A stretch of 64,000 bases of DNA, from NCBI RefSeq assembly GCF_042453785.1, contig NC_091677.1:4497501-4561500 (forward strand). Reading direction: 5' to 3'. The stretch's first letter is position 1; each line of letters opens with the position of its first letter. Positions 1 through 64,000 of this stretch are shown piece after piece. The notes beneath the pieces were generated by a model, which made no database searches, had not been told where the DNA came from, and worked only from the letters and a program-made list of their open reading frames with translations. The stretch is from Malus domestica. Its lineage: Eukaryota > Streptophyta > Magnoliopsida > Rosales > Rosaceae. A program made the translations under genes and the position numbers.

Positions 1-338
1 GCTATGCTAATCCGACCTATAAACCCTAATTATATAAATAATTTCAAATACAAGTATATATATCTTGAACTATTTATTATGTAATATTGTAGAATTTTAA
101 TGTGTGGAGATTAAATTTTCGGATCACAATTGATAGATATAATTAAGATTTAAATAGATTTCATCTATTGACCAAAAAAAAAAAAAAATAGATTTCATCT
201 ATGTGAGAGATGTGAACATTGAGCAATTTGGTGCAAATAGTATTGTATCACTGTATCAACTAAGCCACTAGTCTTATATTAATTCTTAAAAGCCAGATGA
301 TCAGCACATTCTCTTATTTACCTCTTCCACTTGCACGC
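1..338. other. AT-rich flank, no gene seen
   Basis: I see no gene or RNA here. The stretch is AT-rich and holds a poly-A tract near 174-188, flanked on both sides by the short word atagatttcatctat. It lies 3' of the decayed UGT that follows on the minus strand. Confidence 0.6.
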
Positions 339-930
339 CTATGATTTCATCCATTCAACAAAATTCTTGAAGATCTTGTTCTTGATTTCTCCTTCCTGAT
401 GATGCCGGCTTTCCAGACATCACAAATGTAGCTTTCATTAGTGAACTGAAGGAACCCCATTGCTTAGGCCTTCTGGAGTAGTGTTCCAAACAGAGTGGCT
501 TAGGAAGCAAGCAATCGAAGGATGAGCCAGAACCTTCTGTTAAGGCGCCCAACCAACCATCCAACCGCGAGAGGCTACTCGCTCTTGATATCCTTCCGGG
601 TAGCGATTACTCGTCTTGTCAGTGAAATCCGGCCTCACAATGCAGAGGAATGGCCTCTCGGATTATTCAAGAGCCAGAACCATTTCTTTGAATTGGATTG
701 GATTCAAAATTGTAAAGCTGCCAAATGCAACATAGATCACTGAGCTGGGTGGCTGTTGGTCCAGCCACTCTAAACAAGTTGAGTCTTGTGGCCAAAAGTA
801 GTCTGCTGAATTCCCAAGCCAGCTGCTAGCTAACAGCGGGTCTTTTGGTAGAATTCCCACACAAAGTCTGCAGTTTTCAAGGTGGGCATGTTTGATGCCA
901 ACTGAATCTCCTGGTTTTTCAACATGGTTC
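339..930 (-). pseudogene. Decayed UGT83A1-type glycosyltransferase, exon 2 remnant
   Basis: Read on the minus strand this is exon 2 of a family-1 UDP-glycosyltransferase closely related to the UGTs at 4872 and 24246. Recognisable pieces, in order: the acceptor CAG before GAACC, the ILPKDPLLASS block, WPQDSTCLEWLDQQ, SVIYVAFGSF, YPEGYQERV, the start of the PSPG box (MVGWAP, HPSIACFLSH) and the C-terminal WMKS followed by TAG at 339-341. It is broken. About 60 residues are missing before ILPKDP. The second half of the PSPG box is lost by deletion, stops interrupt the frame, and the conserved HCGWNS is changed to HSVWNT. No exon 1 is visible upstream. It cannot encode an active enzyme; it marks an older member of the local UGT array. 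Confidence 0.85.
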
Positions 931-1558
931 CTGCCATAAGTGAATGTTTTTGAAAGATAACCATAGAAACAGAACTTAAGTGTTGCATTTCCTATTACTA
1001 ATCATGGAGGTTTCAACTGTCAAGAGGACTAGTCACTAATCCCCAAGGAACCTGGTCTCTATTCGCTTACTTGTTTAATGCGTCATTTGTGGAACACGTA
1101 TTGGCGAGGCTTCGATAATCACTTACATATGCTAGATCTATTAGGTTACCGATGTTACACACGCCACACAACCCGAAGTTTCACTATAGTAACCAAAAGT
1201 TTAGAACACTTCAAAGAGTAACTAGCAAGGAAGTCTATATCCATCCCTAGTGGACCAGTTTGAAACTACTTATGGCATAGAGAAAAGCGTTTTTTGACAA
1301 GTAAAAGCGATTTTAATAACATTATGAGCACTTTCTAAACTTCAAAATCTTATCTTTCAAATGAGTAGGCTTTACGAACTTAATTTAGAACTAGTTGGAT
1401 TAAAATGTTTACATAGCATGGCTGAATAACTAGTGATAGAGGAACTCACAGGTCTCAATTCCCTTCCAAGAAAATTAATTTTTCTACGCAAATGTCGGTT
1501 AGGCCAATTAGTCAAGGACCGTGTTCCCGTCGAATTTGTCCCCAACACTTAAGTTTGA

Positions 1559-1591
<33 letters not shown>

Positions 1592-1911
1592 TTGTAAATT
1601 AGAGTAGTTTAGAATATTTAACAACATGACTTAAATATTTTTCAAATAACCAAAGTGAACTAACCTAAAAAACTCATGGGGAAAAGTTGATATAAACCCT
1701 TAATGTCAATACGAGTGACATGACATTGATCAAATTTTATTTGGGGTGGAAATTCGAATGCCAAATAATATGGGTGCCAGTCGTGCAATTTTACGAAATA
1801 ATAACAGTTGCAGACGTTATCCCCTTAATCCTCCCATTTCGCAGTATAAACATTATCCCCTTCATCTTCCCACCAGCAGCAGGCTCAGTGGTGTGAAACA
1901 TTACGGCAAAA
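931..1911. other. Intergenic region and likely RPS9 promoter
   Basis: No open gene is seen. The stretch runs between the UGT remnant and the RPS9 start codon and holds an ATT microsatellite at 1559-1593. The last 150 bases should contain the RPS9 promoter and leader, but I cannot assign a TATA box or start site with confidence. Confidence 0.5.
1559..1593. repeat. (ATT)n microsatellite
   Basis: About eleven uninterrupted ATT units lie upstream of RPS9. Tracts of this kind are normally length-variable between individuals. Confidence 0.95.
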
Positions 1912-3492
1912 ATGGCGGTTTCGATAACGGCTCTCACGTCATCCCTATCCTCTCTCTCGTTTTCCTCCCACGTAGCTCAGAAGCCCAGCATTGTGTCGTT
2001 TCCCGGCTCCAAATCAGTGTCTGTTTCGCACGTGTGCGGAGCCCCCACACGTGCACCTCGTCTGGTGGTGGCTTCCGTCGCGGCAGCTCCTCCAACGGAA
2101 GTGGTGGAGACTGAAAACCTCAAGAAATACGTGAAATCGAGGCTTCCCGGCGGCTTTGCGGCTCAGACAATCATTGGCACCGGTCGCCGGAAATGTGCGA
2201 TTGCTCGTGTTGTACTCCAGGAGGGCACCGGAAAAGTTATCATCAACTATCGCGACGCCAAGGTCTCTTCTCTCTCTCGCTTTCTTTGTTAACACATGTA
2301 GTTTAGGGTTTCGAATTGGGCCTTCAGTGCTCATCCAATTTTACCGATTTGTTAGCTACAGAATTCGATTTTTTTTCTCCACAAGAATAATGATTTTAGT
2401 GTAGTTGATTTGTGAATAATGTATAGTTAAGCTGATATCTCTGCGGTTAAGCAATTTCATGCTCAAAGTGTGCTTCTTTGGGCAGCCAAAGATGCTTGCT
2501 TTTGTACTTTTTACATTGTTTGTTGCTGAGTATAGACACAAGTAATATAAATGTTGTAAGATGAACAACATTCAGAAATTCTTCAACGCCGGAAGAATGT
2601 TGCGGGCTATTCACCTCCTGCAACTATCCCGCATTGGACAAAACCCCCTAACAACATTACGATAGCAGATGCGGTTGTGGGGGATTGCCCTTTATCTATC
2701 TGCTATGATGTTCTTAGTTCTTTATGTTTTGCTTTGTTTGTTCTGTCCTGTTCTTTTCGTTTTATGCTCGAAGTGCGCCAATGATTTTTATGTATTGAAT
2801 TCAAGCATTCTTCTTTGGGGATTATGTTTATGATGGAAAGGTTTGGGTAGTAGTTAATTCGTTTGTCTAATCTTGTTTTTCGATCTGTTATCTGTTTCTA
2901 GATACAACTCTGAGTGGAATGCGATGATTTGTGTTAGGTTTTGTTCATGGTTGCCGACTACTGTGATATTTCTTGTGGTCCGAGTCCTTTACAGCTTTCA
3001 GTATCAGCAATTCCTTGAACAATGCTTTCTTTTTTAAATCTCATGGTCAACAAATAATTGTCACATCTGTCGTGAATATCATGATCATGTAGCAAGTATA
3101 GCAGTAGTTGGAGTACAGGCACCAAAGTTGCTTGTTAGGGGATTTTGTTTGCTTTAGACAATGTTAACGAAACCCTTATGATTCTGTATTATAACCTTGT
3201 GTAGGAATATCTGCAAGGCAACCCGTTGTGGCTACAGTACGTAAGAGTACCGTTGGTTACTTTAGGATACGAAAGTGGGTACGACGTGTTTGTCAAGTCT
3301 CATGGTGGTGGCCTTTCTGGTCAGGCGCAGGCGATATCCCTTGGCATTGCTCGAGCTTTGCTAAAGGTCAGCGAAGACCATAGAAGACCTCTCAGAAAGG
3401 AAGGGCTGCTGACCAGAGACGCCAGAGTAGTTGAAAGGAAGAAGCCTGGTCTCAAGAAAGCTCGCAAGGCCCCTCAGTTTTCAAAGCGTTAG
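1912..3492 (+). CDS. RPS9: Plastid 30S ribosomal protein S9, nuclear-encoded (2 exons)
   Basis: CDS join 1912-2262, 3205-3492, giving 212 residues. The protein is bS9/uS9, a component of the 30S subunit head. The conserved C-terminal SKR tail of the family reaches toward the decoding site. Exon 1 supplies a Ser/Ala/Val-rich N-terminus without early acidic residues (about residues 1-55, a chloroplast transit peptide), then the S9 start with [12 protein letters not shown]. Exon 2 carries [54 protein letters not shown] in pieces, all typical of plastid S9. The intron (2263-3204) begins AAG|GTCTC and ends GTAG|GAATAT in phase 0. The start ATG has a good context (aaaATGGCG). Length matches plant plastid S9 (about 208 in Arabidopsis, from memory). 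A truncated copy of exon 2 lies at 17164. Confidence 0.95.
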
Positions 3493-4871
3493 ACTCGTCT
3501 TTCCTTTTCTATGCTGTGAACATCGCAAGCCATACAAAGATCTCGGCTTCCATTGTAGATTAAGTGGCTTTTGTAGTGAAATCTTTTTGTGCACAATATG
3601 AACAGGTTTTCATTTGGAAATGTGAATGTAGATTGAAAGCAAGGAATTTGGATTTGGTAACTTAATTTGTTACTTCCCATAACTTGATTGCCAGACATAT
3701 TTATGTTTCTAGGGTTATATCATATGATCCTAGAGTTTTTGGGCATAAATTCAAGTACCGGCTCAAGGCAGCTTGCTCGCTAGATCGCCTTTTTCTCAAC
3801 AATTTCCGGCCAATACTCTAATCAGCAAGAACACAAGTGAATTGATCCATCGAATTATTCGGCCATAACATGCACGATTTTTTCAGATAACCTTGATTTG
3901 TTGGTTATTACTTCTTTAGTTAATAGTAGATTATCACTAATTTTAGCTATAGAAAATGCTCTATATCCCAAATTTTTATTTTCCAAACCTAGGCGTCAAG
4001 TGACATGCAACCTGCATCATTGCATAAAAAGTACAATAACTTTGTTTACATCATTGCATAAAAATTACAATAACTTTGTAGGCTCCAAGGATAACAAAAT
4101 TGAAACCAAAATTTATGCCGGTTTTCCAAGCGAGATGAAGGTGGTTTGAAGTTCAAGGGCTTTTACAAGAGAGGAGCGAATGACTAAACATTTAGGGTTA
4201 TGGACCAGCCCTAAAAAAGGAGAGAGATTTAGATACAAAGGTGAGCCCATATTTTAGATTAGTTTCTTATAGATTTTGTAATCTTATTTTTGGACCTATT
4301 TTGGTTAGTTTTGGATCAAATTCTGCATCCTTTTTTGGTACGTTTTCTATAAACCCTAAAACCCTATAATATATGTTATTTTCTTCTGTCAACCTAAAAA
4401 CATAAGGATTTTTAGCAAAATGATATTTGAAATTATCGTAACTTCTCACTTTGGTCCATAATTTTAAAATCGATAGAAGTAGTCCTAAGATTGTCTACCA
4501 TCAAATCAATCATTTTAGTCCTGTGAAAAATCTCTGTTAAATAGAAAAAACCACCGATCCAACTAAAGTTTTTGAAACAATAAAGCATCTTTAGTCAAAT
4601 TTCATTATCTACGTGATACTATAAATAGAAGGATATACCGTTTACATTGGATACACAAACCGTTGAAGGTAGTTCTAGATCTGGCAGCCCAAAACATCAC
4701 ACCGTTGTTTTATATTCTTGTTTTGGTACGGTTGGAAAACTTTATTTAATGAACACAAGATTTTGGATCACCGTTTACATTGGTCTCAGTTGAATCCATA
4801 GCTACATTTTCTTTGCTGCCTATTTCCTTTTGTTTATTTCGAAGAAAACGAAGATCGATGGGCGTCTCGTC
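3493..4871. other. RPS9 3' flank and UGT 3' flank, part of a segmental duplication
   Basis: No gene is seen. The RPS9 3'UTR runs from 3493 for roughly 200 bases. The rest is AT-rich non-coding DNA that recurs almost base for base at 17960-18148 and, after an interrupting Copia element, at 22853-24245. The stretch near 4260-4500 contains words such as tttttagcaaaatgatattt that look like an old dispersed repeat, but I cannot name it. Confidence 0.6.
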
Positions 4872-6317
4872 TTAAGACTTCATCCATTCAATAAAGTTCT
4901 TGAAGGTCTCGTACGATTGTCCGCCTTCTTTGATGTTGTTCATGGCCACTTCCTTCAGTTTCGAAGCTCTCGCTGTGAAGTTTTCATCACTGAGAAGTTG
5001 CTCCACCTTGGTCTTGATTTCTCCTTCCGTGATGATCCCGCTTTCATTCTTATCGAATCTCAGTCCCACCTTCCAAATATCGCAAATGTAGCTCTCGTTG
5101 AGCAACTGGTCAGCAAAGTACGGCCAGCACAAGAAAGGAAGCCCACTGCTTAGGCCTTCCAGGGTAGAGTTCCAACCGCAGTGGCTTACAAAGCAAGCAA
5201 TCGAAGGATGACTGAGAACCTTTTGTTGAGGTGCCCATCCGACCATCAGACCGCAAGAGCCTACTCGCTCTTGATATCCTTCCGGGTAGGGATCACTTGC
5301 ACCATCAGTGGTATCCGGCCTCACAACCCACAGAAATGGTCTCCCTGACAACTCAAGAGCCAACGCAAGCTCTTGGAATTGTGTTTGATCGAAAACCGTG
5401 AAGCTGCCAAATGCAACATAGATCACTGATCTGGGTTTCTGTTGATCCAGCCAATCTAAGCATGTTGAGTCTTGTGGCCAGAAGTTTCCTTGTGAGTTCT
5501 CGAGCCGGCTGCTTGCCAAAAGGGGGCCTATTGGTAAAATCTCGGGTGCTAGGGTGAACGCTGCTGGTTCAAGATCATACGCCGAGTTGCAGACAAGCCA
5601 GTCTGCCGCTTTCGCATACTTATTGTTTCTTACTAAAAGTTGAAAGATAATTTTCTGAGTGTCTAGTGTATGAAAGCATGTCCACAGCAAGTTTGCAGTT
5701 TTCATTTTGGGCTGATTTTTTGCCAACTCAATTTCTTGGCTTTTCAACGGAGTTCCTGCCATAAGTGAATCATAACGAGAATATAATTAGTGAATTAGAT
5801 CAAAATAATTCTTTGTTAATCAAATTATTGTACCATCATCGTTGTCGATGATTCCTTCATGAATCAACTTTGGAATATTGAAACTCAATGCCAAAGCTGC
5901 AGCTGATGCAGGCCAAAAGGCAACCCGCCGGATTTTCATTTTCGCTGCCACGTCCAGAGCCCACCCGGAATTCTCATCAGCAAGAACACATGCGACCTTT
6001 TCACTTTCTTCTTCATTGATCTTCTCTATCAACTCCTCCAACTTCCCCGGCATGACTCGTTGAATTCCTTCACACAACAGGCCTAGGTCATTCCTGTCCT
6101 CCTTGGGTTCTAAGCCATCTGGAAGCGATACTAGATGAATACGATCTCCTACATGAGTTTCGCCAGCCAAGGCGTTCACGATGCGTTTGTGATTGAACTC
6201 TGTGTTCACAAATGTGACTTTGAAGCCATGATTGACTAAGCATTGTGACAACTCCATCAAGGGCAGCACATGGCCTTGTGCGGGAAAAGGAACAGCTATT
6301 ATATGTAGGTTGCTCAT
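4872..6317 (-). CDS. UGT83A1-like: UDP-glycosyltransferase, UGT83A1-like (2 exons, intact)
   Basis: CDS complement(join(4872-5755, 5834-6317)), 455 residues. Family-1 (GT1, GT-B fold) enzymes move glucose from UDP-glucose to small molecules in the cytosol; the acceptor cannot be told from sequence. Seen: N-terminal PAQGHVLPLMELS with the catalytic His at residue 16, a VLADENSGWALD block that should hold the partner Asp, SVIYVAFGSF, and a complete 44-residue PSPG box from WAPQQKVL through HCGWNSTLEG to PYFADQ. The final Gln fits a glucose donor. The intron (5756-5833) is phase 1, GT-AG. The protein ends WMKS-TAA. Resemblance to Arabidopsis UGT83A1 is strong from memory (PAQGHVLPL, NTEFNH, CDVWK-type C-half). 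A near-identical copy lies at 24246-25691. Confidence 0.93.
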
Positions 6318-6601
6318 TTTTGTTTTGATCTTTCCTTTTTCCGCTATGAGATGTTTTCGAATGTAGCTTCTCTATCGTGTCATATATAGAAGAAGCCCGG
6401 AGCATCGTATTAGGAAATATTATATACGGTATTATATGTAAATATCTTGTATTATATTTACCTAAATACGTTTGAGTCAAATCCCACAAAATATGGGTCA
6501 CTGTTCCTTAGTCATTAATGTAGGGTTGATTAGTTCACTAGGTGGTGTATATATTGTACAGTATACTCTGCCAATTGAGACAGATGAAAAACATTCAATC
6601 T

Positions 6602-6760
6602 AGAAAATTTTAACGAAAAATTCGCGGTACTGTTCATTTTAAGGAAAAATCATAATTTTACACTAAAAAGTTAAAACTGATGCTATTTATTTTATCCTTT
6701 ATTTCGTTTTTATTGTTAAAACTCAAAAATTTCAAATTATTTTTATTAATTTTTTTTTCA
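6602..6760. mobile_element. Short MITE, copy 1 of a family also at 11750
   Basis: The run taacgaaaaattcgcggta, then ctgttcattttaaggaaaaa, then tacactaaaaagtt and ttgttaaaactcaaaa matches 11750-11902 in order and spacing. It is a small AT-rich non-autonomous element without coding capacity, which I remember as very frequent in apple and pear DNA. It sits just upstream of the Copia gag relic that starts near 6761. Confidence 0.7.
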
Positions 6761-9245
6761 GTTTATCAATTGTCATAGACTTCCAATCTAGCCTTTTGAA
6801 TATTCAACTATTTTAACATGGTATCCAGAGCATAAGGTTCTGGTGCCTAATTGCCCACGTTTTTAACTCTCATCCATCTAAACATAATGTCATAATGTCA
6901 GACACATTTGTTCAACCACCACCGCAGAAAAATCAAAACAATAGCAATATCGGCATCGATCCATCAAGTCCCCCTCAGCAACAAGTCAACCAAAATAATT
7001 TGCTCTCTCGAATCAATGCAACAATATGATTTTGTCATGGTTTGCTCAATCAGTTGAATCTGATTTATCTAAAAGAGTTGTTCATGCCAAAAGCGTCCAA
7101 AGGGAGTGGGAAGATTTCAAAAATCAGTTTTCACAGTAAAATGCACCAACAATTTATCAGATTCAGAAGTTCATCGCATCTCTCTCACAAGGATCCATGA
7201 CGGTCTCGGCTTATATTACAAAACTTAAAAGCCTTTGGGATGAATTAGAGACATATGATCTAAAGTTCATCAAGCATATTCACTTGTTATTCAAGATGAA
7301 ACACAACGACAAATGACATCAGAATTAATCGAAAATTTCTCAATCGCTACTGCAGTTCAAAATCGATCGAACCATTCCTCTAACAGTTCCACGAATCTTC
7401 GTTACGAATACTGTGGTAAAGACAGACACACAATTGAAAATTGTAGGACTTGGAAAATATTATTACAAATTTTGTGACAAATAAGGCCAAGACAGATGCA
7501 AAATAAAGAATGGGACCGAGGACTAGTTACGGTGGAAACCAAGACAAGAAACACATCAACAAACCTCGCTCCCGTGGATCCCATAGCAGCCACCCACGTA
7601 CTGCCTTCTCTGCTGCAAATGCCGCTGCTGGGTCATCCTCTTTTGCTGCCAACGCAGCACATGGTCCTCACCTTGCTGCCAATACAGCAGCTGCCCCCTC
7701 TCAACCACACATGTCTCAATCAAATGCTCTGCAGTGGACTTTCAGCAGAACAGCTTCAACAGTTGGCCCAAGCTGCATCCATGATAAATTTAAGGCTAAA
7801 TTGGATTAATGGTTTCCGTGATAATAGGTTAATAGAAAGATAGTTCCCGTGGTGAAAAAATTCGGATTGAAACCTTCATAGTGAAGTTCCGTTAGGATTT
7901 AAGCTCAAAATTAACATTTCCGTTAGAATTTTCAATTTTGAGAGTTACTTTTCCTCTCTCTATTTTTTTTTTCGAAGATATTTTTGTTAGAAGAAGGAAT
8001 GCGGGTAAAATTCTAACACCAGTCACCACCATCATCAACTCCAACCCCAAAATTTCACACCCTTTTCTTTTCCTACATTTATTCTAATCCCAGATTTTGT
8101 TTCTCATAAATACTCATATCCTTTTCTTGGTTTTCGTTTTTTTTAAATTTTGCCCTTCTCTCACCTATGTATTATCTTCTCTTACCCTTCTTTTCCCCTC
8201 CTTCTTCTTCTCGTGTTCGTCAATTCGACTGGTTATTGTTGTTCGTTATCTATGGATAAATCTGTAATCTTGTTGTATATCGCTGCCTTGGCAACTTCGC
8301 TACGATTAGTTTCTTCGTCTTCTGTTCTATGCCCCCATGACTCGATTTCTTAATTTCTTTTATTTTGGAGCTGAAAATAATTAGTTAATTAACTCATATG
8401 TTCCATAACCATAGCTATGACTCTATGATTTGGGTGCTGGGATGAAGATAAATATCCATTGGTTTGCTCCAGGCCGAAGGTCTGGAGAGAAAATGAGAGA
8501 GAGATGGGATGCAAAGAACCAGGTGGGGAGAGGCAGAATCAAAGAACCAAGGTGGAAATGTTAACGGAAGTTGACGTCAGTTAATTTTGGGTTTGAATCC
8601 TAATGAAACTTCACCACAAGCGTTTAAATTTATTTTTTTTTCACCACGGGGATTATCATTCGATTAACTTATCACCACAAGGACCATTAATCCAATTTAG
8701 CCTAAATTTAAACCATGCTCCTGGTAATAACAATGCTTATGCAAACGCTGCAGTTTTGTTCCCTTTTACTGTTGCTTCTGTTAATTCCATGTTTACACAG
8801 CCTTGAATTTTGGATAGCGGGCCACCAATCACATCATCTCAGACTCCTCATTTTTCAATAAAGCCTTGCAACGAAGCCTCAATATTCTGTGTGTGTGTAT
8901 ACATACACACACATATATTTGATGAATCTATATATACACATATAAATCCAAGGAATGCATGAGGGAATGGCATAGTATGTTCACAGGAAGGACGAGGATT
9001 CTCTTCCCTTCTAATTTTTTTTTAATTTTTATTTGAACGGTTACGATTTAGTCACGTTAATATTTTATATTGATTTTTTTTATAAAGACAATAAAATAAA
9101 AAATAATATGTGAGAGAAGAAGAGGGAAGAAGATAAGAATAGAAGGGAAGAGAATCCTACTATCACAAGAAAGCCTTGAAAGCCATATGTCAGTATTAAC
9201 TGTGGGAAGAGAGCATGGGTTGGTGGTGGTGGTTACAATCATTGC
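6761..9245 (+). mobile_element. Copia-type LTR relic A (primer site and gag part only)
   Basis: A primer-binding-like site (tggtatccagagc, near the plant tRNA-Met primer site) lies at about 6820. It is followed by gag-like pieces, including the words that encode SDTFVQPPPQKNQN and, further on, a segment resembling the gag of Copia elements. No protease, integrase or reverse transcriptase is visible. The relic is old and broken in many places. A Mutator-like element (7794-8702) is inserted in it. It is a side-by-side duplicate of relic B (9246-12457). Confidence 0.75.
7794..8702. mobile_element. Mutator-like non-autonomous element with 9-bp TSD
   Basis: The element begins GGCTAAATTGGATTAATGG and ends with the exact inverse, CCATTAATCCAATTTAGCC, and is flanked by the perfect 9-bp duplication TAAATTTAA (7785-7793 and 8703-8711). 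A 9-bp TSD and this architecture point to the Mutator superfamily. The 909-bp interior has no transposase. Relic B shows the empty site nearby, which confirms the boundaries. The central part (about 8140-8345) is CT-rich with a short open frame and could be captured host DNA, but I cannot name a source. Confidence 0.9.
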
Positions 9246-9284
9246 AGAGCTATATCCAGAGCGTAAGGTTCTGGTGCCTGATTG

Positions 9285-10222
9285 TAGGGGTGGGTTCGGT
9301 TCAAATCGGTTTGGTTTTTTGCCAAAACCGAAACCAAACCGAAATTTCGGTTCGGTTCGGTTCGGTTAATTTTTTTTTCGGTTCGGTTTTTTCCGGTTCG
9401 ATTTCAGTTCAATTTCGGTTTTTTGTTTTTTTTTTCAAAAAATGAAAAACATTGAAATTTTTAACATATCCACCACAATCATAACATAAGCATTCTAACT
9501 ATAATAAAAGACAATGAAAATAAACATTTAAAGTTGAACTAAAATCATCAATCAAGTATTCCAAAGTCCAAACTAACAACCTCACAACACAAAAATCGTA
9601 CAAATGACTTAGAAAAGTTAAATTGTATGATGTTGTTCAAAGATCATGGTTGTTTGCTTGTAACTGCATGTTGACAACTTGATTAGTAAAAGTAATGTGT
9701 GAGTGGATTTATTTAGTGTGTGTTGGATTCTTTTCCATCACAAATTACCCAAGTAATCTACCTGAAATAAATGTTTATGGATTATGTTACATGTTATATG
9801 AGAGTAGATTTGGAAAAGAAAGCTGGGGCAGAAGTAGACAGTGCTATGGAGATGGATGTAGGTACTTCAGGAGGAGGTTTGGTTTCGGAACCTTATATAG
9901 GGGAGAAATAATAGGTTAGGGTTTAGAGTTTTTATAGGCCTTTTTTTAATATTTTGAGCTTAAAGTTTGGCAACACATTGGGTTTAGCATATTTTAACTT
10001 ACAAATTGGGTTTAGAAAATAATACCCAAAACAAATAATTAAATAAAAAAATTAATTTAATTAATTCGGTTCGGTTTGGTTCGGTTTCTAGATCACTAAA
10101 ACTGAACCGAACCAAAAGAATTCGGTTCGGTTCGGTTTTTTCATTCGGTTCAGTTTTTTCTGTTTCGATTTCGGTTTGGTTTTCGGTTTTTTTCGGTTTT
10201 CGGTTTTTTGAACCCACCCCTA
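9285..10222. mobile_element. hAT-like non-autonomous element with 8-bp TSD
   Basis: The ends are TAGGGGTGGGTTC and its exact inverse GAACCCACCCCTA. They are flanked by a perfect 8-bp duplication CCTGATTG (9277-9284 and 10223-10230). Relic A carries the unoccupied version (cctaattg). Both subterminal regions are packed with GGTTCGG/CCGAACC words in opposite orientation, so either strand could fold over several hundred bases. The 938-bp element has no transposase frame. TSD length, the TAGGGGTG end and subterminal repeats fit the hAT superfamily. Confidence 0.9.
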
Positions 10223-10286
10223 CCTGATTGCCCACGTTTTCAACTCTCATCAATTTCTAAACATCATGTCAGACACATTTGTTCAA

Positions 10287-10715
10287 CCACCACCCAGAGC
10301 CAATGAAGGCTTATTGGGGGCACATGCCGTCATTTAAATGATATTCGTTTGTTAAGTTGTAAACTACAATTATATAATACACATGCGTTATTTTTTAAGA
10401 AAATATATGTACCTAATATCCAACTTACTTTCATATGCGTATACTCTATATCAAATATTATATGAGCAAAAGTGCTTTTGTTCTGTCATTCAAATCGAAA
10501 AACCTTACTCTTGCATAATTATGTATTAATATTTTTCTTATCACTTTGCCACTTTCCACTACTACCCTGAAATTTTTGTAACATTGGAACTGTAATACAT
10601 TATCATTTGAAATCATCCATATTTTCATATTGGTTATAATTAAGCCATACTATAATAAGGTTTTCTTAATTGATTTTCGGGTTGCCCCCACTAAAGGAAA
10701 TTTCTAGCTCCGTCC
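10287..10715. mobile_element. Unclassified 0.43-kb insertion in relic B
   Basis: Relic A reads straight through (caaccaccaccgcagaaaaa), whereas relic B carries about 430 extra bases between caaccaccac and acaaccacagaaaaatc. The flanks share CAACCAC, a possible 7-8-bp target duplication. The insert has ggggcacatgccgt near its left end and ttgcccccact near its right end, but no clean terminal repeat that I can define. It has no coding capacity. Confidence 0.6.
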
Positions 10716-11749
10716 TTGCCACAACCACAGAAAAATCAAAACAAATGCAGTATCGGCATCGATCCATCAAGTCCATACTATGTTCATTATTCAGATAACC
10801 CCGATCATATGATCATTTCGGAAAAATTGAACGGTCCCAAGTATCCATCTTGGAGTAAATCCATGATCCTTTATCTCACAGCCAAGAATAAAATTGGCTT
10901 CATCGATGGCTCTATTCAGCCCCCCTCAGCAACAAGTCAACCAAAAGAATTTGCTTTCTGAAATCAATGCAATAGTATGATTTTGTCATGGTTTGCTCAA
11001 TCAGTTGAATCTGATTTATCTAAAGGAGTTGTTCAAGCCAAAAGTGTCTAAAAGGGTGTGTGGAAGATTTCAAAATTAGTTTTCACATAAGAATGCACCA
11101 ACAATCTATCATCTTCAGAAGTCCATCACATCTCTCTCACAAGGTTCCATGACGGTCTCGGCTTATTTTACAAAACTTAAGGGCCTTTGGGATGAATTAG
11201 AGACATATCGACATCTTCTTACCTGCGATCAGACAAAGGCACATAATGAGCAAATAGAAGAAGATCAGATGATGCAATTTCTTATGGGTCTTAAGGACTT
11301 TTACAATGGAGTTCGCAGTAATATCCTTATGATGACACCATTGCCAAAAAGTTCGTCAGGCATATTCACTTGTCATTCAAGATGAAACACAACAACAAAT
11401 GATATCAGGATTAACCGAAAATTGTAGAACTCGAAATATTATTGCAAGTTTTTTGACAAAAGAGGCCACACTGAAGACATATGCAGAGTAAAAAATGGGA
11501 CCGAGGACTCTAGTTATAGGGGAAACCAAGACAAGAAACACATCAACAAACCTCACTCCCGTGGGTCCCATAGCAGCAACCCACGTGTTGCCTTCCCTGC
11601 TGCAAATTTCGCTGCTGGGTCATCCTCTCTTGCTGCCAATACAACAGCTGCCCCCTCTCAACCACACATGTCTTAATCAAATGCTCTGCAAGGACTTTCA
11701 GCAGAACAACTTCAACAATTAGCCCAAGCTGTATCCATGATAAATTTGA

Positions 11750-11902
11750 GGGAACTTTAACGTAAAGCTTTTGGTACTGTTCATTTTAATGAAAAACCAC
11801 ATTTTTACACTAAAAAGTCAATCATGGTACTATTCACTTTACCCTTTATTTTGTCCTTATTATTAAAACTCAAAGTTTTCAAGCTCTTTTCATTAGTTTT
11901 CC
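11750..11902. mobile_element. Short MITE, copy 2 of the family at 6602
   Basis: The 153-bp element starts GGGAACTTTAACG and ends CATTAGTTTTCC, giving an imperfect terminal inverted repeat (GGAAAACTAATG on the other strand). Inside are tactgttcattttaatgaaa and ttattaaaactcaaag, shared with 6602-6760. It interrupts relic B at nearly the same site at which the Mutator-like element interrupts relic A. Confidence 0.75.
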
Positions 11903-12078
11903 TTAACCATGCTCCTGTTAATAACAATGCTTATGCAAAATCTGCAGTTCTGTTCCCTTTTACTGTTGCTTCTGTTAATTCCATATTTACAAAACCTTGG
12001 ATTTTGGATAACGGGGCCACCAATCACATCATCTAAGACTCCTCACTTTTCAATAAAGCCTTGCAACGAAGCCTCGAT

Positions 12079-12084
<6 letters not shown>

Positions 12085-12132
<48 letters not shown>
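12085..12132. repeat. (TA)24 microsatellite
   Basis: An uninterrupted TA run lies in relic B. The corresponding place in relic A (about 8890-8935) holds a shorter TG/TA mixture, so the tract has expanded after the duplication. Confidence 0.95.
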
Positions 12133-12134
<2 letters not shown>

Positions 12135-13099
12135 TATTTGATGAATCTATATATACAAATATAAATCCAAGGACTGCATGAGTGAATGGCATGGTATTTT
12201 CAAAGGAAGAAAGATGTCTTCTATTATAAACTCTCTTTCCTTCTCTTCCCTCCTATTTGAACAGTTACCATTTAATCACGTCAACATCTTATATTAATTT
12301 TTTTATAGAGACAATAAGACAAAAAATAATATGTGAGAGAAAGGGACATAAAGGAATGAGAATAGGAGGGGAGAAAATCCTACTCTTCACAAGAAAGCCT
12401 TGAAAGCCATACGTTAGTATTAATCGTGGGAAGAGAGCATGGGTTGGTGGTGGTGGTTAGGCCATCTCCAATCGAAAGGTCCAAAGGGCCAGAGGACCGA
12501 AAATAACCCTAAAATCGTCTCCAACCGAGGGCTAGGCCAGAGGGCTGTGGAATCTGAAAGGGCCCCACGGAATCGGAAATGGCCAAAGGGCTAGAGGGCT
12601 GGCCACTTCTGGCCAGTCAACCAGCCCCGGGTTGGCCATAAATTTTTTAAATGTGTCGGATTTTCTGTCGGTTAATTCTTAAGAAAAAATTCAAATGCAA
12701 CGGCTAGCTGACTAGCCGTTGCATTTGATATATTTATTTTTTTACAGTTTTATTATTATTTTTTATTTACAAAATTTTTCATATACCTTCTATTTTTTCC
12801 TATAACTTTTATTTTACAAAATTTGTTTCATATTTTTTTAAAATTCCATTTTTCCTATAACTTCTATTTCACAAAATTTGTTTCATTTTATTTTAAATTC
12901 TATTTTTTTTTCCTATAACTTCTATTTCACAAAATTTGTTTCATATTTTTTTTCCTATAACTTCCTAAGCCATTATACAACATTACATTAAATTAAGTAA
13001 CATGAAACAACATTAAACAATATGAAACAACATTAAATTAAATTAAGTAACATGAAACAACATTAAACAATATGAAACAACATTAAATAACATTAACCA

Positions 13100-15620
13100 T
13101 GATGCACCCCGACCCGAAATGTCTACTAGAACTCCGAATCGAGTTGTGCTGGCCGACAACTGGAAGGTGATGAAGCCATAAAGTGTAGTAATGTGAAAAA
13201 AGTGAATAAATTAAACCTAAAAATGCCTAATCAAAAGAGTGTGCGGGTGAGCGGGATTGAACCCTTTTCACACATGATGTCAGAGCATAAGACAATATAG
13301 TAAATAGGATAAGGGTTATACCACTGAAGGTAACCATCTTATGAGATTTGCCAGAATCCTTGTATACGCGTAAACATAGCTACTAAACCTGGAAGGGCGA
13401 ATAACAAAGTTGAGTGGGTCAGCAAAACAATACTTATACGAAAAACTTTATTTTTTAATATACTAACCCCTCGCCGTAAAACAAGTATAGTTTCCTTAAA
13501 ACATATTATGTAAGTATGTAATCAAATATAACAGCAATATAACCAAATATTTGCCAAGTCATGATATATCAAATGCCAAAGTAATATAATCATGTGATAA
13601 TCAATTATAAGTAGTTTGCTCATCATCTAAGCTAGCACATGAGTCGGAACTGCCTAAGGCAATTCTACCCGACAGGACTGGGTGTAATCAATGTGCTCTA
13701 GTACTACGATCACACAAAGACTGGTACAGAAGCATGGTCACATACAAGTCGGATTGCCTAATGCAATCTACCCGACAAGACTGGTACCTAACTTGGATCC
13801 AAGGTGAGCGAATGGTGCGAATGTGAACATACACGTGAACGACTAGTCCTGGCCCTAGGCGGAGTACTAACATCGGGGTGCAGCAAGATGAGCATGTACA
13901 AATATGTATGAATGTCATGACAATAATATCTCAACCATATAGCAGCATTTATCACATTTCATATCACATTATCGAATACTTGGCAATATAAGCGAAAAAG
14001 TGAAGTAACTACACATTTAGGGAAACTATCAATATGTATAGGTATAAAATAAACTGCCCACTCACAGATATTTCACCGCTGACGAGCCACGCAACCTAGC
14101 GAATGGAAATGCCACTAATAATTGCCCTTAAGCACATAAAGGTACAATTAATAAAACTATATTATAAAAATTGAATTTGGGAAAACAGACGTCAAAAACA
14201 GATTCAGGACGTCGAATTACCCTAAGAAGGGTCCCGCTTAAATTTCTGAAAAGAAAACAAAAGTCAACATGATGAATATTCCCTGAATGACGAAATATTC
14301 TCTGACGAATGGGATATTCCCTAACGAAATATTTCATCTAGGTTAAGGGTTATTAGGTTGGATTAGTTTAATATGTTGGACTTAAGGGTTCTGGGCCTAA
14401 ACTAAAAGGGTTTAGGGCTTTAGGGATTGGGTTTGGGGTTTAGGCCTTCAATTTAACAAATAACATAAAAACAAAAGAATTAAAAAGGGTTAAGGGTTTG
14501 GGTTTGGAGTCACGGGCCAAAGGCCTTCTTCTACTCGGCCCCAAGGGCCTGGGTTTGAAAGGGTAGGGCTTAAAAGCCTGGCCCGAGTCCAACATATGGG
14601 TCGCCGGACCCAAAGGAAGATGAAGGCCGAAATTCGGTTGGAAAAATACACAACCTTTAAACGTTCACAACTTCCTCGTTACTCAACGAAATCGAGTGAA
14701 ACAAAAATGAAAGTTGTAGTTCTCGAAGAGACGAAGAGAATGGTATCTCGCACGAGTTATAGTACTTAGCGAGACGAAGAGATTGATATCTTGCATGCCG
14801 GCTAATTCGCCGTGGTTTGGCTGGAAATTGGCTCGAAAAGCACGGGTCAAACTTGAACTTCTCGAAACCGAGTTGTTTCACATCAAAGCTTCCTCAAACC
14901 TTGACTAGGGACCCTAGGGAGTTGCGTAGAGGCTTTCCCGAGTCCTAAAACATCGTGACCCGGTTGAAAACACGTCGAACTCAACTCGTCCGAGTTCGGA
15001 CCTTCCAAGTTGGTGAGTCAAAACTCGTCCATTCTTAGTTTGGTTGGTATGGTTGTGTTCGTGGAGGTAAGGTGAACACAATCGTAAGGTTGTTAAGCTG
15101 GAACAATGAAGATTTGGGGTTGGTCTTCCTTGTTGCAGAGAAAAGAGAGTTTCGAGAGGGAGAGAGAAATAAGGAAGAGAGAGAGAAGAGAAAAGCAAGG
15201 GTTTCTTATTGTTGTAAAAAAATGAGGGAAATGATGTGAATGGTGGAGAGGAAAAGAAGGAAAGTAAAAGTTGATTGGTGTGAAAGGAAGGGGACCATAT
15301 CCCTTTTTGGGATTGGATGGGTTAATTTTGTACAATTTAAAATGTACAAAATCTGCCTCTATCTTGTTCGTGCTTGTACAAAATACCCGTAGTTAACGTA
15401 CTTTAACGGAGCGTAATTTTTTCGTTACAAATCCAATTCGAGTCTAACACACGTCTACACATTCGTAGCGACGACTACTATGAGGATATGCTAAAAGAAT
15501 AAGTCATATGTTTCTCTAGCTGATGGTCAACGGAAGTCAAAGTCCTTGCCTTTAAGACATTTTCGTAAATTCACACTTTTAAAATTAATAAAAACGTAAA
15601 ATTAGGGACGAGTCGTCACA
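13100..15620. mobile_element. Solo LTR, 2.5 kb, inside the Harbinger element
   Basis: The sequence begins TGATGCACCCCGACC and ends GACGAGTCGTCACA (TG...CA) and is flanked by a perfect 5-bp duplication AACCA (13095-13099 and 15621-15625). There is no second LTR or internal coding region, so it is a solo LTR left by recombination. Length and end sequence recall long-LTR Ty3/Gypsy elements of Rosaceae, which I infer from memory. The perfect TSD suggests a fairly young insertion, younger than the host Harbinger element. Confidence 0.9.
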
Positions 15621-15694
15621 AACCAACATACAAATTATACAACATAAAAAAAACATTTAACAACATGAAACTTAAACAATATTTTTAAAAACAT

Positions 15695-15922
15695 TTAAGA
15701 GCGACCAGCAATAAAGCCACCCCATTGAGGTTGTTCCTCAGTTGGCTGACACACCATGGCCGCAGCTATGGCTGCTGCTCTGTTTTGTTTGTTGCGCCTT
15801 ACTTGAACTTCTTCACCAGACTCTTCATCTTCTTGTCTCATTTGCGCCTATTTTGCTTCTCTTTTGGAATTGGATGAGGACCCCCAGTTGGAATATGAAG
15901 AGGATCCAAAGTTGGAATTCAT
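15695..15922 (-). pseudogene. N-terminal remnant of a PIF/Harbinger transposase frame
   Basis: A 75-codon frame from ATG (15920-15922) to TAA (15695-15697) starts MNSNFGSSSYSNWGSSS and continues through an acidic/Gln-rich part, then RAAAIAAAMVCQ and EQPQWGGFIAGRS. I recognise this as the N-terminus commonly found on Harbinger-type proteins of rosaceous plants, which in full-length elements runs on into a DDE nuclease domain. That domain is absent here. The frame is open to its stop but is only a remnant left by the internal deletion that made this element non-autonomous. Confidence 0.75.
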
Positions 15923-16282
15923 TGCAAACTTGAATTGAAAGAGATTGAATTGAAATAGATTGAATTCAAAGTTATGTGAATTATATCCCAATATCCACCC
16001 TATTTATAGCAAAAAAAAATTCAAATCCAACGGCTAGCTGACGTCACTTAGCCGTTGGATTTGAATTTAAGTTGTAGTTTTTAAATAATAAATTATGTTT
16101 GGCCTTATGGCATTTTGGCCCTCGGTTTGAGACGGTTTTTTGTGACAGGGCTAAAATGAGCCCTCTAGCCCTTGATTGGAGACGGACGCAAATATGGCCC
16201 TGTACTGTTAATATCTTGGAGGATCTTGGAGAGCCAGAAGACTAAAACGAGTCATCTGACCAGCCATCGGTTGGAGATGGCC

Positions 16283-17163
16283 TTACAGTCATTGTAGAGG
16301 TACTACACTAGAAATTAAAGAAATGGGGATGGATGGGTGCATGTAGCAAATTTGAATGTGATAGATATTTCACATAATATCTCCATGAAATTGGCAGCAG
16401 TGCCCCTTGTGGCATGCAATGTTTGTGATGATAGTGGCAATTTTTTATTTCTCAGCACAGTCAAGAATCCCATGTGCAAAAGCCAAATTTGAGGATTCTT
16501 TGCCGGGGAAAAATTTCAAGGTGTGGCGGTCACACTAACATGAGAGACATTACTAGTTTATATATTATAATATGGATAGACGATTAAGTTGATATTTTCT
16601 AATTTCTTTTGGTTTGGTATAAAAAATCATATTACAGCAAGGAATTGAATTTTGGTGCAAAGGGTTGAACACACTGCCCTAGACAACTACTCTAATCCAC
16701 ATATCCTGAAATATAATATTATTAAATATAGGGATGTGATATAACATGACTAGATTGATTACCAGCATTAATGTACGATATTCACACGGAAGAATTTCAT
16801 CATTGCCGGTTTGGATGCCGTGGTGCTCTATATTTGTTTAGGTGTGGCAGTTGTATTAATTACTACGTGATGTTACTAATTGGAGTACTATTATATGGGT
16901 GAACGGTAAAACTAATATATTGTGGATTTAGAGTACAAATTTGCTAAATAGATACACATGGTATAACACGTTAGACGACAGTAATGTCATCTTTGCCAGT
17001 TTGGATGTATCATGTAGTAAGTAAATCTGTATGTTACTTAACATTCTTTCTGCTATGTGTAATTATGTGTGTTAAGCTTGTAAAAGGAAACCATGTGAAA
17101 AAGCATGAGCAGAGGTCCACAGTAACTCAGCATGCTGTGTTGGTTTTGCTGGTAAGGGAAAAA
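16283..17163. other. Non-coding stretch between Harbinger element and RPS9 fragment
   Basis: The first bases continue relic B (cagtcattgtagagg). I then see AT-rich DNA with no gene. A loose repeat occurs: cggaagaatttcatcattgccggtttggatg near 16788 resembles cgacagtaatgtcatctttgccagtttggatg near 16974, suggesting a diverged internal duplication. The ATG at 16984 opens a 194-codon chance frame that runs into the RPS9 copy. Confidence 0.55.
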
Positions 17164-17960
17164 TTAAGAGTACCGTTGATTACTTTAGGATACGAAAGTG
17201 GGTACGATGTGTTTGTCAAGGCTCATGGTGGTGACCTTTCTGGTCAGGTGCAGGCGATATCCCTTGGCATTGCTCGAGCTTTGCTAAGGGTCAGCGAAGG
17301 CCATAGAAGACCTTTCAGAAAGGAAGCGCTGCTGACCAGAGACACCAGAGTAGTTGAAAGGAAGAAGCCTATGTTGAATTGTAATCTTGTCTTGGGCCAG
17401 GTCCAGCCCATGTTGAAAAGGCAAAACAAGATTCATCAATTGCTAGATAATTATAGCAAGAGCATGTCGGTTCATACATTGAAAATGCTAGAGAATTCTA
17501 GCACCAAAGTCGGTGCGTCATGCATGCATATTAATATAACAGACAATTCTAGCATTTTAGCATATTAAGTTGGCAAGTTTGTTTAATGGATTGTTATAGA
17601 AAACTCTAGAATAATTATAACTTGAGGTTAGGATGAAGAACAAAATTCCACCGACTTGGTAAGTCGGTAATGCTTGCCTATAAATATAGGTGAATGTGTT
17701 GTGATGTAACTAAGAGAGCAAGAAGTGAGAAAAAGAGTGAAGAAGTGTGTGAGTGTAAGTGTTTCCTCTTGTATTAGTTTGTGTAAGAATAAAAATTTTG
17801 TGTAATACTTTAAGTGTTCTTTCTTTCTCTTGTCTATCAATTCCGCTGCATTACATTCTTCTTTGTGAGATAAACATCTTCAAAGTAGTGAAGTCTTTTT
17901 AAGCCCCAACAACTTGGTCTCAAGAAAGCTCGCAAAGCCCCTGAATTTTCAAAGCGTTAG
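17164..17960 (+). pseudogene. Truncated RPS9 exon 2 copy, split by a solo LTR
   Basis: This is a copy of exon 2 of the RPS9 gene at 1912-3492. It begins 13 codons into the exon ([18 protein letters not shown]), keeps the SLGIARALL and [14 protein letters not shown] blocks, is interrupted by a solo LTR at 17372-17911, and resumes with GLKKARKAP-type codons to the stop at 17958-17960. Exon 1, the transit peptide and the intron are absent because the segmental duplication begins inside exon 2. Several conserved residues differ (for example HGGDLSGQV for HGGGLSGQA). It is non-functional as S9. An upstream ATG at 16984 stays open through the fragment into the LTR, giving a chimeric 194-codon frame with a hydrophobic N-terminus, probably by chance. 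Confidence 0.9.
17372..17911 (+). mobile_element. Solo LTR, 0.54 kb, inside the RPS9 pseudogene
   Basis: The inserted segment starts TGTTGAATTG and ends CCCCAACA, so it has matching TGTTG...CAACA ends. It carries a TATA-like word (cctataaatatagg, about 17678) followed some 110 bases later by an aataaaa signal, as expected for promoter and polyadenylation signals of an LTR. The 5-bp flanks are compatible with an eroded target duplication. No internal region is present. The RPS9 gene at 3450 shows the empty site. Superfamily cannot be assigned. Confidence 0.8.
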
Positions 17961-18148
17961 ACTCGTCTTTCCTTTTCTATGCTGTGGACATCGCAAGCCA
18001 TACAAAGATCTCGGCTTCCATTGTAGATTAAGTGGCTTTTGTAGTGAAATCTTTTTGTGCACTATATGAACATGTTTTCATTTGGAAATGTGAATGTAGA
18101 TTGAAAGCAAGGAATTTGGATTTGGTAACTTAATTTGTTACTTCCTAT

Positions 18149-21100
18149 TGATTTTCAAGGATTGTTTATATCTTTCATGAATGCATTACAATTGTTTAGC
18201 CGTATATAAACTGGTGAGAAGCCAAGGGTTTGGTGAAAATGTTGGCCAATTGATCACAGCTTCTGGTATAATGGGTCTGAATCATTTTTGACTGGACTTG
18301 TTCCCGAACATAATGGCAGTCAACTTCAATATGTTTCGTCCTCTCGTGAAACACTAGGTTTGATGTTATATGCATTGCTGCCTGATTGTCACAAAATAAA
18401 GACATGGGGAGAGTTGTAAACACTCCTAAGTCGCTCAGAAGACCCTTTAGCCATATCAGCTCACACGCAGTGGAGGCCATTGCATGATACTCGGCTTCAG
18501 CACTTGAGCGTGCGATGACATTTTGTTTTTTGCTCTTCTATTTGACCAAATTTCCACCAACAAATGTACAGTAACCTGTTGTGGACTTACGGTCAATTGC
18601 GTTTCCCGTCCAATCAGCGTCGCAATATCCCATGAGTTGTGTGTTTTCATTCTTCTTCATGATGATGCCACGACCCATAGACCCTTTTAAGTAGCGTAAT
18701 ATCCGCTTAACAAGGTTCAAATGCTCAATTGTGGGAGAGTGCATGACTTGGCTTATGACACTTACGGAATATGTGATGTCAGGTCTGGTGATTGTTAGGT
18801 AGATCAACTTACCAACAAGCCTCTGATAATGGCGTATATCAGTGAGTGGGGTGCCTTCCAAGCTAGGTTTGAGCTTGCTATCCAGAGGAGTAATTGTAGG
18901 TTTGGCATCTCTCATGTTAACTTCCTTGAGCAAATCCAGGATATACTTTCTTTGATTTAGAAATAGTCCATTGTGAGAAGTTGCCATCTATATGCCAAGG
19001 AAATACTTCAATACCCCAAGGTCTTTAATTGCAAACCTTTGTCTGAGTGACTGTTTGAGTTTGAAGATCTTTTCAGCATTATCTCCTGCAATTATTAAGT
19101 CATCGACATAGATCAAGACAACCAATTTGTCCACAGCTCCAGTGCAAACAAATAATGAGGAATCGACATTGCTTCTTTTGAAACCAACATTTGTGAGAAC
19201 TGAGCTTAGCTTGCCATACCAAGCTCGGGGGGATTGTTTCAATCCACAAATTGATTTATGCAATTTGCACACTGAATCATGCTCATTGCTTTGAGGGTGC
19301 CCTGGTGGCAATTTCATATAGACTTCTTCTTCGAGATCACCATGTAAGAATGCATTCTTCACGTCCATTTGGTACATGGACCATCCTTTATTGACAGCCA
19401 CAGACAATAGAACCCTAACTGAGTTCATTTTCGCAACAGGGGCAAACGTTTCTTTGTAATCTACATCGAAAGTTTGAGTGAATCCCCTAGCCACCAACCT
19501 TGCTTTATGTCTCTCAATTGAGCCATCTGAATTGAATTTGATCTTATAAATCCATTTACAACCCACAGCCCTTTTTCCTTTTGGAAGTGTGGTTATACTC
19601 CATGTTTTGTGTTGATCTAGAGCTTTAAGTTCTTCTTGCATTGCTTCTTTCCACACTTCTTTGTTGTTAGCCTCATGGAAATTCTGAGGCTCACTACAAC
19701 TTGCAATGTTACTTAAGAATGCAGCATGAGAGTGAGTCACCTTTTGGTAGGACACATAATTGGAGATTGGATGTTTGGGTTTGTAGGTGACGAAGTCTTG
19801 AAACCTTGGGGGAGGTTGTCTTTCACGCATTGGATTGCTTCGTGGGGCTGTTGTGTGAGTTGTCTCACACTCGTTCACATCTTGAGCCACACTGTGAGGA
19901 TCATCTTGATTGTCACCATCTTCATGTGTTGTACCATCAGAGTGAGGGCCTTCATTGCCACTTTTAGTGAGGGATGACTCAGTGTTGACATGGCTGAGAA
20001 CTCTATTTGTTGAAGCATCAAGGTCGATTCTTAGTAGAGGAAACACCTCCAACATACACTCTCCTTGACTTGTAGTTTCAAGTGACTTGCTGTAAAAAGG
20101 GTCAGTCTCATGGAATCGAACATCTTTAAACACAATCAATTTCCTCAATTGGGTATTATAACACTTATATCCCTTTTGTGTTGAAGAATAGCCAAGGAAA
20201 ATGCATTTAACAGCTTGAGGGTCCAATTTACCTCGATGATGAGGTTGAATATGTACAAAGCAAATACAGTCAAAGACTCTAAGGTGTGAAAGATCGATTT
20301 TCCTACCTTTCATGACCTCAAGGGATGATTTAAACTCCAAGACTCTGCTAGGTAACCTATTTATGATAAAGGTAGCTGCCATGACTCATTGGGACCAAAA
20401 TTTCTTTGGTACATTCATTTGTAGCATTAGTGCTCTAGTTTTTTCAAGTAAGTCACAATTTTTCCTTTCGGCTATGCCATTTTGTTGAGGTGTGCCAACA
20501 CAACTTGTTTGATGCATGATACCATGAGTGCTCAAATATTGTGTCATGATATGAGATGTGTATTCGGTGCCATTGTCAGACCTTAAAGTTTGAATTTGAG
20601 AAGTGAAATGGTTTTTAACAAGATTATGAAAATCCTTAAAAGCTTCTATAACTTCATTCTTAGACTTTAGGAGGTACAATCATGTGGCTCTAGAGAAATC
20701 ATCAACAAATATCACAAAATACTTATAACCATCAAAAGATTCTAAAGTTGGTCCCCATACATCCAAATGGACAAGTTCAAAACACTTACTAGCCCTGGAT
20801 AAGGAAGAGTTAAAAGGTAATCTAGTGGCCTTAGACAAGTGACATGTTTCACATGAAATTACATCCTTCCCTAAGTTTGGAAATAAAGTTGACAAAATGG
20901 GTGGAGAAGGATGAGCTAAACGTTGATGCCACAATTGGTTATCTTGGATAGAGTAGGACTTGGCTTGAAACCCTCTGGGATTACTCTTCGATATGTAATA
21001 GAGACCATCTAGATAAAACCCTTCACCAATCGTCTTCTTGGTTGCACATTCCTGAAAAACAACATTGTGAGGGGATAATATGGCTAAGCAATTTAAGGTA

Positions 21101-22852
21101 TTTGTGATTTTCCCACAGATAGGAGTTGAAATGGAAAGGAATGAACATATAAGGCCACCGACTCAATTTCATCAGATATTAAGTTGATTTTTCCCTTTCC
21201 TAAAACCTTTGCATTTTCACCATTTGCAATTGAAACTTGGGAAGGATTTAATAATTTTTCAAACTTATGAAACTTAGACACATGGTTGGTCATTTGGTCT
21301 GTGGCACCCGAATTTACAACCCAAAAATCATGCAACATATTTATATTAAGAGCAGTTTTGAAAGCTTTCATGATACCTTGCATGTCTTCTTAAGGTACAT
21401 GTTTCGTGTCGGCTAAGAAACCAGCAAACTTGCCTAGCAAAGCTGTTGGGTTTCCGTCTTCAACGTTGTCTATTCGGTCACTTCCAGTCTCTCATTTCTT
21501 TCTTTGAAGATACAATGCAAACTCATTCATGAGTGCAGCTGGATTAGCTGTGAAGTTCTTAACTGTGTCAGACACATGTGAAGAGGAGGCAGACGCATGA
21601 TTTGCTCGATGTACAGTACGGTTCACTCTCTGTGAAACCTTGTTGTCCTTCTTGAAATCAGGCTTTAATTCTGGATGTAAAATCCAACATGTCTCTTTAA
21701 CATGGCCCGTATAGTTGCAGTGTTGGCACTTCAAGTTTGGATGCTTCACTTTGTACTTCTTCTCGTTGATTAGGTAGGCCTTTTCTTTAGATACATTGGC
21801 CTTTGTACCAATGTTCATGACCTTCCTCCTTACTTCCTCACATTGAATTGTTGCACAAATACTGGTGAAGGAAGGAAGTTCAGTGTTCATGAGTATGTGG
21901 CTTCGTAGGTCTTCATATTCTGAGTCGAGACTGGACAGAAGTTGAAATATCTTGTCTTCTTCTGCTTTCGTCCGTAACAAACCAGCATTAGTGGTATGAG
22001 GGCGATATATTTCCAACTCATTCCACATGCTTTTCATGCTACCTAAAAGTTGTACAAAGGGTTTACCTTCTTGTTACAGGTTGGAGATGTCCTTCTTTAA
22101 TTGGAAAACCTATGCAGCATTGTTCTGACTGCCATACATTTCCTTGACAGTCTCCCATAGCTGGAGTGAAGATTCAGAGTAACTGAATATTTCAGCTAGT
22201 TTATGTTCCATGGAATTCAGGAGCCATGACATAACCAGCTGATCCTTGCTAAGCGGATTCATAAGCTGGTGAGGAAGCATCAGGAACTTCGATGCTTCCA
22301 TTTATGAATCCTAACTTGGACCTTCCACCTAAGGCAAACGATACAGCCCTTGACCAAGGCAAATAATTAAACCCATTCAACAAGACTGAGCTTAATCTTT
22401 GATTTGGGTTGATATCCACCTCAGGCATATTCACGGAGGAAAAAACCAGTGACCTTTCAGCATCCGACCCAAGAGGATTGTCTTCAGCCATTTTGAAGAT
22501 TGAACCCGTTCAGATGGTAGTAAAGCAGAAGCATGTTATTTTTCCTGCTCTGATACCATATTGATTTTCAAGGATTGTTTATATCTTTCATGAATGCATT
22601 ACAATTGTTTAGCCGTATATAAGGAGATGAACTCTCCTTGAGTTATGCCACAATCGGTGGACTCCTAAGAAAAGAGAACAAATGATTAGAGACACACTTG
22701 AGTGGTTGCTTTACCCCTAACCCTACACACTTGAGTAGATGCTTTAACCTACTTAAAGAGAACAAATGATTAACCACTTAGGAGACACACTTGAGTGGTT
22801 GCTTTACCCCTAACCCTACACACTTGAGTAGATGCTTTAACCCTACTTCCAA
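18149..22852 (-). mobile_element. Copia LTR retrotransposon relic, minus strand
   Basis: The element lies on the minus strand. Parts in element order: 5' LTR (about 22555-22852, with an internally duplicated tract), a primer site complementary to tRNA-Met next to it (tggtatcagagcagg on the minus strand, about 22542-22556), gag with a CCHC knuckle (about 21500-22490), protease (about 21100-21380), integrase (about 19900-20930), reverse transcriptase with a YVDD motif (about 18550-19800), RNase H (about 18200-18480), then a much shortened 3' LTR (about 18149-18209). Gag-PR-IN-RT-RH is the Copia order. It is broken, with roughly half a dozen or more interruptions. It inserted after the segmental duplication; the empty site is at about 3675. 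Confidence 0.92.
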
Positions 22853-24245
22853 TACTTCCCATAACTTGATTGCTAGACATATTTTTGTTTCTAGTGTTAT
22901 ATCATATGATCCTAGAGTTTTCGGGCATAAATTCAAGTACCGGGCAGAATGCAGCTTGCTCGCTAGATTGCCTTTTTCTCAACAATTCCGGCAAATACTC
23001 TGATCAGCAAGAACACAAGTGAATTGATCCATCGAGTTATTCGGCCATAACATGCACGATTTTTTCAGATAATCTCGTTACCACGTAAGACTTGTTATTA
23101 CTTCTTTAGTTAATAGTAGATTATCACTAATTTTAGCTATAGAAAATGCTCTATATCCCAAAATTTTCTTTTCCAAACCTAGGCGTCAAGTGACATGCAT
23201 GACCCTGCATCATTGCATAAAAAGTACAATAACTTTGTAGGCTCCAAGGATAACAAAATTGAAACCAAAATTTATGCTGGTTTTCCAAGCGAGATGAAGG
23301 TCGCTTGAAGTTCAAGGGCTTTTACAAGAGAGGAGCGAATGACGAGACATTTAGGGTTATGGACCAGCCCTAAAAATGGAGAGAATATCAGATACAAAAG
23401 GTGAGGGGCACGAGTCAGAGGTTGAGATATACTATTGAGGTTAAAAAGACCTTTATATGTAAAATCGGGCGAAACACGTGATTTATACGGTCGTATTGGA
23501 AGCTTTTGCCCATATTTTAGATTAGTTTCTTATAGATTTTGTATCTTATTTTTGGACCTATTTTGGTTTGTTTTGGATCTAATGCTGCATCCTTTTTTGG
23601 TACGTTTTCTATAAACCCTAAAACCCTATAATATATGTTATTTTCTTCTGTCAACCTAAAAACATAAGGATTTTTAGCAAAATGGTATTTGAAATTGTTA
23701 TAAATTCTCACTTTAGTCCCTAATCTTTAAAATCGATAGAAGTAGTTCTAAGATTGTCTACCAACAAATCAATCACTTTAGTCATGTGAAAAATCTCCGT
23801 TAAATTGAAGAAACCATCAATTCAAATAGAGTTTCTAAAACTATAAAGTATCTTTAGTCAAATTTCATTACCTATGTGAAACTATAAATAGAAGGAACTT
23901 TAGGATCCTTTACTGTAGGTTTTGTATTCATGGGCATTGGTCTTGTTGATGCTTTCGGGCAAACGACAATGGGTTGGAATGGTATACGAAGTCAACAGAT
24001 ATTACTGTGAACATAAAATATTATGGCTGCACAAAGTTGAAGGTAGTTCTAGGTCTGGCCGCCCAAAACATCACGCCGTTGTTTTATATTCTTGTTTTGG
24101 TACTGTTGGAAAACTTTATTTAATGAACACAAGATTTTGGATTACCGTTTACATTGGTCTCAATTGAATCCATGGCTACATTTTCTTTCCTGCCTACTTC
24201 CTTTCGTTTATTTCGAAGAAAACGAAGATCGATGGGCGTCTCGTC
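22853..24245. other. Duplicated intergenic DNA
   Basis: No gene is seen. The region matches 3675-4871 with small differences. One extra stretch at 23395-23515 (aggtgaggggcacgagtcag onward) is missing from copy 1, and 23895-24040 (tttactgtaggttttgtatt onward) is also absent from copy 1 but recurs near 27580. Confidence 0.65.
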
Positions 24246-25691
24246 TTAAGACTTCATCCATTCAATAAAGTTCTTGAAGGTCTCGTACGATTGTCCGCCT
24301 TCTTTGATGTTGTTCATGGCCACTTCCTTCAGTTTCGAAGCTCTCGCTGTGAAGTTTTCATCACTGAGAAGTTGCTCCACCTTGGTCTTGATTTCTCCTT
24401 CCGTGATGATCCCGCTTTCATTCTTATCGAATCTCAGTCCCACCTTCCAAATATCACAAATGTAGCTCTCGTTGAGCAACTGGTCAGCAAAGTACGGCCA
24501 GCACAAGAAAGGAAGCCCACTGCTTAGGCCTTCCAGGGTAGAGTTCCAACCGCAGTGGCTTATGAAGCAAGCAATCGAAGGATGACTGAGAACCTTTTGT
24601 TGAGGTGCCCAACCGACCATCAGACCGCGAGAGCCTACTCGCTCTTGATATCCTTCCGGGTAGGGATCACTTGTACCATCAGTGGTATCCGGCCTCACAA
24701 CCCACAGAAATGGCCTCCCTGACAAATCAAGAGCCAGCGCAAGCTCTTGGAATTGTGTTTGATCAAAAACCGTGAAGCTGCCAAATGCAACATAGATCAC
24801 TGATCTGGGTTTCTGTTGATCCAGCCAACCTAAGCAAGTGGAGTCTTGTGGCCAGAAGTTTCCTTCTGAGTTCTCGAGCCGGCTGCTTGCCAAAAGCGGG
24901 CCTATTGGTAAAATCTCGGGTGCTAGGGTGAACGCTGCTGGTTCCAGATCATATGCCGAGTTGCAAACAAGCCAGTCTGCCGCTTTCACAGACTTATTGT
25001 TTCTTACTATAACTTGAAAGACGATTTTCTGAGTGGCTATTGTATGAAAGCATGTCCACAGCAAGTCTGCAGTTTTCATTTTGGGAAGATTTTTTGCCAA
25101 TTCAATTTCTTGGCTTTTCAACGGAGTTCCTGCCATAAATGAATCATAACAAAAATATAATTAGTGAATTAGATCAAAATATTTCTTTGTTAATCAAATT
25201 ATTCTTACGGTACCATCATTATCGTCGATGATTCCTTCATGAATCAACTTTGGAATATTGAAACTCAATGCCAAAGCTGCAGCTGATGCGGGCCAAAAGG
25301 CAACCCGCCGGATTTTCATTTTCGCTGCCACATCCAGAGCCCACCCGGAACTCTCATCGGCAAGGACACAAGTGACCTTGTCACTTTCTTCTTCATTGAT
25401 CTTCTCTATCAACTCCTCCAACTTCCCCGGCATGACTCGTTGCATTCCTTCACACAACAGGCCTAGGTCATTCCTGTCCTCCCCGGGTTCTAAGCCATCT
25501 GGAAGTGAAACTAGATGAATACGATCTCCTACATGAGTTTGGCCAGCCAGGGCGATGCGTTTGTGATTGAACTCTGTGTTCACAAATGTGACTTTGAAGC
25601 CATGACTGACTAAGCATTGTGACAACTCCATCAAGGGAAGCACATGGCCTTGTGCCGGAAAAGGAACAGCTATTATATGTAAGTCGCTCAT
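24246..25691 (-). CDS. UGT83A1-like: UDP-glycosyltransferase, UGT83A1-like, second intact copy
   Basis: CDS complement(join(24246-25129, 25214-25691)), 453 residues. It is a paralogue of the gene at 4872-6317: it shares the phase-1 GT-AG intron, His16 in PAQGHVLPL, the VLADESSGWALD block, and a full PSPG box (WAPQQKVL ... HCGWNSTLEG ... PYFADQ) ending in Gln, as in glucose-using enzymes. It is two residues shorter, because two codons after NHKRI are missing. Differences from the first copy are scattered single residues in the acceptor-binding N-half and loops (for example VIVRNNKSVK for LLVRNNKYAK), while the C-half is almost unchanged. The frame is intact and the gene is probably active. Expression cannot be judged, but the first 60 bases upstream match copy 1, so part of the promoter was duplicated too. 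Confidence 0.93.
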
Positions 25692-26131
25692 TTTTGTTCT
25701 TGATCTTTCCTTTTCCGCTATGAGATGTTTTCAAATGTAGCTTCTCTATCGTATCATATATAGAAGAAGCCCGAAGCATCGGTTTAGGATTCATTGGGGA
25801 ATCCACCATTTTGTCTCTTTGATTTAGGGTTCATTCCGGTTACATTTACCCCTTTTACACGTGATTTTGTTCCTTTCTTTGGTTTATTAGGATGTTGTTT
25901 TGCTGATACATTCAATGAACGGCCTTAGTTTCATCAATCTATTGTTTTATATTTTTGTTCTATAACTGATGGAACTAGGTTTCATTTTCTTTTTCTGGAC
26001 GCACTGAAAGATTTAAACACATAAACTCGGTTTTAATTTGGTTTCTTTTTTTTCTAGTTTACACCAGCTTGATCTCAACTCCTTCCAAGAAGTAATCCAA
26101 GTTTGAAAACAATGCTCGAAGAAGTCACCTA
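25692..26131. other. UGT upstream spacer
   Basis: No gene is seen. The spacer matches 29270-29690 (shared words ggtttattaggatgttgttttg and tttacaccagcttgatctca, each with small changes), showing that the UGT plus its upstream spacer was duplicated as a unit. Confidence 0.65.
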
Positions 26132-27191
26132 TCATTTCATCCAATCGACAAAACTATTGAAACTTTGGTTTGAGCCGCCACCTTCTTCGACACTATCCAT
26201 AACCTTTTTTCTTCATATCCAAAGTCCTTGCTCTTATTCCCTCATCCTCTATCAGTTGCCCCACCTTGTTTGCAATTTCTCTGCGTGTAATGCCTCCACT
26301 TTCATCGCATTCGAACCCCAAGCCAACCTTTGAATCGTCTCAAATGTAGGTTTGGTTTAAAAACTGGTCAAGCAAAGTATAGCCAGCATAAGAAAGGCAC
26401 CCCATGATTTACAGCTTCCGTGGTGGAATTCCAACCACAATTACTCAAGAAACTCGCAATGGACAGATGAGACAACTGTCTGCTGTGGAGCCCAAGCTAC
26501 TATCCGCCCTCGATCAACAACAGTATCAAGAAATTGTTCTGGCTAGGGTTCATTTTCTGTGTGTGTATCAGCTCTCACCACCCACAGAAAAGGCCTATCG
26601 GAGAGTTCAAGCCCCTGGCACAATTCTTCGAACTGTTTTCGATAAAAAAAACTGCATTACTACCAAAAGCAACAAATATGACTGATTGTGGAGATTGTTG
26701 GTCAAGCCAATTCAAACATGAGTCATCCGGCGAGATGTTTCTGGCAGAGTTTTCGAGTCGGTTGCTTGCCAAAAGTGGACCTATTGGTAGAATCTGAGGA
26801 GAAATGGCAAATGCCGCCTGCTCAAGGTCGTAGGTTGAGATGCAAATTAACCAGTCTGCTAATTTTGTTGATTGGTTGTTTCTAACCATAAAAGAGGTCG
26901 CACTTGGTGCGATGGCAAGTGCCTTCGCCCATGAGCGGTAGGTCTCGGGTTCGAGACTTGGGAGCAGCCTCTTCATAAATGGGGGTAAGGCTAGCCGACA
27001 TTCACCTCTCCCAGACCCTGCGTAAAGCGGGAGCCTTGTGCACTGGGTACGACCTTTGGTTGTTTCTAACCATAAGTTGAAACACATTCTTCTGCAGAGT
27101 GTTACTGCCACGGCATGCCCACACAAAAGCTGATGTGTTCATGCCAGGCATTTCTGGTGATAATTTAATTACTTTTCTTTGTGGGAGTTCC
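26132..27191 (-). pseudogene. Diverged UGT83A-type pseudogene, exon 2 only, with SINE
   Basis: This minus-strand remnant belongs to a second, more diverged UGT lineage of the array (compare 35886-37090). Seen from its 5' side: VIKLSPEMPGMNTSAFVWACRGS, LQKNVFQLMVRNNQ, then a 164-bp SINE, then STKLADWLICISTYDLEQAAF, ILPIGPLLASNRLENSA, DSCLNWLDQQSPQSVIFVAFGS and, with frame changes, the PSPG region and C-terminus ending near 26132. Exon 1 is missing. Frameshifts and the SINE break the frame, so it cannot be active. Its 5' junction keeps an acceptor-like CAG at 27192-27194. Confidence 0.85.
26892..27055 (+). mobile_element. Au-like SINE with 20-bp target duplication
   Basis: The 164-bp insertion is flanked by a perfect 20-bp duplication TTGGTTGTTTCTAACCATAA (26872-26891 and 27056-27075). 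It contains a pol III B-box-like GGTTCGAGACT and a tRNA-like 5' part (gcgatggcaagtgccttcgc). Its 3' end (gggagccttgtgcactgggt) is one I associate with plant Au SINEs. There is no coding capacity. Confidence 0.88.
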
Positions 27192-27224
27192 CTGCAAATA
27201 CAATTCACTATTGAAGGTTTCAAA

Positions 27225-27345
27225 ACAAGCGATATTATACTTTACACTAATCTAAACTACAGTGAGGGGGATCCGAACTGAGGTGCATAGAGAGAGCACA
27301 GCGCATCCGCTCTAGCCAATGTGGCTACGCCCACTTCTACTAGTC
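27225..27345 (-). mobile_element. tRNA-derived SINE-like sequence, minus strand
   Basis: On the minus strand the stretch reads gggcgtagccacattggcta, gagcggatgcgctgtgctct, then a B-box-like GTTCGGATCCC. That is the layout of a tRNA-derived SINE head. The same sequence occurs at about 36160-36285, because it is part of the duplicated unit (the UGT intron). Confidence 0.6.
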
Positions 27346-27413
27346 ATAATTGAAGTTGGTCTCGGTAAAGAGCTTTCACTTGTTTGCTACATTTAAAGAT
27401 ATATTTTGTGCAG

Positions 27414-27505
27414 ACGTGGAAGAGCGGATGTGCTATTGCTATGCATCGGAGTTTGAATCCCTTCTCTGTCGTTTGGATTAGTTTAAAGTAGAACATATCG
27501 TCATT
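27414..27505 (+). mobile_element. tRNA-derived SINE-like sequence, plus strand
   Basis: The plus strand reads gcagacgtggaagagcggat followed by a B-box-like GTTTGAATCCC. It shares the words gacgtgg, gagcggatg and ggattagtttaaagta with the minus-strand neighbour at 27225-27345, so the two look like members of one family in inverted orientation about 70 bases apart. A copy recurs at 36358-36545 with an extra internal segment. Confidence 0.55.
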
Positions 27506-27559
27506 TTAAAAGAAAAAGAAAGATATAAAGTATGGTTCATCAAATTTCATTAGCTACAG

Positions 27560-27820
27560 AATACCATATATAGGTGCTTTAGGATCCTTTACTGTAGGTT
27601 TTGTATTCATGGGCATTGGTCTAGTTGATGCTTTCGGGTAAACGAGTTTCATCACTCCTATATTCTTGTTTTGGTAAACACATTGGTCTCAGTTGAATCA
27701 ATCAACTGACATGTTGATCTTATATTATTAACTCTCGAACCAGATGCATTGCTACATTTTCTTTGCGGCCTAGTTCCTCTTGTTTATTCCGAAGAAAACG
27801 AGGATCGATGGGCGTCTCGT
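27560..27820. other. Duplicated UGT 3' flank
   Basis: This matches 23880-24245 in part (shared word tttactgtaggttttgtat and cgaagaaaacgaggatcgatg with small changes), marking the 3' boundary of the third UGT unit. No gene is seen. Confidence 0.6.
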
Positions 27821-29269
27821 CTAAGACTTCATCCATTTAATAAAGTTCTTGAAGATCTTGGACGATTGGCCGCCTTCTTTGATATTGTTCATGGCCATTT
27901 CCTTCAGTTTCGAAGCTCTCACTTTGAAGTTTTCATCACTGAGTAGTTGCTCCATCTTGTTCTTGATTTCTCCTTTTGTGATGATCCCGCTTTCATTCTT
28001 ATCGAATCTCAATCCCACCTTCCAAATATCGCAAATGTAGCTCTCGTTGAGCAACTGGTCATCAAAGTACGGCCAGCACAAGAAAGGAAGCCCATTGCTT
28101 AGGCCTTCCAGGGTAGAGTTCCAACCGCACTGACTTAAGAAGCAAGCAATCGAAGGATGACTGAGAACCTTTTGTTGAGGTGCCCAACCGACCATCAGAC
28201 CGCGAGAGCCTGCTCGCTCTTGATATCCTTCCGGGTTAGGATCACATGTACCATCAGTGGTATCCGGCCTCACAACCCACAGAAATGGCCTCCCTGACAA
28301 CTCAAGAGCCAAAGCAAGCTCTTGGAATTGTCCTTGATCAAAAACTGTGAAGCTGCCAAATGCAACATAGATCACTGATCTGTGTTTCTATTGATCCAGC
28401 CACTCTAAGCAAGTTGAGGCTTGTGGCCAGAAGTTTCCTTCTGAGTTCTCCAGCCGGTTGCTTGCCAAAATTGGGCCTATTGGTAAAATCTCGGGTGCTA
28501 GGGTGAATGCTGCTGGTTGAAGATCATACGCCGAGTTGCAAACAAGCCAGTCTACCGCTTCCACAAACACATTGTTTCTTACTACAACTTGAAAGGCGAT
28601 TTTCTGAGTGGCTAGTGTATGAAAGCATGTCCACAGCAAGTCTGCAGTTTTCATTTCGGGCAGATTTTTTGCCAACTCAATTTCTTGGCTTTTCAACCGA
28701 GTTCCTGCCATTTGTGAATCATAACAAAAATATAATTAGTGAATTGGATCAAAATATTTATTTGTTAATCTAACTAGTCTTATGGTACCTTCATCGTTGA
28801 TGATTCCTTCATGAATCAACTTTGGAATATTGAAACTCAATGCCAAAGCTGCAGCTGATGCAGGCAAAAGGGCAACCCGGGGGATTTTCATTTTCACTGC
28901 CACGTCCAGAGCCCACCCGGAACTCTCATCAGCAAGGACGCAAGTGACCTTGTCACTTCCTTCTTCATTGATTTTCTCTATTAGCTCCTCCAACTTTCCC
29001 GGCCTGACTCATTGCATAGCTTCACAAACCAGGGCTAGGTCATTCCTGTCCTCCCCGGGTTCTAAGCCATCTGGAAGCGAAACTAGACGAATACAATCTC
29101 CTACATGAGTTTTTCCAGCCAAGGCGTTCACGATGCGTTTGTGGTTGAACTCTGTGTTCACAAATGTGACCTTGAAGCCATGATTGACTAAGCATTGTGA
29201 CAACTCCATCAAGGGAAGCACATGGCCTTGTGCCGGATAAGGAACAGCTATTATGTGTAGGTTGCTCAT
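27821..29269 (-). pseudogene. UGT83A1-like pseudogene, nearly full length, two nonsense codons
   Basis: Third close copy of the local UGT: exon 2 27821-28704, exon 1 28789-29269, same phase-1 intron. Length and splice sites are preserved, and so are His16 (PAQGHVLPL) and nearly all of the PSPG box. It is disabled by two point changes relative to the intact copies: CGA to TGA after EAMQ in exon 1 (about 29007) and CAG to TAG after WLDQ in exon 2 (about 28388). The PSPG box also has SQCGWNS where the others have SHCGWNS, losing the conserved His. Because the rest is clean, inactivation is recent. A transcript may still be made, but the first stop would truncate the protein after about 86 residues. 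Confidence 0.9.
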
Positions 29270-29697
29270 TTTTGTTCTTGATCTTTCCTTTTTCCGCTAT
29301 AAGATGTTTTCGAATGTTGCTTCTGAATCTTATCATACATAGAAGAATCCGGAGCATCAGTTTGGATTCATTGGGGAATCCACCATTTTGTCTTTTTGAT
29401 TTAGAGTCATTCCGGATGCATTTATCCGTTTTACACATGATATTTCTTTCTTTGGTTTATTACGATGTTGTTTTGCGGATACATTCAGCGAACGGCTTCA
29501 GTTTCATCTATCTATTGTTTTAATTTATACTCTTGTTCTATAGCCGATGCAACTGGGTTTCATTTTTTTTTCCTGGAAGCACTGAAAGATTTAAACACGT
29601 AAACTCAGTTTTAATTTGGTATCTGTTTTTGTAGTTTACACCAGCTTGATCTCAACTCCTTCCAAGAAATAATCCGAGTTTGAAGCAATGCGAAGTC

Positions 29698-30185
29698 TGT
29701 AAGATTGTGAATGACAATGAATGTTGTATTGGATCATTTTGTTGTAAGCCACTTGTCTATCAAGTTGTTAGCAACCAAAGTGATCTGATAGTCCTAACAT
29801 AATAAGGATTATGGAGTCTTATCCCTTACAATTAACCTAGAGGAAATCTGATAGATTTTATTATGAAGATGTAGAATCATGGTGGGACTTAAACACTGAG
29901 AGGGTCAATCTTCACAGCCAATGATAGGTCGGCTGTGTTAAAAACCCTAACGATATAAATACCATGGTTAAGTCCCTATTTCCATACGCTTGTACTCTCA
30001 ATCACGCCAAACCCTATTCATGGTAGAGAGACATTTTGAAGTACTGAAAGTAGAAGACAACCTGTGAACTCAAGCCACCATGTCTCCAATTGGTACAGGT
30101 TAGTGTCATTCATCTCCTTCTTGTCATTATCATGATGCATGTTAAATTGTGATCCTAGAACCATGTTGTATTTGTCCACCTTACA
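29698..30185 (+). repeat. Left LTR of the LARD-like element
   Basis: 488 bp, TG...CA ends, with a TATA-like gatataaatacc at about 29950. Its partner is at 35395-35875. Confidence 0.93.
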
Positions 30186-31964
30186 TGTGGTATCAGAGCC
30201 AAACAATATGACTAGAATCCAATTCAAATAACTGCATCGTTATGGATAATTCAAATCATCCCATTTTGCTTCCGCTGTTCTTATTCTTTCATGACTCAAT
30301 ATAGTTTTATGTATGATGACCGTGTGCTGCGATGTTATTCATCATAAAGAAGAATATATTATGGCTAATAAGTTTGGTGCAGAAACTTTATATACGGTGC
30401 AGGGTGTAGATAATACAATCTGCAGGAGTTCAATTGAAATCCCAACATCGTTTGATATTAAGTGGAACACCAATCCAGAATAACGTCATGGATTTGTGGT
30501 CCCTTTTGGTTGAAAATTACACTTTCGGTGAAGCAATTGAAACGAAATGTTTTATTAGTCAATTATGATTTGATAAATTTATAACTGGTTTCTGATTCAT
30601 AACTGGAGAAGGCATAAAGAATTTTCTCCCTGACATGTTTTCTTGACTGTGTTCTCTTCCACGAGCTCGACTGTGATAGCTAATTTCAAATTTCTAAGTG
30701 AGCCACCATCCAGTTATTATTGATCGAGCCGTTATTCGGGTTTTGCTTCCCCGCACATCATCAAAACCCAGTTGAGAATTACTCCCTGCTAGGAGATAAA
30801 TTGGGGTTTGTCTTCTTGCTTCTGCTCATTTTCCATAAATACATTAACTCTATGTTGCAAACAAGGATTGCCGCATGACTTTGCATTTTGACTATATATA
30901 TTGTCTTAAGACTGCATGATTGAATAAATCTGGTTGAAGGAACCTTTTACAATAGGCCTTTCGTATTTTAATTTCAAGTAATACCATATAATTTGGGTGA
31001 GCCATTGTGATCCTGAGGAGCTTGAGCTATATATCAATCCTGTTCACAAGTAAGTTTTCTGGGCCTTTAATTCCTAATGCCTAGAATGAGCTTTCGATGA
31101 TTTTCTCCAATTACATTTAATTTCGTTTATTCCAGTTCGCTGCATAATTTTTGAGTAATGGAGTACAAGAATAATGGTATGGCCACTTAGGCGTATTAGT
31201 TGATCGGTTGAACTAATTTGAATATAAATGCTTGCTATGTTTTTCACATTGTTTTTGCAAACTGACTTTCCCATACATGTTAATTAAGTTGATGTTTACG
31301 CTTCCCCCTATCGTTATGCCTGTAAACACCCCTCTTCAGAAATCAGAATTTGTTTGATTTCAGTTCATGTTTGCAAAGTTTGTCCTTTGTGACCTTCATC
31401 TTCAAACATAAAATTGCGTTAGATGAGACTTTGTTTTTTGAGAAATTTCTCAAATACACACAATTGAGATTTTGGAGAATTTCTTCAACGACATCGTTTG
31501 CAAGTAAGTCTTTTGCATTCTCTTGTTTGCTATAGGTACATGTTTGGTATGACTGATTACCTATGACAAATTATGAATACTTATGACATGATTCACGTCA
31601 ACTGTGATACTAATACTATGTTGATTATCGTATAACGTCTTGCTTGCGGTTTAGTGGATTCAACTTAAGTTTAATGTGTTTTGCTATATTTTGAGTGAGA
31701 AATCAATAAAAGTATTTATAAGTCAAAAATAGGATATGTTGAAAGGCAAGAAACTCACATGAAAAGGAAAACCATTCATGTCACTAACCTAGGCCTGATA
31801 AACGTCCTATTTTTATAGAGACTTTCGTAACTCCAAACCTTATGTAATTGTTTTCTTGTAGTTCAGAATAGATTGTATATACTGCAATTTTTCACGTTTT
31901 GGGACATCAAATAAATTTATAGTAAAATGTTAAATGTGATACCACGCTGCTGGAATTCTGCAGA

Positions 31965-32431
31965 GAGTAAATTGTACAAATGGTCCCTCAACTTTAATCA
32001 AATTGGAGCAATGGTCCCTCAACTAAAAATCCATTACCATTGGTCCCTCAACTTTTCAAAATGTGTAGCTATAGTCATTTTCATCAATTTTGTCAAAATT
32101 TTGTCAAAATAAGCTATGTTGGAATGACTATTTATATAATTATGGTCCCTTAACTCATCAAAGTGTATAATTATGGTTCTTTTCGTCAACTATGTCAAAA
32201 AATTTGTTAAAACGAGTTATATTGGAAGGACCATTGCTACAATTGGGTTAAAGTTAAAGGACCATTTCTCCACTTGAATTAAAGTTCAGGGACCAATGGT
32301 AATGAATTTTTAGTTGAGGGACCATAGCTGCACGTTTTGATAAGTTGAGGGACCAAAGGTAATGGATTTTTAGTTGAGGGACCATTGCTCCAATTTGATT
32401 AAAGTTGAGGGACCATTTGTACAATTTACTC
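31965..32431. mobile_element. Mutator-type MITE built of GGTCCCTCAACT repeats
   Basis: The 467-bp element has long terminal inverted repeats, about 90 bp (GAGTAAATTGTACAAATGG at one end and its inverse at the other), and a perfect 9-bp duplication TTCTGCAGA (31956-31964 and 32432-32440). Each arm carries several spaced copies of tggtccctcaact, inverted in the other arm. It is nested in the LARD-like element, so it is younger than that insertion. Confidence 0.92.
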
Positions 32432-35394
32432 TTCTGCAGACTTCAGCAGCAAAGTCTGTTTGTGATATTATTTTGATATACTTATGCAACTCCTAAATTC
32501 ATGAAATTTTATTATGATATACATTGAGATGTTTATTTTAAATCTAGAAATTTTCACTAGCAGTGGTCTGAAAATAAATTATTGATGAAGTTTTAATCTC
32601 GGGAATGTATTGCAGAATTTAAGCGGTTTCTATAGCACATTCCATTTTGATTTTATTTTTAGCCCACTTGTAGAATCGAACAAATTATGAAATTTTGGGT
32701 GACAGTAAATTTATATATCTACTTCATTTCTGGAAATTATCATATACATTGGATGAAAATTAATTTTTAAGTGAATTTTAATCTTAGGTATGTATTGCAT
32801 ATTTTATGTAGTTTCTGCAGCACATCGCTTTTCGAATTCACTTTTTGGGTCATTTGTAAAGATTTAAAATCATGAAATTTTGTGAAATAGTATCTATATG
32901 TGTCTAATTCATACCTGAAAATTTTCATGACAATCTAACGAGAATTGATTTTGAGTGAATTTGCAAACTAAAGTAGTACTGCTGAATTTTGGTACTTCAA
33001 AACTAGTTTTGTTATGTGATATTGTTTCACTGATTTGTGCACATCTATTGGTACCGATTATTATACAAGGTTATGGTTCCAATATGTCCTTATTTTATGC
33101 AAATTCTCAATACTAATGAATTTTATAGACAACACTGATTAAATTTTGATTTAAAGATGTATTGGTTTGTTTTGTTTAAACCAATGTTTTGTTTGGTCAT
33201 CAATTCTGATTATGATGATAATTGTCTTTTGAGAGAAAATTGGAAAGTGGCATCAGTTTACTAATTGATCATTTGGGTCCCTATCAAATAATTGAATAAC
33301 CATGTTTCCTCTTTCGAGAACTCTATTGTTCAATGTCAAACAACGACATACTTTTTGTGTCTGATTGAATCTTTTGAGAATCATTGACTATCCAACAAAA
33401 TGGTTATTTAATACTGTTCTAAAAAATTATTTTGAAAAATCATAATTCTAATTTATATGGTGAATACTTTTGTCCCAATGGGAATTTCAAGAAATCACTC
33501 ACCAATTATAAATTAGTATTATAGCAAATCATAAAATACTTTTAACATATGTTCATCTGGCCAAAGCTGTTGAAGCTATATGTATTTTGTGTATTTTATG
33601 TTTTGGCTAGCTATGCAGGTATTTTCTTTGCATGATTAGTTTCTGCCCAAAGGTGCAACAATCATGCAATTTGCGTTTGGTTTGATTCTCCATAACTCGA
33701 CTACTTCCATGATGAATCTTGCAAAATCGAGAATGAGTAGGTAAATTTACCAATCCTTTGTCTTAATTTTCTTTGAGTTCTAAATTGGATTAAAATTATT
33801 GTTGAAAAATTGATGTTATTGAGATATCTAAGTGTTTATTTTAATCGACTTTGTTTTAGAATTAAAACATAAATTTTGAGTTTGAATTCTCTTATTAGGT
33901 TTCATTTTTAATTGATGACCTAATCTTTAACACATATGCTCATACACTAAAATAAAATAAAATTTGTAGTCATTGCATAAGTTTTTTTTTCATTTATGGA
34001 ACTTTTAATTTGAACCCATTAATATATATATATATATATATATATGTATTTGATCTTTATTGATTCAACTAGCCTATATTTTGTTATATGAAAACCACTT
34101 TCTCTAGTGTTTAATCTTGCAATTTTGAGTGTTTGCCCAAGTGGGAGAAATAATGTATTATGGCTTCACACTCATCAATTTTGCATGCTTTTAATGGTCA
34201 TAGTTTTGGTAGATAAAACGTACATTATCATACTTGTTTATATTTTATATATGCAACTAATCTTGCAAGAAATTCAAGAAGGGTTAATGTAATGAGTATA
34301 TTCTGCTCAAAAGTGTTTTGCTTATTAATTCTTGTTTGTTGTTCAAGAAATTGGATTTGTGATTTATATGTTATTGAGGAATAATTAATCTGCTCAAAAG
34401 TGTTTTCTTATTCAGTACAACTATAAATCAATATATAGTGAAACATGGAATTGACAAGATTGTATATACTTCATCTGCTCAAAAGTGTTAAAGCTATATA
34501 AGTTTACCCTTGTATTTTATGTTTTAGCCATGCAAACCTAATATAATTAGTTTATGTCCAGAGATGATTATGGAATTATATGCTTTTGATGCGATAAGAA
34601 AACATTTAGTTAAAGTTTTCTATTTCTGTCAAATGTTAGATGACCAATACTAACCAAATGATTTTGTATAGTTTTTCAGTCATAAGAGTCACTTCCTTAC
34701 AGATATCTAGAATAAAGATGTTGAGCTCACAAATTTTATGTTCTAGATCCCATGACTAATTGTTTTTCAATGGGAGTATGTGAAAGGTATCTGTTTCATT
34801 TTGTAGACATTTACAAAGTTTTGTTTTACTCTCTTAATCAGTGGGAGTAATAATAATTTATCTATATAATTTTGTCTCTGTTAATCAGTGGGAGTAAGAG
34901 ATGACCTTTTGTGTTAAAAATTTTGAAGTGTTAGTGGCTGATACTTTAAGAGTAAATTTTGTTTAAATCTTGTTCATAAGTTTTAATAAGAGGTCCTGAT
35001 TTTGTAAACAATATGTCGTATTTTACTTGTTCTCTTATTATATTCTAAATTGACAGAAAAGTTGAATTTTGTTACCAACCTTGTTGAGTTCTTTTGTGAA
35101 CTACTTTTGTATTGAAATATATTTTCATATTTTCAGTTCGACTATTGTGAGCTAATGTTTTGACTATTAGCTCTTGACACCATGATTTTGTTAGCAACAA
35201 AGTGCTTTAAGTTGAATGTGTATGTGATCTTGGAGTGCAAGGAATAGACCAAGTTGTTCTTTGTTTTCTTTGGTTCTGCATTCGATTCAAAGTGACTGGT
35301 TGCTAGGAAAGGTTATTACATACTTATGAAGACTCAGTGATCACCATGAGTTCTTATTTTGTTAGGATGAATTATTGACATTCAAGTGGGAAAA

Positions 35395-35875
35395 TGTAAG
35401 ATTGTGAATGACAATGAATGTTGTATTGGATCATTTTGTTGTAAGCAAGTTGTTAGCAACCAAAGTGATCCGATAGTCCTAACATAATAAGGATTATGGA
35501 GTCTTATCCCTTGCAATTAACCTAGAGGAAATCTGATAGATTTTATTACGAAGATGTAGAATCATGGTGGGACTTAAACACTAGAGAGATAGGGTCAATC
35601 TTCACAGCCAATGATAGGTCGGCTGTGTTAAAAACCCTAACGATATAAATACCACGGTTAAGTCCCTACTTCCATACGCTTGTACTCTTAATCACGCCAA
35701 AACCTATTCACGGTAGAGAGACATTTTGAAGTACTGGAAGTAGAAGATAACCTATGAACTCAAGCCACCATGTCCCCAATCGGTACAAGTTAGTGTCATT
35801 CATCTCCTTCTTGTCATTATCATGATGCATGTTAAATTGTGATCCTAGAACCATGTTGTATTAGTCCACCTTACA
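35395..35875 (+). repeat. Right LTR of the LARD-like element
   Basis: 481 bp, TG...CA ends, about 96-97 percent identical by eye to the left LTR, with one 12-bp and one 6-bp length difference. Confidence 0.93.
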
Positions 35876-35885
35876 AAGTCATCTA

Positions 35886-37090
35886 TCATTTCTTCCAATC
35901 GACAAAACTATTCAAATTTTTGTTTGAGACGCCACCTTCTTCGACACTCCTTTTTCTTGATATCCAAAGCCCTTGGTCTTATTCCGTCATCCCCTAGCAG
36001 TTGCTCCACCTTGTTTCTAACCATAAGTTGAAACACATTCTTCTGCAGAGCCTTACTGCCAAGGCATGCCCACACAAACTTTGATGTGTTCATGCCAAGC
36101 ATTTCTGGTGGTAATTTAATTACTTGTTTCTTTGTGGGAGTTCCTACAAATACAAGTCACAGTTGAAGGTTTCAATACAAGCACTATTATACTTTACACT
36201 AATCTAAACTGCAGCAAAGGGGATCCGAACTTGGGTGCATGGAGAGAGCACATTCGCTCTAGCCGATGTGGCTACGCCCACGTCTACAAGTCATAATTGA
36301 AGTTGGTCATGGTAAAGAGCTTTCATTTGTTTGCTACATTTAATGGTATATTCCTTGCAGACGTGGAAGAGCGGATGTTGCTCCCAACATCCACAAAACA
36401 TGCTTCCAAAGTCCAAAAGCAAACCTACTTTTGCTTTTCCTTTGTAGCACTCCACATGGTTGAGAGAAAATGGTTGCCAACTCATAATTATATGAGCCAA
36501 ACACAACACTACGCTCCGGAGTTTGAACTTTGAATCCCTTCTCTGTCGTTAAAAAGAAAAAAAAGATATATTTCATAATTTTCATCTGCTAGTGTTCCAT
36601 TATATTGTCCTGCAGTTGACTATGAAAATTTAGACATAAGAAAGTGTTACTACTCACCATCATTCGCAACAATCCCTCATCAATCAGCTTTGGGATGCTA
36701 AATCCAAGCACCAAGAGTGCAGCTGCTGCCGGGCAGACGGCAGCGTGCTTGATCACCTTCTACTTGGAAATTTCCAGGGCCCATCCAAGACTCTGATCAG
36801 CAAGAACACAAGTGATCTGATTCCCATTTCCTCCATTAATCTGCTCGATAAGCTCCTCGAATTTTCCAGGCGTAACCTGGGCGATTGCTGCAGAAAACTT
36901 GCCTGGTTTTGCCCTATCTTCCAAGGATTCTAACCCATCAGAAATAAACACATGATGAATTTTACTCCCTATGCTCTGTTCACAAAGTGAACTTGATACC
37001 GTGTTTTGCAAGGCATCTTGAAAGCTCAGACAAAGGAATTACATGCCCTTGTGCTGGATAAGGAATCACCAAAACATGTGGGTTGGCCAT
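35886..37090 (-). pseudogene. UGT83A-type pseudogene with internally deleted exon 2
   Basis: Exon 1 (36658-37090) starts ATG at 37090 with MANPHVLVIPYPAQGHVIPL (His16-type catalytic site) and keeps TPGKFEELIEQING and CVLADQSLGWALE. A frameshift lies just after HGIKFT, where the intact copies read VNTEFNH. Exon 2 (35886-36143) keeps LPPEMLGMNTSKFVWACLGS, LQKNVFQLMVRNK and then jumps directly to VEQLLGDDGIRPRA and the C-terminus, so more than half of the exon, including the whole PSPG box, is gone. The intron holds SINE-like sequences. The gene is a relative of 26132-27191, whose exon 1 is missing, and shows what the upstream part of that lineage looked like. It is non-functional. Confidence 0.9.
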
Positions 37091-38194
37091 TTCTCCTTTT
37101 GTTTTCTTGGCTAGGTTTTTTTTTTTAGCACAACGATATTCAAACTACTTTAATTTATAAGGAGAAATATTCGAACTTAGGTATAAGGAGATGGGAATAG
37201 TGACTTGATCAACTTGTCTAACTCATATATGTTTACGATGTTCAATCTCAAGTTTGTATCATTTTTAAAGAGAGGTTGGGCGTATAAGACCAAAAGGTCA
37301 AGAAGTTGCCTTGATATTAATTGGAATCAACTATTAAACTAATCCTAACCACCACGTTATGGCCTGTATTCCACACGATACGTCTTGGGTGCGATTCATG
37401 GCACATGTGAATCACACAATTGTGGTCAGGAGAGACTGAAATTCCTCTGTCAATCTTCCTGAGTGTCGTGGCTTCGAAATTCATTATTGTCCTTTATTTT
37501 GGTGTTATTTTCTGGTTTATATGCTTCATTGCTTTTTGAAACGGGCCTTGGGCCACATTTGTGAAAGTCTGGGCTGGTTCCTAGAAACTTTGGAAACTCT
37601 GGGCCTTGGGCCACTCCCCCCCCCATCTTCTGACTTTGACAAATGTCAAATTCAATAAAGAGAAAAATAGAATTTCTTTATTTCGAAAAATTTCAAATTT
37701 AGTCTTACTAACATTATTTATTGATTAATAATACGCCAAGGAATTAAACTACAGACCTGATGAAAAAAAAAATCATAATTAACTAGAACAAGGAAACCAA
37801 AACATTATGGTACAAGGAAATACAAAATCACGCAAACCTTGATCTTTCTTACAAATTTAAAAGTCAAACCTATCTTTTTCTAAAGAGCACTTGAGCGAGC
37901 AACGAATATACAAAACTAACTTGTTGCCCTTCCTTATGCCATAATTTGTTCTTGGACGCGTGCTTTCTTTGTATTTCTTTCTTGTCTAAGTATAATATCA
38001 TTTTTTTTAGTTAATTCACAATTTTAATTTTATAACTTTACCCAACGGAGTGTTTTAATGTTCCGAATTTCCTGTCCCAAAACCCTCTTCTCTGTTAGGA
38101 GTTTTGCAACGTTGTAGACCAAATACCAATTCAAATTAAGCTTTTGACTTAAAAATTTTGCAGTTAGTAAAATAATCATAATCCCCAAAACTGA
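37091..38194. other. Intergenic stretch, no gene seen
   Basis: AT-rich DNA upstream of the UGT pseudogene and downstream of the TFIIB-like fragment. I see a C run at 37616-37625 but no gene, RNA or clear mobile element. Confidence 0.55.
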
Positions 38195-38713
38195 CTAAAA
38201 GTGGAAATTAAGCCAAATATCCCAACATTCTAGTCCGATCAGTTTCTTGCTCTCATCGAACACATTCAAGCAGGAGTGGTGTGAAGTCTGTTGAAGTTCT
38301 CCGACTAGGAAGGCCAGAATATCCTTGTATGTGCTCCTAATTGTCCCCATCGCAACATCAGTTACTTGATGCACATCTTCAATAGTTTTGCCATTCGAAA
38401 GACGTAGCGCTATCATGTACAAAATCGTTGCCACGACAGATGCCGGGCTTCTTCTTATGCCGAACTTCTTCAAATTCTTCAGAGTCTCCTCCACAGCGTT
38501 CCTATCTCGAATACTATTCATACCAAGATTTGAGCAATATCTCCCCCAAAGGTTCTCGTCGTCTGTAGCTTTGGAACCGATCTCTAGCTCTTTCTCCAAC
38601 AGTTTTACCATTTTGTTAATTTCTTTCCTAGAGGGTCCGTTGGGAGCCTTGGCGATTTCATTGGGTGTTTGCGAGTTATGGTTTTCCTGGCAAGCAAGAA
38701 AGAGACAAACGGC
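38195..38713 (-). pseudogene. TFIIB-like fragment (second cyclin repeat)
   Basis: The minus-strand frame reads LAVCLFLACQEN, PNEIAKAPNGPSRKEINKMVKLLEKELE, LWGRYCSNLGMN, KKFGIRRSPASVVATILYMIALRL and VTDVAMGTIRSTYKDI. This lines up with the end of the first and all of the second cyclin-like repeat of transcription factor IIB (family pattern: ACLYIACRQE, EICSVANG, FCSNLGM, RRSPISIAAA, GVAEGTIRNSYKD). The zinc ribbon, B-reader and most of repeat 1 are absent. The frame is closed by a stop just upstream (taa before LAVC), and I find no upstream exon with a usable junction within 1.5 kb. Without the N-terminal half it cannot recruit polymerase II, so I call it a truncated copy. It is unusually free of internal stops over 172 codons, so a transcribed variant paralogue is possible. 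Confidence 0.75.
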
Positions 38714-38716
38714 CAA

Positions 38717-40229
38717 TTATGTACTTCTTGTAAGAAGCACTTCAAGTAATTTTTTCAGATAACAAAAATATTTTTATTGAATCACCAATTGCTACATAAA
38801 AAGTGAAAGAAAAAAAATTGTTTCAAGAGATTTTTAATCGGGTCAAAAATAGTCTTTTAATAGCAGAACTAAGCGTAGGCTTGTGGCCGAACTAAATCAT
38901 GACTACATCCTTTGCACTCAAGTTTCAAAGAAAAAAAAAACACTTTCTTCCAAACGAATTAAGCTAGGCACAGAGTCAGAGACTCCCTCTTTTGCGCTTA
39001 AGTTTCAATAGAAACTCCTTTGTAGTTTAAATTAAAATATCAGTCGTGTTTGTAATTGTACGAGCAATATAGGGCTGACCTGGACCACACAAATGGTACA
39101 CAGTCAAAGGAATTAACCATCCGACATACATTCCATGAGCAATCTAGGGCTTGGTAATTCAGGTCCCACATTCCACGTGGCAGCAAGTCCCATGTCCTAA
39201 TCTAAACCCACGTGGAGAACAGAAAATGATGGTGAAATTTACAGTAAAAACACCAAATCCATGGTGTTGTCAGCAGTCAACATTTCTGTTGGGAAAGTGC
39301 CAAAAAATCCCACCAAATCCCAAGCTTCTTCGTACAAAACCAACCAATCAAGCAAGCAACCCCACAGAATTTTATCGTCATTTTCGCCAAAAATAAAAAA
39401 ATAAAACACTTTGGTGGATCATCAAGTGATTAGATTCTGATGATGCAGACAGACAGACAGACAACACAAGTACTTTTCAAGAGAACAACAAAAGACAAAC
39501 AAATGATTTTTAAAATCCCCATGAAGTTGGAAGCTTCGGCAACCTTTTCAGATAGATTTTCTGTGTTCCCCCACCGAAAATTCAAGGGCCAAATTATTAA
39601 TGTCAGAATAAAGAAAGATACTATCATTAATGTCAGAAAAAAAAAAGTTAAAATTACAACCAACTTTCATAATATTATTCAATTTTCCTAACTAACTTGG
39701 AACTGTTTTTCATCTTCAACATCTCAACTCTCTCTCCCGGTTCATCCAGCACAGCTTTATGCAGAAAAAGACCTGTGAAAACGGTGAAAAGAGCGGCGGA
39801 GGAAGAGAAAAAGAGAGGGAATACGACTGTGACAGTGCCCGTAGCTACCGGAGATTCTTGTATAAATTAGGTATGGCTAGATTAAAATCTAATTTTTGCA
39901 ACTTAGGGCAACTAAGAGACACATCCAACGACGATCCTCCTGCTACTTCAGGCACTCTACCTATTCTCCTCAGCAACTTCATCAAAATATACAAGAGAAC
40001 CATATGTACTTTCTCAAAAATGACAACAATAGGTGTTGGTTCAAAAATGAACGAGCCGCCTTTGTTACTTGGGGTCAACTTCCTGCATTCCATCTTTTTC
40101 AATCTTCTTTCTTCAATGCCAGCATATATGTCAGTAAAAGCGATCATAAACGAGTGCATGAGCGGGATATGGAATGCATATGGATGAAAAGGGGAGAGCA
40201 TTCAGGCGGGAGGAGCATTCAATTCAGAA
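38717..40229. other. 3' flank of the large minus-strand gene
   Basis: No independent gene is supported. The part next to 40230 is probably the 3'UTR of the minus-strand gene ending there; a minus-strand frame at 39845-40201 within it has no recognisable protein. A run of (CAGA) units lies near 39447-39462. Confidence 0.5.
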
Positions 40230-43200
40230 TCACAGTGAAAGACAATGAACCCCTTCTGGTAGATGTCTTGGCAGTGGCTGTCCAGTGACATATCGTTGGG
40301 GAAATGGTTTTGGTGCAGTTGGAACGGTACCGGATGAAGAAGAGATGCCGGACGTAGCTGCTTGGGGGATATGGAACCTGGCAAACCGGTTGATGACGGA
40401 AAATCTTTCCAACTCCTGGCATTCCAGTCTTAAGTCTAGAATTGATACCTTGTCTAACCTGCATCATTAAAAGATAGCATGATTCATGATACAAAAGAAA
40501 TTTAACTAAACGGCCGAAGACATAGCTACATATACCAAATGTGGTTATTCTGGCAGATTGACGAGGCATAGTTCTAAGGATTTATCCAATTTTCGCACAT
40601 TCAAAGGATGTAGTTCTGAATCCAAAAGCACCTTTTCTTTTTACCCTTAGAAATAGGGTAAGTACCTGACGTCTGACATAACTAAGATCTCTGACTATAC
40701 CAGAATTTGAAAAAAAAATGGTTGAGTACCCCTGTAAACTTCTAGCAGAGTTGCAGATCTGGTTATTAAGGAAAAAGCATGCACAACCGAGCCTTAGTCC
40801 AACTGCTTACGGTCAGTTACAAGAAACATTTTTCTACCATTCATTCCCAATGAAGACTTCATGAACAGAAAACTTTGGCATACCTCAGTAAGTCATTTTC
40901 CAGCTTCTTCGATCTATACGTGAACTCTTCCACAGCTTTTGACAAGTACTGCTGATCAATATTTTCAGAAACTTTAGGCTTTTCCGCAATCCTACAAAAC
41001 ATTTGCAGAGGAATTAATTCTTAGAAGGCTAAAACCTCAAACCATACAACTCGAAGCACTAGAACTTTTTATAAACTTCATATTTAAATCTCTCTCTGGC
41101 TCTCTCAAAAAACCATGAAAGGCAACTTACATATCACTGTCGTTCAGTGGCGCATGAATACTTTTTCTTTTGCTGCAGGTCAGGGTGCATGCATCTCCTA
41201 ATGATAATTTGGCAACAAAATATGCCACACTATCATAGTACAGCACAGCGTCTGCTGAGAGAATGGATGCTGGTGCAGGGCCGAGCAATTGCTGCAGAAA
41301 CTGTGTTGTGAAGATAAGCCTTCTCTTAGATCGAAGGATCGGACGTCCATCTTCAATCATTTCAAACTCATGTCCAACCTGCCATTAAAAATGAACAATA
41401 TATAAACACTTGGATCCAAATACCTGGGAAATGTTTTAAAGTGGAATGAATTGCATGGTGTGACCCATTTAACTAGAAGCTCACTTTCTCAATCAGCCGA
41501 TTGCATGCCAAGGCCCATTCTTGCTCTGCCATACTGCATAAACAAATGCAATTCAAAAGTTAATAAACAAGCAGAAACAACCCAAGGGTTGTGCGCTTCA
41601 ATGAACAAAGGAGTAACTCATCTTCTACACACCAAATTTGACATAAGAAAATAAATGGGGAGCAACAGTAAATACCTGACATCTTGAACCCTTTTGGAAC
41701 CTTGTGTCACTTTGTGCCATGGTAGAAGTTCTGATGTTTCAATTTTGCGTTTCTTTGGTCTCACAATACCCATACTTTCATCAATGGTATCTGAAGGTAA
41801 CACACAAGGATCTATGAAGGGTTCACTTGTTATCAAATTCGTCGCTGTACTTGGCCAGACTCTGTTGCTTTGACTAGCATTAGAAGCATCTATCTGTTCC
41901 ACAGAAGAATGTATGTTTAGGCTCTGAGAAGGCTTCATAAGTGAGAACTGCCCCGTAGCAGGCCTTGCATCATACATTGGTTGCATCTGCCCATTTCTGA
42001 AAGTCCCATACTGTTTAAACCAGTTTGATGCCATGCTTAGATTGGCCTGAGAAGTTTCACCATTATGAGATAGCACATTATTGCCAGTAGATTGGCTCTG
42101 AGAATCACTTTCACCAAATGCAACCATGCCTTGGGCTTGGAAAGCAGCTTGTGAAGAAGTTTTTACACTTGGACCTTCTCTTGCATCTGCCAGGAAACTT
42201 GGTGCATTGGAATTTCCAAGTGGTGATAACTTGTGAGTTGATGTAGAATTCAGTTCACCATCATTGTTATGACCATAAATTGACTGCTGTCCTTCCATAG
42301 CAGTTACCTGTTGTACATCCAGATCCCTCCTACTTGGATCGGCCTCTTCATTCTTCGTAGCCTGCACTTGGTGTAGCCGGGAGTAGTCATGATGAAATCC
42401 ATGTGAATGTTTTAAAGCATGGCCAAGAAATCCAAGATTTCTTGCAGAGGGAGCCAGGCCATTGTTGTTGCTATGTTGTATTCCACCAAGATCCTGCAGT
42501 TGCGAATGATTCAACAATGAACCAGAGGCAAAAGCACTAGGATCAGAGACATTCCTTACCCCTGTCTGTGAAGCATCAAGCATCCTCTCCTTCCCTTGCT
42601 GCTCTTGTGCAGAAATGAAGCCTTGTAAACTTGTAGTGGAATGGCCAAATTCAGAGGACCCATATCCACCATCCTGGGTATTCAGACCATTTAGCTCCTT
42701 CGAAGCCAACGAAGTAGTTTCCATGCCAGAAAGATGTTGCTGACTTGGGTTATTCGTCCATAAACTCTGTGGCTTCACTGATACTCCACCCCGTGCAGGC
42801 ATGCCTGACATAAAAGGAGGCTGAGAAACTGGAGCAGCTTCAAGAACAGGGAATTGTTGACCACCAGAGTTGACAAAAGACTGCTGAGAAGTATCTTGAG
42901 ATAGAGCAAGGTTGGAAGGTGGATGTCTTGCAGCAGAACCAGTTAATGTTGTCTGATTAGATGGACCAGGTACATTAAACAGATGTTGCGTTTGAAGTTG
43001 ATTCCTTGAAAATGTAGGACTGGATGTAATTTCTGCAATAGAGCTTCCATGCATATAAGATGTAGGGATGCTCGATTGTCCACCGATACTAAATTTATCA
43101 TCCCAACGGGATCTCGGTGATGATTCATGTGATTGGGGCAAAGATTGAGAAGGGGACGAAGTAGACCAGGTCTGATTTTTCTCTCTTAAACTAGAATCCA

Positions 43201-46200
43201 TTTGCATTTGATTGGAATTAGTAGCTGGTTGGATCATACCCTGAGAAGAGAAAAGAGTGTTTGAATTGGATTATTGGTGAGATGGAGAAGCAAATTTCAA
43301 AGCAAAACCTTGAGATGCAGAAGACTGATTGTAGATATGAGAACCAGAAGCTCCAGGAGTTTTTGCCTCAGTTACCTCAGATAATGGATTAAATCCAGAA
43401 GGGCCAAACTGTGCGATAGAACTATTCTCCTTCGACTGGTCAACCCTGCTAAGAAGATGAAGCATATTTTGACTGTTGCGGTTAAGCCATCCAAATATTC
43501 CACAAGAATATACAAAATAGACGAGAGTGAATGTACAATAAAATTATATTGGAACAACGCAATAGTAAATATGCTAACGAATGCGAATACGTAAGGTATA
43601 ATAAGGAAGGCTGCAGAGAGAATGTTTAATGTTCATTAGTATTCAAAAGAAAACTACCTTGTTTGTGCAGTCACACGCATGCCACTAGAATCCTCTGATT
43701 TCCAGTCATACAAGTTGTCCCTCTGGTAGCAATTTTGCTGCTGCTCATATGTTCCACCTTCCCTCCCATAAGAGTTATGCATAACACGAGAGCTGTCACT
43801 CATTTGACGCTGTTTTTCTCCAATGGCCTCATTATCCTCCTTGTTGCTAGATATAAAATGTTTCCCGTAATCAAGCTTATTATTATATTGGACTTGGTGA
43901 CTGGTTTCTTGATGGACATTAGTCATGTGTGAATTTTGCACGGAATGAAAGTTAAAAATATTTGAATTTTCTCTGTTCCTAAGAGTATCCTCTGAGCCCG
44001 ATTGTCCTTGCTCCAATTGTCCAGTTGGTCTGGAAAATGAAGTTACCCTGGAATCACCTCCCCTATTCCACATATGACTCTCAGAGTTCCTATTGTACGT
44101 GCCTTCGTGAATATCACCTGTCCAACAATCACCCACAATGTCAGGGAAACGTAAACAAGCTTCATTTCCATTACAGGGTCGAAAATGAACAATCTTACCT
44201 TCTGGTTTACTGCTTTGACTGGTCCATGTGCCGTCCAAACGCATATGTGGCTGAACCTGCTGAGGGTTACAATCCAACCACTCGCTAGAGTTTTTGGGAG
44301 ACTTCTGATTGGATTCATGAGATTCATCCTGGTGAATCCCTTCTTGATGCTCAGATGTGAATTGGATGTCTGGCTGCGGAAAGCCGGGGAAGCTAGAATT
44401 AACACTTGAGTCATTAAGCATGGGAAAAGGTTTTGAACTTAAGGAAGAGACACTCTGCAGATTGTTATCAGCCCAACTTCCTTGTTGGTTCTCATTGTCC
44501 ATGATGTTTGAAGGCTGATTACCAGTTGACAGCTCGGTATTCTGAAAAGTCAAACCACTCCACTCTTCTTGTTGGCCAGTATCACTACTAGAAGCTTCTG
44601 CTACAGCAGACTGCATAAGCGCACTCCAGCTTCCACTTTGGAGAGAAGGAAATGAACTTTCGAATGCATCTCCAAAGCCTCCAGCCCCAATATCACTGTG
44701 CTTTACCATAGAAGGATCCCAAGTACTATCATCCATGTTAAACAAAATCTTCTCTTCCATTGGATCAAGGGGAACCAAACTCTGTGAAGGGCCATGCTGC
44801 ATTGTTTTTTGCTGACAGGTTCCCAGCCAGCCAGCTTGATCTTGCTTTCCACTGAGTTCTTGAAGTGATGTATTTGTTTGCAAGGTATTCCCTAGCTGGA
44901 GGTTACCCAAAGGGGATCCACAATTTGAACCCTGAGTAATAACGTGTCCAAATACATTTTTTCCCTGAAAGTCTTGTCGGGATACGAAACCCCCTTGAGG
45001 TGAGCAAATCTGGTCCGGAGAAGCAGTCATACAATGATCACCTACAAAGGGGTTACTGAAGGCTGATGACTGCATAGCAGGCTTCTGCATTTGATCATTA
45101 GCCTTGGTCAACAAATTTTCAGAATCCTGAGACATCGCCGGGAGATGGTACTGATTCATAGTCCCTCTTCCACTAGCAACAGGAGTACCATATAAAGATA
45201 CATCAAACTGCTGAGAAGCAAGACCCATTGAGCTCAAAGTTTGACCTTGCTCTTGAGAAAAAATAACTCTATTAGAAACATTTTGTCCTGCTGGCGATCC
45301 ACCCCGCTGCATCCAATTCATAAACATTTGTGGCGTATCATTAACGGGTGTTCCATTGATTAGTGGTGAAAAATGAACCCCAGAACCCTGCTTATTGATT
45401 GCAGAGAGCTGATTTACTGCATTATGTTGCCTCACATCTCCGAACTGTTGCACTTGCTGCTGCCTCTGAAGTTCTTGCAGTTTCTTAAACATCAGGTGCT
45501 GCTGCAACATCTGCATGTCATTGTACCCAGACTGCTGCATTGAGTGAAGCTGTGGAATGCCTTGTTGTTGTCCCCTCACAAGTTGTTGCTGCCTTCCAAT
45601 GAAGTTAAACTCGCTGGAAGCTTCAGTAATTTCAGACCTTTCTGAATTGGTAGTCAAAGTGGGACTATCGCATGATGCATTTTCTTGCTCTGATTGAAGG
45701 ATAGATAAGCCTCTTGAGGTTAAAGTATGTGGAATGAAAACTGAGCTATCACCAAAAAACTGGCTTTCCTGCAAATCCTGCCGTCCAAGCATAAACCCAT
45801 TCGTCTCCAGAAGTTGGTTTCTAGACAATTCCGGTCTCTGAGACAACTGTGTATAGTTTTTATCAAACCTCAAGGACTCACCACCCCGTCCTCTCCCAGA
45901 ATCTGCAAATACCACAACAGATACATTAGGGCATTCAAAAACACAAACTTGGTATTTAATACATTACATTATGCAATTGTCCTGGGGGAAAATTCAAAGA
46001 TTTATCCACTAATTGGGAAACAGATTGCGAATTCCAATGCAGACATGACAATGAAAACACAGAACCTATAAAGCAATCAAGAAGACCATAAAAGGTGAAG
46101 CCACTTATACCTAGTTGCTGTACATTACTCTTCTCTCTTTGATTTCCCTGCCATTGATTATATATATGCGCAGGCCAATTACCGTCTGCAACTTGAGATT

Positions 46201-46264
46201 GACGGGAATAGCTGTCTAGCTCATAAAAATTATGGATCCTGCCTTCAATTTCGTTACCAGGCAT
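40230..46264 (-). CDS. Large Gln/Ser-rich disordered protein, 'dentin sialophosphoprotein-related' plant family; one in-frame TAA
   Basis: CDS complement(join(40230-40458, 40884-40991, 41131-41378, 41485-41533, 41676-43472, 43658-45902, 46111-46264)), 1610 codons including the stop. All introns are GT-AG and keep one frame. The start MPGNEIEGRIHNF matches the family start I remember (relatives of Arabidopsis AT5G07980). Most of the protein is low-complexity: a Gln-rich block (QQLVRGQQQG, LQELQRQQQVQQ) near residues 150-230, then long Ser/Asn/Gln-rich tracts. The conserved, folded-looking part is at the C-terminus: AEQEWALACNRLIEKVGHEFE, LRSKRRLIFTTQFLQQLLGP, KAVEEFTYRSKKLENDLLR, which probably forms helices and a short coiled coil. 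Codon 867 (43271-43273) is TAA where a Gln codon is expected, after FASPSHQ; see findings. Function is unknown to me; a nuclear role is a guess. Confidence 0.85.
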
Positions 46265-46615
46265 TAAATTCCCAGGCACCAAATTTTCTCAGCTAATTGT
46301 TTCTGTGAAAAATAGCTACGACTATATATGAGACCATTATGCATACGGCACCTTTATCCCGCCAATTCTGGGCACTCTCCAAATTGTCCTGCATATTTCA
46401 TTGGACAAATTGAGATGAGAAGTACTGACAGACAATTTGACAAAAGACCAAATAATAAATATTGAAAATTTAAACACGAAAACCTCGAAAATACAGTTAC
46501 ATCAGATTTCAAACTCAAGCCGGTCTCATTACGGAGAACCGCCAAAACAGTTTGCCAATTGGTACCCGCTACAACAAAGTTGCATGTGTCTTATTCGATT
46601 GCTTGCATAATAAAA

Positions 46616-46620
<5 letters not shown>

Positions 46621-46652
<32 letters not shown>
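46621..46652. repeat. (GA)16 microsatellite in leader intron
   Basis: Uninterrupted GA run on the plus strand (TC on the gene strand). Confidence 0.95.
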
Positions 46653-46654
<2 letters not shown>

Positions 46655-47310
46655 AAATTAGGGACTTGGATGTCCAGCTACAAGATTCAAACTTTCTTCA
46701 ACATCTGAAATGAAAACAGATTCGAACTTTTCGATATTCACAGTTTCTTTTCAGCACCCCAAATTTACGAATCTTATGAGAGTATGACAGCTAATATCAA
46801 AACATACGAAAGATAGCAAATTCAGCAGAAAATTATGTTAATGCGAACTCGGGATTTCAAAAACAAATCAAAGACTAAACACAAAGCACTTAAACTCTAT
46901 AATTAAGCAACAGAAACCCAAATTAAATCAAAACCAAGATTCAAACTTTCCACTCAAAAACCCTAAAAAAATCCAACAAAATCTTACCCAACAACCAATG
47001 GAACCTCAATTCTCCCAAAAATACTAAGAAACCACTTGAATTTAACAAATTCCCAGGTAATTTGACTAAAATTAGAAACAGAAGACCTTAACAGCTCCAA
47101 CTCTAATGTCTCATTCTTACAAGCTAAAGCAACAGAGTGTGAACTCAAAACCACAAACGAGCACAAAGCGGAGAGTTGGGAGCTCACAGTGTGATCCAAG
47201 CCAGGAGAACTAGGGTTCTTCAAAATCGCGGACAGTACGGCGTCGTTCTGCTTCTTTGCAGCTCCCAATTCACACAGCAGTTGCTTAAGCTCCAAAACGA
47301 CGTCGCAAAT

Positions 47311-47312
<2 letters not shown>

Positions 47313-47353
<41 letters not shown>
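47313..47353. repeat. (CT)20 tract at the 5' end of the minus-strand gene
   Basis: The plus-strand CT run is GA on the gene strand and lies where the transcript start or outer leader is expected. GA/CT tracts of this kind are common in plant core promoters and leaders. Confidence 0.9.
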
Positions 47354-47355
<2 letters not shown>

Positions 47356-47400
47356 GTACTGAAGTTTCTCTCTCTAGGACTGGAGGAGTGAGAAACCGAA

Positions 47401-47907
47401 ATTCATTTTTCGGACCCGAAGCCGAAGATAAAGCGATCCAACCAAAACACCGCTCCGAAAAATTTGTCTTGCAACAAACACTGCAGAGAGTCTCAGAAGA
47501 AAACGCCTCCCCAGCCTCGGAATCCGCACCTCAGGTTCGGACAAGGTTCGAGTAACCGAACCTACGGCAAGGGGTTAGAGGCGTTAGTGTGCTTCGCGGG
47601 TGTTCGTGCGCCGTGATTTTTCAACCGTTTGATCAATAAATTTGGATGATCGACGGTTGGCTTAGTGGGGAGACGTACTCTGTAGCAAGAGTGCGTATTG
47701 CTTGTGGCTTTGAAAGGAAAAGTGGACGGGATATTCGGATGTCACGCGCTTTTGTGCACGCGTGGAGCGGTGCACTTTATTTTCAAGCCAAACTTTTGAG
47801 CTTTTTGTTTTTTTTTTTAAGAATTTTGTAGATAATAAGTTTATATTATTTCTTATTATTTCGGTTTATTTTCCCGCCGCTGGTTTAAGCAATCCAAGTG
47901 GGTTTAA
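47401..47907. other. GC-richer intergenic region, likely promoter of the minus-strand gene
   Basis: No gene is seen. The first 200 bases are richer in GC than their surroundings and contain repeated cgaacc words. A poly-T run lies near 47809-47818. Confidence 0.45.
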
Positions 47908-48065
47908 GGAAATACATCTTTTCCGGATCTCTTCTATTAAGATCACGGAATTAAGTGATTTATACTTTTGAAATTTGATCAAACGGTTAAAAATATGGGT
48001 CATTTTCATTTGATCAAATTTCAAAAGTCTGGATCATTTGATCTGATGACCTAAGATCTCTTTCT
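47908..48065. mobile_element. Mutator-type fold-back MITE, 158 bp
   Basis: The ends are GGAAATACATC and GATCTCTTTCT (inverted relatives of GGAAAGAGATC). The element has a strong internal hairpin (cttttgaaatttgatcaaa and its inverse) and a perfect 9-bp duplication TGGGTTTAA (47899-47907 and 48066-48074). It is related to the MITE at 49135-49325. Confidence 0.85.
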
Positions 48066-48074
48066 TGGGTTTAA

Positions 48075-49125
48075 TGGCAATAGATAAGAGAACACGTCAA
48101 CAATAATTGTGTTATTTGAGATAAACTTTAGAAAGGTGTATTTTTATAGTCGAGATAAACAACTTTAACATAAATATAATTTTGAATCCACCTCCTTCCA
48201 ACTCCTAATCAATTAAATTTAATTTCTCTCATTTTAATTACTGATTAAACAACGAGGCGTAAGTGTTTAATTGTCTGGGGTTGTTATAGGTTTGGGCCAA
48301 GCCACCTAACTTTCAAGGCCCAATAGTGAATAAATCGATAGATCAACATTCTTGGCAACTATAATTGTGGAAGAGAAACACAAAAATGCAACCATATTTG
48401 GTCAATTCGTGTTTATGTATTGGTTAAGCTAAACCAAAACATGGGTTTAACTAATCTGAGGACCAACTACGAAATGAGGTATATAACGTCTGCTGAATTG
48501 AAATAGTGGGCTTTATCATGAAGCTTTATATTAGCTAAATTAACAAGTTTCAGATGAACGGAACTCAAACCTGACATTTATAACAGTGTACATCATCGTC
48601 TTCTAGGCCCCAGTTAATTCAATCATAAAGGTCAATGATGGACAATAGCATTCCCATGAACACAACTTACAAGTGGACTTTTGTAACCATTGATGCAGGT
48701 AGTAAACAAACTCAAAATGTTGATATCCACTACAGAGTAGCTATTGCGTTTTAGGCTTTGTCTATAATAGAAGTCAATGATAGACAACAACCTTCTTCCA
48801 AACACAGCTTAAAATTGACAATTTCGAACTGTTAGTGCATGTATGATTCGTAATTTATGAACAATGCGTTAGCAATGATGAAGAACATCTACATAACCAA
48901 GTTGTTTGATTGTAATATATAACATGTGTTTATGTAGTGGTAGAGTGGATTTTGATACTTCCTAATCTAGATAAAAAATTTAGTGTGCTGGGAACACTAT
49001 TTGGTATACTAAGTGTCATAATATACGTGGTTGAAATTTTTTTCAAGTATCCAACTACTTGTATAACACTTAGTATACTTAATTGTATTGCCAACACAGT
49101 AAAAAATCTCTCTCTCGTTTATGTT
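48075..49125. other. Intergenic stretch, no gene seen
   Basis: AT-rich DNA between two related MITEs. There is a loose internal repeat: 48620-48680 (aaggtcaatgatggacaata) resembles 48770-48830 (aagtcaatgatagacaacaa). No gene is seen. Confidence 0.55.
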
Positions 49126-49134
49126 TAAAGATAG

Positions 49135-49325
49135 GGAAAGAGAGATCCTCAACAATCTCTTCCACTAAGGCCACTGGATTAAGTGATCCGAGCCTTCCAA
49201 ATTTTATCCAATGGTCCACCTATTTTGATCCCTTAAAAGCTGTGATAATTTTTGGTTGTTGGATGAAATTTGGAAGGCTCGGATCACTTGATTTGGTGGA
49301 AAAGATCCAGAGATGATCTCTTTCC
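49135..49325. mobile_element. Mutator-type fold-back MITE, 191 bp
   Basis: The ends are GGAAAGAGAGATCC and GATGATCTCTTTCC. An internal inverted pair (aagtgatccgagccttccaa and ttggaaggctcggatcactt) makes a long hairpin. A perfect 9-bp duplication TAAAGATAG flanks it (49126-49134 and 49326-49334). Same family as 47908-48065. Confidence 0.92.
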
Positions 49326-49434
49326 TAAAGATAGTAGAGTATTGCAGAGTTGGTGATAGAGATTTTGATTCTTAGCACACCAATCATGCCACAATAAGAT
49401 TAATTATAATTTGTTTGAGTACAAACACCAAAAC

Positions 49435-49507
49435 GGGGATGTAGCTCAAATGGTAGAGCGCCCGCTTTGCATGCGGGAGGTACAGGGTTCGATCCCCTGC
49501 ATCTCCA
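49435..49507 (+). tRNA. tRNA-Ala (anticodon UGC)
   Basis: 73 bases fold as a standard tRNA. The acceptor stem GGGGATG pairs with CATCTCC, followed by discriminator A. The D-arm is in gtagctcaaatggtagagcg, and the anticodon stem CCCGC/GCGGG encloses the loop TTTGCAT with anticodon TGC. The T-arm is CAGGG/CCCTG with GTTCGATCC as B box and loop. There is no intron. CCA is not encoded. Downstream T-runs (ttttatgtattttttatt) can serve as a pol III terminator. It looks like a functional cytosolic tRNA gene. Confidence 0.95.
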
Positions 49508-49510
49508 AAT

Positions 49511-49932
49511 CATTTAGTTTTTATGTATTTTTTATTATTATTAATTTTCTAAAATAATCAGTTTTGCTGCTATCTCATGCTCACAGGAAGGAGAGCGATT
49601 GGATGTCGGACAAGTATATCAACACATTATTGACTATCCGCATGTCGTTCACATTGCTTCGTATGTTTTATACATGTTTGAAATGTTTGTGAGTATAAAT
49701 GAAAAGTAAATAACGATGTCATCATTCAGTTTTTATGTATTTTTTTTATTATTATTTTTCTAAAATAATCAGTTTCGCTGCTATCTCATGCTCACAGGAA
49801 GGAGAGCGATTGGATGTCGGACAAGTATATCAACACATTATTGACTATCTGCATGTCGTTCATATTGCTTCGTATGTTTTATACATGTTTGAAATGTTTG
49901 TGAGTCTAAATGAAAAGTAAATAACGATGTAA
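49511..49932. repeat. 211-bp tandem duplication, two copies, next to the tRNA
   Basis: Two direct copies, period 211 bases (for example cagttttgctgctatctcat at 49559 and cagtttcgctgctatctcat at 49770), differ at only a few positions. Each unit contains an open stretch encoding EGERLDVGQVYQHIIDY after a CAG that looks like a splice acceptor. I do not recognise a protein. Confidence 0.9.
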
Positions 49933-50212
49933 CATCATTTCATCATGTAGTTAAACAATCCAAACCTAAGAATTCCCCCACAAACACAAATGTAAATGAC
50001 GATGTGATATCATTTCATCAAACGGTTAACAATCCAAACCTAAGAACTCCCCCACGAACACAAATCCACAAACATCACCGCGTAAACAGAGGCAAATGTG
50101 GGTGAACTGATTTACACACCCATCTATTTTGCACTTATTTCTGGTGCCAAGGAGTTACAATTATAAATTAATCCCAGGTTTTACAAGTATATATGTATCC
50201 ATTTGAATCGGA

Positions 50213-53200
50213 CTATTGTCGTACCCACAATTTATAATCCGATCCTTTGTCAACAAACGTCTGCCAGCTCCCTTCCAAATGGTTTTCCTTTGACGGATTC
50301 CAATCGAAATCTCCAAGCTTCATTACCAGTGTATCACCTATCTGTGCAACGTAACCTTCATTGTTCGCGTGGTATATCTTCACTGAGCTCCGGCAATGGA
50401 TCCCGGCCCTTCTCCGAGCGTCTATTAGCTCGGTTAGGATGTCATGGAGACCAAAGTCGTATAAATGGTCATAGAAAATGACAGGCTGCAACAGAGGTAA
50501 AGATTGCAAAGTTAAATAGCAGCCATTTGTAATGGCAACTAAGGGATTAAGAACTCACTGTTCCAGGATGCGTCAGGATGTATGCGTATCCCTGCGTAAG
50601 CTTATCTCGTGGAAACGGCCAATGGCCCTGAAATAAAATGAAAGAAAGTTCCTACATTAGGTGTCTAGCACTTAAAAACCAGTAACTGGCTTCTTGTGCT
50701 TCGTTAATGGCACTATGACATCGTATAAGGGGATATTTGGGTTCAGTGCTCGTGTGCGTGCGTGTGCATGCGTGTGTGCGAGAGAAAAGGGAAGAGGGAC
50801 CTGTGTTGATCCTGTGTCGTGGTTCTCCAAAAACGTGACAGCACGAGAGGGCCACCATCCCAGAACTCCAGTTGGTTTACCTTGAGGATCTATTAATCTC
50901 CAGTATTGGTTATGAAGAGCGGAGTGGAGTATTCCCTGAAAAATGCAATACTAAGTATGCATTGGGCTAAAATATGCAGCCGCATAACATAAATTTCACC
51001 ATTAGGTAAATTATCAGATATAACTTTCGTTTTTATTTATAAAAAGATAACAAAGGTTTGACAAGCAAAACCATATCAATTGTCACATTACTTTTCAAAT
51101 TTTCCCCGTGGCCCGAGTGACAATGTTCTTAGCCTTGTTTCTGTGGGTCAAACTAATATAGGATGTAGCAGATGCAGTCTAGCAAGTACCTTTGTAGTGA
51201 CATCAAATGCAGAGGAAGTACCGCCTGTGGCATTGATCCAATTAACAATTCGTTGCCGGTGAGCATCTACAGAACCAGAAAAGTTAATTTTTTTCGTTAA
51301 GTTCACCATGCTAAGAAAAACAGTAATCACATCGTTGCTTCTGGCCACAAATGAGTTTTACTAAGTTAAGGAGGCATATAATTGTATCTCGCAGTAACAA
51401 TATTGTGGTTATCTTCTTTGTTACTCTTCTATCTTCTTGTTCAACGTTGTAAATTCAATCTAGGGTTCACAAGTTCATACCTTGATTGTAACACAAGTTT
51501 CCATTTTCATAATCCAAGCTGTCCCAATATTCTCCAATAGCAAACGCAGGAACCGAAGCTTCAATATATTCTTTTACATAGGTACCCGAAAAGCCTCTGG
51601 AACAACACAAAAGGAGTTAATCGCATGCTATGGATTAAAAGGAGAAAGAAATTTCTAAAGAGTTCAGACATCTGCACTTTGGGTCAAACTAAGAAAAGAC
51701 CTTGAACCTTCGCCCCCCCCCCCCCCCAAAAAAGAAAGCACTTTCACCTTACAAAGTCAAGGCGCCATCCATCAAAACCAATATCACTTCGAAGCCAATT
51801 TAGCAACTCCTTTATGTCATTTCTTACGAAGTCCTTCGAATGATCAATATTGGGTGCTGCATGGAATATATCCCCTACGCACAGCATTAACAGCAGATGA
51901 GTACACGGGTAAGCTTAAAATTTCAGCAGCCTCTAGGACATGCATATACTTGTAAACTTCATGAGGTTATCCCAACATTCCCACACTGATGTGGGGTGGT
52001 AAATAGCATGTCTTGTTCAGGTCTGAACTGTTTTAGGTAAACTAAACCAAACAATCAAGACCAGAAGTGAAGCGTAGATTATGTCTCATAGACTCTCACC
52101 CTTTCCATCTTAATCATAAAGTCGATTGGAAGGGATTCTAAAACAATCAAAACGATGAACCCTTCCAAGGATCATAAAATTTACACAACAATCAAAGAAA
52201 AAATAAAGTACCACTTGAAGGATTTCCTTGGCCCTGAAAATTTGGATCATCACAAACAATTGCTTCAGGCCCCCAAGCAAGCTTCCCACCAAAAATGTTC
52301 CAAATGCCATTTGGACTCTGAAATCGGCAAGAATGTGAGTTTTACCAAGAGGAGTGACAACACATATGACCAACCGAGCATGCAACATGAAAATAATGAT
52401 CTAATGTCATAAAATACCCTAAAGTTTCGAAACAGGAACAGTAAATCAAGTGTTTACCTGTTTATGTGCACATCTATGATTTAGGACAACATCTCCCAGG
52501 GCCTGCTCACAGGAAAAATACGTTACTAATCCAACACGACTATTCACGTGATAATCAAACAGAAAAAAAATTAAAGCAGATAATATTCCTATACATATCC
52601 ACTGCATCATTCTCACTTGGCCCCATGATTTGATTATCCAAAAACGATTTCTGTTTTGAGCCTATGACGAGCCAAATTCACTTTCTTAACAACTTTTACT
52701 TTTTTGAACAAAGAGAACAAAAGAATAATAAAGGAAACCTCTTATCAAACAAAAAACCCATTAAATAGTTCAAGAATTGACCTTCGATGCCTAAGATTAT
52801 ACATACCAGAAGATCGTGGGAATGCATTTCCTGAATGCAGTGTTTAAGTTCATCCACGGTACCATACGATGAGTTCAAATTGTACAGGTCAGAAGGCATA
52901 TAACCTGCACGCCATTTCATATTGGTTACAAATTCTGTACAATTATTGAAGAGCCGCAAACTTCATCAAATCATGTTTTAATGCTACCAAATATACTAAT
53001 GCAGGTCCTACGTATATTTCTACAGATAAACACACACATGCAGGGGGCATGTTAACACTATACAAATATTAAGAACATAAACAAAAGAAATGTACTTCAG
53101 ACAAGATAAGTTGTTAGGAGTGCAACATTGTTAATAACACCTAAACGGTATCATTGCCATCCAGAATGATTATATGCATACACAGGGATATCTAAAAAAG

Positions 53201-53496
53201 GCATTAATCTTGCTATATTTAAATTCGATTACAAGACAGATAAAAAAAAACAAAGTGGACGAAGAAGAGATGAACCTTGAGGAGCAACAGATTCTGTTGG
53301 TGGTGGGAACCACACTGCCGTTACCCCAATTTTTGATAAATCAGCAGCTTTAGGAGCTAAGTCCAGGTACCACTGCCTTCTCCAGCTTTCCCAATTGAAG
53401 CCTTGAAACTTCAAAAGCAATAGAATAACAGTCGGTAGAAGAAACAATCTAGGAATTGCATCTTTATCCCGTGTAAAACAATCAAATATAGGGAGG

Positions 53497-53552
<56 letters not shown>

Positions 53553-55798
53553 AGGCACATTTTGATCAAAGTAAACTTGAAGACCTTTGGGGGAAAAACT
53601 TGAAAATCTAGTCTTGCATAACCAATCTTCACTACAATTGGGATGACATATTGGTATTTCAAGATTCAACCAACGGGTATGAAAATACATACCACGATTT
53701 CACGTCCGGTTCCAGTTCCTGGCTCTGCATTGAAGTCAATGCACAATTTCAAGTCAGGTACAGGCCTTGTTTGGGAATTGGGACATATGTTTTCTCGGTA
53801 ACATTAGCAATTTTACGAATACAAGAAAACTAACCTAAATTTGTTTGTTCCTCGGTGCTCTGCCATTGTATGGTCTTCCTCTCAAGAACATGCTCCAGAG
53901 CTTTTCGTTTCTTTTCTATTGTTTCTTTCTCACGCACATGCTCAATAAGGGTATCGCCCTCCTTTGGCTTTTCCTGAGCTATAGACCATACTTCATCTGG
54001 TTTGGGCAAGTTCAAAGATCTGAACTTTGAACTGGAGGCTTCAGCTACATCGATCTTTCTTGGTGGGAACCTGGGACGGATAGTACGAATTTTCCTAGCC
54101 ATCCATTGAGGTATCTCTCGGCGAGGGCCATCACTTAAAAGTTTCCATTTCAGTGAATCATCATCTGTTAAAAGATCTATCCGTCCACCGTTAACAACAT
54201 AAATGGAATCTTCATCCCCCTCACCCAGCAGTCTTTCCTTCAACAACAATGATTCTGCCATTTCTCCTCTCTGTCTCCACATCTTTGTAGTAGCTTCAGA
54301 TGCCTTCAATGATCTTTGCAGTGCTTCACATCTTCTCAAGTATGCGTCATCTTTCGCACTTGCCATTTCTTTGGCAGCACCAATAGCATCCATAATGCTT
54401 TGCAACTCAGCCTTGAAAGCCTTGGAAGAAGACTTCTTTCTTTCTGATGAATCTTTCTTCATTTTCTCCAACAAAGACATAATCTCCTCCTCTTTCTGGA
54501 GAGTATTTTTCCTGCTTGATTCCTGAAATTCAAGCAATGATTTCTCAGCGTCGTTAGCTCGGAGCTCAAACGCATTTGCATGTGCATGGGCCTTTTCCAA
54601 CTCCAACTTCAACCTATCAATGTCACTTCTTGTAAGCAACGACTGAGATTCTAAATCATTTATGGCACCCTGTAACATCATATTTTTTGACTGGAGGGAA
54701 GCAAGCTCATCCAGTGGACTCATACCTTCAGTATATTCTAATACTGCTTTTGATGCATGCTCACCAGCTTTTTCCGCCACATCCAGTGCCTTCTCTATTG
54801 CAAGTTTTGACTGTTCCACAATTGACAATATACTACATTCTGTCACCTCCTTAATTTGTTTTTCGATCTGATAAGCTGCTTCAGCAGCTGTAGTTTCTGC
54901 CGCCGAAACCCTCATCCGGGCATCTTCTAGAATGTGAGATGTGGCCTGCTGGAAAGCAATTTCCGCTAACTTTTCTACTTGTACTGCAAGTTCGACCGCA
55001 TCCTGTTTTGCAAGAACTAACTTAGATTCTAAGCTGAACTTCTCTTCAACAGATTCCTGCAGCTTCTGATGGAACCGCGACTTGGCTGCCTCAAGTCCTG
55101 CAATAGCCAATTCCTTGTCGTGCAATATGCTAGCAACATATTCCCGTTCTTTTCCCTCGGAACAGGCCAACTCTTCAAGCAATTGATCTCTCTCTTTCTC
55201 AGTGGCTTCTTGTTTAGCTTGGGCCTCCAAAAGACCTTTTCTAGCTGTCACTAATTCATCTTCTTCTATATTCAACACTTCACTGCTTCCTGAAGTATCA
55301 AACACTTCGGTAAAAGTGTCATTGGAATCATCCTGTCATAAAAATCAGAAGCCATGAGTCGCAAAAACCGTGAATACTATGAGGAGAAATACATCATTCC
55401 TTTAACATGAAGAGACATTACCATGCTTGAAAAAATACTTGTTCTTGATTTACATAACCAATGCTGTGTGCAGAAAAGGTTCCTGCACGAATTTCATTTT
55501 GGTCATGATATTGAAAACGCAACCTTCACATAACTTCCAACAGTTTCCGCCACACGTAAAAGAAGGAAACATAGTAAAATGTCAACAAACAATACAGGAA
55601 TGAAATTACAAATTCACAGGAGCATCAGTGGAGAGAAATTGCGCACTTTTCTCTATTCGAATTAGTTCTGAAGACAAGAGGGCGCAGCCGCCCCAGGCGG
55701 CATAAACTCCTATCATACTTGCAATGTGGACCTGAAGATGCAATGGGGCAGCGGTGAATAACCCCAACTGCCATTTCAGGCAATGAAATTGTATTCAT
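50213..55798 (-). CDS. Coiled-coil / alpha-amylase (GH13) fusion protein, plastid-type, 14 exons
   Basis: CDS complement(join(50213-50485, 50559-50627, 50801-50935, 51190-51266, 51481-51596, 51748-51874, 52212-52317, 52458-52502, 52807-52904, 53276-53408, 53693-53724, 53835-55332, 55422-55482, 55647-55798)), 973 residues, all GT-AG and in frame. Residues 1-70 are basic/Ser-rich with few acidic residues, a plausible transit peptide. About 85-480 is a long Glu/Lys/Ala-rich coiled coil ([20 protein letters not shown] and similar), then a linker with RPRFPPRK. From [17 protein letters not shown] (about 573) to the end is a full plant alpha-amylase. It has [10 protein letters not shown] (region I), DGWRLDFVR with nucleophile Asp748, IGEYWDS with acid/base Glu773, ENHDTGSTQ with Asp855, and the C-terminal beta-sheet domain ending KLWVRQ. 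The catalytic half resembles AMY3 (alpha-1,4-glucan hydrolysis in starch breakdown), but AMY3 has starch-binding domains rather than a coiled coil in front. The fusion lies largely in one 1.5-kb exon. Confidence 0.93.
51713..51727. repeat. C15 run close to a splice donor
   Basis: Fifteen C residues (G15 on the gene strand) start about 20 bases inside the intron that follows the exon carrying the nucleophile Asp. Such a run is a site of sequencing error and could form a G-rich structure in the pre-mRNA. Confidence 0.9.
53500..53552. repeat. (GA)n tract in an amylase intron
   Basis: About 25 GA units lie between exons 53276-53408 and 53693-53724. They account for the Ser/Leu-repeat frames that open here on the minus strand. 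Confidence 0.95.
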
Positions 55799-56620
55799 CT
55801 CTTCCTGCAAGGAATTCAAAGTTTTGATCTTTAGCAAGATATCAGGCACACAAAAACATAAACATAAATAAACGATCTTGTACCAACAAAACCCAGGTTC
55901 TACAATTTAAGTTCCACAATTTTCAATTACAAGTAAAATTTAAACAATGTAAACACAGAAAAGTTATTTCATCAAATTACAGAGTAAAAAGAACGACCCA
56001 AGCCAACAAGGCTCCCCACTTTGCGAGGGTAGAGTTAACGTCTATTGTACGGAGGCTTACCTTGCTTTGCAAGGGATTGAAAGGAGAAATATTCACTTCA
56101 AATTGTTTGATTTTACAATAAAATATTACAAACAACAAAAATAAAAATATGATTTTTTTCCAAGAAAACTCAAATCTATAATTCCAGGTTACATAGTATT
56201 CAAGTAAAATTTCAAAAATTCAAGCAACAATAACCCAGAAAACCAAATTCATCAAACAGCATGCATGTGTACATTAACGACCACAGAACATTTTACATCA
56301 AATTTTCACATCAAACACTTGATCAGCTGATTTGATCCATTTTTTTCTTGAGAATCCCAATAAATTCATGCGCAGAAAGAAATATAATCATATATAAAAA
56401 TGTATAGATATAAAAACCTGATGGAAAAATGGTGGAGCTAATCTGAAAGGAACTTGAGAGACCCCATGATTTTGGGAAGATAAGAAAAATGGTGGAGAAT
56501 TGTTAGTGTGGATGGATTATTGGATTCTTGTATTAGGATGCGAGAGAGAGACAGAGCAGAGAAATAGGAGGAGAAGGAAATGCAATGGCGCGCAGACTGA
56601 GAGGCTTCCAATCAAGCTCG
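55799..56620 (-). promoter_or_regulatory. 5' leader, leader intron and promoter of the coiled-coil amylase gene
   Basis: The ATG at 55798 is preceded by gaagag and an acceptor CAG (ccttgcag|gaagagATG). A likely leader exon ends near 56419 (ccatcag|gttttta on the minus strand), so a leader intron of about 600 bases is inferred. The leader exon contains a short upstream frame, ATG GGG TCT CTC AAG..., ending in TAG after 9 codons, which could dampen translation. GA-rich sequence at 56535-56580 may mark the promoter. Confidence 0.5.
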
Positions 56621-57535
56621 GGGCTCCCTTGTGTTTGACCATCCTTGTAATGACATTAATGCCCCTCGATTATTTGTATGCATCTTCACAAAGAGACCGA
56701 CAAATGTTAGTGGGTTAAATAGTTAGATGCTAAGAAAAAGAGGAAACGGAGGGGGTTGTGAACTTGATTGCAAAGAGACGGACAATTTTCCTTGGGTAAT
56801 CGACCTTCCAATAAATTAAGGACAATTGGGCGAGTCAAAATTTAGAGTCTATCGAAAAGGGTCTAAATATTAACTTCAAATTAATTTTTTTTACTATTGC
56901 ACGTGAGTCTGAATCAAACTATTAAAAGTTCATGTTTTAAATAAATTATTATTGGTTAAAATTAAGCAAATTTGAAGTTTTAAAAATAGCGTAAGCGTAC
57001 AATGAGCAAAAAAAATGAACTCGGAATGACACACAACAATGTAAATTTTAAGAGACCTTTTTTAGTTACAGAACACGACAAGTAAGAATTGATTCAGAAG
57101 ATCGAATTAAAATTTTAAAATTATTATTTGATACAAGTAGAACTGTTTCCTACAATAAAATGATCAAAAATATCTATTAGAATAAAAAAATTAATAAAAA
57201 TGTTTCTCGATGGTCATAGTAATTAATCAATGATTTTGAACAACATGAGGAAAAAACTGAAGAAACTGTGATAGAGAATCATCTCAAAAAAATCTTTTTT
57301 CTCGAGCAATTAGAATGCTACTCCCCTACCCAAGAACTCAATTCATTTCTTTAGTAGTCAAATTCTTGATATCGTGTGAGCATCGATTGAAATTTTGAGA
57401 TAAGTAAACACATTATTAGAGTTTAAAGTATTTATTAGTTAATATGAAAATTACTTATATTATCACTCATTAATGATATTTTAGTCATATTGTAAGGATA
57501 GTTCGGTCATTTTAACGGTTGTGCTTAGGCCTGGC
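56621..57535. other. AT-rich intergenic stretch
   Basis: No gene, RNA or clear element is seen between the amylase promoter and the mobile DNA to the right. Confidence 0.55.
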
Positions 57536-57709
57536 AAACGGGTCGTGTCTGTCGTATTCGTGTCGTTTTCGTGTAACACATGTTAACTTAACGGATCGTG
57601 TCGTGTCACACCTTGGGTAAAGTGACTCGACCCTTTATGACCCGTTAAGAAAAATATATTTTTTTCTTAAATTTGCACATACCACACTTTACCACATAAA
57701 TATTACTTC
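57536..57709. mobile_element. Fragment of a hAT-like end (GGCCTGGCAAACGGGTC)
   Basis: The sequence ggcctggcaaacgggtcgtg followed by repeated gtcgtgtc words is a terminal region I associate with plant hAT elements. Only this end is seen, because the LTR-type element at 57710 begins a short way inside it. No target duplication can be defined. Confidence 0.5.
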
Positions 57710-58040
57710 TGTTGATGCACAAAATCAGCGATGACTTTGGTACAACAGAAAGTGTCAAGTTTTGTGACCTTCGCTTGGTTGCTTCGGTCACTAGTGAGGA
57801 TAAGTACGTAAATGAATAGAGACAGAGAAGCAAACACAGGATGTACGTGGTTCACCCAGATTGGCTACGTCCACGGAGTAGAGGAGTTCTCATTAATTGT
57901 GAAGGGTTTACACAAATACATAGGTTCAAGCTCTGGTTTAGTGAGTTCTAGTGAATAGTTTAGTACAAAATGACATTAGAGATTATTGTGGGAGAATGAT
58001 CCCTATTTATAGAAGAGAGTTTCTAGTTTTGTTCTAATAT

Positions 58041-58140
58041 TGACACATGTCGTGTTGTGATTGGCTTCTGATGTTGACACGTGTCGTGCTGTGATTGGCT
58101 TCTGATGTCGACACGTGTCGCGTTGTGATTGGCCTTCTGG
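58041..58140. repeat. Three 34-bp repeats with GACACGTGTC palindromes
   Basis: Units start at 58041, 58075 and 58109. Each reads tgacacgtgtcgtgctgtga then ttggcttctgatgt with small changes. The centre GACACGTGTC is a palindrome containing the plant G-box core CACGTG (CATGT in unit 1). Confidence 0.9.
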
Positions 58141-60365
58141 TTGAAGGGAAACTCTTCTGGGTCCTTGACGGTATAACGTTGACCGGTGCTCAGTAGTTTC
58201 GGGATTAGTCAAGTATGGTACAAACAGTGCTCCCCTAAGTTCCCGAGTGAGGGAAGCTCATCGGTTGGGGACTTGCAAGATCCAAGCCGCTGAGTAATCA
58301 CGAAACTTCTAAGTACCGAGGTGTGGTATCGTCTTCACTTGCCTTATCTTTCTCATAGGTAGATGTGACATCTTCTCTGGAAGTACGCTTCCTCCATCCA
58401 GGGGTGGTATCTTTAACCGATGAAGATGCACAAGGTAATGTATCAATTTCACTTGAAGCTTACTTGTAGTTTCGGGCTTGGTCAAGTGCGATACAAACCC
58501 TATAGTAGGAGTCCCCCAAGTCGCCGAGCTAGGAGATTTGCCGAAAGAGGTGACAGACAAGGTAAGCAGTCAAACTTCCAAGTAAGCAACCCAGGATCAG
58601 AGGTTTGACTTCGGCTTCCGGTTGATTGTTCTCCTTCTCCTTGTCTCTCATTCAACTGCCAGGATAAGGAGAAGCAAATGGATAAGAGATGATATGAGAT
58701 ACTTTTGCTTTTGAAGAAGTAACTTTCCACAGGCTTATTCTTGAACTGTGCTGGAGGGTTTTCTGGTTCCCTTCAGAGTATAAGGCCGACTCAAGAATTT
58801 GAGGGTCAAAACAAGTCCATCAAATCTAGAGTACGTTCGACCTTGATGATATGGGATACTTTTGCTGTTGACGGAATAATGAATGTGGTATGGAAAGGTG
58901 TCGTGCTGTAGTGATCTGTTTCAGCTCACCGTTGAACCTTCTGCTTCAATCTTTTGCATGGCAGAAGTGGTGTGCAACCTTTGCATTTAAATGGTCCTTC
59001 AGAACATTCCTTCATAGTGACTCATCCACGCTTGGCAGCTTCAGTGTAAAGAGCCAATATCTGATCAACTGTCATGAGGTATTTGCCGGTGGAATTCGTG
59101 ACCTTGACAGCAGTTGAGGATGAGTACTCGAGAGCAATGCTAAGTAAGCAACCAGACAAAGGTTCCAGGCAGTCAGTTCCAAATTGGAGGTTTGATTTCA
59201 GGTTCCGACTGACTGCTCTCTTTCTCCTTGTCCTGCAGGTGTGAACAAGGATAAAGACAAAGACAGGGAGAAAGCATGATATGGGATACTCTTGCTTTCG
59301 ACCCTGATGATATGAGATACTCTTGTTCTTGGTGTGGCTTATTTGCTGAGGTATTATCGGGGGGAAATAAAGCTGAGTATTTCGAGAGGTTATGTTGAGG
59401 GTGCCTTCTCGAATGCGAGAAAGGGTTGAGCATTTTTGCAGGTTTGCCTGTCCGTTGAGGAGGGAGGTCGATGTATATAGGGATTTCCCAATAACAAGTA
59501 GTAATGCTATTCCTTTACCCTTCTTGGTCACATCAATGTAGTGGGAGCTGCCAGCTTCACGTGTTTTAATTTTGTCAGAGCACTTTGAAAAAGTGGTATG
59601 TGGTATCTGGAAAGCTGATGTTACGTGTGAAGATTACAGACAAGATTTATCTAAGGAAATCTGGCTCTCGAAGTTCTGAGAGTTGTGCCTCTTCGGTTTT
59701 CGAACAAGCAATCCCGTCGAGGATCTGACTCTCAAGATTCGGAAAGCGGTGCTACTCCGGTTTTTGAGAAAGTAATTATGTTGGGAGTCTTTTCTCGAAT
59801 GTGAGTAAAGGTTGGACGTTCTTGCCAACCTGTCTTGCCGCAAAACACGGAGGTCGACACACATAGAGACTTTCCAGTTGTCAAGCAGTGGTGCTGTTCC
59901 TTTACCCTTGTGGGTAATAGTAGGGTAGCTGGAACTTCGAAATTCTCGTGCCTAAACTTCGTCAGAGATCTTTGACAAAGTTATATGTGGTACCCGAGGA
60001 GTTGATGGTGCATATGGAGAGCGGTGATTGAACAGTAAGATTCACGTGCTTTCTACTTCACCAGAAATCTTCGACAGATTGCCTGTAATTTCCGCAAAGC
60101 TGAGTGTGCATGTGACAGGTGCTGACGAGGCTGAAAAAGCAGGTGCTTCTTCGATTTCTGAGATCGGCCCTCGTGGTCTCTGAGCAGCCCAGCTTTTGAG
60201 AAAGCAAACGCCTCTTTGATTTCTGAAGCTCCGTCGAGTGCAGATTTTTATAGAGGCTGGCATTAAGTTCCACAGCACACTTGAATCTCTACCAGTAGAA
60301 GCTCATTTCTTGCACTTCTAAGATCTTGATTTGTCTGACCTCTTCCCTCTTCAACACATTTGAAA

Positions 60366-61040
60366 ATGTCTGGACCCTCCGACCGTCGTTTTGACTTGAA
60401 CCTTGGAGAAGAGACAGCCACGCCTTCTCCAGACAACATATGGCGCCCATCTTTCATATCCCATACTGGTCCTCTTACCGTTGGGGATTCTGTGATGAAG
60501 AATGATATGACCGCTGCAGTGGTGGCCAGGAACCTTTTCACTCCCAAAGATAACAGACTACTTTCCAAACGGTCTGATGAGTTGGCTGTTAAGGACTCTC
60601 TGGCTCTTAGTGTTCAGTGTGCAGGTTCTGTGTCTAATATGGCCCAACGCCTATTTGCTAGAACCCGCCAAGTTGAATCATTGGCTGCTGAAGTGATGAG
60701 TCTCAAACAGGAGATTAGAGGGCTCAAGCATGAGAATAAGCAGTTGCACCGGCTCGCCCATGACTATGCTACAAACATGAAGAGGAAGCTTGACCAGATG
60801 AAGGAATCTGATGGTAAGGTTTTACTTGATCATCAGCGGTTTGTGGGTTTGTTCCAAAGGCATTTATTGCCTTCGTCCTCTGGGGCTGTACCTGGTAATG
60901 AAGCTTCAAATGATGAACCTCCAATGCCTCCTCCTTCTGGGGTTTTGTCAAGTACTGAGGCTCCGGATAACCACCCTCCGGTGCTTTCTCTTTCTGGGGC
61001 TCTACCGACTGCTGAGACTTCCCCTAAGCAACCTTTGTGA
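60366..61040 (+). CDS. 224-residue coiled-coil protein of unknown function carried by the repeat element
   Basis: Intact frame, ATG at 60366, TGA at 61038-61040. Seen: N-terminal MSGPSDRRFDLNLGEE, whose DLNL resembles an EAR-type repressor motif; a conserved-looking middle (NDMTAAVVARNLFTPKDNRLLSKRSDE in part); a predicted coiled coil at about residues 100-150 (ARTRQVESLAAEVMSLKQEI, GLKHENKQLHRL); a basic stretch MKRKLDQMKES; and a Pro/Ser-rich tail made of three imperfect repeats starting SGAVPGNE, SGVLSSTE and SGALPTAE. There is no zinc finger, protease, integrase or reverse transcriptase motif. I do not know a function. I recall similar frames being very frequent in apple and pear genomes, which fits a repeat-borne gene. 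It could be a gag-like substitute, a DNA/RNA-binding accessory protein, or a captured host gene. Confidence 0.75.
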   Translation: MSGPSDRRFDLNLGEETATPSPDNIWRPSFISHTGPLTVGDSVMKNDMTAAVVARNLFTPKDNRLLSKRSDELAVKDSLALSVQCAGSVSNMAQRLFARTRQVESLAAEVMSLKQEIRGLKHENKQLHRLAHDYATNMKRKLDQMKESDGKVLLDHQRFVGLFQRHLLPSSSGAVPGNEASNDEPPMPPPSGVLSSTEAPDNHPPVLSLSGALPTAETSPKQPL

Positions 61041-62139
61041 AGGCTCCCTTTTGTTTGTTTATTTTGACTCATGTATATGTACATATTTGTGGCTTATCGA
61101 AAATATTAATAAATAAGCTTTGCTTCATTTCAACATATTGTGTTAAATACACCAAAGCCTTCTTCATAAAGTTCTTTGAATTTTTTCTTTTGTTGAAACC
61201 TGTATTGTTGAAGCTTTGTGAGTGAAGCGTGTAGTTTGAGGTAGTGTTCCCTTAATTTCCCGAGTGAGGAAAACTTCTCGGTTGGAGACTTGAAAAATCC
61301 AAGTCACTGAGTGGTTGTGAGACTGCCGAGTATCAAGGTGCAGTAGCATATGGTGGGAGTCCCCCAAGTCTTCAGGCGAAGAGAGTTGCCGAATGAGGTG
61401 TCTCGCTTGTTACTAATTTGTCAAAGTAACGAATCCTTGTTTCGATGTCACACATTCGTATATGCTTTATCTAAAAATATTTCCAACTTTTGTGTGTTTG
61501 ATGCTGCATGCTATTGACTAGACAAGATCAAGTGCAATTAGTAGCTTTTCTCTCTTTTTCATCTTTTCTTTGGTGGAATTGCTTTTCGTTTCCACTAATC
61601 AGCCTGAGTGGATGCAAGATAACACCATTCTCTATAGCTCAGATTGCAAATTCGTCTTCATGAAAGTTGTTCCTTATCTTGTGAACTACAACATATCCAA
61701 ATTTGAGATCCATCGGAGTAGTACAACTTCAGAAATTAAAGTATGATGAGTAACTGTTCATCAATTTTCTGTTAACCCGTCAGACTTGTTGTGAGCTTCG
61801 AAATTCCATTTTCTCTTGTTCAGATCAACATACTTTCTTCATGGAAGTTGTTCCTCATCATCTCTTCCATAACATATCAAAAATTCAGAACAAACTAACG
61901 GTTGAATATTTCCAGATCTTCGAAACACCGCAGCAGCTTTGAAGCTTGCAGAAATCTGACCGTCATGTTTGGAGCTTCAACACTCTAACTTTCGTCGCTC
62001 AAATAGAAAAATTTCCTTCGTGAAAGTTGTTCATCTGCTCAAGAACTATAAGATGTCCAAAATTCAGCTCCACTGGAATTAGCTTCGCACTATCTTGATG
62101 AAGAGTGTGTGAAGCTTTTATGTGTTTTGGTGTTGAAAT

Positions 62140-62404
62140 TTGGTATTGTAGGTGAAGCTTTGGGGTTGAAGCTTGATAGGTGAAGCTTTATAGGTGAAGC
62201 TTTGGTGTTGAAGCTTTATAGGTGAAGCTTTGTGTTTGAAGCTTTATAGGTGAAGCTTTGGGGTTGAAGCTTGATAGGTGAAGCTTGATAGGTGAAGCTT
62301 TGTGTTTGAAGCTTTATAGGTGAAGCTTTGGTGTTGAAGCTTTATAGGTGAAGCTTTGTGTTGAAGCTTTATAGGTGAAGCTTTGGGGTTGAAGCTTTAT
62401 AGGT
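62140..62404. repeat. Minisatellite of gaagcttt / ataggtgaagcttt units
   Basis: More than ten short units (aggtgaagctttggggttg, aagctttataggtgaagct and close variants) follow one another with spacing of about 17 or 34 bases. The shared core is TGAAGCTT, which includes a HindIII-type palindrome AAGCTT. Confidence 0.9.
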
Positions 62405-62784
62405 GAAGCTTTTGTTGGCACCATAAATTGATTGTGCTTCGCACTATCTTGATGAACATAGTGCGAAGCTTGGGAGATTGATACTTGTCCTCCATTGATG
62501 AAGCTTTTGTTGGCACCATAAATTGATTGTGCTTCGCACTATCTTGATGAACATAGTGCGAAGCTTTGGAGATTGATACTTGTCTTCCATTGATGAAGCT
62601 TTTGTTGGCACCATAAATTGATTGTGCTTCGCACTATCTTGATGAACATAGTGCGAAGCTTTGGAGATTAATACTTGTCCTCAATTGATGAAGCTTTTGT
62701 TGGCACCATAAATTGATTGTGTTTCGCACTATCTTGATGAACATAGTACGAAGCTTTTGAGATTGATATTTGTCCTCCATTGAT
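62405..62784. repeat. 95-bp tandem repeat, four copies, each with a perfect 12-bp hairpin
   Basis: Units start at 62405, 62500, 62595 and 62690, and a fifth begins at 62785, so the period is exactly 95. Each contains GCTTCGCACTAT, the loop cttgatgaac and the inverse ATAGTGCGAAGC; the last copy carries changes in the stem. The unit ends with ccattgatgaagcttttgtt. Confidence 0.95.
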
Positions 62785-62817
62785 GAAGCTTTTGTTGAAT
62801 TTCCCAATTTCCAATTT

Positions 62818-62819
<2 letters not shown>

Positions 62820-62859
<40 letters not shown>
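62820..62859. repeat. Poly-T run of 40
   Basis: Uninterrupted T run between the 95-bp array and the following segment. It may be a poly-A tail in antisense orientation or simple slippage. Confidence 0.95.
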
Positions 62860-62860
<1 letters not shown>

Positions 62861-63309
62861 GGAAAACTAGAAATTTGAAAATGTGGGAGAGACAACGTAT
62901 ACAAATTTTGCTTCCATACTGTTAAGCGAGAGATTGTGATGCAAGCCACATCTTGTAGTAGTCGAAGGTTTGGATGAACCATATAAATTGAATTTGCTTC
63001 GAACAGTCTTGATCAAAAGCGTTTGAAGCGTTCTATGAGTTGTAGTGTTTGCATTGTTACAGAGGAGAAATGTCTGAAGCAGATGCAAGAGGGCTGAAGA
63101 GCTTGATCTTCGTATACCATGCATTGAAGCCATTGTTGGCTTGCAATAAGACTTTGTTGGTGACTATAGCTCTTGTTAGGCATAAGTGCTCCCCTAGTTG
63201 AGTTGTAAAGCTTGATGGTTTTTGATTATTTGTGAATGCTAGGAGTTCACATGTACAAGTTGTACCACTCGTCTTCTGGTTAATGGAATGAATGGTAGGT
63301 TGCTTTCAT

Positions 63310-63680
63310 CACGTGGTTGGTGGTACGAATGTGAATTCCTTAATCACCTTTCATCACATTTCATCACCTGGTTGGTGACATGAAGGAGAGTACGCGTTGT
63401 ACATTTCATCACCTGGTTGGTGGCATGAAGGAAAGTACGCGTTGTACATTTCATCACCTAGTTGGTGGCATGAAGATGAGTTCCTTCTTCACCTGATTGG
63501 TGATAAGGGTGGCAAGTTTCCAAATAATATTAGAGTACGAGTTGTACATTTCATCACCTAGTTGGTGGTACGAAGGTGAGTTCCTTCATCACCTAGTTGG
63601 TGAGAATAAGGGCATTTCATCACCTAGTTGGTGGTACGAAGGTGAGTTCCTTCATCACCTAGTTGGTGAGAATAAGGGCA
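63310..63680. repeat. Irregular array of TCACCTRGTTGGTG units
   Basis: About ten copies of tcacctggttggtg or tcacctagttggtg are spaced by about 21-46 bases with gcatgaaggagagtacgcgt or acgaaggtgagttccttc between them. Each copy holds the inverted pair CACC/GGTG. Confidence 0.9.
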
Positions 63681-63788
63681 AGGTGTCGAGGCACATTGTG
63701 GCAAGTGTCGAGGCACATTGTGGCAAATGTCGAATGACACAAAGTGTGTTGAACCCTTTCGAAGCACAGTTGGCTTATGTATGGATAT

Positions 63789-63930
63789 GTTGGAATGTAT
63801 GATGTTTATGCATGAATGTGTTGGAATGTATGATGTTTATGTATGAATGTATTGGAATGTATGATGTTTATGTATGAATGTGTTGGAATGTATGATGTTT
63901 ATGTATGAATGTGTTGGAATGTATGATGTA
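63789..63930. repeat. 31-bp tandem repeat, four copies and a partial fifth
   Basis: Units begin gttggaatgtatgatgttta at 63789, 63820, 63851, 63882 and 63913. They are almost identical. Confidence 0.95.
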
Positions 63931-64000
63931 GATCCTTTGTATAGTCTTGTTGACACATACTTAGATTTTGTTTTGTATTGGAAACATTTGCGTTGAAGCT

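Follow-up and report, generated by a model that had tools for sequence, protein, structure and literature searches.

Antisense genes are known from plant retrotransposons without an established function. Antisense open reading frames (ORFs) between pol and the 3' LTR form an already described class, whose functions are stated as unknown in the sources that treat them (PMC7264820; PMC11963269). The original prediction for the ORF studied here was thus right that no function had been described, but the class to which the ORF belongs had been. In the Retand lineage, antisense ORFs are reported within a pol-3' LTR region of 2.9-6.6 kb, and TRP28 (PF04195) is given as present in the antisense ORF in 97% of Retand clusters (Vicient, 2025, PMC11963269). 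The maize element Grande carries gene23, an antisense gene with its own promoter, demonstrated by experiment, and a nuclear protein product, as recounted in PMC7264820. PvRetro13 and other elements have antisense ORFs with SMC-type domains (PMC7264820; PMC11963269). HODOR (KX869746) is described as a high-copy apple LTR element of 9,716 bp (PMC13334179; PMC6901071; PMC8558331). Among the open-licence literature searched, no title or start of an abstract was found that describes the present ORF or a cross-lineage transfer of the kind reported below.

The window, which is the whole 64,000-nucleotide stretch of Malus domestica DNA that was analysed, contains an ATG-started ORF of 224 codons plus a stop at 60366-61040 on the plus strand, exactly as originally predicted and antisense to gag-pol. 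No longer ATG frame occurs in window positions 58227-64000, and only one of 500 dinucleotide shuffles of this region reached 224 codons. A heptad pattern is recognizable over residues 88-150 (hydrophobic fraction of 0.78 at positions a and d, as high in 1 of 5000 shuffles), and searches of Pfam and PDB gave weak matches of coiled-coil type only, the best Pfam match having an E of 0.013 and all 14 lying far below their own cut-offs. Because of the heptad test and these weak Pfam matches, the ORF product is predicted to be a small coiled-coil protein. The predicted coiled coil, the basic patch (a KRK run beginning at residue 139) and the Pro/Ser tail of the original prediction were all recovered. 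Its DLNL motif is also present, at residues 10-13, and did not vary among 20 aligned ORF proteins, but the EAR-like label did not hold. Strict EAR patterns are LxLxL and DLNxxP; neither occurs in the 224 residues, and the reading of the protein as an EAR-motif repressor was rejected on these motifs. No nuclear localization pattern, either K[KR]x[KR] or bipartite, was found in the protein. Relatives of the ORF were sought in the source genome and in viral contigs; the latter yielded none, either for the ORF or for the reverse transcriptase (RT) piece.

The ORF lies inside an element that extends from 57710 to about 70778 (13.07 kb) and is cut by the window end. Its 3' LTR (57710-58226, minus strand, 517 bp) differs at one position from a second LTR, which was located at window-equivalent positions 70262-70778 by self-comparison of the window neighborhood, and the element is flanked by the target-site duplication ACTTC (57705-57709 and window-equivalent 70779-70783). 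A pair of LTRs around the ORF, which the original prediction had proposed as a check, was thereby found. On the minus strand, gag-pol runs from window-equivalent 64147 (the integrase stop) to the 5' LTR edge at 70261, with gag (PF03732, in two pieces, one over the cut-off and one under), RT, RNase H, a second RNase H (RVT_3), the integrase zinc domain and rve; the order in pol is RT_RNaseH, RVT_3, H2C2, rve. Since gag-pol is on the minus strand and the ORF on the plus strand, the ORF is antisense and between pol and the 3' LTR. The integrase reaches its stop 147 bp beyond the window end, so gag-pol was invisible to the original prediction. Its description of the region as free of gag or pol is true only as far as the window reaches, and its view of the element as lacking replication genes was mistaken, although gag-pol is interrupted in the window copy and falls into several open pieces. 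Several of 53 listed relatives have one stop-free frame of 2,074-2,089 codons around RT. The window element is a recently inserted retrotransposon with replication genes.

The pol-3' LTR region of the window element (58227-64000 within the window, minus strand) measures about 5.9 kb up to 64147. The satellites predicted for it are real: tandem-repeat arrays with units of 14, 95, 45, 66, 22 and 31 bp, among others, occupy 62149-63929. A 40-T homopolymer run was seen at 62820-62859, on the pol side of the arrays, and a 27-base homopolymer run occupies a similar spot in a related copy on contig C16 (L074 7565-7591). The association of ORF and pol extends to other copies. When 53 pol places were compared with the 229 ORF places then known, 10 were found to have an ORF 4.9-8.2 kb away on the other strand (control, 0); five of these pairs are 4.9-5.7 kb apart and five 7.8-8.2 kb. 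On C1-C3, with places hand-picked from the exact A-type motif matches, linkage was seen in seven of eight.

The second RNase H lies between RNase H and integrase in the window element, an arrangement described as the Ogre/Retand order (Neumann et al., 2019, PMC6317226), and the long pol-3' LTR region (58227-64147) holds an antisense ORF. By domain order and region layout, the window element appears to be a Retand-type (Tat clade) Ty3/gypsy element. It resembles the Retand lineage as characterized in PMC11963269 in its long pol-3' LTR region with tandem repeats and an antisense ORF, in an LTR of several hundred bp and in the presence of a TRP28-like ORF in many sibling copies. It differs from that account in that the present ORF shows no TRP28 domain and is an additional antisense ORF, retained in copies in which no TRP28 was found, and in that a different element type has the ORF unit as well. 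Grande gene23, as presented in PMC7264820, likewise runs antisense in the interval from pol to the 3' LTR; the likeness is one of description, the counterpart of its promoter here is a promoter-like site only, and the nuclear localization is that of gene23. The antisense ORFs of the PvRetro13 type are alike in strand, position and a coiled-coil type of product (PMC7264820; PMC11963269), but no SMC family matched the present ORF in Pfam at E up to 1. HODOR is alike as a high-copy apple LTR element, a comparison made by length and abundance alone, and its reported length of 9,716 bp contrasts with 13.07 kb for the window element and about 11.4 kb for the second host element described below.

Many sibling copies carry a TRP28-like ORF in addition. 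A genome search with PF04195, in which the best 150 of 421 candidates were scored, returned many places at 24.7 bits with a 362-codon frame. Among the 150, 51 were on the strand of a known ORF place and 2.9-4.2 kb downstream of it (control, 1), and 46 of 85 TRP28 frames of at least 284 codons were linked to an ORF place. Three of the five pairs with a pol-ORF distance of 7.8-8.2 kb have a listed TRP28 place. The one TRP28-like protein that was read matched PF04195 with an E of 0.00035, under the cut-off. The 224-residue protein itself has no TRP28 domain by Pfam, and the idea that it is a detached part of the TRP28 protein was rejected for lack of homology (blastp best E 0.89). TRP28 was not found in 20 other frames of the window pol-3' LTR region, and tblastn at E 0.001 gave no trace of it in the window element or in the element at C16:665462, both of which are recent; the LTRs of the latter are 100% identical over 512 bp and its gag-pol forms two long frames. 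Thus a TRP28 ORF would not be needed in cis. The element family appears to have two antisense ORFs, with only the 224-codon type found in some recent copies. The 362-codon frame (L080:120-1199) recurs at dozens of listed places with the same score, just under the Pfam cut-off for PF04195 (26.2 bits), and surveys that apply the cut-off would therefore miss the TRP28-like ORF.

The genome searched comprises 651 Mb in 19 contigs. At the DNA level 3,775 first-look candidates were obtained, the best 40 of which were scored, all near 100%, and a protein search scored the best 150 of 10,205 candidates, with no stop in 147 and one TAG in three; such lists are ranked by similarity, and openness among the copies listed is biased. 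Exact short motifs occurred at 550 A-type and 204 B-type places, and a type D pattern allowing at most one mismatch occurred at 821 places, counts that overlap the first pattern (503 places) and cannot be summed with it. The D pattern was a degenerate one for distant homologs; both copies read, of the 821 places, belong to a further group-A-like subfamily, and one of the two has DLNF instead of DLNL. Sixty-seven loci were aligned with the window, and group counts exclude three partial matches (L014, L026, and L033), L016, which is the same place as L042, and L001 and L010, which are the window itself. All 28 group A sequences are open, a proportion biased by the choice of this group by similarity. 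In group C, six older A-type copies, two are open and four broken. Among the 30 group B loci, 11 are open to the B stop, three end within a few codons of the B stop or past it, and 16 are broken before codon 190. The B protein is shorter by 14 residues, which fall into two in-frame gaps (1 and 13 residues), and B ORFs are 88-91% identical to the window ORF in the best stretch. The ORF tree has no outgroup.

The comparison of groups A and B supports purifying selection on the putative protein. Fixed A-B differences, each base being at 80% or more in its own group, comprise 20 nonsynonymous and 24 synonymous changes and no stop, and variants within B comprise 193 nonsynonymous changes, nine stops and 88 synonymous changes (Fisher p = 0.0036; p = 0.0031 with stops counted as nonsynonymous, 20:24 vs. 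202:88). Second codon positions account for 5 of the 44 fixed differences and 83 of 290 within-B variants (p = 0.016). NG86 estimates between the window copy and 11 full-length B copies were dN 0.067 and dS 0.233, a ratio of 0.29, with 0.22 for codons 1-170 and 0.61 for the Pro/Ser tail. The ratio among full-length B copies was 0.47; this also is below 1, partly because open copies alone were used, and makes for an imperfect neutral yardstick. Of the two tests, the one that sets fixed against private changes carries more weight. Compared over 17 A loci and 29 B loci, the groups differed at 27 of 492 sites in codons 1-170, 15 of 123 sites in codons 171-225 and 80 of 548 sites in the upstream flank; the downstream flank was hardly alignable (14 sites). 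The frame thus appears as an island of conservation. The near-identity of the ORF among A copies was dropped as a sign of selection. The non-coding part of the shared block is about equally identical, so recent exchange explains the near-identity and the case for selection rests on A vs. B. The original prediction suggested that the protein matters to the element; both the fixed differences and the ratio of 0.29, well away from the value near 1 that it had named as contrary evidence, support the view that selection has kept the protein. Stops at random places, which it had also named, are indeed scattered through old copies (16 of 30 in B, 4 of 6 in C) but are absent from the 28 A sequences and from the fixed differences.

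The frame is accompanied by a candidate promoter and a candidate terminator. A TATA-like site, GATTTTTATAGAGG, lies at 60243-60256 on the plus strand, about 115 nt before the ATG, and TTTATAGAGG precedes the ATG by 95-135 nt in all 27 A loci, in 24 of 30 B loci and in 5 of 6 C loci. A putative poly(A) signal, AATAAA, lies at 61108-61113 on the same strand, 67 nt after the stop codon; where the stop context was found, AATAAA follows within 130 nt at 25 of 26 loci in A, at 22 of 24 in B and at all 4 in C. The distance is mostly 67 nt in A and mostly 85-92 nt in B, even though B has a 3' flank unrelated to that of A.

The ORF and these two sites behave in sequence comparisons as an exchangeable unit. 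Taken in 100-bp bins, the block at 58510-61230 (plus strand) shows 96-100% identity with the C16:665462 copy, whereas the two elements are 87% identical in the LTR, 89.5% in pol and 83.9% in the gag region. Beyond 61230 the bin identity drops to 93, 79, and 40%, which places the pol-side edge of the block between 61231 and 61430. The same drop is seen in most other A copies and is absent in L029, L032, L038, L039, and L040. Flank identities were taken from global alignment; a first comparison was lowered by internal repeats (92% for the window against itself), and its coverage alone was used.

The unit is also present in a second, distantly related LTR element type of the same genome. Examination beyond the ORF flanks covered two elements of A type and one of group B. 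The B copy L059, read from LTR to LTR with L072 and L073, sits in an element of about 11.4 kb with LTRs of about 2.15 kb that are 97.8% identical. Its gag (PF03732, E 4e-18), protease and primer site (TGGTGCCGTTGCCGGGG) differ from those of the window element, and its blastn match to the window element is confined to about 58620-61049. No RT or integrase was found in it by tblastn and no matching target duplication was seen. We propose that the group B host may be Athila-type from its LTR of about 2.15 kb, its gag and its primer site; it differs from that type in that the element read whole lacks RT and integrase and carries an antisense unit. Gag or protease matches to the L059 element lie beside the ORF at 26 of 30 B loci; L042, L060, and L071 have instead an integrase 29-31% identical to that of the window element, and L054 has neither. 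Downstream flanks of the B loci fall into groups of 19, 5, and 3 loci with three single ones, and 27 of the 29 other B loci have at least 92% of the upstream flank (1.5 kb) in common with L059. Among the matches listed on C1-C10, B-type copies seem concentrated in the middles of the chromosomes. Five B-type motifs on C4 (G000:C4:7271559, 7303618, 7335676, 7367632, and 7399736, plus strand) lie about 32.0 kb apart, a spacing that would fit either large blocks repeated in tandem or an assembly effect.

We put at about 85% the probability that the ORF is an antisense accessory gene of a two-LTR, gag-pol-bearing Retand-type element, under purifying selection and present in hundreds of copies, with sibling copies that bear a second antisense ORF (TRP28), and shared as a unit between subfamilies and with another LTR element type. 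The proposal that came with the original prediction, a non-autonomous element that keeps a single protein gene, is very improbable for the window element, which has gag-pol and relatives with stop-free frames over 2,000 codons, and holds for the L059 element, with its gag and neither RT nor integrase by tblastn. If the antisense RNA rather than the protein mattered, pairing with the sense RNA to regulate or silence the element, the frame would be a by-product; conservation of the TATA-like site and poly(A) signal would suit such a role, and a role for double-stranded RNA is raised in PMC7264820. Codon-level constraint (20:24 vs. 202:88), the depletion of second positions among fixed differences (5 of 44 vs. 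83 of 290, p = 0.016) and an A-B length difference that keeps the frame make it improbable. We regard as equally improbable that the ORF is a fragment of a host gene, captured and carried by retrotransposons without a function. Coiled-coil proteins are common in hosts, and the search for relatives covered the source genome and viral contigs only; against this stand the purifying selection between subfamilies, the element sequence that adjoins the ORF in the loci whose flanks were compared and an antisense orientation unlike the known transduction described in PMC7264820.

The strongest competitor concerns group B, where the unit may have entered once, by recombination or nested insertion, and have been a passenger since; this falls somewhat short of an even chance. 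The decay of B copies (16 of 30 broken) speaks for it, as does the lack of any fixed ORF difference between its two host variants, B1 with 5 loci and B2 with 19. The flank that L059 shares with 27 of 29 other B loci and the 204 exact B-type places indicate that the unit was amplified with its B host, which weighs against it.

As to how an antisense accessory gene might act, the ORF would be transcribed antisense from its own promoter, and its small coiled-coil product would dimerize and act in trans within the nucleus, where it would control expression of the elements or nuclear steps in their life cycle. Grande gene23 is a precedent for a separate promoter and a nuclear product. We hold this combination of own promoter, dimeric coiled-coil protein and nuclear action in trans only tentatively, at somewhat less than even odds. 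The unit could then be useful to any LTR element that acquires it, with exchange most likely by template switching between co-packaged RNAs. Still more doubtful is the broader proposal of an accessory gene that plant LTR retrotransposons can hand on to one another. Equipped with a promoter and a terminator, the antisense ORF would have moved between Tat/Retand subfamilies and across the Tat-Athila divide within a single genome because its trans-acting protein benefits its carrier. A conserved ORF without TRP28 that is common to two element types makes the notion of a trans-acting accessory benefit testable, and the sharing of the unit suggests that such elements may exchange genes as units.

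Outside the element, the window contains UDP-glycosyltransferase genes at 4875-5762 and 24249-25136 (minus strand), both of which match PF00201, and a further stretch in pieces at 27821-28711 (minus strand) that is UDP-glycosyltransferase-like by its frames. A broken Ty1/copia element lies at 18538-22037 (minus strand), with an RVT_2 match and a weak copia gag match.
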